Shown piece by piece: positions 1-39,898 of a stretch of DNA of 39,898 bases (its first letter is position 1; each line of letters begins with the position of its first letter). Below the pieces are notes generated by a model. That model did not search any database. It was not told the origin of the DNA and was given only the letters and a program-made list of their open reading frames with translations. This DNA comes from Candidatus Cloacimonadota bacterium (GTDB lineage: Bacteria > Cloacimonadota > Cloacimonadia > Cloacimonadales > Cloacimonadaceae). The translations under genes were made by a program, and so were the position numbers. The stretch lies in NCBI GenBank assembly GCA_029561955.1, contig JAKQWO010000003.1, forward strand, positions 1 through 39,898, in the 5' to 3' direction.

Positions 1-123
1 TTTTCCTATTACAGATTAAGCCAAGTATCGCAGATCATCTTCCTATGGATCAAACACTATAACAAATCACCATATAGAGCCGATAAGATTGAGCCATGGC
101 AAATGAAAATCAGGCTGTTATGA
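1..123 (+). CDS. possible 3' end of an unrecognised coding frame
   Basis: Frame 1 is open from the window edge for 40 codons and ends at TGA 121-123. The peptide is basic and aromatic (WIKHYNKSPYRADKIEPW near its end), which faintly recalls the tail of a transposase, but I cannot assign a family. A G5-AA-C5 inverted repeat (129-140) follows the stop directly, which fits the end of a transcription unit. The fragment is too short for a codon-usage argument, so it may be chance. Confidence 0.25.
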   Translation, partial: FSYYRLSQVSQIIFLWIKHYNKSPYRADKIEPWQMKIRLL

Positions 124-153
124 AAAATGGGGGAACCCCCCTAACTTTCTTAC

Positions 154-182
154 TTGACAAAAAACTCAAGTTCATTTATTAA
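154..182 (+). promoter_or_regulatory. sigma-70-type promoter for the 747-aa secreted protein
   Basis: TTGACA at 154-159, a 17-bp spacer, and TATTAA at 177-182. This implies a 5' UTR of about 125 nt before the ATG at 315. A strong ribosome-binding site (AAAGGAG) lies about 10 nt upstream of that ATG. Nothing else is recognisable in 183-300. Confidence 0.6.
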
Positions 183-314
183 GTTCAACATAAGTTTCAG
201 CCTCAGATTATTAAGATTGAGCTACTGGGTCTTGTGGTACTTTAGCCGGTGAAGGTGCTGTGAAATCCGGAGTCAGACCATATTAAGAAAAACAAAAACA
301 AAGGAGAACTCATT

Positions 315-2558
315 ATGAAGAAAACCCTTTTCTTCACCGTGATATTGGCTGTCCTCGCCTTGGGTGCACTATCAGCCCAATATCAAGAGATTTATGCACA
401 ACCCTATCCGGTTGATCATGCCGGTATGCCCACTGCCGACGAGGCATTCACCAGCACTCTTGCCACTGTCGAAAACATCGATTACAGGTATGCTGATAAC
501 TTCAGCGGCCTGACCGATCCCATTACCAAGATCACCGTTTATGGTGTTCCCTCTATCTGGAACGGTGACTGGTTTGCCGCTGATCCCGCTGCCACGGAAC
601 CCTTTCATGTAAGGTTTTACAATTACACCGGCAGCTGGACCCAACCTCCCCAACCGCTGATCGCTGAAGAAACCGGCACCTACACCGTGAACCTTTATGA
701 TACCTATGGTGACAGCTGGAACGGCGGTAGTTTGGATGTTATGGTGAATGGAGTCGTAGTTTTGGACGATATCACCCTTGCTGAAGGTGCTGGACCTGAA
801 GCTTATACCTTCACCGCCAACGCAGGCGACGAAATCACCACCAGTTTCACAGCCGGCAATTGGGCTAACGAGAACTGGTATCAGATCCTCGATCCCAACA
901 ATGTTGTCATCGCTACAGACGGCGGAGACGGGACAGTTCCCACCGGTATTTTCGTTAACGTTACCCAACCCCTGACCGCTGTAGAAACCGGCACCTATAC
1001 CGTGAATCTTTACGACGATTATGGTGATGGCTGGGATACAAGCAATCTGAATGTGTATGTGAATGGAAACATTGTATTGGAAAACATCACACTTGCCACG
1101 GGTACAGGCCCTGAAGCCTACACCTTCACTGCCAATGCCGGCGACGAAATTACCACCCTTTTCATGAACGGCAGTTGGCCCGATGAGAACTGGTATGAGA
1201 TCCTCGATCCGAACGCTGATGTCATCGCCACGGATGGCCCCAACCCTCAAGGTTTCGGTTTCATTCCCACATATGAGATCGACGAGCCTGATTGGAACAA
1301 TCCCGCTTATGAATATCTCGCCCTGGATGTTGCCACAACCTACATTGGCCCTTCTAGCTTGGCTGGAAACTCCGGATTCCACCAGTATGACTTCATCCTC
1401 CCCGAACCCGTGAACATGGCCGAAGGTTGGGTCTCTGTCCAGACATCCATCGATGACGGAGCAACAGTGTGGTTCTTGTGGTCGGTGTGCGATGATGCTT
1501 ACGGAGATGGCTCTTCCTGGCAGTATGATGGGGCGAAATCCCGCAACACCCCCAATACCGCCAGTGTTGCCAATGGTAATGTCCGTGACCACAAATCAAG
1601 AGATGTGGCTTTTACTCTCTACACAGACGAAGAACCTGACATAATTGATATCACCGTACCCGGCCCGGAATCCACTCTAGGTGGCATCCTGCCCGCAGAA
1701 CTGCAGGGTACTGATGCGATCATCTATACGGTCGAGTCAACCGGAGTACGTAATGTGACGGTGCTTAAGCCTGCATCATTTACAGGTGAATGGTATTGCT
1801 GGCTCCAGGATATCACCGGTCTGCACGCTGCTGACAACCCGATCCCCGCAGACTTTGGAAGCTGGACTTTCTTTGAAGTTCTTTTCGAAGCCAAGGCTCC
1901 CGTTACGGTCGTTATCGGCGAGCGCGATCTTACCACCGTGCCCGTGGAACTTTCCAGCTTCACGGCTACCATCAACGCTCAAAACTATGTGCAGCTCACC
2001 TGGATTTCCCAGAGCGAAAGCAACATCCTCGGTTACGACCTCTATCGCAACGATAGCCTGGATTTGAACTCTGCGCTCAAGATCACCACCAATATGATCG
2101 ACGCCACAAATACCTCAGAAGCCCACACCTATAGCTATCTGGATCAGGATTTGGAGCAGAGCGGAACCTATTACTACTGGTTGCAAATAAACGAGATGGA
2201 TGGCACCAACAGCTACTCCTCTCCCGTCAGCGTGATCTTCAGCGTCGAAGGTGATGAAGGTGACACTCCGGGCATTACTTTCAAGACCAGACTTGAGAAT
2301 GCCTACCCCAATCCCTTCAACCCCAACACCAACATCCGCTATCAGCTCAAAGACGCCGGCGATGTGAAGATTGACATCTACAACGCCAGAGGCCAGTTGG
2401 TACGCAGCTTCAGCCGCACCCATAACGCTGCCGGATATTATCAGATCAACTGGGATGGACGCGACAGCTCCGGCAAAGCCGTCTCTTCCGGTGTCTACCA
2501 ATACAAGATGAGCAGTGGTAACTACCACTCCACCAAGAAGATGGTGCTGAAGAAGTAG
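315..2558 (+). CDS. secreted multidomain protein with C-terminal FlgD/type-A-sorting-like domain
   Basis: 747 aa. A Sec signal peptide (KK, then a hydrophobic stretch, cleavage near LSAQ, residue 22) exports it. Two copies of a ~105-aa domain lie at about 118-221 and 223-325. Both share ETGTYTVNLYD.YGD.W, an xVYVNG.IVLE/D core and GPEAYTFTANAGDEIT, suggesting a beta-sandwich binding module. A PVELSSFTA segment with a fibronectin-III-like fold (about 543-645) precedes a final domain (about 661-747) containing YPNPFNPNTNIRY, ARGQLV, WDGRDSSG, SSGVY and a basic end. In Bacteroidetes-like bacteria that domain is a secretion or anchoring tail. It is monocistronic, with its own promoter at 154-182 and a likely terminator at 2772-2797. 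Substrate or ligand cannot be read from the sequence; surface display is inference. Confidence 0.85.
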   Translation: MKKTLFFTVILAVLALGALSAQYQEIYAQPYPVDHAGMPTADEAFTSTLATVENIDYRYADNFSGLTDPITKITVYGVPSIWNGDWFAADPAATEPFHVRFYNYTGSWTQPPQPLIAEETGTYTVNLYDTYGDSWNGGSLDVMVNGVVVLDDITLAEGAGPEAYTFTANAGDEITTSFTAGNWANENWYQILDPNNVVIATDGGDGTVPTGIFVNVTQPLTAVETGTYTVNLYDDYGDGWDTSNLNVYVNGNIVLENITLATGTGPEAYTFTANAGDEITTLFMNGSWPDENWYEILDPNADVIATDGPNPQGFGFIPTYEIDEPDWNNPAYEYLALDVATTYIGPSSLAGNSGFHQYDFILPEPVNMAEGWVSVQTSIDDGATVWFLWSVCDDAYGDGSSWQYDGAKSRNTPNTASVANGNVRDHKSRDVAFTLYTDEEPDIIDITVPGPESTLGGILPAELQGTDAIIYTVESTGVRNVTVLKPASFTGEWYCWLQDITGLHAADNPIPADFGSWTFFEVLFEAKAPVTVVIGERDLTTVPVELSSFTATINAQNYVQLTWISQSESNILGYDLYRNDSLDLNSALKITTNMIDATNTSEAHTYSYLDQDLEQSGTYYYWLQINEMDGTNSYSSPVSVIFSVEGDEGDTPGITFKTRLENAYPNPFNPNTNIRYQLKDAGDVKIDIYNARGQLVRSFSRTHNAAGYYQINWDGRDSSGKAVSSGVYQYKMSSGNYHSTKKMVLKK

Positions 2559-2577
2559 TTGTGAGTGGCCTTGTACG

Positions 2578-2863
2578 GGCGGTCGCCGAACCGCCGCCTC
2601 CCAAGTAGTCAGTTGCCAGTCGTCAGTCGCTGCGCTGGTTGCAGGGATGCGCGTGTTATTGGTGGCGATGCGAACAGCTCTGGAGCTCTTTCTTTTGCCC
2701 ACGAATTACACGAGTTAACACGAATTATAAAGAAGAAAGTCCACTGATGGACACTAATTAACACGGATTGAGAGGCCGGCAAAAGCTGGCCTCTTTTATG
2801 TACGGGCAGTCGTCGCGCACCGAAGGTACCGGCGTTGTAGGGTCGGTCGCCGAACCGCCGCTG
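2578..2863. repeat. composite intergenic repeat module
   Basis: This non-coding stretch is built from pieces that recur in the window. They are a REP-like hairpin GGCGGT-CGCCGA-ACCGCC (2578-2595); heptamer-like CAGTCGT/CAGTTGC runs ending in GCTGCGCTGG (2607-2640); CACGAATTA/CACGGATT units (2701-2770); a terminator hairpin; the block CGCACCGAAGGTACCGGCG (2817-2835); and a second REP-like hairpin (2844-2857). The block and the CACGAATTA units recur near 13.4-13.5 kb, and the block recurs inverted near 4.25 kb. No coding frame is convincing. Confidence 0.7.
2772..2797 (+). terminator. intrinsic terminator embedded in repeat module
   Basis: GAGGCCGGC-AAAA-GCTGGCCTC with one mismatch, followed by a short T run (TTTTA). 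It lies about 210 bp after the stop of the 747-aa gene, on the same strand. Similar GCC.GC/GC.GGC hairpins occupy the same place in other repeat modules (13445 and 35506). Confidence 0.6.
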
Positions 2864-2961
2864 TCCAATGATAGCACGCGCATCTCTGGAGCGTGCGTCA
2901 GCCACTCAAAAGATAATAGGCTAAGTGCTGATCAATGTCAGACCTCCAAACGACAGAAAGC

Positions 2962-2991
2962 TGCTCAAGTGGCGTGGAAACCACTTGAGCA
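2962..2991. repeat. perfect 11-bp-stem hairpin downstream of FGE-like gene 1
   Basis: TGCTCAAGTGG / CCACTTGAGCA with an 8-nt loop (2973-2980), starting about 46 bp past the stop of the 3038-3943 gene on its 3' side. The same stem with other loops lies downstream of the FGE-like genes at 9020 and 10070. No U tract follows, so it is more likely an mRNA 3'-end or processing hairpin, or a duplication scar, than a classical terminator. Confidence 0.6.
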
Positions 2992-3037
2992 AGAAACAAA
3001 TCGCTGTTGATCTTGATGGTTGGCTATGTTCCGACAA

Positions 3038-3943
3038 TCATTTCTTTGTTCTGCAGACACGCAACCCTTGGGTGAAGAAAGGCCATGATGGGTCGCCGGG
3101 GATGCGGCAGGACACACGACACATTTCCGCGCTGGAGTCCCAGTAGCCGCCCCGCATCATTCGCTCCATCCCATCTGCGCCGTCCGGGCCGGTGGGATTG
3201 GTCTGCGGGTTTTCGCTGTAGCCACCAAACCAGTCCCAGCACCATTCCTCGACATTACCGCTCATATCGTAAATGCCGAGGCTGTTAGGGGCTTTTTGGC
3301 CAACAGGGCGGCTGCCCATCAGCGATTCAGCCGTTTCATAATACCATGCTACGGCGTTGATATCGTCCGAACCACTGTAGAGGTAATTGGGGTCGTTGGT
3401 TCTACCCCGGGCGGCGAATTCCCATTCCGCTTCGGTGGGTAATCTGTAGCCGTTGGCGTTAAAGTCGCAGATGACGGCGTCCCAGGTCGGCCTGTTTGGA
3501 TGTGCGAAGTGATTGGGAACTTCACCCCAGTCAGCAGGATTTTTGGAGCCGTCGATCGTGTAGCAAGAGTTGAGCCCTTCTGCTCTGCTGCGCAGGTTAC
3601 AGTATTTGATGGCATCATACCAGGAGATATTGTAGGCGGGATAGTTGTCTCCCAAACCATCTTCGTTTGACCACTCATGACTCGGTAGCATATACCGGGA
3701 ATACTCAACCTGAGTCACCTCATATTTGCCGATGTAAAAAGAGGACAGGGTGACGGTGTGGGTTGGATATTCATGCGGGAATAACTCCCCTCTGGTATTT
3801 CCCATGATGAAGCTGCCGCCGCGGACATAGACCATGCCCGTGGGAACGTCATCAGGCTCGGTGGTCTTTTTACCACAACTCGAAGCTGTTATAATGAGCA
3901 TAACAGCAGCAACCAAGATCAGAACTAATCTCATCTTACGCAT
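3038..3943 (-). CDS. FGE-sulfatase (SUMF1-type) domain lipoprotein, paralogue 1
   Basis: 301 aa from ATG 3943, chosen because GGAGGTAC lies just upstream and the peptide then begins with the same MRK-hydrophobic leader as its three paralogues; a frame open further upstream is leader RNA. The signal ends at a Cys near residue 23 (ITASSC, a degenerate lipobox), so it is probably a lipoprotein. The family fold shows as GMVYVRGGSFIMG, PTHTVTLSSFYIGKYEVTQ.EY, YPAYNISWYDAIKYCN, GYRLPTEAEWEFAARG, GIYDMSGNVEEWCWDW and a C-terminal GLRVCR. Catalytic FGE uses a Cys-x4-Cys copper pair just before the last arginine-rich segment. By my alignment that pair is absent, so formylglycine-forming activity is unlikely and a binding or structural role more so. 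It has its own promoter at 4071-4099. Confidence 0.85.
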   Translation of the reverse strand: MRKMRLVLILVAAVMLIITASSCGKKTTEPDDVPTGMVYVRGGSFIMGNTRGELFPHEYPTHTVTLSSFYIGKYEVTQVEYSRYMLPSHEWSNEDGLGDNYPAYNISWYDAIKYCNLRSRAEGLNSCYTIDGSKNPADWGEVPNHFAHPNRPTWDAVICDFNANGYRLPTEAEWEFAARGRTNDPNYLYSGSDDINAVAWYYETAESLMGSRPVGQKAPNSLGIYDMSGNVEEWCWDWFGGYSENPQTNPTGPDGADGMERMMRGGYWDSSAEMCRVSCRIPGDPSWPFFTQGLRVCRTKK

Positions 3944-3945
3944 TT

Positions 3946-3994
3946 TGTACCTCCAGTACATATCGTATATTTTATTGTTGGAGTAAATTCCAAC
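3946..3994 (-). promoter_or_regulatory. leader RNA hairpins of FGE-like gene 1
   Basis: Two small hairpins lie in the leader. The first (3946-3960) places the ribosome-binding GGAG in a 5-nt loop between TGTAC and GTACA arms. The second (3977-3994) is GTTGGA / TCCAAC with a 6-nt loop. Both are kept, with compensating changes, upstream of the gene at 10993 and the decayed copy at 13007. Confidence 0.5.
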
Positions 3995-4070
3995 ATCTGG
4001 CTTACAAAATCTATCCATGTTAATGTTCAAAATCCCTGTCTTCTGCGTCGGCTAAAAACACTATGGGTGC

Positions 4071-4099
4071 ATTATTATTAAACAGCAACTACCTGTCAA
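4071..4099 (-). promoter_or_regulatory. promoter of FGE-like gene 1
   Basis: On the minus strand, TTGACA (4099-4094), a 17-nt spacer and AATAAT (4076-4071). Start of transcription is expected near 4064, giving a leader of about 120 nt. The whole -35 to start-codon region is homologous to 10994-11149 and 13008-13148. Confidence 0.7.
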
Positions 4100-4137
4100 G
4101 TATATTCTTGACATCCGAGGTGTATTTGTGAGCGATT

Positions 4138-4332
4138 TCGTCGCAGTCGTCAGTCGCCAGTCGTCAGTAGTCAGTCGCTGCGCTGGTTTCGGGGATAAAT
4201 GTGTTCTGTGCCGGAGATTGAGGTCACGGTGCTTTGTCGGTGCGGCTGACGCCGGTACCTTCGGTGCGTGATGAGCGACCCTACTGCGACGGTATGGCAA
4301 CCGCCGGCTACAAAGGTGGGTCGCTAAGGGCA
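4138..4332. repeat. heptamer run and dispersed repeat blocks
   Basis: Positions 4140-4190 are imperfect 7-bp units (CAGTCGT, CAGTCGC, CAGTAGT) ending in the GCTGCGCTGG box seen at 2630 and 13215. Positions 4230-4265 hold an inverted copy of the CGCACCGAAGGTACCGGCG block. Positions 4273-4295 hold the CGACGGTATGGCAACCGCC block, also present inverted at 11218-11236. No gene is visible between 4100 and 4349. Confidence 0.6.
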
Positions 4333-4349
4333 AGCGACCATGCTTTCCC

Positions 4350-6938
4350 TTACTTCATCAAAACCAGCTTGAGCAACTGATGCTCTTTTCCGGTGGTAAA
4401 ACGCAGGAGGTAGATTCCAGAGCTGAGCTGTTTCCCAGATGCGTCTTTGCCATCCCAGCTTAATTGGTGCTCTCCGTGTGTAAAAGCACCATTGGCCAGG
4501 GTTCTCACCTTCTGCCCGCGGCAGTTAAAGATTTCTAAACGCACCCGGGCTGCTTTTGCCAGGCTGAACTCTAGAGTAGTGGATGGCTTAAATGGATTGG
4601 GTTTGGCGCAGATGCTCATGGGTGCAGCGGGCAAGATCAGATCATCCTGACTGGAAGTGTGATGAATGATGTTGCTAAAGGCGAAGTCGGAGATGTTTTC
4701 CTGATCATACACAGCCACAACTGCATATTGATACTCACCAGCCTGAGAGGGTGGCCAGAGCGGGTCGTAGAAGCAGAGTGAATCAACGGGTTCAGGATTG
4801 AGCAGCAGCCACTGGCCGGGATCGGCAATATCATCCTGATTCAGTCTCCAGAGCCTAAAGCCCGATAACTGGCGGCTCTGTGAGCATTCCGGGTGTTGCC
4901 AACTGATGAGAACCTGATCCTGAGCTCCATCCATACCCGGCAGCAAGGCAGCCTGCACTTCGGTGGGTGCCAGCATGACTGTCAGCACAAAATCCTGGTT
5001 GAGGTCTTGGTTGGCAATGACGGTGATGCTGATGCTGTTGCTTTGATAGTAGGGATGGCTGCAGGTGATGGTGTAGGAGCCATAGTGGACATCTGGGATG
5101 CAGTAGTAACCGCTTGAATCGCTCAGCACTTGAAAGGGGCCAAAACCTGCGCTGGATGAGACAGACAACAGCGCTCCTTCAATGGGTTCGCCGTTGAGAT
5201 TACTGATGTTTCCCAGGATCCGCCCGTCTGTAAAGCGTTGAACCACAGGCGAAAATGCAGGTACGGACTGACTAACGTTATTGTATTGGGTAGCAACGGC
5301 ATAGATGTATTCACCTGAGGGTAGGCTGTCCCAGCCGGTGTCCTGATAGCTGCGGGCGTCGGCAGGCACACTGGATAAGAGATTCCATGTATCAGGCGAG
5401 TTCTGTTGTGAGGGCTGCATTCGGTAGATGATAAAGCCGGTTTGGGCTCTTGTTGGTGCGGATTTCTGTTTTGACGAGAGATTCAGCCTCGTTCCCTGGC
5501 TCCAAGTCCAGGATACAATGCTGCAATCGTTGGCGTCTGAGACGGTAACGCTCACATTCTGAGGACTTATGATCGTCAAGTCGGCAAGAGGGATGTTTCC
5601 CAGGTCCAGATTAGCAGTGGTGGTATTGAAGCTTCCGAAGAAATCCTGGTATCCGGGTGCTGAGATGAAGTAATCAAAGGCACAATTTACCGCCACACCG
5701 AAGAATCTGAAGTGGCCAGTATTGTCAGTATTTCCCGTGTAAAAATCATCACCGATGAGAATGATTGATGCGTCAGCTATGCCACAGTTGCTGTTTTCAC
5801 TGCTGACCACCCTGCCGCTTACCTGCACCGATGGATTGGCGGGCTGGATATTCAGAATGGCTCCGTGATAACTGTTGAAGCTGTGACCGGCGGGATTGAG
5901 ATTGTCGAGGTAAAAGAAACCGTTATAGTCGCCTCCCCAGCCCCAGTTGAAGTGGAAGTAATCATTGTTTTGATAGCCGTCCACGTTGAAAGCATGTCCT
6001 GAAGTACTGCTATAACCTTCGTATACGATGGGGCGTCCCGCATCCAGATTGGCCCGCAACATAGCGCTCCATTCACTTGGGTAGTAATTGATTTTCTGAG
6101 CATAGGTGCAGGGAGCATAGCTGAAGTATTGTGTCAATGCGGTGGCAGCATCATCGAGATAAGCACCGGAGCCGTTGGGACTGTATTGCATATCAGTTGC
6201 AACACCGCAATGGTAAAGCAGCAGCGGGATATCCATGTTACCAACAGGACAGGTGTTGGGCATATTATTCCAATTGTAGGTGGTCTGCCCAAAATTCGCT
6301 GTAAGCACTCCGTAGCTTCCGGCATAATAGCTATGGGAGCCGGTGCCCTGCAGGGGACAAGCCCAGTATCTCATTACCTGAGCCATGGCGACGGCTGTGC
6401 AACCCGCCCAGACGTGACCACCCGGACCCTCCGCATCCTCTGGACACAGTATATTGTAAGGTTCTCCCTGATTCCATATGGTTGTGAGCAGAGGGGCGAC
6501 GCTTCTGGATTGGTTCCTTTCCGGCAAAGTGCCCTCTAAGAGCGTGTCCCATGCTGCCCTGGTTTCGCTGTTGTCCAGTTTTTGGGTTCGGATCTGCCAA
6601 AGCTCTTCCAGTAGAGCTTCAATCCAGGCTGACACAGCGGGTGAATCAATCGGATAGTTGAATTGAGATTGGAGGTCATAACCCAAGATGGGATGCGCTG
6701 CGTCATCCCCCGCGACCAAAACAAAGCCGGCATTTTCGGTATGGATGAGCCAGATCAAGGGATGGCCTTCACGCTTGAAACTCTGGATATCTGCAACCCT
6801 GAGAGGATTGGCAGCACCGGAATTGTAGGCCCACCAGCGGCCAGCCGCCTCTACTGCCTGATCTACCGTGACGGGAACGCCAGGAAGCAGGCTGATGGCG
6901 ACAGCTAACATGACTGTCAATAATACTAACTTTCTCAT
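4350..6938 (-). CDS. secreted C10-family (streptopain-like) cysteine protease with FlgD-like tail
   Basis: 862 aa from ATG 6938, preceded by GAGG; the start also places the signal peptide (MRKLVLL, hydrophobic to about residue 20) at the N-terminus. Residues ~20-150 are an inhibitory propeptide typical of the family (WLIHTENAGFVLVAGDDAAHPILGY). The catalytic domain shows the nucleophile Cys180 in WAGCTAVAMAQVMRYW, His315 in TSGHAFNVDGY, and the FNWGWGG motif at about 330-336. After it come a carboxypeptidase-regulatory-like repeat (about 378-450), FN3-like segments, a second regulatory-like repeat (about 585-650), and the tail KPNPFKPSTTLEFSL...WDGKDASG...SSGIYLLRF. It is probably an exported protease held at the surface; specificity is unknown. 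It is a separate transcription unit with a candidate promoter at 6999-7027. Confidence 0.9.
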   Translation of the reverse strand: MRKLVLLTVMLAVAISLLPGVPVTVDQAVEAAGRWWAYNSGAANPLRVADIQSFKREGHPLIWLIHTENAGFVLVAGDDAAHPILGYDLQSQFNYPIDSPAVSAWIEALLEELWQIRTQKLDNSETRAAWDTLLEGTLPERNQSRSVAPLLTTIWNQGEPYNILCPEDAEGPGGHVWAGCTAVAMAQVMRYWACPLQGTGSHSYYAGSYGVLTANFGQTTYNWNNMPNTCPVGNMDIPLLLYHCGVATDMQYSPNGSGAYLDDAATALTQYFSYAPCTYAQKINYYPSEWSAMLRANLDAGRPIVYEGYSSTSGHAFNVDGYQNNDYFHFNWGWGGDYNGFFYLDNLNPAGHSFNSYHGAILNIQPANPSVQVSGRVVSSENSNCGIADASIILIGDDFYTGNTDNTGHFRFFGVAVNCAFDYFISAPGYQDFFGSFNTTTANLDLGNIPLADLTIISPQNVSVTVSDANDCSIVSWTWSQGTRLNLSSKQKSAPTRAQTGFIIYRMQPSQQNSPDTWNLLSSVPADARSYQDTGWDSLPSGEYIYAVATQYNNVSQSVPAFSPVVQRFTDGRILGNISNLNGEPIEGALLSVSSSAGFGPFQVLSDSSGYYCIPDVHYGSYTITCSHPYYQSNSISITVIANQDLNQDFVLTVMLAPTEVQAALLPGMDGAQDQVLISWQHPECSQSRQLSGFRLWRLNQDDIADPGQWLLLNPEPVDSLCFYDPLWPPSQAGEYQYAVVAVYDQENISDFAFSNIIHHTSSQDDLILPAAPMSICAKPNPFKPSTTLEFSLAKAARVRLEIFNCRGQKVRTLANGAFTHGEHQLSWDGKDASGKQLSSGIYLLRFTTGKEHQLLKLVLMK

Positions 6939-6998
6939 GATCGAACCTCGCAAAATTTCTGTGCAGCCCAAGATAGTTATCTCAAAGCTCGCGGTGGC

Positions 6999-7027
6999 AA
7001 TGAAATCTGGATTTCATAATATGTCAA
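6999..7027 (-). promoter_or_regulatory. candidate promoter with overlapping perfect dyad
   Basis: On the minus strand, TTGACA (7027-7022) and 17 nt later TTCATT (7004-6999), a weak -10. A perfect 18-bp dyad, ATGAAATC-TG-GATTTCAT (7000-7017), overlaps the spacer and the -10 box, as an operator would. The leader to the ATG at 6938 would be about 55 nt. Confidence 0.4.
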
Positions 7028-7077
7028 GTTTATTTTTGGGTTTCAGGATTGATCTGCGGTAGGACTGCTCTGTACAA

Positions 7078-7589
7078 CAGCGCTTCCCACCTACATCTTG
7101 GGATGACTCACAACTCACTACTCACAACTCACAACTGCAGCGGAGCTGCCATAGCGAGCGCCCGTACGGGGGTGCTCTGTACAACAGCGCTTCCCATCTA
7201 CACCTTGGGATGACTCACAACTCACCACTCACAACTCACAACTGCAGCGGAGCTGCAACAGCGAGCACCCGTACAATGGCCTTACATCCCCGAAACAGCG
7301 CTTTCCATCTACATCCTGGGATTACTCTCAACTCACTACTCACAACTCACAACTGCAGCGGAGCTGCCACAGCGAGCGCCCGTACAATGCCTTACATCCC
7401 CGAAACAGCGCTTTCCATCTACATCCTGGGATGACTCACAACTCACTACTCACAACTCACAACTGCAGCGGAGCTGCCACAGCGAGCACCCGTACAATGG
7501 CCTTACATCCCCGAAACAGCGCTTCCCATCTACATCCTGGGATGACTCACAACTCACAACTCACAACTCACAACTGCAGCGGAGCTGCC
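7078..7589. repeat. five ~110-bp imperfect tandem repeats
   Basis: Units begin at 7078, 7185, 7296, 7406 and 7517 (periods 107, 111, 110, 111); the last is cut short. Each has CAGCGCTTCCCATCTACA, CTTGGGATGACT, a run of 7-bp ACTCACA/ACTACTCACA steps, CAACTGCAGCGGAGCTGCC, AGCGAGCRCCCGTACAATGG and CCTTACATCCCCGAAA. There is no constant short repeat with unique spacers, no cas gene nearby, and stop codons interrupt the frames, so neither a CRISPR nor a coding role is supported. Confidence 0.85.
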
Positions 7590-7594
7590 CTTAA

Positions 7595-7891
7595 TTACCC
7601 CTGAAAAACCGATAATATATCGAAACATTTGACTTTTTGAAAAGGTTCACCTCCTTTCTTGGCTCTTCCCCGCCCAAACGTGTAACCTCCTGCAATCCTA
7701 TGCCATTCCTGCTCGATGGAGGAGGAGCCGAGCAGGGGCAGGGCAGGGACGCCGCATAAACAGCGGCTTTGAGGGGTATCAAAAAAGGCCGTTTCCTGTT
7801 ACTTTTTCTCGCCCGACAGTCAAATTTTGCAAAAAAGACCCACTTTTCCCTACACCCGTGCTCGGAAATGAACTCCTACTAAAATAGTAGG
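7595..7891 (-). repeat. 300-bp structured repeat, copy A
   Basis: Read on the minus strand it is collinear, at roughly 80-85% identity by eye, with 34868-35170. It starts with the palindrome CCTACTAAAATAGTAGG (7875-7891). It then carries AAAAGTGGG, CAGTAACAGGAAA, the hairpin GCCGC-TGTTTAT-GCGGC, the hairpin CCTGCTC...GAGCAGG, GGTTACACGTTTGGGCGGGG, GAGGTGAACCTTTTC and CAAATGTTTCGA. Stem arms are identical in both copies while the loops vary. A 63-codon frame is open through part of it, but the differences between copies are not concentrated at third codon positions, so I read it as a structured repeat rather than a gene. Confidence 0.75.
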
Positions 7892-7992
7892 TGTTTGAAA
7901 GCTTCTTGTGTTTTTGCTTCTATCCACCCTTGATTGAACTTGAGCCTTCTATATTACACTTTCAGGCACACAAAAGATAATGGAGCCAGGCA

Positions 7993-8901
<909 letters not shown>

Positions 8902-8946
8902 TTTGTACCTCCAGTAGTACTAAGGTTTTTATAAGTGATGGAACCC

Positions 8947-8976
8947 TGCTCAGGTGGCATGGCAAGCACTTGAGCA
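8947..8976. repeat. intergenic hairpin between FGE-like genes
   Basis: TGCTCAGGTG / CACTTGAGCA with a 10-nt loop (one G-T wobble), 3' of the gene at 9020 and 5' of the one at 8901. It matches the hairpins at 9998-10027 and 2962-2991. Confidence 0.6.
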
Positions 8977-9019
8977 AGATATAAATACCGATTTGTAGTC
9001 ATGAGTCCAAGGTCTGTCA

Positions 9020-9952
9020 TCAGTCAATGGTTGATCTGCAGAGGCGGAACCCGTTGATTGGGGCACTGTAGTATGGGTTGTTGTTCGAACGTATGGACAC
9101 ACGACAGGATTTTGCATTGTAAATCCAGCAACCGCCACGAGCCACTCGTCCCCAGGATTCTGCCTGGCTTGCACCGGTGGGATTGTCCTCTGGGCTATTG
9201 CTGTAGTATCTCCGGCCATACCAATCCCAGCACCATTCTTTGACGTTGCCGCTCATGTCGTAAATTTTGAGGCGGTTAGGGGCTTTGGACCCGACAGAAC
9301 TGCTGCCCCAACCCGTTTCATCTTCATTGCCATACCAAGCTACGGCGTCGGGATCGTCTGAACCGCTGTAAAGATAGTCAGGGTTGTTGGTAGCTCCGCG
9401 GGCAGCGTATTCCCATTCTGCTTCGGTGGGCAACCTGTAGCCATTGGCATGAAAGTCGCAGATGACTTCGTCCCAGGTATCGATGTCTGGATGATCATAG
9501 TCAGTGGGAACCTCTCCCCAGTCTGCGGGATTTGTGCTTCCGGCTATCGTATAGCAGGGAGTGAGCCCTTCTGCCAGACTGCGCAGATTGCAGTATTTGA
9601 TGGCGGCATACCAGGAAACATTGTAGGCAGGATAGCTTTTCCCCAGTCCATATTTGGCTCTCCAGGGCTCGCTGGGCTGCATGTATTTGGTGTATTCCGT
9701 CTGAGTTACCAGATATTTGCCGAGGTAAAAAGGTCTCAGGGTGACACTGTGTGTTGGCAGCTCATCATCATATTCATTCCCGAAATTATCCACCACACCT
9801 CTGGTGTTGCCCATGGTAAAAGTGCCGCCGGGGACATGGATCATCTTACCGGCAGAAATGGTCGGTTCGGTGGTCTTTTTGTCACAACTCATGGTCGTTA
9901 TAAGCATCACAAGGGCAGTGACAAAGATCAGTACCAATCTCAACTTACGCAT
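9020..9952 (-). CDS. FGE-sulfatase (SUMF1-type) domain lipoprotein, paralogue 3
   Basis: 310 aa; ATG 9952 preceded by GGAGGTACAAA. MRK leader, Cys23 (TTMSC). Blocks: KMIHVPGGTFTMGNTRG, PTHSVTLRPFYLGKYLVTQTEYTKYM, YPAYNVSWYAAIKYCN, GYRLPTEAEWEYAARGATNNPDYLYSG, IYDMSGNVKEWCWDWYGR, RVARGGCWIYNAKSCRVSIR and GFRLCRSTID. Variable segments between paralogues fall in loops (after the first block, after WGEVP, and between RGG and GFR), as expected of a diversifying C-type-lectin-like fold. It is the middle gene of the three-gene array, about 120 bp from each neighbour, with a hairpin on each side. Enzymatic formylglycine formation is not supported by the residues. Confidence 0.85.
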   Translation of the reverse strand: MRKLRLVLIFVTALVMLITTMSCDKKTTEPTISAGKMIHVPGGTFTMGNTRGVVDNFGNEYDDELPTHSVTLRPFYLGKYLVTQTEYTKYMQPSEPWRAKYGLGKSYPAYNVSWYAAIKYCNLRSLAEGLTPCYTIAGSTNPADWGEVPTDYDHPDIDTWDEVICDFHANGYRLPTEAEWEYAARGATNNPDYLYSGSDDPDAVAWYGNEDETGWGSSSVGSKAPNRLKIYDMSGNVKEWCWDWYGRRYYSNSPEDNPTGASQAESWGRVARGGCWIYNAKSCRVSIRSNNNPYYSAPINGFRLCRSTID

Positions 9953-9997
9953 TTTGTACCTCCAGTAGTACTAAGGTTTTTATAAGTGATGGAACCC

Positions 9998-10027
9998 TGC
10001 TCAAGTGGGATGGCAAGCACTTGAGCA
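9998..10027. repeat. intergenic hairpin between FGE-like genes
   Basis: Perfect 10-bp stem TGCTCAAGTG / CACTTGAGCA, 10-nt loop, between the stop of the gene at 10070 and the start at 9952. The flanks (GATGGAACCC, AAGGTTTTTATAAG) are shared with 8920-8946, so the hairpin is part of the duplicated cassette. Confidence 0.65.
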
Positions 10028-10069
10028 AGATGTGGACATCTATTTGTAATCATGAGACAAAGCTGGGCA

Positions 10070-10993
10070 TCAGTCAATCTTAGACCGGCAGAGACGGAAT
10101 CCGTAGGAGCCATCGCCGTAGCATGGGAACCCCTCATCACGGTAGAACACAATACATCTCCAGGCATCGGCAGACCAGTGGCCACCGCGGGTCACGCGTG
10201 TATCAAAACCAGCAGCCGGCCCGGTGGGATTGTCCTGAGGGCTTCTCGCATAGTAAGTAGCGTCAAACCAATCCCAGCACCATTCCTGGATGTTGCCGCT
10301 CAGATCGTAAATGCCAAGCGCATTGGGAGCTTTCTTTGCAACAGGATGGGATTTCAGCTCCACGTGATCATCTCCGATCGGTTGATTCTCATACCAAGCC
10401 ACAGCGTCGATATTGTCAGAGCCACTATAACGATAATCGGGGGTGTTGGTAGCACCGCGGGCGGCATATTCCCATTCTGCCTCGGTGGGCAATCTGTAGC
10501 CATTGGCCTCCCAATTGCAGGTGACTCTATCCCAGGCTCCTGTGTTTGGGTGATCGAAATCATCGGGAACTTCTCCCCAGTCAGCAGGATTGGTGCTCTC
10601 GGATATCGTGTAGCAGGGAGTAAGACCCTCTGCGATACTGCGAAGATTGCAGTATTTGATGACAGTATACCAGGTGATTCCATAGGCAGGATATCTGGCT
10701 CCCAAACCAAAAAGTTCTATCCAGGGGTCGTCCGGCTGCATGTATTTGGAAAACTCAGCTTGAGTCACCTCATATTTGCCGATGTAAAAAGGGTTCAGCG
10801 TGACTGTGTGGGTTGGTTGTGTGCCGTAAAATTCCAAATCCTTGGTATCCCCCATGGTGAAGGTGCCGCCGGGGACGAGGACCATCTCACCGGGCTTAAA
10901 CGTAGGCTCGGTGGTCTTTTCACCGCAACTCGTGGTCGTTAAAAGCATCATGACGGCAGCAACAAAGATCAGGATCGATCCAATCTTACGCAT
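10070..10993 (-). CDS. FGE-sulfatase (SUMF1-type) domain lipoprotein, paralogue 4
   Basis: 307 aa; ATG 10993 with GGAGGTACGAG upstream. MRK leader, Cys23 (TTTSC). Blocks: EMVLVPGGTFTMGDT, PTHTVTLNPFYIGKYEVTQAEFSKYM, YPAYGITWYTVIKYCN, GYRLPTEAEWEYAARGATNTPDYRYSG, GIYDLSGNIQEWCWDWFDATYY, RVTRGGHWSADAWRCIVFYR and GFRLCRSKID. First gene of the three-gene array, and the one with its own promoter and leader (10994-11149). The leader class matches that of paralogue 1 (3943) rather than those of its downstream neighbours, so the array mixes two upstream types. Function unknown; secretion to the periplasm or outer membrane as a lipoprotein is inferred. Confidence 0.85.
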   Translation of the reverse strand: MRKIGSILIFVAAVMMLLTTTSCGEKTTEPTFKPGEMVLVPGGTFTMGDTKDLEFYGTQPTHTVTLNPFYIGKYEVTQAEFSKYMQPDDPWIELFGLGARYPAYGITWYTVIKYCNLRSIAEGLTPCYTISESTNPADWGEVPDDFDHPNTGAWDRVTCNWEANGYRLPTEAEWEYAARGATNTPDYRYSGSDNIDAVAWYENQPIGDDHVELKSHPVAKKAPNALGIYDLSGNIQEWCWDWFDATYYARSPQDNPTGPAAGFDTRVTRGGHWSADAWRCIVFYRDEGFPCYGDGSYGFRLCRSKID

Positions 10994-10995
10994 CT

Positions 10996-11043
10996 CGTAC
11001 CTCCTGTACGTATTGTAAATCTTGATATTGGAGCAAGTTCCAA
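10996..11043 (-). promoter_or_regulatory. leader RNA hairpins of FGE-like gene 4
   Basis: CGTAC / GTACG arms (10996-11010) put the ribosome-binding AGGAG in a 5-nt loop. In gene 1 the arms are TGTAC / GTACA, a compensating change. The second hairpin, TTGGA / TCCAA (11028-11043), matches the position and loop size of that at 3977-3994. Confidence 0.5.
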
Positions 11044-11120
11044 CATCCGGGCTTGTCTATCTATCAAAGTAAAATTCTAAAATCCTTGTCTCTTGCATCG
11101 GCTAAAAACACGATGGGTGC

Positions 11121-11149
11121 ATTGTAATTAGAAAGCAATTACCCGTCAA
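11121..11149 (-). promoter_or_regulatory. promoter of the three-gene FGE-like array
   Basis: On the minus strand, TTGACG (11149-11144), 17 nt, TACAAT (11126-11121). The spacer GGTAATTGCTTTCTAAT matches those of the two homologous promoters at 4077 and 13126. The leader is about 120 nt. Confidence 0.7.
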
Positions 11150-11179
11150 GCATAATCGCGGGTGATTAAGGAGTTGTGA

Positions 11180-11236
11180 GGTATGGTCGCTCACTGCAGC
11201 GGACAAGAAAAGTAGCTGGCGGTTGCCATACCGTCG
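11180..11236. repeat. dispersed repeat block with long-loop inverted arms
   Basis: GGTATGG (11180-11186) and CCATACC (11226-11232) can pair across a 39-nt loop. The right part, GGCGGTTGCCATACCGTCG, is the inverse of 4273-4295. Positions 11237-11420 show no gene or recognisable feature. Confidence 0.4.
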
Positions 11237-11423
11237 TCCAGATGTTGGTATCAAGCTTAGCTTATTAAGGTCGCTGCAACTAAAAACTCTACCAGAGTCT
11301 GCTTAGCATTTGACATCGTAATCAACGACTGCCGTAGTTTTCCTAAACCTTGGAGGCACTACCCGCCGGAAGTCTTGCTTTTCCTTATTTCTATTTCGAG
11401 CGGAAAAGTGGAATATGGATTTT

Positions 11424-11507
11424 CTTATTATACTTTCAGATCCGTAAAGTATGACATGGATTTCTATATTATACTTTTAGGCTTCTAAAGTAAAATATGG
11501 GCTTGGA
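11424..11507. repeat. 41-bp tandem repeats downstream of fic
   Basis: Two units with a 41-bp period (ATTATACTTT at 11427 and 11468). Each carries ATACTTT...AAAGTA arms that can pair, then ATGGATTT/ATGGGCTT. Related to the four-unit array at 12754-12897 on the other side of the Fic gene, and to a single unit near 7950. Confidence 0.65.
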
Positions 11508-11537
11508 GTCTTAAGCTTGGGTAACCCACACATCATC

Positions 11538-12671
11538 TTACTTTCCAAAAGCATCAATGTAATCACCAAATCTAAAGATTCGATTTCTGGAGTATCCAGT
11601 AGTCTCTTGCAGGATGTTCAGTTCCACAAGGCTTTTCATAAGATTGTTGGCAGGGTCATATTTGAGCTTCAGAAGGTCTTGGACTTCGTTGATTGTTGTT
11701 GTCGGAGACTGGTACAGGTGCATCAGAAGTTTACGGGCATTCTCCGTCCTTCGACCAAGCGTTGCCAGCTTGTTTTCAATGCCTCTATGCAGTGTCAAGA
11801 TGTTCTCAAATGTCTCTATTCCCTTCTCTGAGGTGTCTATAACAGCCCGCAGAAAGAACCGCACCCATTGTCCAATGTCATTTGAGGTTCTAACTCTGGT
11901 AAGCGAGTCATAGTAATCACCTCTATGTTTTTCAAAGAAGTCCGAAAGATATAGGGTGGGCTTGAGTAGAAACTTATTGCTAACCAAATACAGGGTAATG
12001 AGCAGCCTGCCGATACGCCCATTGCCATCCAGGAAAGGGTGTATACTTTCAAACTGATAATGGGCCAAGGCACATTTGATCAGGTGAGGCACCGAGATCT
12101 CCTCGTTGTGCAAAAACTTTTCAAAATCATCCAGCAATGCCGGCAGATCACTGACATGAGGTGGAATATAGGCTGCATCCGCCAAAGAGGAACCCCCGAT
12201 CCAGTTTTGACTGGCCCTGAACTCTCCCGGAGCTTTATGCTCTCCCCGCACCCCGCTCATCAGGATCTTGTGGGTATCTCTGATTAACCTCAGAGAGAGA
12301 GGTAAGGTATCCAAATGGTGAATTGCCTCATTCATAGCCTGAACGTAGTTTTGAACTTCCTGCCAATCGTCCCGCTTTTCCGGAGCAATCATTTCAGCAC
12401 CTCTCACCATATCATCTATTTCAGTCTTGGTTCCTTCGATCCTGCTGGAGGTATTGGCTTCTTTGATGACGTGCATGCGGATAAACAAGTCAACATTGGG
12501 CACGATGATGGAAAAGGCATTCAGTTCTCCCAATGCTTTGGTCGCTTGCTCAAGTAACACGTTTATCCTTGCATCTTCCCAAGTCCACTCATGGTTAATT
12601 GTAGTGGGTAAGAAACTCTTGTATTGATACTGTGTTTGGTAAACACCAGATTTGAAATCTTCAAACTTCAT
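11538..12671 (-). CDS. Fic-domain protein (probable AMPylase) with winged-helix tail
   Basis: 377 aa. The Fic core HPFLDGNGRIGR (211-222) is complete, with catalytic His211 and the phosphate-binding GNGR loop. This family transfers AMP (or another nucleotide moiety) to a hydroxyl side chain of a target protein. The N-terminal inhibitory motif S-x3-E-G (Ser75, Glu79, Gly80; SSRIEG) is present, so it is a self-inhibited class II type. Residues ~1-60 match the usual Fic N-domain (FLPTTINHEWTW), and ~300-377 look like a winged helix (TTINEVQDLL...NNLMKSLVELNIL), suggesting DNA binding or autoregulation. It stands alone, with no antitoxin gene beside it, between two sets of 41-bp repeats. A TTGACA at 12745-12740 lacks a convincing -10. 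Cytoplasmic; target unknown. Confidence 0.93.
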   Translation of the reverse strand: MKFEDFKSGVYQTQYQYKSFLPTTINHEWTWEDARINVLLEQATKALGELNAFSIIVPNVDLFIRMHVIKEANTSSRIEGTKTEIDDMVRGAEMIAPEKRDDWQEVQNYVQAMNEAIHHLDTLPLSLRLIRDTHKILMSGVRGEHKAPGEFRASQNWIGGSSLADAAYIPPHVSDLPALLDDFEKFLHNEEISVPHLIKCALAHYQFESIHPFLDGNGRIGRLLITLYLVSNKFLLKPTLYLSDFFEKHRGDYYDSLTRVRTSNDIGQWVRFFLRAVIDTSEKGIETFENILTLHRGIENKLATLGRRTENARKLLMHLYQSPTTTINEVQDLLKLKYDPANNLMKSLVELNILQETTGYSRNRIFRFGDYIDAFGK

Positions 12672-12753
12672 CTCTTAAGGTCCTCGTTGATTGTATTTTG
12701 AATTATGTTCTGGGCCCACTGTTATACAATGGCTTTACTTGTCAAACACTTTA

Positions 12754-12897
12754 TTCGACTTTCGGTCGTATAAAATCGAATATGGGTTTTCATGTTCGAC
12801 TTTCAGGCGTTTAAAATCGAATATAGGTTTCCGTATTCGACTTTCGGTCGGTTAAAATCGAACATGGGTTTCTTTGTGAAACTTTCGGACGCTAAAA
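12754..12897. repeat. four 41-bp tandem repeats upstream of fic
   Basis: Units begin at about 12754, 12795, 12836 and 12877 (period 41). Consensus TTCGACTTTCGG..., TAAAATCGAAtatgGGTTT. Arms TTCGACTTT / AAAATCGAA flank a short variable loop in the first three units; the fourth is degenerate and runs into the decayed FGE-like gene. The same register with different arms (ATACTTT / AAAGTAT) is at 11424-11507. Confidence 0.75.
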
Positions 12898-13007
12898 TGA
12901 TGATAGAGCCCGGCACCAATCAACATATGATCTGCAGACGCTGAATCCGTAGCCGTCATAAGCATCACAGCGACAACCAAGATCAGGGCCAATCTCGTCT
13001 TACTCAT
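12882..13007 (-). pseudogene. remnant of a fifth FGE-like lipoprotein gene
   Basis: It keeps the start (ATG 13007), the ribosome-binding site and about 17 codons of the MRK-type signal peptide (MSKTRLALILVVAVML). It then jumps, about 16 bp further on, to the last codons of the family (GGATTCAGCGTCTGCAGATC, matching GFRLCRS), now out of frame, and on to the shared 3' flank. About 0.85 kb of the middle is missing. The upstream promoter and leader (13008-13148) are intact. Confidence 0.75.
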
Positions 13008-13010
13008 TTT

Positions 13011-13059
13011 GCACCTCCTGTACCCGCTGAGTATGTTAATGTTGGGTGGATTCCCCAAC
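13011..13059 (-). promoter_or_regulatory. leader hairpins of the decayed FGE-like copy
   Basis: GTAC / GTGC arms (one wobble) around AGGAG (13011-13023), and GTTGGG / CCCAAC (13041-13059). The closing pair is G-C here and A-T at 3977-3994, a compensating change that supports real pairing. Confidence 0.45.
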
Positions 13060-13119
13060 CGTTGTTTGCAGATTTGTCGAAACCTTGTCTTTTCCATCAG
13101 GTAAAAACACGATGGGTAC

Positions 13120-13148
13120 ATTGTTATTAAAAAGCAATTACCTGTCAA
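13120..13148 (-). promoter_or_regulatory. promoter of the decayed FGE-like copy
   Basis: Minus strand TTGACA (13148-13143), 17-nt spacer, AACAAT (13125-13120). Third member of the duplicated promoter set; it may still fire without a useful product. Confidence 0.6.
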
Positions 13149-13189
13149 GCTTATTCTGGTGTCTGGGGGTGCAGGGCATAATCGCGGGT

Positions 13190-13530
13190 ACGATTATGCA
13201 GTAGTGTCTTGCTGCGCTGGTTTCGGGGATAGGTAAACTTTGCAGCAAAGATAGAGGTAGTGATGGAGCTTTTTCTTTTTTCACAGATGCACACGGATGT
13301 TCTCGGATGGGGCGGCTGCGCCGCAGTTGTCAGTAGTCAGTCGCTGCGCAAGTGGTGGAGATGCGGGTTGTTGTGGTGTGGATACGGGTGACTTTGTGGC
13401 TTTTTGTTTTTTCCACGAATTACACGAATTTGCACGAATTAGGGGGCCAGCTACCGCTGGCATTTTCCGTACGGGCGCTCGCTGCGCACCGTAAGGTACC
13501 GGCGTTAGCCGCACCGCCGTTGTACAGAGG
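13190..13530. repeat. composite intergenic repeat module
   Basis: In order: GCTGCGCTGGTTTCGGGGAT (as at 4180); CACAGATGCACACGGATG units near 13280; a GCGGC-TGC-GCCGC hairpin (13310-13322); a CAGTAGTCAGTCGCTGCGC heptamer run; GTGGAGATGCGGGTTGTTGT (again at 13784); CACGAATTACACGAATTTG units (13415-13440); a GCCAGC-TACC-GCTGGC-ATTTT hairpin (13445-13465); and the CGCACCGTAAGGTACCGGCG block (13484-13503). The order repeats that of 2700-2840. Positions 13530-13735 hold nothing I recognise. Confidence 0.65.
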
Positions 13531-13732
13531 ATCCCGGCAAGTGTACATACAGGTACCCATACAGAAGCGGCGGTTCGGGATGAGCACGTACAAGAGTATT
13601 ACACTTCCACAAAGAAAGAGACAATATTTGCATGTATTCGTAGGTTCTGTGTTGGCATGTGGTTACGAGATTTGGAAATTTGGTTTTTTGTCGTCTGGGC
13701 AACATCGTCAGAGTATATTATAGAGGGTGGGC

Positions 13733-13877
13733 CGACGGTGTCGGCCAGTTGTGAGTAGTGAGTTGTGAGCGGCTGCGCAAGCGGTGGAGATGCGGGTTGT
13801 TGTGGTGTGGATCCGCATCGGTTGGTTTCCTTTCTTTAAGCAGGCTACGCCCGCTGGCGGCGGTTCGGCGACCGCCG
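13733..13877. repeat. repeat module with REP-like hairpin at the 3' end of mfd
   Basis: GGCCGAC-GGT-GTCGGCC hairpin (13732-13749), an AGTTGTG/AGTAGTG heptamer run, a second copy of GTGGAGATGCGGGTTGTTGT, and the REP-like hairpin CGGCGGT-TCGGCG-ACCGCCG (13858-13877), which lies about 20 bp past the mfd stop and may end or protect that transcript. Confidence 0.6.
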
Positions 13878-13896
13878 GCTACCCGCAGAGCAGTGC

Positions 13897-16800
13897 TCAG
13901 TTTTCTTCCCAGCCGTCCAGAATAGTCAAAGCCGTTTCAAATTGGGTGGCGTAATCCATGCCCTTATCCAGTTCGATTTCTATCTTCAGGCCCTTGGAGC
14001 CGTCAAAGCTGAGGGGTTGCGGCACTTTGGCGGTAAAGCTCAGGATTTGCTTTTTGGTGGGGATCTTGTCTGTAGGCCACTGCATGATGACCTTGCTGCG
14101 TTGCACCTTGCAACTGCTCAGTCCGATGCGGTTTGCCAGCAGGTCGAGCTTGAAAAAGTGGAGCAGCCAACTGGCCTTATCCGGCAGGGCTCCAAAGCGG
14201 TCTTCCAGCTCCAAGCGCATCTCGTCTATCTCTTCAGGTGTTTCGGAGCTGCTGAGTCTGCGGTAGATGTTGAGCCGCTGTTCGTCGTTGTCGATGTAGC
14301 CGCTGGGGAAATAGACGTCGATTTCGGTCTTGAGGGTGGTGGTCTGTTTGGTGCGGATTTCCTCTTCCAGGGAGATGGGCTGGTTGGGGTCGGAGTAGCT
14401 TACCGCCTTTTCCAAGAGGCTGTTGTAATAGTTGAAGCCGATTGCCTGGATCAAGCCGCTTTGCTTGGTGCCCAGGATGGCACCCGCACCGCGAAGTTCC
14501 AGGTCTCGGAGTGCCACTTGGAAGCCTGCGCCAAGGTAATCGTATTGCGAGAGGGCTTCGAGGCGGTGTCTGGCTTCGGTGGTGGTGCCTTTGGGGATGA
14601 GGAGATAGCAGTAGGCGCGCCTGTTGCTGCGTCCGACGCGTCCACGCATCTGGTAGAGCTGGGCGAGTCCAAAGGTATCAGCTCTATCGATGAGGATGGT
14701 GTTGGCGTTGGGGATATCGAGGCCGTTTTCCACGATGGTGGTGGAGACTAACACCTGAAACTCCTTTTTGAGAAAGGCGTTCATCACTTCTTCCAGATGG
14801 TTGTCGCTCATCTGGGCATGTCCCACGGCAAAGCTGATGTTGGGCATGAGCTTACGCAGCTCGTCGGCAACGTGCTCGATGGTTTGCACGCGGTTGTGGA
14901 TAAAGAAGACCTGTCCACCACGGTCGATCTCCCTGCGGATAGCGTCTTTGATCACTTCAGCGTTGCGGGGTGTGATGATGGTGCGGATGGGGAGGCGCTC
15001 TTTGGGTGAAGTCTGCATGAGCGAGATTTCCTTGAGCTTGGCCAGCGCCATATTGAGGGTGCGGGGAATGGGTGTGGCGCTCATGTAGAGCGTGTCAACG
15101 TTGCTCTGCAGTTTGCGGAGGCGTTCCTTGTGGCGCACTCCAAAGCGGTGTTCTTCATCGATGATCAGCAAGCCTAACTTCTTGAAGCGCACGTCCTTGG
15201 AGAGGAGGCGATGCGTGCCGATAGCGATGTCCACCTTGCCGGAAGCGAGGTCGGCGATCTCCTCAGATAGCATCTCTTTGGAGCGGAAACGGCTGAGCAG
15301 AGCGATCCTGACGGGATAGTGAGCTAAACGCTCTTTGAAGACGCGGAAGTGCTGTTCGGCAAGCAGGGTGGTGGGGACGAGGACGCCGACTTGGGTGCCG
15401 GAGACAACGGCTTTGAAAGCGGCGCGGATGGCCACTTCCGTCTTGCCGAAGCCCACATCGCCGCAGAGCAGTCGCTCCATGGGGGTGTCGGATTCCATGT
15501 CGGCCTTGATCTCACGGGTGCTGCGGGCTTGATCGGGGGTGTCTTCATAGACAAAGGAGCTCTCCAATTGCTTTTGCCAATCTGTGTCCGGCTTGTGGGC
15601 GATGCCCTTTCTGGAGCTGCGTTCTGCGTAGAGGCGCACGATGTCTGCGGCTAATAGTTCGATCTGCTGAGCGGCTTTGCGCTTGGTGTTTTGCCATTTT
15701 ACACCGCCGATGCGATGCAGGGTGGGCTTGGCACTCTCTTCGGCCACATATTTGCTCACCATATCCAGTTGGTAGGTGGGCAGATAGACTCGGTCGTCAT
15801 TGGCGTAGCGGAGTACCAAACACTCGGTGTCTGAGCCGTCCAAGCGGATGATTTTGAGCCCTTCAAAGACGCCGATGCCGTGTTCCACGTGCACCACGTA
15901 GTCGCCGGGCTTGAGAGCATCGTAATCCGTGATCTGCTCGTCGGGAGAGAAGCGGGGTGTGTAGCGCTTGCGCTTGTAGACGTTGAAGATTTCGTGATCC
16001 GTCCAGAGCAGCGGGCCACTGAGACCAATGCCAAAGCCGGTGTGCAGCGAGCCGATGTGGGAGTGGAATTGCGTGTCGTAATCCTGTAAAAGCTGCTGGG
16101 TGCGGATACTTTGGCTCTGGTTGTCGAAGAGGAGGAATATCCGGCGTTTGAGGCGTTGGTTTTCCCTGATCTTGGCGGCCAGGAGGTCGAGGTCGCCGCC
16201 AAAGGTGGGCTGAGGCTCAAATGAGGCTTTGAGCGGGGTATTCTTGATGGGGAGTGCAAACTCACTCTGGGAGAGCAGGAGTGCCTGCCCTGGCTGGATG
16301 AGGCGGTAGAGCTCTTCCTCTGAGGACATCATCAGCTCAGGCGGTGTGAGCTTGGCCTTGGTCTTGTGTTTGAGCTCGCGCTGGTATTGGTTGTAGACCT
16401 GCTCGGTCAGCTCTAAATACTCTTCCAGCACGTAGTTGAAGTTATTGAAGAGGATCAGCCGCTGGGCGGGGTCAAAGTATTGGGCGAAGCTGGAAACCTC
16501 GGGAAGCAGGCTGCCGTATTGGTTTTCGATTCCTTCAAAGAAGCCATTTTTCATGATCTGCGAGGCAAAGGGGTTGCTGGGGTCGATGTCGTCCAGACAG
16601 AGTTCACGGGCGGGGATGACGGTGATTTCGCCTGCGTCTCCCGGTTCGGAACGCTGGGTGTTGGGCGAGAAGAAGCGCATGGAGACGATCTCATCGCCAA
16701 AGAATTCCAGCCGCACGGGCTTGGATGCGGGCGGACTGAAGATGTCCACGATGCCGCCGCGGCGGGCGGTCTCAAACACCTTGCCCACCTGATATTGGGT

Positions 16801-17292
16801 TTCGTAGCCCATGTTGAAGAGCCGCTTGCTGAGCGCATCGATGTCTACTTCCATGCCGGGTTTGAGGGTGAAGATCTGCTTGCTCAGATACTCTTTGGGT
16901 GGGATGTAACGCACCAAAGCACGGATGGAGAGGCTGTAGATGGCGGGCTTGGCTTTGAAAAGCTCGTTGAAGCAGATCATGCGCGTGGCGCGGATGGAGT
17001 AGTGGGGCGAGCGTTCCTCGTAGGGCAGGATCTCGTAATCCGGCAGGTAGTGGGCGTTTTCCTTGCCTACGAAGGTGCAGAGGTCGTCCCAGATGTCCTC
17101 GGCGATGATGTCATCCTGCGAGACGATGAGCACGTTCTTGCCCTTCCTTTTCCAGAGCCAGGCGGCGATCAAAGCGCGGGCGCTTTGGTTCATGTTGTAG
17201 GCTTGGATGAGCTGGGTGGAGTCGAGTGCTTCCAGCAGTTCGGAGCTGAACCTCTGGCTGTCCAAATCGGGTAAGATAAGTGGGAGTAGCAT
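13897..17292 (-). CDS. mfd: transcription-repair coupling factor Mfd
   Basis: 1131 aa from ATG 17292, which directly follows the uvrD stop (1-bp gap). Mfd releases RNA polymerase stalled at DNA damage and recruits UvrA. Domains: UvrB-like N-terminal region (1 to ~400); RNA-polymerase-interacting CarD-like domain at ~455-520 (GDYVVHVEHGIGVFEGLK, RVYLPTYQLDMVSKYV); RecG-like translocase with Walker A GDVGFGKTE (~608-616), DEEH (~712), SATPIPRTL, and QMRGRVGRS; C-terminal TRCF domain (~980-1090, QRLNIYRRLSS...DRFGALPDKA). Length is normal (E. coli 1148). A longer frame starting 66 nt upstream would overlap uvrD and is not needed. Last gene of the minus-strand run; translation is probably coupled to uvrD. 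Confidence 0.97.
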   Translation of the reverse strand: MLLPLILPDLDSQRFSSELLEALDSTQLIQAYNMNQSARALIAAWLWKRKGKNVLIVSQDDIIAEDIWDDLCTFVGKENAHYLPDYEILPYEERSPHYSIRATRMICFNELFKAKPAIYSLSIRALVRYIPPKEYLSKQIFTLKPGMEVDIDALSKRLFNMGYETQYQVGKVFETARRGGIVDIFSPPASKPVRLEFFGDEIVSMRFFSPNTQRSEPGDAGEITVIPARELCLDDIDPSNPFASQIMKNGFFEGIENQYGSLLPEVSSFAQYFDPAQRLILFNNFNYVLEEYLELTEQVYNQYQRELKHKTKAKLTPPELMMSSEEELYRLIQPGQALLLSQSEFALPIKNTPLKASFEPQPTFGGDLDLLAAKIRENQRLKRRIFLLFDNQSQSIRTQQLLQDYDTQFHSHIGSLHTGFGIGLSGPLLWTDHEIFNVYKRKRYTPRFSPDEQITDYDALKPGDYVVHVEHGIGVFEGLKIIRLDGSDTECLVLRYANDDRVYLPTYQLDMVSKYVAEESAKPTLHRIGGVKWQNTKRKAAQQIELLAADIVRLYAERSSRKGIAHKPDTDWQKQLESSFVYEDTPDQARSTREIKADMESDTPMERLLCGDVGFGKTEVAIRAAFKAVVSGTQVGVLVPTTLLAEQHFRVFKERLAHYPVRIALLSRFRSKEMLSEEIADLASGKVDIAIGTHRLLSKDVRFKKLGLLIIDEEHRFGVRHKERLRKLQSNVDTLYMSATPIPRTLNMALAKLKEISLMQTSPKERLPIRTIITPRNAEVIKDAIRREIDRGGQVFFIHNRVQTIEHVADELRKLMPNISFAVGHAQMSDNHLEEVMNAFLKKEFQVLVSTTIVENGLDIPNANTILIDRADTFGLAQLYQMRGRVGRSNRRAYCYLLIPKGTTTEARHRLEALSQYDYLGAGFQVALRDLELRGAGAILGTKQSGLIQAIGFNYYNSLLEKAVSYSDPNQPISLEEEIRTKQTTTLKTEIDVYFPSGYIDNDEQRLNIYRRLSSSETPEEIDEMRLELEDRFGALPDKASWLLHFFKLDLLANRIGLSSCKVQRSKVIMQWPTDKIPTKKQILSFTAKVPQPLSFDGSKGLKIEIELDKGMDYATQFETALTILDGWEEN

Positions 17293-17293
17293 C

Positions 17294-19483
17294 TTAGGAA
17301 TCTGTGGGAGTGGTCTTGAGGAAGGTGCCGTAGACCTTGAGCAGTGCGCCCTTGGCAAAAGAGACGGTGAGCAGGGCGTCTGAACCGGTGCCGCTCACGT
17401 TCAACACCTTTCCGGCGCCGTGTTCCTCGTGCCAGACGTTTTGGCCGATGTAGTAGTATTTGTCCTTGTCGGTTTGCTTGTGTTTGTATTTGCCCAGACG
17501 CTTGGGGGTGGGGATGTGGGCGGCTTCGTCTATGCTGCCAAAGAAGAGGCTGGAATCGAGTCCTTGCAGGAAGACGCTGGGTTTGCTGTGGTCGAAGATG
17601 CCGTAGAGGCGGCGCTCGGTGGCGTAGCTGAGGTAGAGGCCGTCTTTGGCTCTGGTGATGCCTACGTAGAGCAGGCGGCGCTCCTCTTCGACCTCCTCTT
17701 TGGTGTTCATGCAGAGGCGGTGCGGCAAGAGTTCCTGCTCCAAGCCCACGATGAAGACGTGCTCAAATTCGAGACCTTTGGCGTTGTGTAAGGTCATCAG
17801 CTTGAGGGCTTCGTCCTCGTCCTTGACCCGGTCGAGGTCGGTTTGCAGAGCCACAAAGGGGAGGAAGTCGGAGAGCAGTGCGGTGCGGTCGTTCTCTTCC
17901 GCAAAGCGTTCATCAAACTCGCTGGCGGAGTTCAGAAACTCCATCAGGTTTTCCGCTCTGGCGATGTCTTGGGGGTCGTTGCCTTTGCGGTAGAGCTCTA
18001 AGAGCTGCAGTTCTTCGAGTAGCAGTTCCACCATCTGCGAGGAGCTTTTGTGGGTGGCGGCTTGCCTCAGGTTGAGCATCATTTCATAGAAGGCGGCAAC
18101 TTTCTTCTGAGCTGCGGCGCCCAATTCTTCTATGGCCTCAAGGTTGGCGATTGCCTGCCAGACGCCGATGTGGAGGCGGTTGGCGTAACTGATGATGCGG
18201 TTGATGGTGGTGTTACCGATGCCACGGGCGGGTTCGTTGATGATGCGCAGCAGGCTTTCGGAGTCGTCTGGGTTGAGTAAAACGCTGAGGTAGGCAAGCA
18301 TGTCACGGATTTCTTTGCGCTGATAGAAGTGCAGGCTGCCGACGATCACGTGCGGGATGCGGTGTTGGAGGAAAGCGTTTTCAAAGACGCGGGATTGGCT
18401 GTTGGTGCGGTATAGGACGGCGATCTCACCCAGCGGAGTGCCTTTCTTTTTGAGTTCCAAAACTCTCTGCGATACGATCTCTGCCTCGTCGTTCTCATCC
18501 AGACACTGGGTCAGGACGGGTTTTTTGCCCTCGCCTCTCTCGCTCCAGAGGTCTTTGGCGTGGCGGCGTCTGTTTTGCTTGATGATGGCGTTGGCAAGGT
18601 TGAGGATGCCCATGGTGCTGCGGTAGTTTTGCTCCAAGCGGATAGCGTTCACATCCGGATAGTCCTTTTCAAACTCGAGGATGTTGCGCACCGTGGCGCC
18701 CCGGAAGCCGTAGATGGCCTGGTCGTCATCGCCCACCACGCAGAGGTTGTGGTGCTCGGAGACGATGAGGCGGATGATCTCAAATTGCACCATGTTGGTG
18801 TCCTGATACTCGTCGATCATCACGTGCTGGAACTTCTGGCTGTATTTGGCACGCACTTCGGGGTTGTTTTGGAAGAGCGTGGCGGTGTAAAAGAGGATGT
18901 CGTCAAAATCCATGGCTTGATTGAAGAGCAGCGCCTGTTGGTAGAGTGAATAGAGCTTGTGGAAGGCTCTGTTGAAGGGGTCTGAGGCTTGCTCGTAATA
19001 GCCTTGGGGCAGGTCTTCAGGCATCTGGAGGCGATTTTTGTGGCGGCTGATGCGGCTCATGACGCGGTTGATGGGCACTTTCTGGGTGTCGATGCCCTGC
19101 TCCTTGCAGATCTTCTTGAGCAGGGATTTCTGGGCATCGGTGTCGTAGATGCTGAAGTTGGATTTGAGGGGCAAATGCTCGTTTTCCATGCGGAGGATGC
19201 GCAGGCAGAGGGAGTGGAAGGTGCCCACCCAGAGGTTACTCACCGAGATATTGAGCAGCGATTCCAGCCTCTGCTTCAGCTCGCTTGCCGCTTTATTGGT
19301 GAAGGTGACCACCAGGATGTTCCAAGGCTTTACATGCAGGTGTTGGATCAAATAGGCGCAGCGGTAGATGATGGAGCGCGTCTTGCCGCTGCCTGCGCCG
19401 GCCAAAACCAAGAGCGGACTCTGGGTATAGCTGGCTACTTTCAACTGCTCGGGATTGAGCTCAGCTTGAAAATCTATCTTCAT
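17294..19483 (-). CDS. uvrD: UvrD/PcrA-type superfamily 1 DNA helicase
   Basis: 729 aa, the normal size. 3'-5' DNA helicase/translocase of repair and replication-conflict pathways. Motifs in order: Q-motif LNPEQLKVA (9-17), Walker A AGAGSGKT (28-35), TFTNKAA (60-66), DEYQDTN (224-230), GDDDQAIYGFRGA, EQNYRS, LMTLHNAKGLEF, VGITRAKDGLYLS. The C-terminal YYIGQNVWHEEHGAGKVLNVSG...LLTVSFAKGALLKVYG is the PcrA/UvrD Tudor-like domain that contacts RNA polymerase. It sits directly before mfd, so two factors that act on stalled RNA polymerase are encoded together. Whether it is functionally PcrA or UvrD cannot be told from sequence. Confidence 0.96.
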   Translation of the reverse strand: MKIDFQAELNPEQLKVASYTQSPLLVLAGAGSGKTRSIIYRCAYLIQHLHVKPWNILVVTFTNKAASELKQRLESLLNISVSNLWVGTFHSLCLRILRMENEHLPLKSNFSIYDTDAQKSLLKKICKEQGIDTQKVPINRVMSRISRHKNRLQMPEDLPQGYYEQASDPFNRAFHKLYSLYQQALLFNQAMDFDDILFYTATLFQNNPEVRAKYSQKFQHVMIDEYQDTNMVQFEIIRLIVSEHHNLCVVGDDDQAIYGFRGATVRNILEFEKDYPDVNAIRLEQNYRSTMGILNLANAIIKQNRRRHAKDLWSERGEGKKPVLTQCLDENDEAEIVSQRVLELKKKGTPLGEIAVLYRTNSQSRVFENAFLQHRIPHVIVGSLHFYQRKEIRDMLAYLSVLLNPDDSESLLRIINEPARGIGNTTINRIISYANRLHIGVWQAIANLEAIEELGAAAQKKVAAFYEMMLNLRQAATHKSSSQMVELLLEELQLLELYRKGNDPQDIARAENLMEFLNSASEFDERFAEENDRTALLSDFLPFVALQTDLDRVKDEDEALKLMTLHNAKGLEFEHVFIVGLEQELLPHRLCMNTKEEVEEERRLLYVGITRAKDGLYLSYATERRLYGIFDHSKPSVFLQGLDSSLFFGSIDEAAHIPTPKRLGKYKHKQTDKDKYYYIGQNVWHEEHGAGKVLNVSGTGSDALLTVSFAKGALLKVYGTFLKTTPTDS

Positions 19484-19492
19484 CAGGGGTTA

Positions 19493-19915
19493 TCAGATCG
19501 GCACTTTAACCCAAACCGGCTGGCAGGCTCGGCCTTCCAAACGACCATCCGGGTATTCTTTGAAAGCGGATATCTTGTAGTAATACTCTCCGGCAACCAC
19601 TCTGTGCCAAGGCTTGGAGCCATGACTGGCGTTGTTTGTGAATACGGTGTCCACGATGGTGAAGGTGGCAAAATAGCCCAGGCCGCGGTAGACGTAGTAG
19701 CCATCGGTGGAATAGGTGGGATTGGCTCTCCAACGCAGCTCCACAAACTTGTTTGCCGCTTGGGGTGGAGAGGGATAGACCTCCAGTGAAGAGATGATCT
19801 CAGGCACGATGATGGTGGGATTGGAATTGGGATCCAGGGGGTTGTCCCTGCTGAGTCCACAAGAAGAAAGCAGGCCGGCTAAAACCAGCAACAAAAGGTA
19901 GATTCTGTTTTTCAT
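19493..19915 (-). CDS. small lipoprotein with fibronectin-III-like domain
   Basis: 140 aa. Signal peptide with a good lipobox (LLSSC, Cys19), then NPLDPNSNP, a low-complexity linker common in envelope proteins of this group. The rest (about 40-138) reads like one FN3/Ig-type beta-sandwich: VELRWRANPTYSTDGYYVYRG, AGEYYYKISAF. 9 bp separates its stop from the uvrD start and 12 bp separates it from the gene before. Probably outer-membrane anchored; function unknown. Confidence 0.8.
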   Translation of the reverse strand: MKNRIYLLLLVLAGLLSSCGLSRDNPLDPNSNPTIIVPEIISSLEVYPSPPQAANKFVELRWRANPTYSTDGYYVYRGLGYFATFTIVDTVFTNNASHGSKPWHRVVAGEYYYKISAFKEYPDGRLEGRACQPVWVKVPI

Positions 19916-19927
19916 CTTAAAATACTC

Positions 19928-20509
19928 CTAAAACTCAATCTCGATGCCTATGCCATCCATTCTGACGCGTGATTCCCGGTCTTTGGCTTCGATGCGCTGC
20001 CAGACACGCGCGTTGTATTCTTCCGTGCTTTGGATCACATCAAAGATGTTGTAAGCCCAGATCAGAGCTCCCACGCCGGCAAAGATGAGGCTGTATTGCC
20101 TGGGTGCCACGGCGGCGTTGTAATTGCTCTCTATTTCTTCCACTTGCGTGGCGTTTAAGTATCTCTGATAGTAGTAGTTGCTGCGATCAAAAAAGTATAA
20201 GGAGGCGCCCACCATGGCGATTTCTGAGGCCAGGAAGATGGAGCCTTTGATGGATTGTTTGTTATCAAACTGTCCCCATCCGGGTGCTACCATGGATTTG
20301 AGCACGCCCCTCTTTAGGGAGTTGATTTCCAGTTCATAGAGCTGCAGGAGGGCTTGTTTGCGGCTGAGTTCCTCTCGATAATCTGCACGATCGAGGTAGT
20401 TTTCCCAGCCGTATTTGGTGCTATCCGAAAAGGCTTCGATATCAAACTTCTGTGCGAGCGCAAGGCTTGCAGCTAATGTGAGAAAGAGCAAAAGAAGTAT
20501 GCGTTTCAT
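19928..20509 (-). CDS. DUF5683-like membrane protein
   Basis: 193 aa. Signal peptide ending near LALAQ (residue 20). Residues ~70-105 carry VAPGWGQFDNKQSIKGSIFLASEIAMVGASLYFFD, read here in pieces: a P-G-x-G-Q turn followed by a hydrophobic helix, as in DUF5683 proteins of Bacteroidetes-like bacteria. A second helix, YSLIFAGVGALIWAYNIFDV, lies at about 140-160. The start overlaps the end of the TPR gene by 4 bp (ATGA), so translation is coupled. Envelope role inferred; family assignment is from motif memory. Confidence 0.75.
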   Translation of the reverse strand: MKRILLLLFLTLAASLALAQKFDIEAFSDSTKYGWENYLDRADYREELSRKQALLQLYELEINSLKRGVLKSMVAPGWGQFDNKQSIKGSIFLASEIAMVGASLYFFDRSNYYYQRYLNATQVEEIESNYNAAVAPRQYSLIFAGVGALIWAYNIFDVIQSTEEYNARVWQRIEAKDRESRVRMDGIGIEIEF

Positions 20510-21927
20510 TTCATCAAATCCTCGGAGATCTTGTTTAGGGGGATGATGCTTCTGTCCTTCAAATTCACCTGCCAGACGTAGAAGAAAGTTTCTCTGGGGC
20601 TCATCAGATCATAACGAACCTCATATTTGTATTGGCTGGTGGAAAGCAGAAACTTCCAGCCGGAATCCCGGACTTCATTGGCTTTGTAGTTTGCCAAGAG
20701 CTCACTTTTCTTGAGATTGACTCTGGCGATCAGTAGTCCGCCCCGGTATTGATTGATGATCTTGCGGGCGAAGGCTTGCGGGTCTCGATCTGCTTCGATC
20801 ATGTTTTGGACGTTTGCGATGTGCTTTTGGATTTCGGCACTGCTATCCAGGGAATTAGCCTGTTGATACAAGCCCAAAGCCTCTGCATATCTTCCGGATG
20901 CTTCGCTGCGTTGACCCAGCTCAAAGAGCTGAGCCGCACGGGCGATGTTTTGCTTGGTGGTATTCAGCCTTTGGATGGCCTGCAGACCGGGCGGGTAATC
21001 CGGGATGATCTCAAAGACCTTTTGGTAGTAGGTCATGGCGGTGTCGAAGTCCTTGACCGCCAGATACTCATCTCCCCTTTTGATAAACAAGCCCACGATT
21101 TCCTGCAGCTTAGCCTCGATCTGCGGTCTTTGATCCGGGACATACTGCAGCGCAATGCGCAGGAAACGGTCTGCCTCCAGATAGTCGCCCTCATGCAGGT
21201 ATTCCTCTGCCTGACCTCGATAGGCGTCGCCGATGAGCTGGTTGATCTCATTGGTCTTGACCACCGGATACTTGGCCAGCTCAAAAAACTGGGTCAAAGC
21301 CTCATTGTAGTAGCCAGCCTGCGCCAGTCTCTGTCCATATGCCTTCTTGTTTGGCACAATCCTTTCCATGCTCTTGCGGGCTGCAACCTCATAGCTGTCA
21401 TTGGGATATCTGTCAAACAAGTCCATATAATCCTGCCAGGCGTGATCATAGTGACCGAGGTAATCCAGATAGAGGTTGATGCGTCTATACATCATTTCCG
21501 GCACCAATTCAGAGCGCGGGATTTCCCTCAGGATGTTGTTCACGTAGATGAGCTGCTTTTCATAGTCGTTGGCTTGGATGGCTTCCGTGATCCTCTGTTT
21601 GTAGAGAGCGGCCAAGTCCTTGTCTGCCGCTTCAGAATTGGATAGTTTAAAGAATTTCAGAGCCAGCTCCTGGTTGTCACGTTGCAGTGACATCAGCCCC
21701 AATTGGTGATAGGAGCTGCTGCGTGCCAGCTCGGCTCTGGTGATGAAGGCGCCGTTTGCAGCTTTTCTGATAAATTCATCAGCTTCCTGGATGGCGGCTG
21801 CATAACGCCTTTGCCGGTAGTGTTCTTCGATGCTGCGCAGGCGGTTGACCTCACATGCGCTCAGCAGCAGCAGGACAGAGAGGCAGACGAGGTATTTCAG
21901 CAGTTGTTTAGATGTGATACGGGACAT
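20506..21927 (-). CDS. TPR-repeat lipoprotein
   Basis: 473 aa from ATG 21927. That start has GAGGA just upstream and gives a clean lipoprotein signal (LLLLSAC, Cys25); a longer frame (24 more codons) lies inside the preceding gene. The body is helical tetratricopeptide-type repeats, seen as RRYAAAIQEADEFI, QEYL..GDYLEADRFLRIALQYVP, GDEYLAVKDFDTAMTYYQKVFEIIPDYP and GRYAEALGLYQQANSL. A C-terminal beta domain follows (~395-473: WKFLLSTSQYKYEVRYDL, FFYVWQVNLKDRSIIPLN). It overlaps the metallo-hydrolase gene by 20 bp and the DUF5683-like gene by 4 bp. Likely an outer-membrane scaffold protein; partner unknown. Confidence 0.85.
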   Translation of the reverse strand: MSRITSKQLLKYLVCLSVLLLLSACEVNRLRSIEEHYRQRRYAAAIQEADEFIRKAANGAFITRAELARSSSYHQLGLMSLQRDNQELALKFFKLSNSEAADKDLAALYKQRITEAIQANDYEKQLIYVNNILREIPRSELVPEMMYRRINLYLDYLGHYDHAWQDYMDLFDRYPNDSYEVAARKSMERIVPNKKAYGQRLAQAGYYNEALTQFFELAKYPVVKTNEINQLIGDAYRGQAEEYLHEGDYLEADRFLRIALQYVPDQRPQIEAKLQEIVGLFIKRGDEYLAVKDFDTAMTYYQKVFEIIPDYPPGLQAIQRLNTTKQNIARAAQLFELGQRSEASGRYAEALGLYQQANSLDSSAEIQKHIANVQNMIEADRDPQAFARKIINQYRGGLLIARVNLKKSELLANYKANEVRDSGWKFLLSTSQYKYEVRYDLMSPRETFFYVWQVNLKDRSIIPLNKISEDLMK

Positions 21928-22633
21928 TTTCCTCTGCCACGATGAAGTTGCCGTTTTCATGGTTTTTGAGCCATTCATCCAGTGCGGGAGAAAGGCCATG
22001 GTTGAGAATCACTTGTCTGATCCTGTATTCTTTCAGCTTCAGGATCTGTTCCAATTCGGGATGCAGGGCATCCACCACCAGGGTATCGAGGTTTGGGAGG
22101 ATGGGTGCCAGGCAGTCCGTGGTTTCTATATCGGAGCTGTAAGCCCAGTTATCCACCCTGAAAGCCCAAGATTTCATCTGGTTGGGCAAATCCAGCTCTT
22201 TGACGATGTCTTGATAGCCTTCAAGGTGGTCTGTCTGAAGGATTTTCACCTGGGGACAGACTCTGGGGAGCTCTTCCATGGGATGCAGAATCAGCTCAAA
22301 AGGCCATCTCTGCTTGAAGGTGTAATGAAACTGCAGAATAGCTTCAAAATCCGCAACACGTTCCGGCAGGAAGACCTGCAGTTCCTTGCTCCTTTTCTTT
22401 AAGTAAAACATCTGGATCAGCATGAGCAGACCCGAAACATGATCCGGATGATAGTGGCTGATGATGATGGCATCGATCTCATTCTGACAGAGCTCATGCC
22501 TCAAAAGATGATAGCTGCTGCCCTCCCCACAATCAAAAAGCAGCTTCTTGCCTTGATAATTTACATAGATGCTGCTCAAACCTTTATCCAATACAGGGAG
22601 TCCAGAACCAGAGCCAAAAATAGTGAATTCCAT
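21908..22633 (-). CDS. metallo-beta-lactamase-fold hydrolase, RNase Z-like
   Basis: 241 aa. Starts MEFTIFGSGSGLP like RNase Z/ElaC relatives (GTGSA-type opening), then LLFDCGEGSSYHLL and the zinc motif SHYHPDHVSGLL (His60, His62, Asp64, His65). Later ligands are likely TDHLEG, SSDIETTD and the ILNHG near the C-terminus. It is short for RNase Z (~300 aa) and the flexible-arm region is not evident, so tRNA 3' processing is only one possibility; a phosphodiesterase of another kind is the alternative. Cytoplasmic; no signal peptide. Three bp from the transferase gene before it. Confidence 0.85.
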   Translation of the reverse strand: MEFTIFGSGSGLPVLDKGLSSIYVNYQGKKLLFDCGEGSSYHLLRHELCQNEIDAIIISHYHPDHVSGLLMLIQMFYLKKRSKELQVFLPERVADFEAILQFHYTFKQRWPFELILHPMEELPRVCPQVKILQTDHLEGYQDIVKELDLPNQMKSWAFRVDNWAYSSDIETTDCLAPILPNLDTLVVDALHPELEQILKLKEYRIRQVILNHGLSPALDEWLKNHENGNFIVAEENVPYHI

Positions 22634-22636
22634 CTG

Positions 22637-23734
22637 CTACCTCGAATTGTCCTTTTTCTGGTTTTGGGAAATGACGACAGGGACTTGATCCAACTTGTGA
22701 CCAAAGAAGAAGAAAAAAGCGATAAACATGGCGGTGGTAAACAAGAGCAACTCCTTGGAACCGATTATGAACACGATGATGGAAGTGAGCACGATCAGCA
22801 GATTGATGGCATAGACGATCAGGGCGGTGAGTTTGACACTTTGCAGCACATTGCGGATGCGGTGGGTGGAATGATCCAGACCTCCCTGCATCACATGCCG
22901 TCCATCACGGTGACGGGTATAGCTCACCAGGGCGATGTCAAAGATGGCAAAGCTGAGCAGAAGTACAGGCATCAAAAAGAAGAGTTTACTGTTGTAGCGA
23001 TTGCCCGCCAGTCTGGCCATCAAGATACCCATGGAAGAGAGGAAATAGCCGATGAACATGCTGCCAGCATCACCCAGAAACATACGTGCAGGATTGAAGT
23101 TGTAGGGCAAAAACCCAAACACACTACCGGAAAAGCTCAGCGAGATCAGCCCGATCAGCGCCATCGCTTCCTGATTGGTCTGAGTGGTGCTGGTGAGGCT
23201 GAAGGCAAAGAATCCCAAGCCTAGGATGCCAGCCATGCCGCTTAAGACCCCATCCATGTTGTCCAAAAAATTGAGTGCATTCATCAGGCCCACCATCCAC
23301 AACAGCATCAGAAATATAGAGATGTAGGCGTTGCCGACCATCAGGTTGAGCTCGTTTTTGGTGAAATTGCTCAGGATAAAGATAAGGCTGACCACCACCT
23401 GCCCCACCATTTTGACGTAGGGGTTCATCGGCCACTTATCGTCCCAGAGCCCGATGAGCATGATCAGCAGAGAACCTGCCAGATAACCCATCATAGGCAG
23501 GTCAAAATAGCGTCCTGCCGAGATGGCCACATCATAGATGCAGAGCAGGAAAAAGCCGATAAAAACACTCAAGCCACCCATCAGCGGGGTGACTTTCTTG
23601 TGGCTTTTGCGGGCGTTGGGCTTATCCACCATGTTTGTGCAGTGAGCAAGCTTCATGATGAAGGGCGTGAGCCCATACACGAGCAGCCAAGACATGACAA
23701 ACACGATCAGATACTCATAGATCCTATTTTCCAT
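22637..23734 (-). CDS. polyprenyl-phosphate HexNAc-1-phosphate transferase (WecA/TagO/MraY family)
   Basis: 365 aa, about ten hydrophobic segments. These enzymes move a sugar-1-phosphate from UDP onto undecaprenyl phosphate, starting surface polysaccharide or wall synthesis at the inner membrane. Motifs: MVDKPNARKSHKKVTPLMGG near the N-terminus; GLWDDKW (metal/substrate Asp pair); NALNFLDNMDGVLSG; MFLGDAGSMFIGY; and HRDGRHVMQGGLDHSTHRI, which is more WecA/TagO-like than MraY-like. GGGAG lies about 10 nt before ATG 23734. Between lpxA and the metallo-hydrolase, so an O-antigen or capsule precursor role fits the envelope cluster; the exact sugar is not known. Confidence 0.88.
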   Translation of the reverse strand: MENRIYEYLIVFVMSWLLVYGLTPFIMKLAHCTNMVDKPNARKSHKKVTPLMGGLSVFIGFFLLCIYDVAISAGRYFDLPMMGYLAGSLLIMLIGLWDDKWPMNPYVKMVGQVVVSLIFILSNFTKNELNLMVGNAYISIFLMLLWMVGLMNALNFLDNMDGVLSGMAGILGLGFFAFSLTSTTQTNQEAMALIGLISLSFSGSVFGFLPYNFNPARMFLGDAGSMFIGYFLSSMGILMARLAGNRYNSKLFFLMPVLLLSFAIFDIALVSYTRHRDGRHVMQGGLDHSTHRIRNVLQSVKLTALIVYAINLLIVLTSIIVFIIGSKELLLFTTAMFIAFFFFFGHKLDQVPVVISQNQKKDNSR

Positions 23735-23774
23735 TCATTCATGCTCCCGATTGTAGATAGAATTCTGCCATATC

Positions 23775-24548
23775 TTAATTGGAAAGCCCTCTATCCGCAT
23801 TTTTGACGAAGTCGATAAAGACCCGTTGTTCAGGAATCAGGTTTTCCAAGGCTTCCGCTGCTGCCAAAGCCTGCGAGACGTTCAGTCCTTTGCGGTAAAA
23901 GAGATTGTAGACCTGCTTGATCGCCTCAACCGTCTCGGAGCTGTAGCCCTTTCGCATCAGGCCGGTACTGTTTAACCCGATCGTCTGGTATGGATTTCCT
24001 TCGCCTCTGGTATAGGGGGCGATATCTTTTTTGACGGCAGATGCACCGCCCACAAAGCAATGTGTGCCGATGTGCACAAACTGATGGACGCCGGTCATCC
24101 CACCGATGATGGCAAAATCGTGGACATGCACATGCCCGGCCAATTGAACCATATTGGCGATGACGCAGTTGCTTCCCACCTGACAGTTGTGCGCCACGTG
24201 CACATACTCCATCAAGAGGTTATTATCTCCCACCACGGTGTCTTCCTCCATGTCTGTAGAGGTGTTGATGGCGACAAATTCCCGGATCAGGTTTCTGCTG
24301 CCGATAACGAGGCGGGTATCTTCTCCGGCATACTTGAGGTCTTGGGGTTCTGTGCCGATCACAGCGTGGCTAAAGATGCGGTTTTCGTCTCCCAGAGTGG
24401 TGTTTCCATCTACGGTGACGGATGCGATCAGGTGATTGCCACGCCCCAGCTTCACCTTGGGTCCCACATAGCACCAGGGCCCAATGACGCAATCATCTCC
24501 GATTTCGGCACTTGGGTGCACGATAGCGGTTGGGTGGATTTGACTCAT
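23775..24548 (-). CDS. lpxA: UDP-GlcNAc acyltransferase LpxA
   Basis: 257 aa, full length. First step of lipid A synthesis: 3-O-acylation of UDP-GlcNAc from acyl-ACP. Left-handed beta-helix hexapeptide repeats run from IHPTAIVHPSAEIGDD; the catalytic His120 is in VHVAHNCQVG; GGMTGVHQFVHIG and RGEGNPYQTIGLNSTGLMRKG (shown here as the start of the C-terminal helical domain) are hallmark segments. The start overlaps lpxC-fabZ by 4 bp (ATGA). Confidence 0.96.
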   Translation of the reverse strand: MSQIHPTAIVHPSAEIGDDCVIGPWCYVGPKVKLGRGNHLIASVTVDGNTTLGDENRIFSHAVIGTEPQDLKYAGEDTRLVIGSRNLIREFVAINTSTDMEEDTVVGDNNLLMEYVHVAHNCQVGSNCVIANMVQLAGHVHVHDFAIIGGMTGVHQFVHIGTHCFVGGASAVKKDIAPYTRGEGNPYQTIGLNSTGLMRKGYSSETVEAIKQVYNLFYRKGLNVSQALAAAEALENLIPEQRVFIDFVKNADRGLSN

Positions 24549-25945
24549 TTGTTCTTTTCCTGTATCATGGCCATGAATTCTCCTTCGGCCACCAAATCGT
24601 TGCCCACAAACGCCTCCCCACGCATTTTGGAGAGGCTGCGTTTGAGCGACATTACTTTCATTTCAAAGCGCAGCGTATCGCCCGGCAGGACTGGCTTTCT
24701 AAATTTGACCTTGTCGATGGAGGCAAAGTAGGCCACATAGTTTTCCGGATCCTCCAGATTGTTGAGCAACATGATTCCTCCCGCCTGCGCCATCGCTTCC
24801 AGAATCAACACGCCCGGCATGATGGGATGACCGGGGAAGTGCCCTTGGAAAAAAGGCTCGTTCATGGTCACGTTTTTGATGCCGACGATGGCCTCATTGG
24901 GGATAAACTCCACGATCTTATCCACCAAAAGGAAGGGATAACGGTGCGGGATGATGCGCATGATGGCGTTGATGTCAAAGACCACTTCGGAGGATTCCTT
25001 TTTCTGATATATCCTTTGCAGCTCTTGCTTTCTCTGGATCTGCCTGAGCTTCTTCACCAGTTGCACGTTTGTCTTATGTCCGCTGCGCGCTGCCAGGATA
25101 TGTCCCTTGATCGGGATGCCCAAAAGCGCTATATCTCCCAAGAGGTCGACCACTTTATGGCGGACAAACTCGTTGTGATAGCGCAGCTTATGGTTGTTGA
25201 GTATACCTTCGTCGCTCACGGTGATATCCTTGTGATAGCCAAACACATCCTTGAGGTGTTGCAATTCCGCTTCGCTCATATTGGGTTCGCCGATCACGAG
25301 TGCGTTATCCAGCGATCCGCCTTTGATGAGTCCCTTTTCCTTGAGGTAGAGGATTTCTTTGATAAAGCAGAAGGTTCTCGCCGGGGCAAAATCATCTTCA
25401 TACACATCCAAGCTGGGCAGCCAGGTGTATTGTGTGCCCAGATGCGGATGCTTGTAATCTATCATGAAGGTTACTTTTAGCTCGTTTGAAGGGACGATCA
25501 CCACATCCACATTTTCTTCGGGAGAGGAGAAGCTTATGGCACTATCAAGCTCAAAATACACTCTTTCAGAATCCTGTTGCACAAAGCCCGCTTCTTTGAG
25601 CAGGTTCACGAAGACGAGTGCGGATCCATCCGCCACAGGCGCTTCCGGGCCGTCTATTTCGATGCGGACGTTGTCCAGATTCATGCCTTTGATGGCAGAG
25701 AGCACGTGTTCGATCGTGCCTACGGTCGCTCCATTGAGGCCGATGGTGGTTCCTCTGGAAATATCCACCACATGGTCTATATCCGCTGGGATTTCCGGCT
25801 TGCCGGGCAAATCTACCCTGACAAATACGATGCCCTCATCCTTATTCGCAGGTTTGAAGCGGATGGTGCTCACCTCGCCGGTATGCAGACCGATCCCCGT
25901 ATAGGATACTTCCCTTGCGATTGTGTTTTTATATTCTTTGATCAT
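24545..25945 (-). CDS. lpxC: LpxC-FabZ fusion: UDP-3-O-acyl-GlcNAc deacetylase / 3-hydroxyacyl-ACP dehydratase
   Basis: 466 aa with two enzymes. LpxC (1 to ~305), the committed Zn-dependent deacetylase of lipid A synthesis, has Glu79-His80 in TIEHVLSAIKG, zinc ligands His263 and Asp267 (HKVVDLLGD) and catalytic His290. FabZ (~320-466), the hot-dog dehydratase of fatty-acid elongation, has HRYPFLLVDKI, catalytic His369 and Glu383 in GHFPGHPIMPGVLILEAMAQ. The fusion is known in Bacteroidetes and Chlorobi relatives. Pairing them lets one polypeptide balance use of 3-hydroxyacyl-ACP between lipid A and phospholipids. 3 bp after lpxD; 4-bp overlap with lpxA. Confidence 0.96.
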   Translation of the reverse strand: MIKEYKNTIAREVSYTGIGLHTGEVSTIRFKPANKDEGIVFVRVDLPGKPEIPADIDHVVDISRGTTIGLNGATVGTIEHVLSAIKGMNLDNVRIEIDGPEAPVADGSALVFVNLLKEAGFVQQDSERVYFELDSAISFSSPEENVDVVIVPSNELKVTFMIDYKHPHLGTQYTWLPSLDVYEDDFAPARTFCFIKEILYLKEKGLIKGGSLDNALVIGEPNMSEAELQHLKDVFGYHKDITVSDEGILNNHKLRYHNEFVRHKVVDLLGDIALLGIPIKGHILAARSGHKTNVQLVKKLRQIQRKQELQRIYQKKESSEVVFDINAIMRIIPHRYPFLLVDKIVEFIPNEAIVGIKNVTMNEPFFQGHFPGHPIMPGVLILEAMAQAGGIMLLNNLEDPENYVAYFASIDKVKFRKPVLPGDTLRFEMKVMSLKRSLSKMRGEAFVGNDLVAEGEFMAMIQEKNK

Positions 25946-25948
25946 TCT

Positions 25949-26989
25949 TCACTCCTGATGCTTCTTTTCTTTTTGGCGTGCCAGATAATCTCTATACATA
26001 TCCGGTAGATACTTTTGCACCGCCATGATGCGTCTCATTTTACCTGCATCTATGGCTGGATAACCAAAGTAGGTGCTATCGGGAGGCAAGTTTCCGGTGA
26101 TTCCGGATTGTGCTCCCACCATTGTTTTTGCGCCAATGGTCAGATGCCCCGCCACTCCCACCTGCCCTGCCAGATATACATAGTCTTCCAAGACAGTGCT
26201 GCCCGCCAGACCCACCTGCCCACAGAGGATACAACCCTTGCCGATCACGCAATTGTGACCTATCTGCACGAGATTGTCGATCTTGGTGCCTTCTCCGATG
26301 ATGGTGGAACCCAAAGTGGCTCTATCAACGCAGGAATTAGCCCCAATCTCCACATAATCCTTGATGATCACGTTGCCGATCTGAGGAATTTTCCGCTGCA
26401 CACCCTCGATGAGCGCATAGCCAAAGCCATCCGCTCCGATTACCGTTCCCGAGTGGATGATTACATGTGCACCGACCTCACATTCATCATAGATCACTAC
26501 CTTGGGGTAAAGATGAGTGTGAGCGCCGATCTTCACTCTTTCGCCTATAGCGCAACCGGCCTCGATGATGCAGCCATCCCCGATCACGCTACCGCTGCCG
26601 ATCGTCACGCCGCCTTCCACCCTCGCAGTTGCGCTGACCTCCGTATCGGGAGCTATAACTGCGCTTTCGTGGATGCCAGCTTCCTTCTGTTTTTCCTGTG
26701 CCAACCACCTCTCGATGATCAGCATCATGGTAAAATACGGCTTTTCAGTGATCAAGAGATTGCGGCCTTTCAGCTTAGCGGCAAATTCCTGTTTGGTGAT
26801 AATCAAGCCCGCTTGGGACTCTTTCACCGCCTCAAACAGATCCTCGTTTTCCAGAAAGATCACCGTGCTCTGCGTAGCGTCCTGAGCTGTGCCGGCGCTA
26901 TCGATCACCAGATTTTCATCGCCTTCATAACTAACCGTGGGCAGAGCTGCCAAAGCTCGGATATCCAGTGCGTTGGGGAACTTTTTCAT
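25949..26989 (-). CDS. lpxD: UDP-3-O-acyl-glucosamine N-acyltransferase LpxD
   Basis: 346 aa. Third step of lipid A synthesis. An N-terminal uridine-binding-like domain (~1-100) is followed by a hexapeptide-repeat beta-helix (~105-300). The catalytic His245 lies in [29 protein letters not shown] and [19 protein letters not shown] are characteristic. Its ATG abuts the stop of the OmpH-like gene (TAAATG). An lpxD-lpxC-fabZ-lpxA order behind an OmpH/Skp gene is common in Gram-negative genomes. Confidence 0.96.
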
Positions 26990-27631
26990 TTAGGGTTTGG
27001 GTGACTCTTCGGTCTTATTTGGGTTTTCGGTCTTGTTTGGCTCGGTTATTTCTTCAGTTTTCTCTGTTTCTGTGGTTTCACCAGGCTCTGCAGGCAGTCC
27101 CAGATCGCTGGGAGCTATGGTGTCTTTGTTGATCTCGGTGAGCACGATGTCCGTGATGTCGATGGAAGGGATGGCGTAGATGACGGTGGGATAGCTGCTA
27201 TCGAAGATCATCGTATACTTCTCATCTTCGGCGATCTTGATGATGGCGTTTTGGATTTTGGTCGTGAGGGGATCGATCAGCTCGCGGTAGCGCTGTTCCG
27301 CTTTGCCACCTTCACCAAAATACTCTTCCAACATCCGCCCCGCCTCCGCTTTTTTGGCTTCGATGCGGCTCTGAGCCTCACGCTTGGCGGCGTCGTTTTT
27401 GGTGAGCTTGTCTATCTCAAAATCCTGCTCCATCCTTTGGATTTCCTGATCGATGGCACGGATCTGATTTGTCCAATTCTGTTTGTCCAGATTGAACAAC
27501 CGCTGGATCTCCAGAGCCTCGTTGCTCTCAAACAGGATCCTGTCGGTATCTACATAACCCAGTTTTACAGCTTGGGCAAAGGCCAAGCTCAGTGTGCCCA
27601 CTAAAATGAGGGCGATTACGAATCTTTTCAT
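26990..27631 (-). CDS. OmpH/Skp-family periplasmic chaperone
   Basis: 213 aa. Signal peptide ending near AFAQ (20), then KLGYVDTDRILFESNEA, the usual family opening. A charged coiled coil (~45-110) forms the tentacles. A C-terminal strand region (YTMIFDSSYPTVIYA) and an acidic, Thr/Pro/Glu-rich tail with PNKTE repeats (~178-213) follow; the tail is unusual. Skp-type proteins hold unfolded outer-membrane proteins in the periplasm. Position before lpxD is typical. 37 bp, with an AGGAG, separates it from gcvPB. Confidence 0.9.
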   Translation of the reverse strand: MKRFVIALILVGTLSLAFAQAVKLGYVDTDRILFESNEALEIQRLFNLDKQNWTNQIRAIDQEIQRMEQDFEIDKLTKNDAAKREAQSRIEAKKAEAGRMLEEYFGEGGKAEQRYRELIDPLTTKIQNAIIKIAEDEKYTMIFDSSYPTVIYAIPSIDITDIVLTEINKDTIAPSDLGLPAEPGETTETEKTEEITEPNKTENPNKTEESPKP

Positions 27632-27668
27632 TACTTTTTTCTCCTAAAATATGAAATTGAAGCTCCGC

Positions 27669-29126
27669 CTACTCAGCATCGAAGCTAAATTTGGGGTCAA
27701 GCACTTTCACGGCACGAACGTCATCGACACGTCGCACCGGTGTGGTGAGCGGCGCTTCAAATAGTAATTCTGGATTTTCCTTGGCTTCCTGCGCTATTTC
27801 TATCATAGCGTCGGCAAAAGCGTCCAAGCTTTGCAAGGATTCCGTCTCCGTAGGCTCGATCATCATCGCCTCAGGGATGATCAGCGGGAAATACACTGTG
27901 GGTGCATGGAAACCTTTATCCAAGAGCCTCTTGGCGATGTCCAAAGTGGTGACCTTATTCTCTTTTTTCTGCCAGGAGGAGTCCGCCACAAATTCATGCA
28001 TGCAGTATTCCGGATGTGTGATGTGATAATAATCTTTCAGGCGTGCCATCAGGTAGTTGGCGTTGATGATGGCGTTTTCACCCGCTCTACGCAAGCCTTT
28101 GGCACCCAACATCTTGATGTATACATAAGCACGCACCACCACGGCAAAGTTGCCATAGAAGGTGTGCATTTTTCCAATGGAGGTAGCTTCATGAGAGTAA
28201 TCCAGATAATAGCCGTCTTCGTTTTTGCTCACGATCGGCACGGGCAGATAGGGGATGAGCTTTTCCACCACTCCCACAGGGCCGCCACCGGGGCCACCGC
28301 CACCATGCGGTGTGGAGAAGGTCTTGTGGATATTGAAGTGAATGATGTCAAAGCCGATCTTGCCTGGCTGCACGATGCCCAACAGCGCATTCATATTGGC
28401 TCCATCCATGTAGATGAGGCCGTCCACACTGTGGATCAGCTCGGCGATTTCTTCAAGCTGCGTCTCAAACAAGCCCAAAGTGCTTGGATTGGTGAGCATA
28501 AAGCCGGCGATGCTGTCGTCCACGATGCTTCTCAGATGCTCGATGTCGCAACGTCCGTTGGCATCACTCTTGAGTTCCACCACATCATAGCCCACCAACG
28601 AACATGTGGCAGGATTGGTGCCATGTGCGCTGTCCGGGATGATGATCTTGGTCTTGTGTGTATTGCCTTTGGCTTTGTGATAGGCACTGATGATCTTGAT
28701 GCCAGTAAATTCACCTTGCGCTCCAGCCGAAGGTTGTAGCGTCACTTGCGCCATGCCGCTGATCTCGCTCAGGTCTTTTTGCAGCTCATACATGATGGCC
28801 AAAGAGCCCTGCAAGGTGTTTTCCGGCTGATAGGGATGCGCATTGGCAAAGCAGGATTGACGCACGATCGCCTCATGCGACTTGGGATTGTATTTCATCG
28901 TGCAACTGCCCAGCGGGTACAAACCTTTTTCGATAAAGTGGTTCTTGTGGCTGAGCATGATGTAATGTCTCATCACGTCCAGTTCACTCACTTCCGGCAG
29001 ACGGGCATCGCTCTCTCTGAGATATTCTTTGGGGATAAAATCAGTTACCGGAGTATCTATCTCGCTCTGGGGCAGGGTGTAACCCTTGCATCCGGGTGTT
29101 GAGAGTTCAAATAGAGTCTTAGACAC
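27669..29126 (-). CDS. gcvPB: glycine dehydrogenase (decarboxylating) subunit 2, GcvPB
   Basis: 485 aa, usual length. PLP-dependent half of the P-protein that decarboxylates glycine and passes the aminomethyl group to GcvH. Lys268 in HFNIHKTFSTPHGGGGPGGG binds PLP; PSAGAQGEFTGIKI, DSAHGTNPATCSLVGYD and MDGANMNALLG are diagnostic. Overlaps gcvPA by 8 bp. gcvT, gcvH and lpd are not in the window, and no glycine riboswitch is seen, so control must lie elsewhere. Confidence 0.97.
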   Translation of the reverse strand: MSKTLFELSTPGCKGYTLPQSEIDTPVTDFIPKEYLRESDARLPEVSELDVMRHYIMLSHKNHFIEKGLYPLGSCTMKYNPKSHEAIVRQSCFANAHPYQPENTLQGSLAIMYELQKDLSEISGMAQVTLQPSAGAQGEFTGIKIISAYHKAKGNTHKTKIIIPDSAHGTNPATCSLVGYDVVELKSDANGRCDIEHLRSIVDDSIAGFMLTNPSTLGLFETQLEEIAELIHSVDGLIYMDGANMNALLGIVQPGKIGFDIIHFNIHKTFSTPHGGGGPGGGPVGVVEKLIPYLPVPIVSKNEDGYYLDYSHEATSIGKMHTFYGNFAVVVRAYVYIKMLGAKGLRRAGENAIINANYLMARLKDYYHITHPEYCMHEFVADSSWQKKENKVTTLDIAKRLLDKGFHAPTVYFPLIIPEAMMIEPTETESLQSLDAFADAMIEIAQEAKENPELLFEAPLTTPVRRVDDVRAVKVLDPKFSFDAE

Positions 29127-30465
29127 GGCTTACCTCCTTGAGTGCAGTTACCAAAGCATCCATGTCCACCTTGGTTTTCTTTTCCGTCACGGCGATCATC
29201 AGCTTATCCGGCATGCCGAAACGACCCATGTCCACTCCGGGGTAAATGCCTCTGGGGCAAAGCTTTTCCACGATTTCAGCGGCCGGGATGGGTGTGTCAA
29301 GCACAAACTCGTTGAAAAAGGTAGCCTTTGGCCAGGTGAGTGAAAAGCCGTCTATCTTGGCGATTTCGCCAGCCAGATAGTGAGCCTTCTGCGCACTCTG
29401 AGTTGCCACTTCTTTGAGACCTTCCTTGCCCATCAACGACATATAAACCACCGCTGCCAAGGTGCAGAGGCTCTGGTTTGAACAGATGTTGGAGGTGGCT
29501 TTGGCTCTGCGGATGTGCTGCTCTCTGGCCTGTAAGGTGAGCGCATAAGCACGCCTGCCTTCCTTATCTAAGGTGCCGCCCACAATCCTGCCGGGCATCT
29601 GGCGCGCCATATCCAATTTGGTGGCAAAGAAGCCGAACAAGGGGCCACCCACGTTGATATTATTGCCCAAAGCCTGGCCTTCTCCCACCACGATGTCCGC
29701 TCCATAAGCCGCAGGAGCCTTGAGGATATTCAAAGAAATGGGATTGGCACACACGATGTAGAGCGCCTTGGGGTATTTATGCACAATGTTGCCGATCGCT
29801 TCACCCGCTTCCAGATTGCCGAAGAAGTTGGGATTCTGCAACACCACCGAACCTACGCTGTCATCCATCAAAGCTTCCAACGCTTCGAGGTCAAGCACGC
29901 CATCCTTCATGGGAGCAGTGATGAGCTCGATCTTCAAACCCTCAGTGTAGATCTGAACCACTTTTTTATACTCGGGATGCAAGGTTTCCGGGATGATGGC
30001 TTTGTAAAGACGGTTTTTTCTCACGCCCATCAAGATGGCTTCCGCAATCGCCGAAGCACCATCATACATGGAAGCATTGGCGATTTCCATGCCGGTAAGC
30101 TCGCAAATCATCGTTTGATATTCGTAAATGAATTGCAGCGTGCCCTGGCTCACCTCCGCCTGATAGGGAGTGTAAGCGGTGAAAAATTCAGGCCGGGACA
30201 TGATGGAATCGACCGCCGCGGGAATGAAATGATCATAGACCCCAGCGCCCAAAAAAGAATTGGCATACCCCGTGCAAACATCGTTGCAGGTGAGCTCTTT
30301 AACCTTGCGGCTGATCTCAAGCTCGCTGTAGGGTTTGTCCATGTTCAAGCTGCCCTGAAGGCGCATCTTGGGTGGGATGGCTGCCAATAACTCCTCAAAA
30401 GAAGCCACACCAATCTGTTTCAACATGGCTTGCCTTTGAGATTCTGTATTGGAAATATATGGCAT
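29119..30465 (-). CDS. gcvPA: glycine dehydrogenase (decarboxylating) subunit 1, GcvPA
   Basis: 448 aa. Partner subunit of GcvPB in the split P-protein found in anaerobes and many other bacteria. Segments: PYISNTESQRQAMLKQIGV start, CFLGAG-type turn (SFLGAGVYDHFIPAAV), YTPYQAEVSQGTLQFIYEYQ, NASMYDGASAIAEA, ANPISLNILKAPAAYGADIVVGEGQ (read as adjacent blocks), and TLQAREQHIRRAKATSNICS. ATG 30465 has AAGGAG about 7 nt upstream. First gene of the long minus-strand run; the 217 bp before it hold direct repeats and no clear promoter. Confidence 0.97.
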   Translation of the reverse strand: MPYISNTESQRQAMLKQIGVASFEELLAAIPPKMRLQGSLNMDKPYSELEISRKVKELTCNDVCTGYANSFLGAGVYDHFIPAAVDSIMSRPEFFTAYTPYQAEVSQGTLQFIYEYQTMICELTGMEIANASMYDGASAIAEAILMGVRKNRLYKAIIPETLHPEYKKVVQIYTEGLKIELITAPMKDGVLDLEALEALMDDSVGSVVLQNPNFFGNLEAGEAIGNIVHKYPKALYIVCANPISLNILKAPAAYGADIVVGEGQALGNNINVGGPLFGFFATKLDMARQMPGRIVGGTLDKEGRRAYALTLQAREQHIRRAKATSNICSNQSLCTLAAVVYMSLMGKEGLKEVATQSAQKAHYLAGEIAKIDGFSLTWPKATFFNEFVLDTPIPAAEIVEKLCPRGIYPGVDMGRFGMPDKLMIAVTEKKTKVDMDALVTALKEVSRV

Positions 30466-30578
30466 TGTATCTCCTTAAGACTTTTGCGCATACGCAGATA
30501 GTTATTTTCAACCACAGAATCAAAAGGGCTGTTTATGTCAATTGATAATTTATGATATCTATAAGAGGGGGCAGCAAA

Positions 30579-30670
30579 GCGGAATATCCGCCGACAGCCG
30601 TTTTGAAACTTTCGACAGCCGTTTTGAAAAACACTCTATGATTATTTATTTTACTTGTCTTTTCGACAAC
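30579..30670. repeat. small repeats between tape measure gene and gcvPA
   Basis: GCGGA-ATA-TCCGC dyad (30579-30591), two direct copies of GACAGCCGTTTTGAAA (30593-30608 and 30614-30629, 21-bp step) and a TTGTC-TTTTC-GACAA hairpin (30656-30670). One of these may end the phage-remnant transcript. No other gene is seen in 30466-30682. Confidence 0.4.
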
Positions 30671-30682
30671 TGATCTGACTAT

Positions 30683-33600
30683 TTACGTGGACAATATCCG
30701 CCGGTTTCCACGCGTAACCGCCTTCGCCAACTCCCTCCCATCGCACACCAGCACCACTTTTTGTGTCGTATTTACTAGCTTAGATGGTTTATGCGTAATT
30801 GCTGGAACGGTTTTCCTAACGTTGAAAGAGCCGCTATTAAGCGCATCTAGGAAGGGGACGCCAAGCTCCTTTACCCTGGATGCACGGATCACATATTCGT
30901 TGCGGCTTAAAGCCACTATGTTGCTGTCTGACGTATCGGTTCCCTTGCCTTCCACGAGCCCACCACGCCAGAACTTCTGTTTAGCGATAATAGCAACCTG
31001 AGCCGCACCCAGCGCGCCCACCAATGTGGCGAGCACAGGCGCATACCATGCCGGCTTAAGTGTAAGCGCATTCGTGATGCCTTCTGCAGTGTTTGAGACA
31101 GCGGAAGATATTTGCCTGCCTTGCTCCACTCTCTTCATTTGCCTTTGTTTTTCCGAGTATTCCTCTTCGATCTTTTCCTTTTCCTTAGCGAGCCAGGCCT
31201 CTGTTTTATGCTCTTTTTTAGCCCGTTTTTCAAGTTGTTTAAGCGCATGATCCCTTTCGGAGGCGAGGTTAGCATACAGTTGCTGCCAGATTGAAGCTAC
31301 CTGTTTTGAAAGGGTCTGGAATGTGTTGATGATTCTTGCCTGGTGGGCGGTAGGTATATCCAGGGCATCCATCATCCGACCGAAGATGTCTTTGCTAAAG
31401 CGGAAGTTGTCAAACTCAGCCTGCAGCTCATCGAGGTTTTGCTTCAGGATGACAGCCTTTTGTTCTTCAGTGATCTGCATTAGGTCGACGTCTTCCTCGA
31501 TGCGGGCTTTTTTCCAATCATAATAGCGTTCATCGCGGAACTTGACGGTCTCGTAGTAGGAGGCGGTATCGGACTCCCGATTCACCGCCAACTGTGCCGC
31601 CTGCGCCCGTTTTCGATAGATATCCAAAAGTCCCTGTTCTTCTTCGCTGATGACGCCATCTGCCTCCACGATAGCCTTCAATGCATCGTAGTATTCCCAC
31701 GCCTTGGAAGCGATCTCCGAGTAGGTCGCTATACCCAGCTCACGCAACTCCGCCAAGTGCCCCATCTCAGCGGCATACTCTTCCTCAAAGGCGATCAGCT
31801 CCCGCTTGTCCCACTCTTCTTTTTCTTTATCTAACTGCTTAATCTGATCCCGCTTCCACTCTTCAGAAAGACTCTCCTTCTTTGCCTGTTCCTCTATTTT
31901 ATTGAGTTTCCAGGAATAGTAGTCCTCCAAATAAAACCTCATTCTCTCGTAATGGGCTTCCTCTTCCTGATCTTCCCTCTCCTGATAGCGAGCCTTTATT
32001 TCCTCGACCTCGGCATCCCGCATCTTTTCGTATTTTTTAATCTTTTCCGCATCAGAAGGTATTTTGGGCTCATAGAGCTGAATCTTCTCCTGATACCTAA
32101 ACATCACGGCGGCAACTTCCTTGTTCATCCCCTCAGCAAGCCTTTCCATGACGAAATCATATTCGGCCAGTTCTCTATCGGCTGCAGCACGCCTGGACTT
32201 TCTGTCGTCACTGCTGTTATAGCCAGGGAGACGACCGGAGCTGGAATCGGAGCCAGAGCCAGCTTTCTCACCCTTCTCCTCATCTTTAGGAGCGATGACG
32301 CTGCTGTCAATGAGGTTACTCATTTCCACTATCTCTTTATTGATTTCCTGTATCTCGGCTTTATATTTCGCAATGGCCTCTATCAGCCGTTCTTCCCTAC
32401 GAGCATCCCCAGACTTTATCTTCTCTGTTTTTGGTATGCCGGGAGAATGTTGGCTTAATGGATCAGTTACTCCATAGCTAATTTGGGTTCGGAACTTCGT
32501 TCCCGCCTCAAACTCAGCCTGCAGAGTGGATAGCTCATTTTCCGCTTCCCTGAGCTTCTTAAATGTCTTGGCAAGGTCTTCTGCTCTTTCATCCATCACC
32601 GCCTTTTTAATGCTCTCGTTAATGTATTTCTGCAGGTTGTCCCTGGCTGTATCCAATGCCTTCGCTATATCTCGCCATGCAGACTTTTCCAGATCGATGC
32701 CTTTCAGATAGTTAGGATATTTTTCCATCAGGTCTTTGATAGTTTGCTGATACTTCTCATTTTCCTCTTTAGAGCGACTTTGCGTATGGTGCAGCTTCTC
32801 GTAAGTCAAGACAAGCTTTTCAAACTCTATCCTCTGATCCATGAGCGATTCTTTCACTGCAGCGATGCCGGATTTTGTTCCTGACAAGCGGTTAGCGAGG
32901 CTGGCTACCGCATTCGCCGCCGCCCCGAGAATAGGCGTGAGCTTACTCCCAATCGCTGCCTGCAGGCTCTCGATAGCGTCTTCCATATTCGCCACCGCAC
33001 CGGTGTAGCTTTCGCTCATCCGATCAGCCGATCCGGCGATACCTGCAGCGGAATCCGTAAAAGTAGAAAGCATAGCTTCCCTGAACTCCGGCAAGGTAAG
33101 CTTCGTCAGGTCATCGATGCCCTTGAAGGACTTGATCAGATTCAAAACACCCCGCTCTCTGAGTATATCCGCAGCTCCAACGCCACCCGCAAAAGCACGC
33201 CCCATCGCAGCAGCAGCTTCCACGACGTCCATCCCCATATAAGCGGCCAAGTCTGCGGCTGCGGTGATGGTGTCCTCGGCTTCGAGCCCGAATGCTTTCA
33301 ACGTAGCACCAGCTTCCACAACGCCCTTGAGCGTGGCGGGAGTATCTGCGGCTACCTGCCTAAACTTTTCAAAGGCTTCCGCAGCACGTCCAGAGTCCTG
33401 GTATAACGACTCTAAGCGCAACTGGAGCTGTTCGAAATCCGCGGCCACCTTGACGACAGGGGCTCCAATAGCATCCCAAGCCGCCGTTATTACTCTAAGA
33501 TATGCAGAAAGGCCATTGATAACGAACCCAAATTCCTTCACGTTATTCTTCATGGCCGCCCACTTAGAGGCTTGATCCTTGAAGTTAAACTGGATATTTG

Positions 33601-33712
33601 AGAAATCCGCATCAGCGTGGAGCTTATATTTCTCTTGGAGCTTGGCTATTACTTCATCAAGCTTTTCTTTACCAGTGAGTTCCAAGGAAATTATCAATTT
33701 TGGTTTTTGCAC
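30683..33712 (-). CDS. phage tail tape measure protein
   Basis: 1009 aa from GTG 33712, chosen for AAAGGA 7 nt upstream. Tape measure proteins set tail length and fill the tube. The N-terminal ~60-330 resembles the TP901/minor-tail region: AADFEQLQLRLESLYQDSGRAAEAF, ATLKGVVEAGATLKAFGL, AADLAAYMGMDVVEAAAAMGRAFAGGVGAADILRERGV (adjacent pieces). A long, charged, probably coiled-coil middle follows (~330-870), then a hydrophobic AVLATLVGALGAAQVAI segment (~905) and WRGGLVEGKGTDTSDSNIVALSRNEYVI. The downstream distal-tail genes are absent and gcvPA follows, so this is a remnant. Order chaperone pair, then tape measure matches siphophage-type tails. Confidence 0.88.
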   Translation of the reverse strand: MQKPKLIISLELTGKEKLDEVIAKLQEKYKLHADADFSNIQFNFKDQASKWAAMKNNVKEFGFVINGLSAYLRVITAAWDAIGAPVVKVAADFEQLQLRLESLYQDSGRAAEAFEKFRQVAADTPATLKGVVEAGATLKAFGLEAEDTITAAADLAAYMGMDVVEAAAAMGRAFAGGVGAADILRERGVLNLIKSFKGIDDLTKLTLPEFREAMLSTFTDSAAGIAGSADRMSESYTGAVANMEDAIESLQAAIGSKLTPILGAAANAVASLANRLSGTKSGIAAVKESLMDQRIEFEKLVLTYEKLHHTQSRSKEENEKYQQTIKDLMEKYPNYLKGIDLEKSAWRDIAKALDTARDNLQKYINESIKKAVMDERAEDLAKTFKKLREAENELSTLQAEFEAGTKFRTQISYGVTDPLSQHSPGIPKTEKIKSGDARREERLIEAIAKYKAEIQEINKEIVEMSNLIDSSVIAPKDEEKGEKAGSGSDSSSGRLPGYNSSDDRKSRRAAADRELAEYDFVMERLAEGMNKEVAAVMFRYQEKIQLYEPKIPSDAEKIKKYEKMRDAEVEEIKARYQEREDQEEEAHYERMRFYLEDYYSWKLNKIEEQAKKESLSEEWKRDQIKQLDKEKEEWDKRELIAFEEEYAAEMGHLAELRELGIATYSEIASKAWEYYDALKAIVEADGVISEEEQGLLDIYRKRAQAAQLAVNRESDTASYYETVKFRDERYYDWKKARIEEDVDLMQITEEQKAVILKQNLDELQAEFDNFRFSKDIFGRMMDALDIPTAHQARIINTFQTLSKQVASIWQQLYANLASERDHALKQLEKRAKKEHKTEAWLAKEKEKIEEEYSEKQRQMKRVEQGRQISSAVSNTAEGITNALTLKPAWYAPVLATLVGALGAAQVAIIAKQKFWRGGLVEGKGTDTSDSNIVALSRNEYVIRASRVKELGVPFLDALNSGSFNVRKTVPAITHKPSKLVNTTQKVVLVCDGRELAKAVTRGNRRILST

Positions 33713-33761
33713 TTGCTTTTCCTTTGTTTTTGATTACCCTGTATTTACAGAGGTAAGAAGA

Positions 33762-33878
33762 ATGATAATACTTATTTTAGCAATCATCGCCGTACTACTG
33801 CCCGTCGCTGCAGCAGTTCTCGGTTGGTTGTTCTTTCTCAAGAACGTCCCCGGCGAGACTGACCCAACCAAGATTTAG
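33762..33878 (+). CDS. possible 38-aa small membrane protein, antisense inside the phage remnant
   Basis: ATG 33762 is preceded by AGAGGT with 8-nt spacing. The product is hydrophobic from residue 2 to about 26 (IILILAIIAVLLPV, then AAAVLGWLFFL), followed by a polar tail KNVPGETDPTKI. It sits in the 162-bp gap between the tape measure start and the chaperone stop, on the opposite strand. Size and shape fit a small membrane peptide such as a holin-like or type I toxin-like protein, but no homology is claimed. Confidence 0.45.
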   Translation: MIILILAIIAVLLPVAAAVLGWLFFLKNVPGETDPTKI

Positions 33879-34096
33879 CCCTCTCCACCCAGGAAGGGGC
33901 AGAATCTCGCTGTGGCTTCTTCTGCGTATAACTCCGCAAGCTGCACAGCTTCGTCCAGCTCGATCTGATGCGGTTTCGCCCCGATCCTATACAGCATATA
34001 TCTCAAGCTCATGAAGACGTTTCCTTCTGATGCTTTTGCAGAGCCGCCATCAGTATCTGGGATTCGTCGGGCAACCCGATCATACTGAAAAAAAAA
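33875..34096 (-). CDS. tail assembly chaperone, frameshift extension (T-like)
   Basis: This frame is -1 relative to the 118-aa gene. It is open through the T9 run and ends at 33875, just upstream of the tape measure gene. In siphophages the G gene is read into a T frame by -1 slippage to give a minor G-T fusion needed for tail assembly. The extension would contribute about 73 aa after the slip (FQYDRVARRIPDTDGGSA... to ...CPFLGGEG). It also has an internal ATG at 34012 overlapping the G stop (ATGA), so re-initiation is the alternative reading. Confidence 0.65.
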   Translation of the reverse strand, partial: FFFQYDRVARRIPDTDGGSAKASEGNVFMSLRYMLYRIGAKPHQIELDEAVQLAELYAEEATARFCPFLGGEG

Positions 34097-34365
34097 GCCA
34101 GAATCACCGCCATAACTTCTTCCCGAGAGCAGTCTTCCCACTTCTTAGGATCGATTCCCTCTTCTTCCGGCATATAGACTTCTGATCCCGTGATCAGAGC
34201 GCAAACCTCAGCGATAGCCCCAGTTTTAAGCAGCGCACCAAACAGCTCCGGATAACCATAACCCTTGATCTGCGAGACATCCCCCGTCAGCATCCCCTCT
34301 ATACCCGCACCCTTAAACAGCGGATACAGCTTGCTCAAAGTCGTCACATCAGTATGTAGTTTCAT
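34009..34365 (-). CDS. tail assembly chaperone (G-like)
   Basis: 118 aa, small and acidic in the middle (PEEEGIDPKKWEDCSREEVMAVILAFF), with AAGGAG before ATG 34365. Its place between a tail gene and the tape measure, its size, and the W-x-D...EEV...AFF pattern fit phage tail assembly chaperones. A slippery T9 run lies in codons 90-93. It binds the tape measure during tail growth in known systems. Role assigned mainly by context. Confidence 0.65.
   Translation of the reverse strand: MKLHTDVTTLSKLYPLFKGAGIEGMLTGDVSQIKGYGYPELFGALLKTGAIAEVCALITGSEVYMPEEEGIDPKKWEDCSREEVMAVILAFFFSMIGLPDESQILMAALQKHQKETSS
34088..34096 (-). promoter_or_regulatory. -1 ribosomal frameshift site
   Basis: On the minus strand the G frame reads GCT TTT TTT TTC AGT. 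Slipping back one base on the T9 run moves the ribosome into GGC TTT TTT TTT CAG, the frame ending at 33875. T TTT TTT or T TTT TTC suits the X XXY YYZ rule. A run this long could also cause polymerase slippage. Confidence 0.6.
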
Positions 34366-34376
34366 TTTATATCTCC

Positions 34377-34868
34377 TTATTTCACTGTTTTCACCGCCAA
34401 AGGCTCCCCACCCTGCGTCTGTAGCCTCTCGCTCATCCGATCAGCGATCAAACTCAGAAAATCCTCGTTTACCAGGTTATGGTCGTAATATACTCCGCTG
34501 CTAACTGTGGCCGTAAACTCTTTCTCACCATGCAGATTATATGCACCAATACGGGCATGCACATAACCTTCCCGCATCTGCATCAGAGGGATGTCGTAAG
34601 TAAAATTTGGGTAATTAGACCACATCCTTACTAACCCCGCTTCTTTCCCGTCAATGTCGTATTGAGAATCACTATTAAACAGTATCTCCGCAACATAGGA
34701 TGTGCCGAGAGCGGTATTTGAAGAGGGTAGGGCTTCAACTCTTACCCTGTTTGCATAAAGCTCGACAACGACGCCATCCGGTTCTTTCGGAATTTCCATA
34801 ATACTGCTAACCAAATCCGGCAGCCCCAGATTACGGAAAGTCGAGCTCAGAATATCCAGACCAATCAC
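34377..34868 (-). CDS. 5'-truncated phage tail-like protein
   Basis: 163 aa, not recognised by sequence. It lies directly upstream of the chaperone gene, where the major tail protein gene usually is, and reads as a beta-rich protein (GVVVELYANRVRVEAL, YVAEILFNSDSQYDIDG, EFTATVSSGVYYD) with a helical end (FLSLIADRMSERLQTQ). Its apparent GTG start (34868-34866) is formed where the 17-bp palindrome of the 300-bp repeat ends, so the real 5' part has probably been lost. Unlikely to make a working tail protein. Confidence 0.55.
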   Translation of the reverse strand: MIGLDILSSTFRNLGLPDLVSSIMEIPKEPDGVVVELYANRVRVEALPSSNTALGTSYVAEILFNSDSQYDIDGKEAGLVRMWSNYPNFTYDIPLMQMREGYVHARIGAYNLHGEKEFTATVSSGVYYDHNLVNEDFLSLIADRMSERLQTQGGEPLAVKTVK

Positions 34869-35170
34869 CTACTAAATTAGTAGGAGTTCCTTTTCAGACT
34901 TCGCCGCCGGGAAAAGTGGGTGTTTCTGAAAAATTTGACCTCTGCACGGGAAACAGTAACAGGAAAACGCCTTTTTCGACTCCCTTCAAAGCCGCTGTTT
35001 ATGCGGCGTCCCTGCCCCGCTCCTGCTCCGCCCCTCCTCCATCGAGCAGGAACGGCATAGGATACCAAGAGGTTACACGTTTGGGCGGGGAAGGCGCACA
35101 GAAAGAGGTGAACCTTTTCAAAAAGGCAAATGTTTCGAAAATTTCTCGCTTTTTCGGGGATAATTTAGGG
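34868..35170 (+). repeat. 300-bp structured repeat, copy B
   Basis: Inverted partner of 7595-7891. It begins with CCTACTAAATTAGTAGG (34868-34884). The GCCGC/GCGGC and CCTGCTC/GAGCAGG stems, GGTTACACGTTTGGGCGGGG and GAGGTGAACCTTTTC are retained. The first 60 bp after the palindrome are the most diverged, the central part the least. A frame is open through it from 34916, but the differences from copy A do not look selected at the protein level. Confidence 0.75.
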
Positions 35171-35203
35171 TGGAAATGCGGGGATTTTCCATGGTTGGGG
35201 CTG

Positions 35204-35300
35204 CCTCGCCCTTACTTACCCGCAGGGCGATGCCACGGTGATACTCGGGATTTTCCCGGGAGGCACCGAGTAATCACCGGGCGGCTAAGTAAGGAAGAGG
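35204..35300. repeat. 97-bp imperfect inverted repeat
   Basis: Arms: CCTTACTTACCCGC (35209-35222) with GCGGCTAAGTAAGG (35281-35294), and CGGTGATACTCGG (35236-35248) with CCGAGTAATCACCG (35266-35279), joined by CGGGATTTTCCCG. The ends CCTCG.CC and GG.AGAGG also pair in part. As RNA it would be one long bulged hairpin. Confidence 0.6.
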
Positions 35301-35303
35301 TAG

Positions 35304-35491
35304 GGTCGGTCGCCGGACCGACCATGTATAGTCGCTCGCTGCGTGTACGGGCGCTCTCGTACGGGCGCTCGCCGAAGCGCCGGATGTACAAAGCCTCCCC
35401 GTATGGGCGCTCGCCAAAGCGCCGTTGTACTGAGGAAGCGAAAAGAAGAAAAGCTTGGTACCCGTACAGAAGCGGCGGTTCAGCGACCGCC
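35304..35491. repeat. cluster of four REP-like hairpins
   Basis: 35304-35323 (GGTCGGTC-GCCG-GACCGACC), 35364-35381 (GGCGCT-CGCCGA-AGCGCC), 35406-35423 (GGCGCT-CGCCAA-AGCGCC) and 35474-35491 (GGCGGT-TCAGCG-ACCGCC), most flanked by GTACGGG or GTACA. Stems change while pairing is kept. Relatives are at 2578, 2844 and 13858. Confidence 0.7.
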
Positions 35492-35498
35492 CGTACAC

Positions 35499-35533
35499 AA
35501 AAAATGAGCCAGCTCCGGGGTAAAAGCTGGCTC
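35499..35533 (-). terminator. intrinsic terminator of the 861-aa gene
   Basis: On the minus strand GAGCCAGC / GCTGGCTC (35533-35526 and 35513-35506) with a 12-nt loop, then A and six T (35504-35499). It begins 20 bp after the stop at 35553. Confidence 0.8.
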
Positions 35534-35552
35534 TGTTATGAGGAGGAGAGAG

Positions 35553-38138
35553 TTACATTTTAACCATTCTTTTCGCAAAGTGTCTGCCATCACGCAGGTT
35601 CAGCTTCAGCAGGTAGATGCCGCTGCCGCAGATTTGTCCTTTTTGGTCTTTGCCGTTCCAGAAAAGCTCTGCGCCTTCATCTTTGGCAAAGTCCTGAGTG
35701 TAAACCTTCTGGCCACGCAGGTTGTAGACGCAGAAAGAGCCGCTTTGCCCATGCGGATCATCCAGCTTGATATTGACCACACCGGATGAGAAAGGATTGG
35801 GATAGACGCTCAGGGTGGTGGGAGGCATGATGGGGTCGTCAGTTGAGACTTCCCTAACCCAGATTAGCGGACTTGCATCGCTTTCATTGGTTCCGTCACT
35901 TGCCCTCACGCGATATTGAGCATTATGCACCGGATTTGAGATTGAGATAAAGGGCGTAAAACTGTCCGTGCTGGCTACCAGATCATCGAACGCATAGATG
36001 TTGTAGTGCGTCCACTCGTGCTGTAGATCGTTGACCGGTGGTATCCAGTAAAGATCCAGAATCTGTTCATCATGGTATTTGTCGAAGTCGTAGCAAAGGC
36101 CGTTTGGGCGTGAGTAGTCGTACCATTGGCAATTTTGCGTCACCTCAATGCCAGTCTGCAGGGGAAAGTCAAATGCGGCTCCGGGGCAGCTTTGCACACC
36201 GTAGAGGTAGCCATCTTCGTTGTAGAAATAGGTAACAGCCGAGTGAGATCCACGATCGGTCAGGCTGATAAATTCGCCGGTCTCGCTGTCTACTTGGACG
36301 AAAAAGATGCCTGAGAAAATGTAATCTGCCATTTCATCTTCCAGCATCTTGTAGCTGATATTGCTGGTTCTAATGGTTCCGGCGTCGTCTATGATCTCTT
36401 TGCGTTGCCAGGTGTCACCGAACTGGATATTGAAGATCTTGGCATAGGTGGAGTTTTCGGGGAAGGTGAACTCCAGATCGCCATCCTCGTGATGGCGCGT
36501 ATGGGCGTGGATGTAGCGGTAGTCTCCCTCATCATAAAACCAGTTGGTGTAATCCGGGGCAAATACAAAGAATTGGTGCTGGACGGGATAGATATCGCGT
36601 CCGCCCTCTTGGATGGGTTCGCCGACGGTATATTTGTGCCAGGCGTCTTGGCTGTTACTGAAACGAATGCCGAGAGAATGCTGGATGCCCGGTTCGTAAG
36701 TGTAAATCTCGAACTGGTTTCCAGCAGCAGACCACACGGGCCAATCCAGGCCTGCCAAATACGCATTTGCCACCACGTAAAAACTTTCATTGACATCAAT
36801 GGCAAAACTGAAGTCCGTGTTAAACTCCACGGGGAAACTGTGATAAATCTCTCCGGATGCGACTCCCACGACCATCAGGGTGCAGTTTTCCAGGGCATCT
36901 GAATCGTAATGGGTTACCCTGCCGCTGATGCTTGTGTCTGAGGGTGGGTTGGCCAGCCAGGGATCGAAGTCTACCAAAGGCAGGGCGGGGTCATCCAATT
37001 GGTCGGTGATGCCGATGCCTATCACAGCCGGATCGTTGGTGCCCCAGTAGTTGTTTTCTGCTTTGATCACGATGGTGGGATCGGTGTAGGAAAAGCAGTA
37101 GATGCTATGTGGGACGCCGTTTGCGTCGATGTTGTCGTAGATCAGGTTGCCTCCGCCCGCCCATTCGTGATCGGAGGAGAGGTCTCCCAACACGGGGATG
37201 GTGTTTTCGCCGATGTACAATCCGCAGTAGTTGCCGTAGATTTCATTATCCTCAAAATAGGGCAGCGTGGTGGCTCCGCCTAACATCACGCCTGCACCGT
37301 CATCGGCTGCGCCGGGGCCGGTGTTGTTGCGGATGATGTTTCCTTCAAAGTATCCGGAAGCATACAAAAAGTAGATGCCGGTGACGTTGTGTTCGATTAG
37401 GTTGTGGTGAATATAAGGTGCGATGGATGTGCCACTGCCGGTGAGGTCCCAAGCGATGATGCCTTGTTTGACGTTGTGGTGGATGTGGTTATAGCTGATT
37501 TCGGGGCTGTTGGAACCGCCAGCGGATTGGTTGGTAAGCTGAATGGCACCCCAGTAGCGGTTGCTGGTGGCGTTGTAGCGAACCTCGTTGTGGTGAACGT
37601 GAGAGTTGGATTGTTGGTGGATGAGGATGCCGTTTTCTTCGCTGTATTCCACGAGATTGTGGTGCGCTTCCATAAAGGGAGGGTCTGGATTTCCCATCCC
37701 ATAAAAACGGATGCCCTTCTCATTCTTGTAAAAACGGCTGTGCGAGATGGTGACTGGTGAATTGTTGCAGTTGACTCCTATCTCAGCCTTTTCCACATAG
37801 ATGTAGGCAAAAGTGCTGGGCAAGGTGGCATCTTGGACGCGGATACCCCTCCAGGTAGCGGTGGAATCGGCCATGCCACTCTCAAAACGGATGCTGTCTG
37901 CAGGTGTGCCTACAGCGGTGATGGTGCCCTTGACGTTGAGGCGGTAATTGCCCATGGCGACGACTGTGACGCCGGGCTCTATCTGCAAGGAGGCGCCTAC
38001 GGGAACCTCGACGTTGCCGACGATGTTGTAGGGGCTGTTGGCCAAAGTCCAGACGCCTGACTGCTGGCCGCTGACGTCGGTGGCAAAAAGAGCGATTGAA
38101 AACAGTGACAGGGTTAGGATTAGAAAGAGTTTTCTCAT
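35553..38138 (-). CDS. secreted parallel beta-helix protein with FlgD-like tail
   Basis: 861 aa from ATG 38138, preceded by GAGGAATTC; this start gives the signal peptide (MRKLFLIL, cleaved near residue 19). Residues ~25-370 have the Asn-rich repeats of a right-handed beta-helix: VPVGASLQIEPGVTVVA, SHVHHNEVRYNA, PEISYNHIHHNVKQGIIAW, YIHHNLIEHNVTGIYF, YFEGNIIRNN, ENNYWGTNDP. Such folds bind or cleave polysaccharides, but I see no catalytic set. A regulatory-like Ig domain (SGRVTHYDSDALENCTLMV), a ~240-aa beta-rich region, an FN3-like segment and the tail PNPFSSGVVNI...WNGKDQKG...SGIYLLKL follow. Tandem paralogue of the gene at 38225. Confidence 0.85.
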   Translation of the reverse strand: MRKLFLILTLSLFSIALFATDVSGQQSGVWTLANSPYNIVGNVEVPVGASLQIEPGVTVVAMGNYRLNVKGTITAVGTPADSIRFESGMADSTATWRGIRVQDATLPSTFAYIYVEKAEIGVNCNNSPVTISHSRFYKNEKGIRFYGMGNPDPPFMEAHHNLVEYSEENGILIHQQSNSHVHHNEVRYNATSNRYWGAIQLTNQSAGGSNSPEISYNHIHHNVKQGIIAWDLTGSGTSIAPYIHHNLIEHNVTGIYFLYASGYFEGNIIRNNTGPGAADDGAGVMLGGATTLPYFEDNEIYGNYCGLYIGENTIPVLGDLSSDHEWAGGGNLIYDNIDANGVPHSIYCFSYTDPTIVIKAENNYWGTNDPAVIGIGITDQLDDPALPLVDFDPWLANPPSDTSISGRVTHYDSDALENCTLMVVGVASGEIYHSFPVEFNTDFSFAIDVNESFYVVANAYLAGLDWPVWSAAGNQFEIYTYEPGIQHSLGIRFSNSQDAWHKYTVGEPIQEGGRDIYPVQHQFFVFAPDYTNWFYDEGDYRYIHAHTRHHEDGDLEFTFPENSTYAKIFNIQFGDTWQRKEIIDDAGTIRTSNISYKMLEDEMADYIFSGIFFVQVDSETGEFISLTDRGSHSAVTYFYNEDGYLYGVQSCPGAAFDFPLQTGIEVTQNCQWYDYSRPNGLCYDFDKYHDEQILDLYWIPPVNDLQHEWTHYNIYAFDDLVASTDSFTPFISISNPVHNAQYRVRASDGTNESDASPLIWVREVSTDDPIMPPTTLSVYPNPFSSGVVNIKLDDPHGQSGSFCVYNLRGQKVYTQDFAKDEGAELFWNGKDQKGQICGSGIYLLKLNLRDGRHFAKRMVKM

Positions 38139-38177
38139 GAATTCCTCGGATGTGTTTGGTTTATATTGAAGGGGAAG

Positions 38178-38207
38178 AGAGCCGGCTCTTGGCAAAAAAG
38201 CCGGCTC
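38178..38207 (-). terminator. probable terminator/attenuator hairpin between the beta-helix genes
   Basis: GAGCCGGC / GCCGGCTC (38207-38200 and 38186-38179) with a T6 stretch inside the 13-nt loop, starting 18 bp past the stop at 38225. A short alternative dyad (AGAGCCGGCTCT, 38178-38189) competes with it. Few T follow the outer stem, so some read-through into the 861-aa gene is likely. Confidence 0.5.
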
Positions 38208-38224
38208 AAATCCCTCAGGTTTAT

Positions 38225-39898
38225 TTACATTTTTACCATTCTTTTTGTAAAGCCTCTACCATCGCGCAGGTTCACCTTCAGCAGGTAGATGCCGCTGCTA
38301 CAGTTGCGGCCTTTTTGGTCTTTGCCGTTCCAGAAAAGCTCTGCGCCTGCGTCTTTGGCAAACTTCTCGGTATAGACCTTTTGACCACGCAGGTTGTAGA
38401 TGCTGAAGGAGCCGCTTTGCTTTAGCGGATCATCCAGCTTGATGTTGATCTGGCCACCTGAGAAAGGATTGGGATAGACGCTCAAGGTGGTGGGAGGCAT
38501 GATGGGATCGTCGTTTGAGACAGGTGGAACAAGTAATCCATCACCATGGGGACTTTCATTGGTTCCGTCACTTGCTCTCACTGTGTAGTATGCTCCTTGG
38601 ACTACAGGGTCTGCAAGCGAGATAAAGGGTGTAAAACCATCGGTGCTGGCTATCAGAACGTCACCTGCATAGATGTTGTAGTGTGTCCACTGGTGCGTAT
38701 GATCATCATGAGGAGGTATCCAATAGATGTTTAGAGTGTGCTCATCAAGGTAACTGTTTGGCTCGTAGCAAATTCTGCTTGGGGTTGGCATATAGTTCCA
38801 ATAGCCATAACTCATCGCCTGGGTACCTGTTTGCAAGGTGAAGTTTTGGAATCCCATATCGTAGTATTGCATCTCGTTGCAATAGCCATCTGCGTCATAG
38901 AGGAAGTGTTGTCCCGCTTCATACAAGCTGAGATACTTACCGGTTTCGGTGTCCACTTGCACTATTAGATCTACGAGCACTTTATCTACGATAATGCCAT
39001 CCTCCAACAACAGGTAGCTGACGTTGCTCGTTCTGGTGGTTCCCTGATCGTCTATAAATTCAAGCTGTGTCCAAGTGTCATTGGGGTTCAAGTTGTGGGT
39101 CTTGTAGTAGACGGCGTTTTCTGCAAGGACATAATCAGTGTTGCCATCCTCGTGATAGCGAGTGTGGGCATGGATGTAGCGGTAGTCTCCTTCGTCATAA
39201 AGCCAATTGATGTAATCCCAATGAAATACAAAGAATTGGTGATAGACGGGGTAGATACTGCGTCCGTCAACTTGGATGGGATCGCCGACGGTGTATTTGT
39301 GCCAATCATTCTTCATGACGTGGAAGGCAAAGCTGTCGATTTGATGCTCAACGCCGGGCTCAAAGATGGAAGGCTCGTCCAGAGTTCCGGCGGCAGCCCA
39401 TCTGAGCCAACCTTGGCCTGTTACTTCAGCACTTGCCACCACGTAAAAGTCTTCATCAACGTCGAGAGTAAAGTTGAAAGCGGTGCCTATCTCTACGGGA
39501 AAGCTGTGTAAAGCCAATCCGGACGTGGCACCTACGACTTGCAGGGTGCAGTTTTCCAAAGTATAACTGGAAGGATTGGTGAGGGTGCCGCTGATGGCGG
39601 TGCTATTCGGCGGGCTATCTATCCAGGGATCGTAGTCCACCAAAGGCAGGGAGGGGTCGTCCAAATGGTCGTTGATGCCGATGTTGATCTGGGCGGGATC
39701 GTTGGTGCCCCAATAGTTGTTTTCCGCTTTGATCACGATGCTGGCATCGGTGTAGGAAAAGCAGTAGACGCTGTGGAGGACGTTGTTTCCGTCGATGTTG
39801 TTGTAGATTTGGTTACCACCGTCTGACCAGAGGTGGTTGGAAACGAGGTCACCGAGAACGGGTTTGGCGTTGTTGCCCAGGTAAAAGCCGGTGAAATT
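38225..39898 (-). CDS. secreted beta-helix protein paralogue (5' end outside the window)
   Basis: The frame is open from the window edge (39898) to the stop at 38225, 557 codons; the GTG at 39736 is internal, not the start, because 54 in-frame codons before it match the paralogue (GNNAKPVLGDLVSNHLWSDGG). What is seen covers the end of the beta-helix (AENNYWGTNDPAQINIGI), the Ig-like SGTLTNPSSYTLENCTLQVVG, the beta-rich middle (WHKYTVGDPIQVDGRSIYPVYHQFFVF, read in parts), and the tail PNPFSGGQINIKLD...WNGKDQKG...SGIYLLKV. Close paralogue of the 861-aa gene over its whole visible length. Exported, probably surface-held; ligand unknown. Confidence 0.85.
   Translation of the reverse strand, partial: NFTGFYLGNNAKPVLGDLVSNHLWSDGGNQIYNNIDGNNVLHSVYCFSYTDASIVIKAENNYWGTNDPAQINIGINDHLDDPSLPLVDYDPWIDSPPNSTAISGTLTNPSSYTLENCTLQVVGATSGLALHSFPVEIGTAFNFTLDVDEDFYVVASAEVTGQGWLRWAAAGTLDEPSIFEPGVEHQIDSFAFHVMKNDWHKYTVGDPIQVDGRSIYPVYHQFFVFHWDYINWLYDEGDYRYIHAHTRYHEDGNTDYVLAENAVYYKTHNLNPNDTWTQLEFIDDQGTTRTSNVSYLLLEDGIIVDKVLVDLIVQVDTETGKYLSLYEAGQHFLYDADGYCNEMQYYDMGFQNFTLQTGTQAMSYGYWNYMPTPSRICYEPNSYLDEHTLNIYWIPPHDDHTHQWTHYNIYAGDVLIASTDGFTPFISLADPVVQGAYYTVRASDGTNESPHGDGLLVPPVSNDDPIMPPTTLSVYPNPFSGGQINIKLDDPLKQSGSFSIYNLRGQKVYTEKFAKDAGAELFWNGKDQKGRNCSSGIYLLKVNLRDGRGFTKRMVKM

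Follow-up and report, generated by a model that had tools for sequence, protein, structure and literature searches.

A palindrome-tagged 300-bp intergenic repeat with inherited positions and a 10-kb exclusion zone in uncultured Cloacimonadota: a possible chromosome-organising site

The window analysed here, a stretch of 39,898 nucleotides from a Candidatus Cloacimonadota genome, carries two copies of a sequence of some 300 bp in opposite orientation, and the question raised by the locus is whether these represent an RNA gene, a mobile element or a site that serves the chromosome itself. The first-pass annotation had described the copies as collinear and as bounded by a 17-bp palindrome, CCTACTA-N3-TAGTAGG, and both statements hold. 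Copy 1 spans 34863-35169 on the plus strand (~307 bp) and copy 2 spans 7589-7896 on the minus strand (~308 bp), and the two display 82% identity over 311 columns with 3 gap positions (BLASTN, E ~1e-84). Both start with AA[AT]CACCTACTA followed by the palindrome, which has no strand of its own and is located at 34868-34884 in copy 1 (CCTACTA-AAT-TAGTAGG) and at 7875-7891 in copy 2. The boundaries were set from an alignment of 39-41 copies of the same genome, which places the left end of copy 1 at the AAT/CACCTACTA junction and its right end near ATAATTTAGG. To the right, irregular homology continues for up to ~30 bp beyond the set boundary in the family alignment, and to the left homology reaches ~55 bp further in a young subfamily to which copy 2 belongs.

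Three inverted repeats lie within the body, all given here for the plus strand of copy 1. A long-distance repeat has its 5' arm, GAAAAATTTGAC, at 34928-34939, and the partner of this arm, GGCAAATGTTTC, at 35125-35136; the 5' arm sequence is kept in three species and the arms pair without covariation. The central repeat, GCCGC-N7-GCGGC (34991-35007), contains a cross-species block, TTYATGCGGC, and pairs in 97% of cells with zero pairs changed on both sides. The second repeat, CCTGCTC-N15-GAGCAGG (35022-35050), pairs in 96% of cells, likewise with no covariation. The latter two are found in both window copies. The internal hairpins proposed earlier stand as inverted repeats, but their identical arms amount to a conserved sequence block and do not testify to covariation. 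It was also proposed that recombination between the copies could invert the 27-kb interval that separates them, and this is possible.

Several other features were noted in the window. The right end of copy 2 directly meets a tandem array at 7076-7589, in which a 111-bp unit containing ACTCACA heptamers recurs 4.7 times (91% matches). Two further dispersed intergenic repeats, one based on GTACGGGCG[CG]TCGC and the other on CACGAATTACACGAATT / CACGGATG, are present at 35320-35500 and in the right flanks of many copies, and often adjoin elements. Copy 1 is adjoined by an ORF of 1009 aa (30683-33712) with a sub-threshold match to the phage tape measure protein PF20155, possibly a prophage remnant. 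Three adjacent minus-strand lipoprotein-like ORFs with similar N-termini are found at 7993-10993; the two of these that were scanned are paralogues of the formylglycine-generating-enzyme type (PF03781). A secreted C10 peptidase with a Spi-type inhibitor domain (PF13734) and a Por secretion tail is encoded at 4350-6971.

The two copies belong to a large family. In the source genome (G000, 2.13 Mb), 40 long BLASTN matches with 79-86% identity to copy 1 were obtained, the query excluded, and these are nearly gapless with lengths of 305-308 bp, apart from one of 317 bp. A family profile, built from sequence only, identified 58 positions in G000, of which some are truncated where a contig stops, 76 in the congener G003 and many in the congener G002, so that further copies do exist in the same and in related genomes. 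With ~40 BLASTN matches and 58 profile positions in one genome, a chance origin of the likeness between copies 1 and 2 is excluded. The same profile search found zero copies in three other congeners and in six genomes from other genera. When the palindrome alone was searched for in 50 genomes of the family, it was found only in G000, G002 and G003, together with one isolated match. Searches of phages, plasmids and IMG/VR yielded no copy of the element, and no report of repeats of this type in Cloacimonadota emerged from a literature search. Lone palindromes lacking an element in G002 and G003 were considered and rejected, as the motif is symmetric and those examined have an element on their other side. 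The left palindrome is absent from roughly 20 G003 copies; of twelve such copies inspected, ~7 have a right-end palindrome (...CAAATAAAATAACGCCTAC...) and the rest have neither. This right-end form is represented by L096 and L099 in G000 and by L238, L242, L243, L246, L247 and L250 in G003. In five copies (L067 and L019 in G000, L191 in G002, L126 and L057 in G003) the left palindrome is preceded, at a distance of ~24 bp, by another that is degenerate in part, which looks like a tandem duplication of the palindrome unit.

The elements sit mostly at sites inherited from a common ancestor. G000 copies lie between genes or overlap only short, probably spurious ORFs, and G003 copies lie between genes except for six that overlap short ORFs of 91-171 codons. 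Orthologous sites were compared by taking G000 and G002 copies (label prefixes A and B; C denotes G003) for which the genes on either side map together within the 772 kb of G003 analysed, with G003 intergenic regions ≥100 bp as background. Thirteen of 14 distinct mappable sites (~93%) were occupied in G003, as compared with 37 elements in 180 background intergenic regions (~20%; p ~1e-8; some sites were counted from both A and B and are not fully independent), and at 11 of the 13 occupied sites the orientation was the same. In G003, the orthologue of the gene adjacent to copy 1 (L178) has an element just downstream, whereas that of the peptidase gene adjacent to copy 2 (L179) has none upstream. 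Inversions of the element between orthologous sites were observed for A_L002/B_L117, A_L011/C_L126, A_L027/C_L051, A_L069/B_L109 and A_L013/L191. No clear rule was found for orientation relative to genes or to neighbouring copies.

Despite this positional conservation, the sequences do not follow descent by site, and the copies are homogenised within each species, a case of concerted evolution. Orthologous copies share 49-62% identity, as compared with 53-57% for random interspecies pairs and own-species means of 68-78%. Within a species the copies are alike and mosaic. In G000, linkage between variable sites, measured as r2, drops from 0.24 at <5 bp to ~0.05 beyond 80 bp, a decay matched by 0 of 1000 permutations, and all four combinations (gametes) are present in 5199 of 6105 site pairs (85%). 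The decay of linkage disequilibrium with distance points to gene conversion among the copies, although recurrent mutation may contribute.

The spacing of the family is equally distinctive. The 58 same-contig neighbour gaps in G003 have a mean of 26 kb and a minimum of 9,831 bp. Gaps below 9.8 kb were thus not observed, as compared with 19.8 expected at random, and under a stricter null, in which copies may fall in intergenic regions alone, 12 close gaps are still predicted and none of 20000 draws gave zero. An exponential with a shift of 9.5 kb fits the gap distribution (KS p 0.79), while the unshifted exponential is rejected (p 1e-5). As the first genome search had scored only part of its first-look candidates, 772 kb of G003 were re-scanned exhaustively with a retrained profile (nhmmer --max); the same copies were recovered, all at 240-300 bits, and no further copies, fragments or relics were found in these 772 kb. 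In G002 the shortest gap in an incomplete list of copies is 9.5 kb. In G000, where contigs often end at copies and spacing is therefore less reliable, it is 13.6 kb, except for one degenerate copy located 0.5 kb from an intact one. Selection against close pairs, between which recombination deletes or inverts the DNA, might produce such a pattern in an ordinary dispersed repeat with no role of its own; the copies clearly recombine with each other, and depletion of close pairs is what would be expected. However, the cut-off is sharp (no gap below 9.8 kb against 12 at 10 to 15 kb) and applies also to neighbours that face opposite ways, for which inversion would be the sole outcome. Together with the conservation of position and the absence of relics, which favour a function, this makes a role-free repeat an improbable account.

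A structured RNA, one of the two readings offered by the first-pass annotation, is not supported. Changes on both sides of the four candidate helices were fewer than in shuffled controls, the palindrome alone displayed no covariation across species, and when all column pairs were scanned species by species, linkage was mostly short-range and Watson-Crick pairs were few and scattered. The predicted folding is not stronger on the plus strand (mean z -1.2, as compared with -1.9 on the minus strand), and Rfam returned no match. The conserved central block and inverted repeats would suit a multicopy non-coding RNA gene, as would the terminator-like GCCC-N-GGGC-ACTTTTTT in which some copies finish. 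The idea that the element generally ends on the right in an RNA terminator was nevertheless rejected: at the A_L067/C_L130/B_L116 locus all three species have the element directly beside the same terminator, and that terminator belongs to the neighbouring gene. An RNA gene is accordingly regarded as very unlikely. The palindrome, which over the three species is conserved more than any other part of the family, itself argues for recognition of the duplex. Its two arms vary independently, and pair 6 over the three species is T-A in 50 cases, C.A in 21, T.G in 17 and C-G in 5; since C.A is as common as T.G, and an RNA stem would avoid C.A, the palindrome is read as a double-stranded half-site rather than as a stem, and is predicted to be, probably, a protein site on double-stranded DNA. 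As in the first-pass annotation, no coding signature was seen. In the element alignment, lengths of 305-308 bp, single-base indels and variable blocks that alter codon positions 1 and 2 indicate, from a reading of the alignment alone, that the element is probably not protein-coding.

The other early suggestion, a non-autonomous mobile element, fared better and is the main rival here. It would be moved in trans by a recombinase or transposase with cis target immunity over ~10 kb, as is known for Mu, Tn7 and Tn3, with old insertions staying where they are and overwritten by gene conversion. The young subfamily comprises ~8-10 copies of 90% identity at scattered loci, and as these have flanking sequence in common, the 55-bp left extension, mobility is indicated. 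Sites have been gained or lost between species, with the A_L013 site empty in G003 (its flanks align too loosely for the junction to be read), and the inversions at orthologous sites, a hard-core spacing compatible with an immunity radius and the degenerate state of one member of the only close pair in G000 all agree with transposition. Conversely, no terminal inverted repeats were seen, as self-BLAST matches only the palindrome to itself and not the two element ends, and a target-site duplication is not demonstrable. None of the copies in the three genomes was seen to carry an ORF, no decayed copy is present in 772 kb of G003, and almost all mapped sites are common to the species compared. 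A Y1 transposase as the mover was rejected, PF01797 being absent from G000, a 99.5% complete MAG; weak matches occur only in G002 and G003, to Y1-like proteins of 224 aa. The element does resemble MITEs, including palindrome-associated IS200/IS605 derivatives, in its non-autonomous size, end palindrome and AA-rich left junction, but it departs from them in lacking visible TIRs, relics and a Y1 transposase in G000, and in being retained vertically. The data support a repeat that is dispersed, non-coding and in part mobile, but it does not match a classical MITE, and a mobile element with target immunity appears rather unlikely as the explanation.

The family shares with ERIC/BOX/bcr1-type repeats its short, non-coding, intergenic nature, tens of copies, restriction to one clade, mosaic copies and an autonomous partner that is not found. 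It differs from them in its length of ~307 bp, in its single palindrome at one end and in the positions kept between species, and we know of no report of a comparable 10-kb exclusion zone for such families. REP sequences, which are associated with RAYT, have the palindrome hallmark and the intergenic place in common with it; here, however, the palindrome always accompanies a 290-bp body and a RAYT-like match is absent in G000. Chromosome-organiser sites such as matS, parS and those of Noc and SlmA are palindromic double-stranded sites of 13-16 bp with known binding proteins. The family resembles these in its repeated palindromic dsDNA sites, non-random spacing in the tens of kb and vertical retention, and differs in having a 300-bp body and a protein that is putative.

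The kept positions, the homogenised sequence, the conservation of the palindrome at the dsDNA level and the sharp exclusion zone suggest a functional chromosomal site, and we infer that a protein binds it, that the copies act as anchors and that selection has produced the spacing. The reading that we favour, at a probability of about 0.4, is a chromosome-organising site of ~307 bp of double-stranded DNA with a palindrome bound by a dimeric protein and copies that act as spaced anchors. Each chromosome within a small Cloacimonadota clade would carry ~58-76 or more of these sites; most likely, a dimeric DNA-binding protein would recognise the 17-bp palindrome, perhaps using the GAAATATTTGAC/GTCAAATATTTC repeats as well. 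Bound copies would constitute anchor points for loops, domains or segregation, anchors less than ~10 kb apart would not be tolerated, which would create the exclusion zone, and gene conversion would keep the copies alike within each species. Against this organiser reading, the body far exceeds known organiser sites in size, orientation follows no rule, gains and losses of sites and the flanking sequence common to young copies point to mobility, and up to ~20 G003 copies lack the left-end palindrome, those inspected having it mostly at the right end.

Intergenic repeats in bacteria are usually viewed as the remains of transposons. Positions kept between species, homogenisation within species and a sharp 10-kb exclusion, combined in one family, call instead for a role in chromosome architecture or for a mechanism of transposition immunity, and the palindrome and the countable sites make both readings directly testable. 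Somewhat more tentatively than the organiser reading itself, we propose that these repeats may constitute an undescribed class of palindrome-tagged 300-bp chromosome-organising sites in uncultured Cloacimonadota, a phylum whose chromosome biology is little known. Each genome would have 60-80 such sites, separated by at least 10 kb, retained where the ancestor had them and kept alike through gene conversion.
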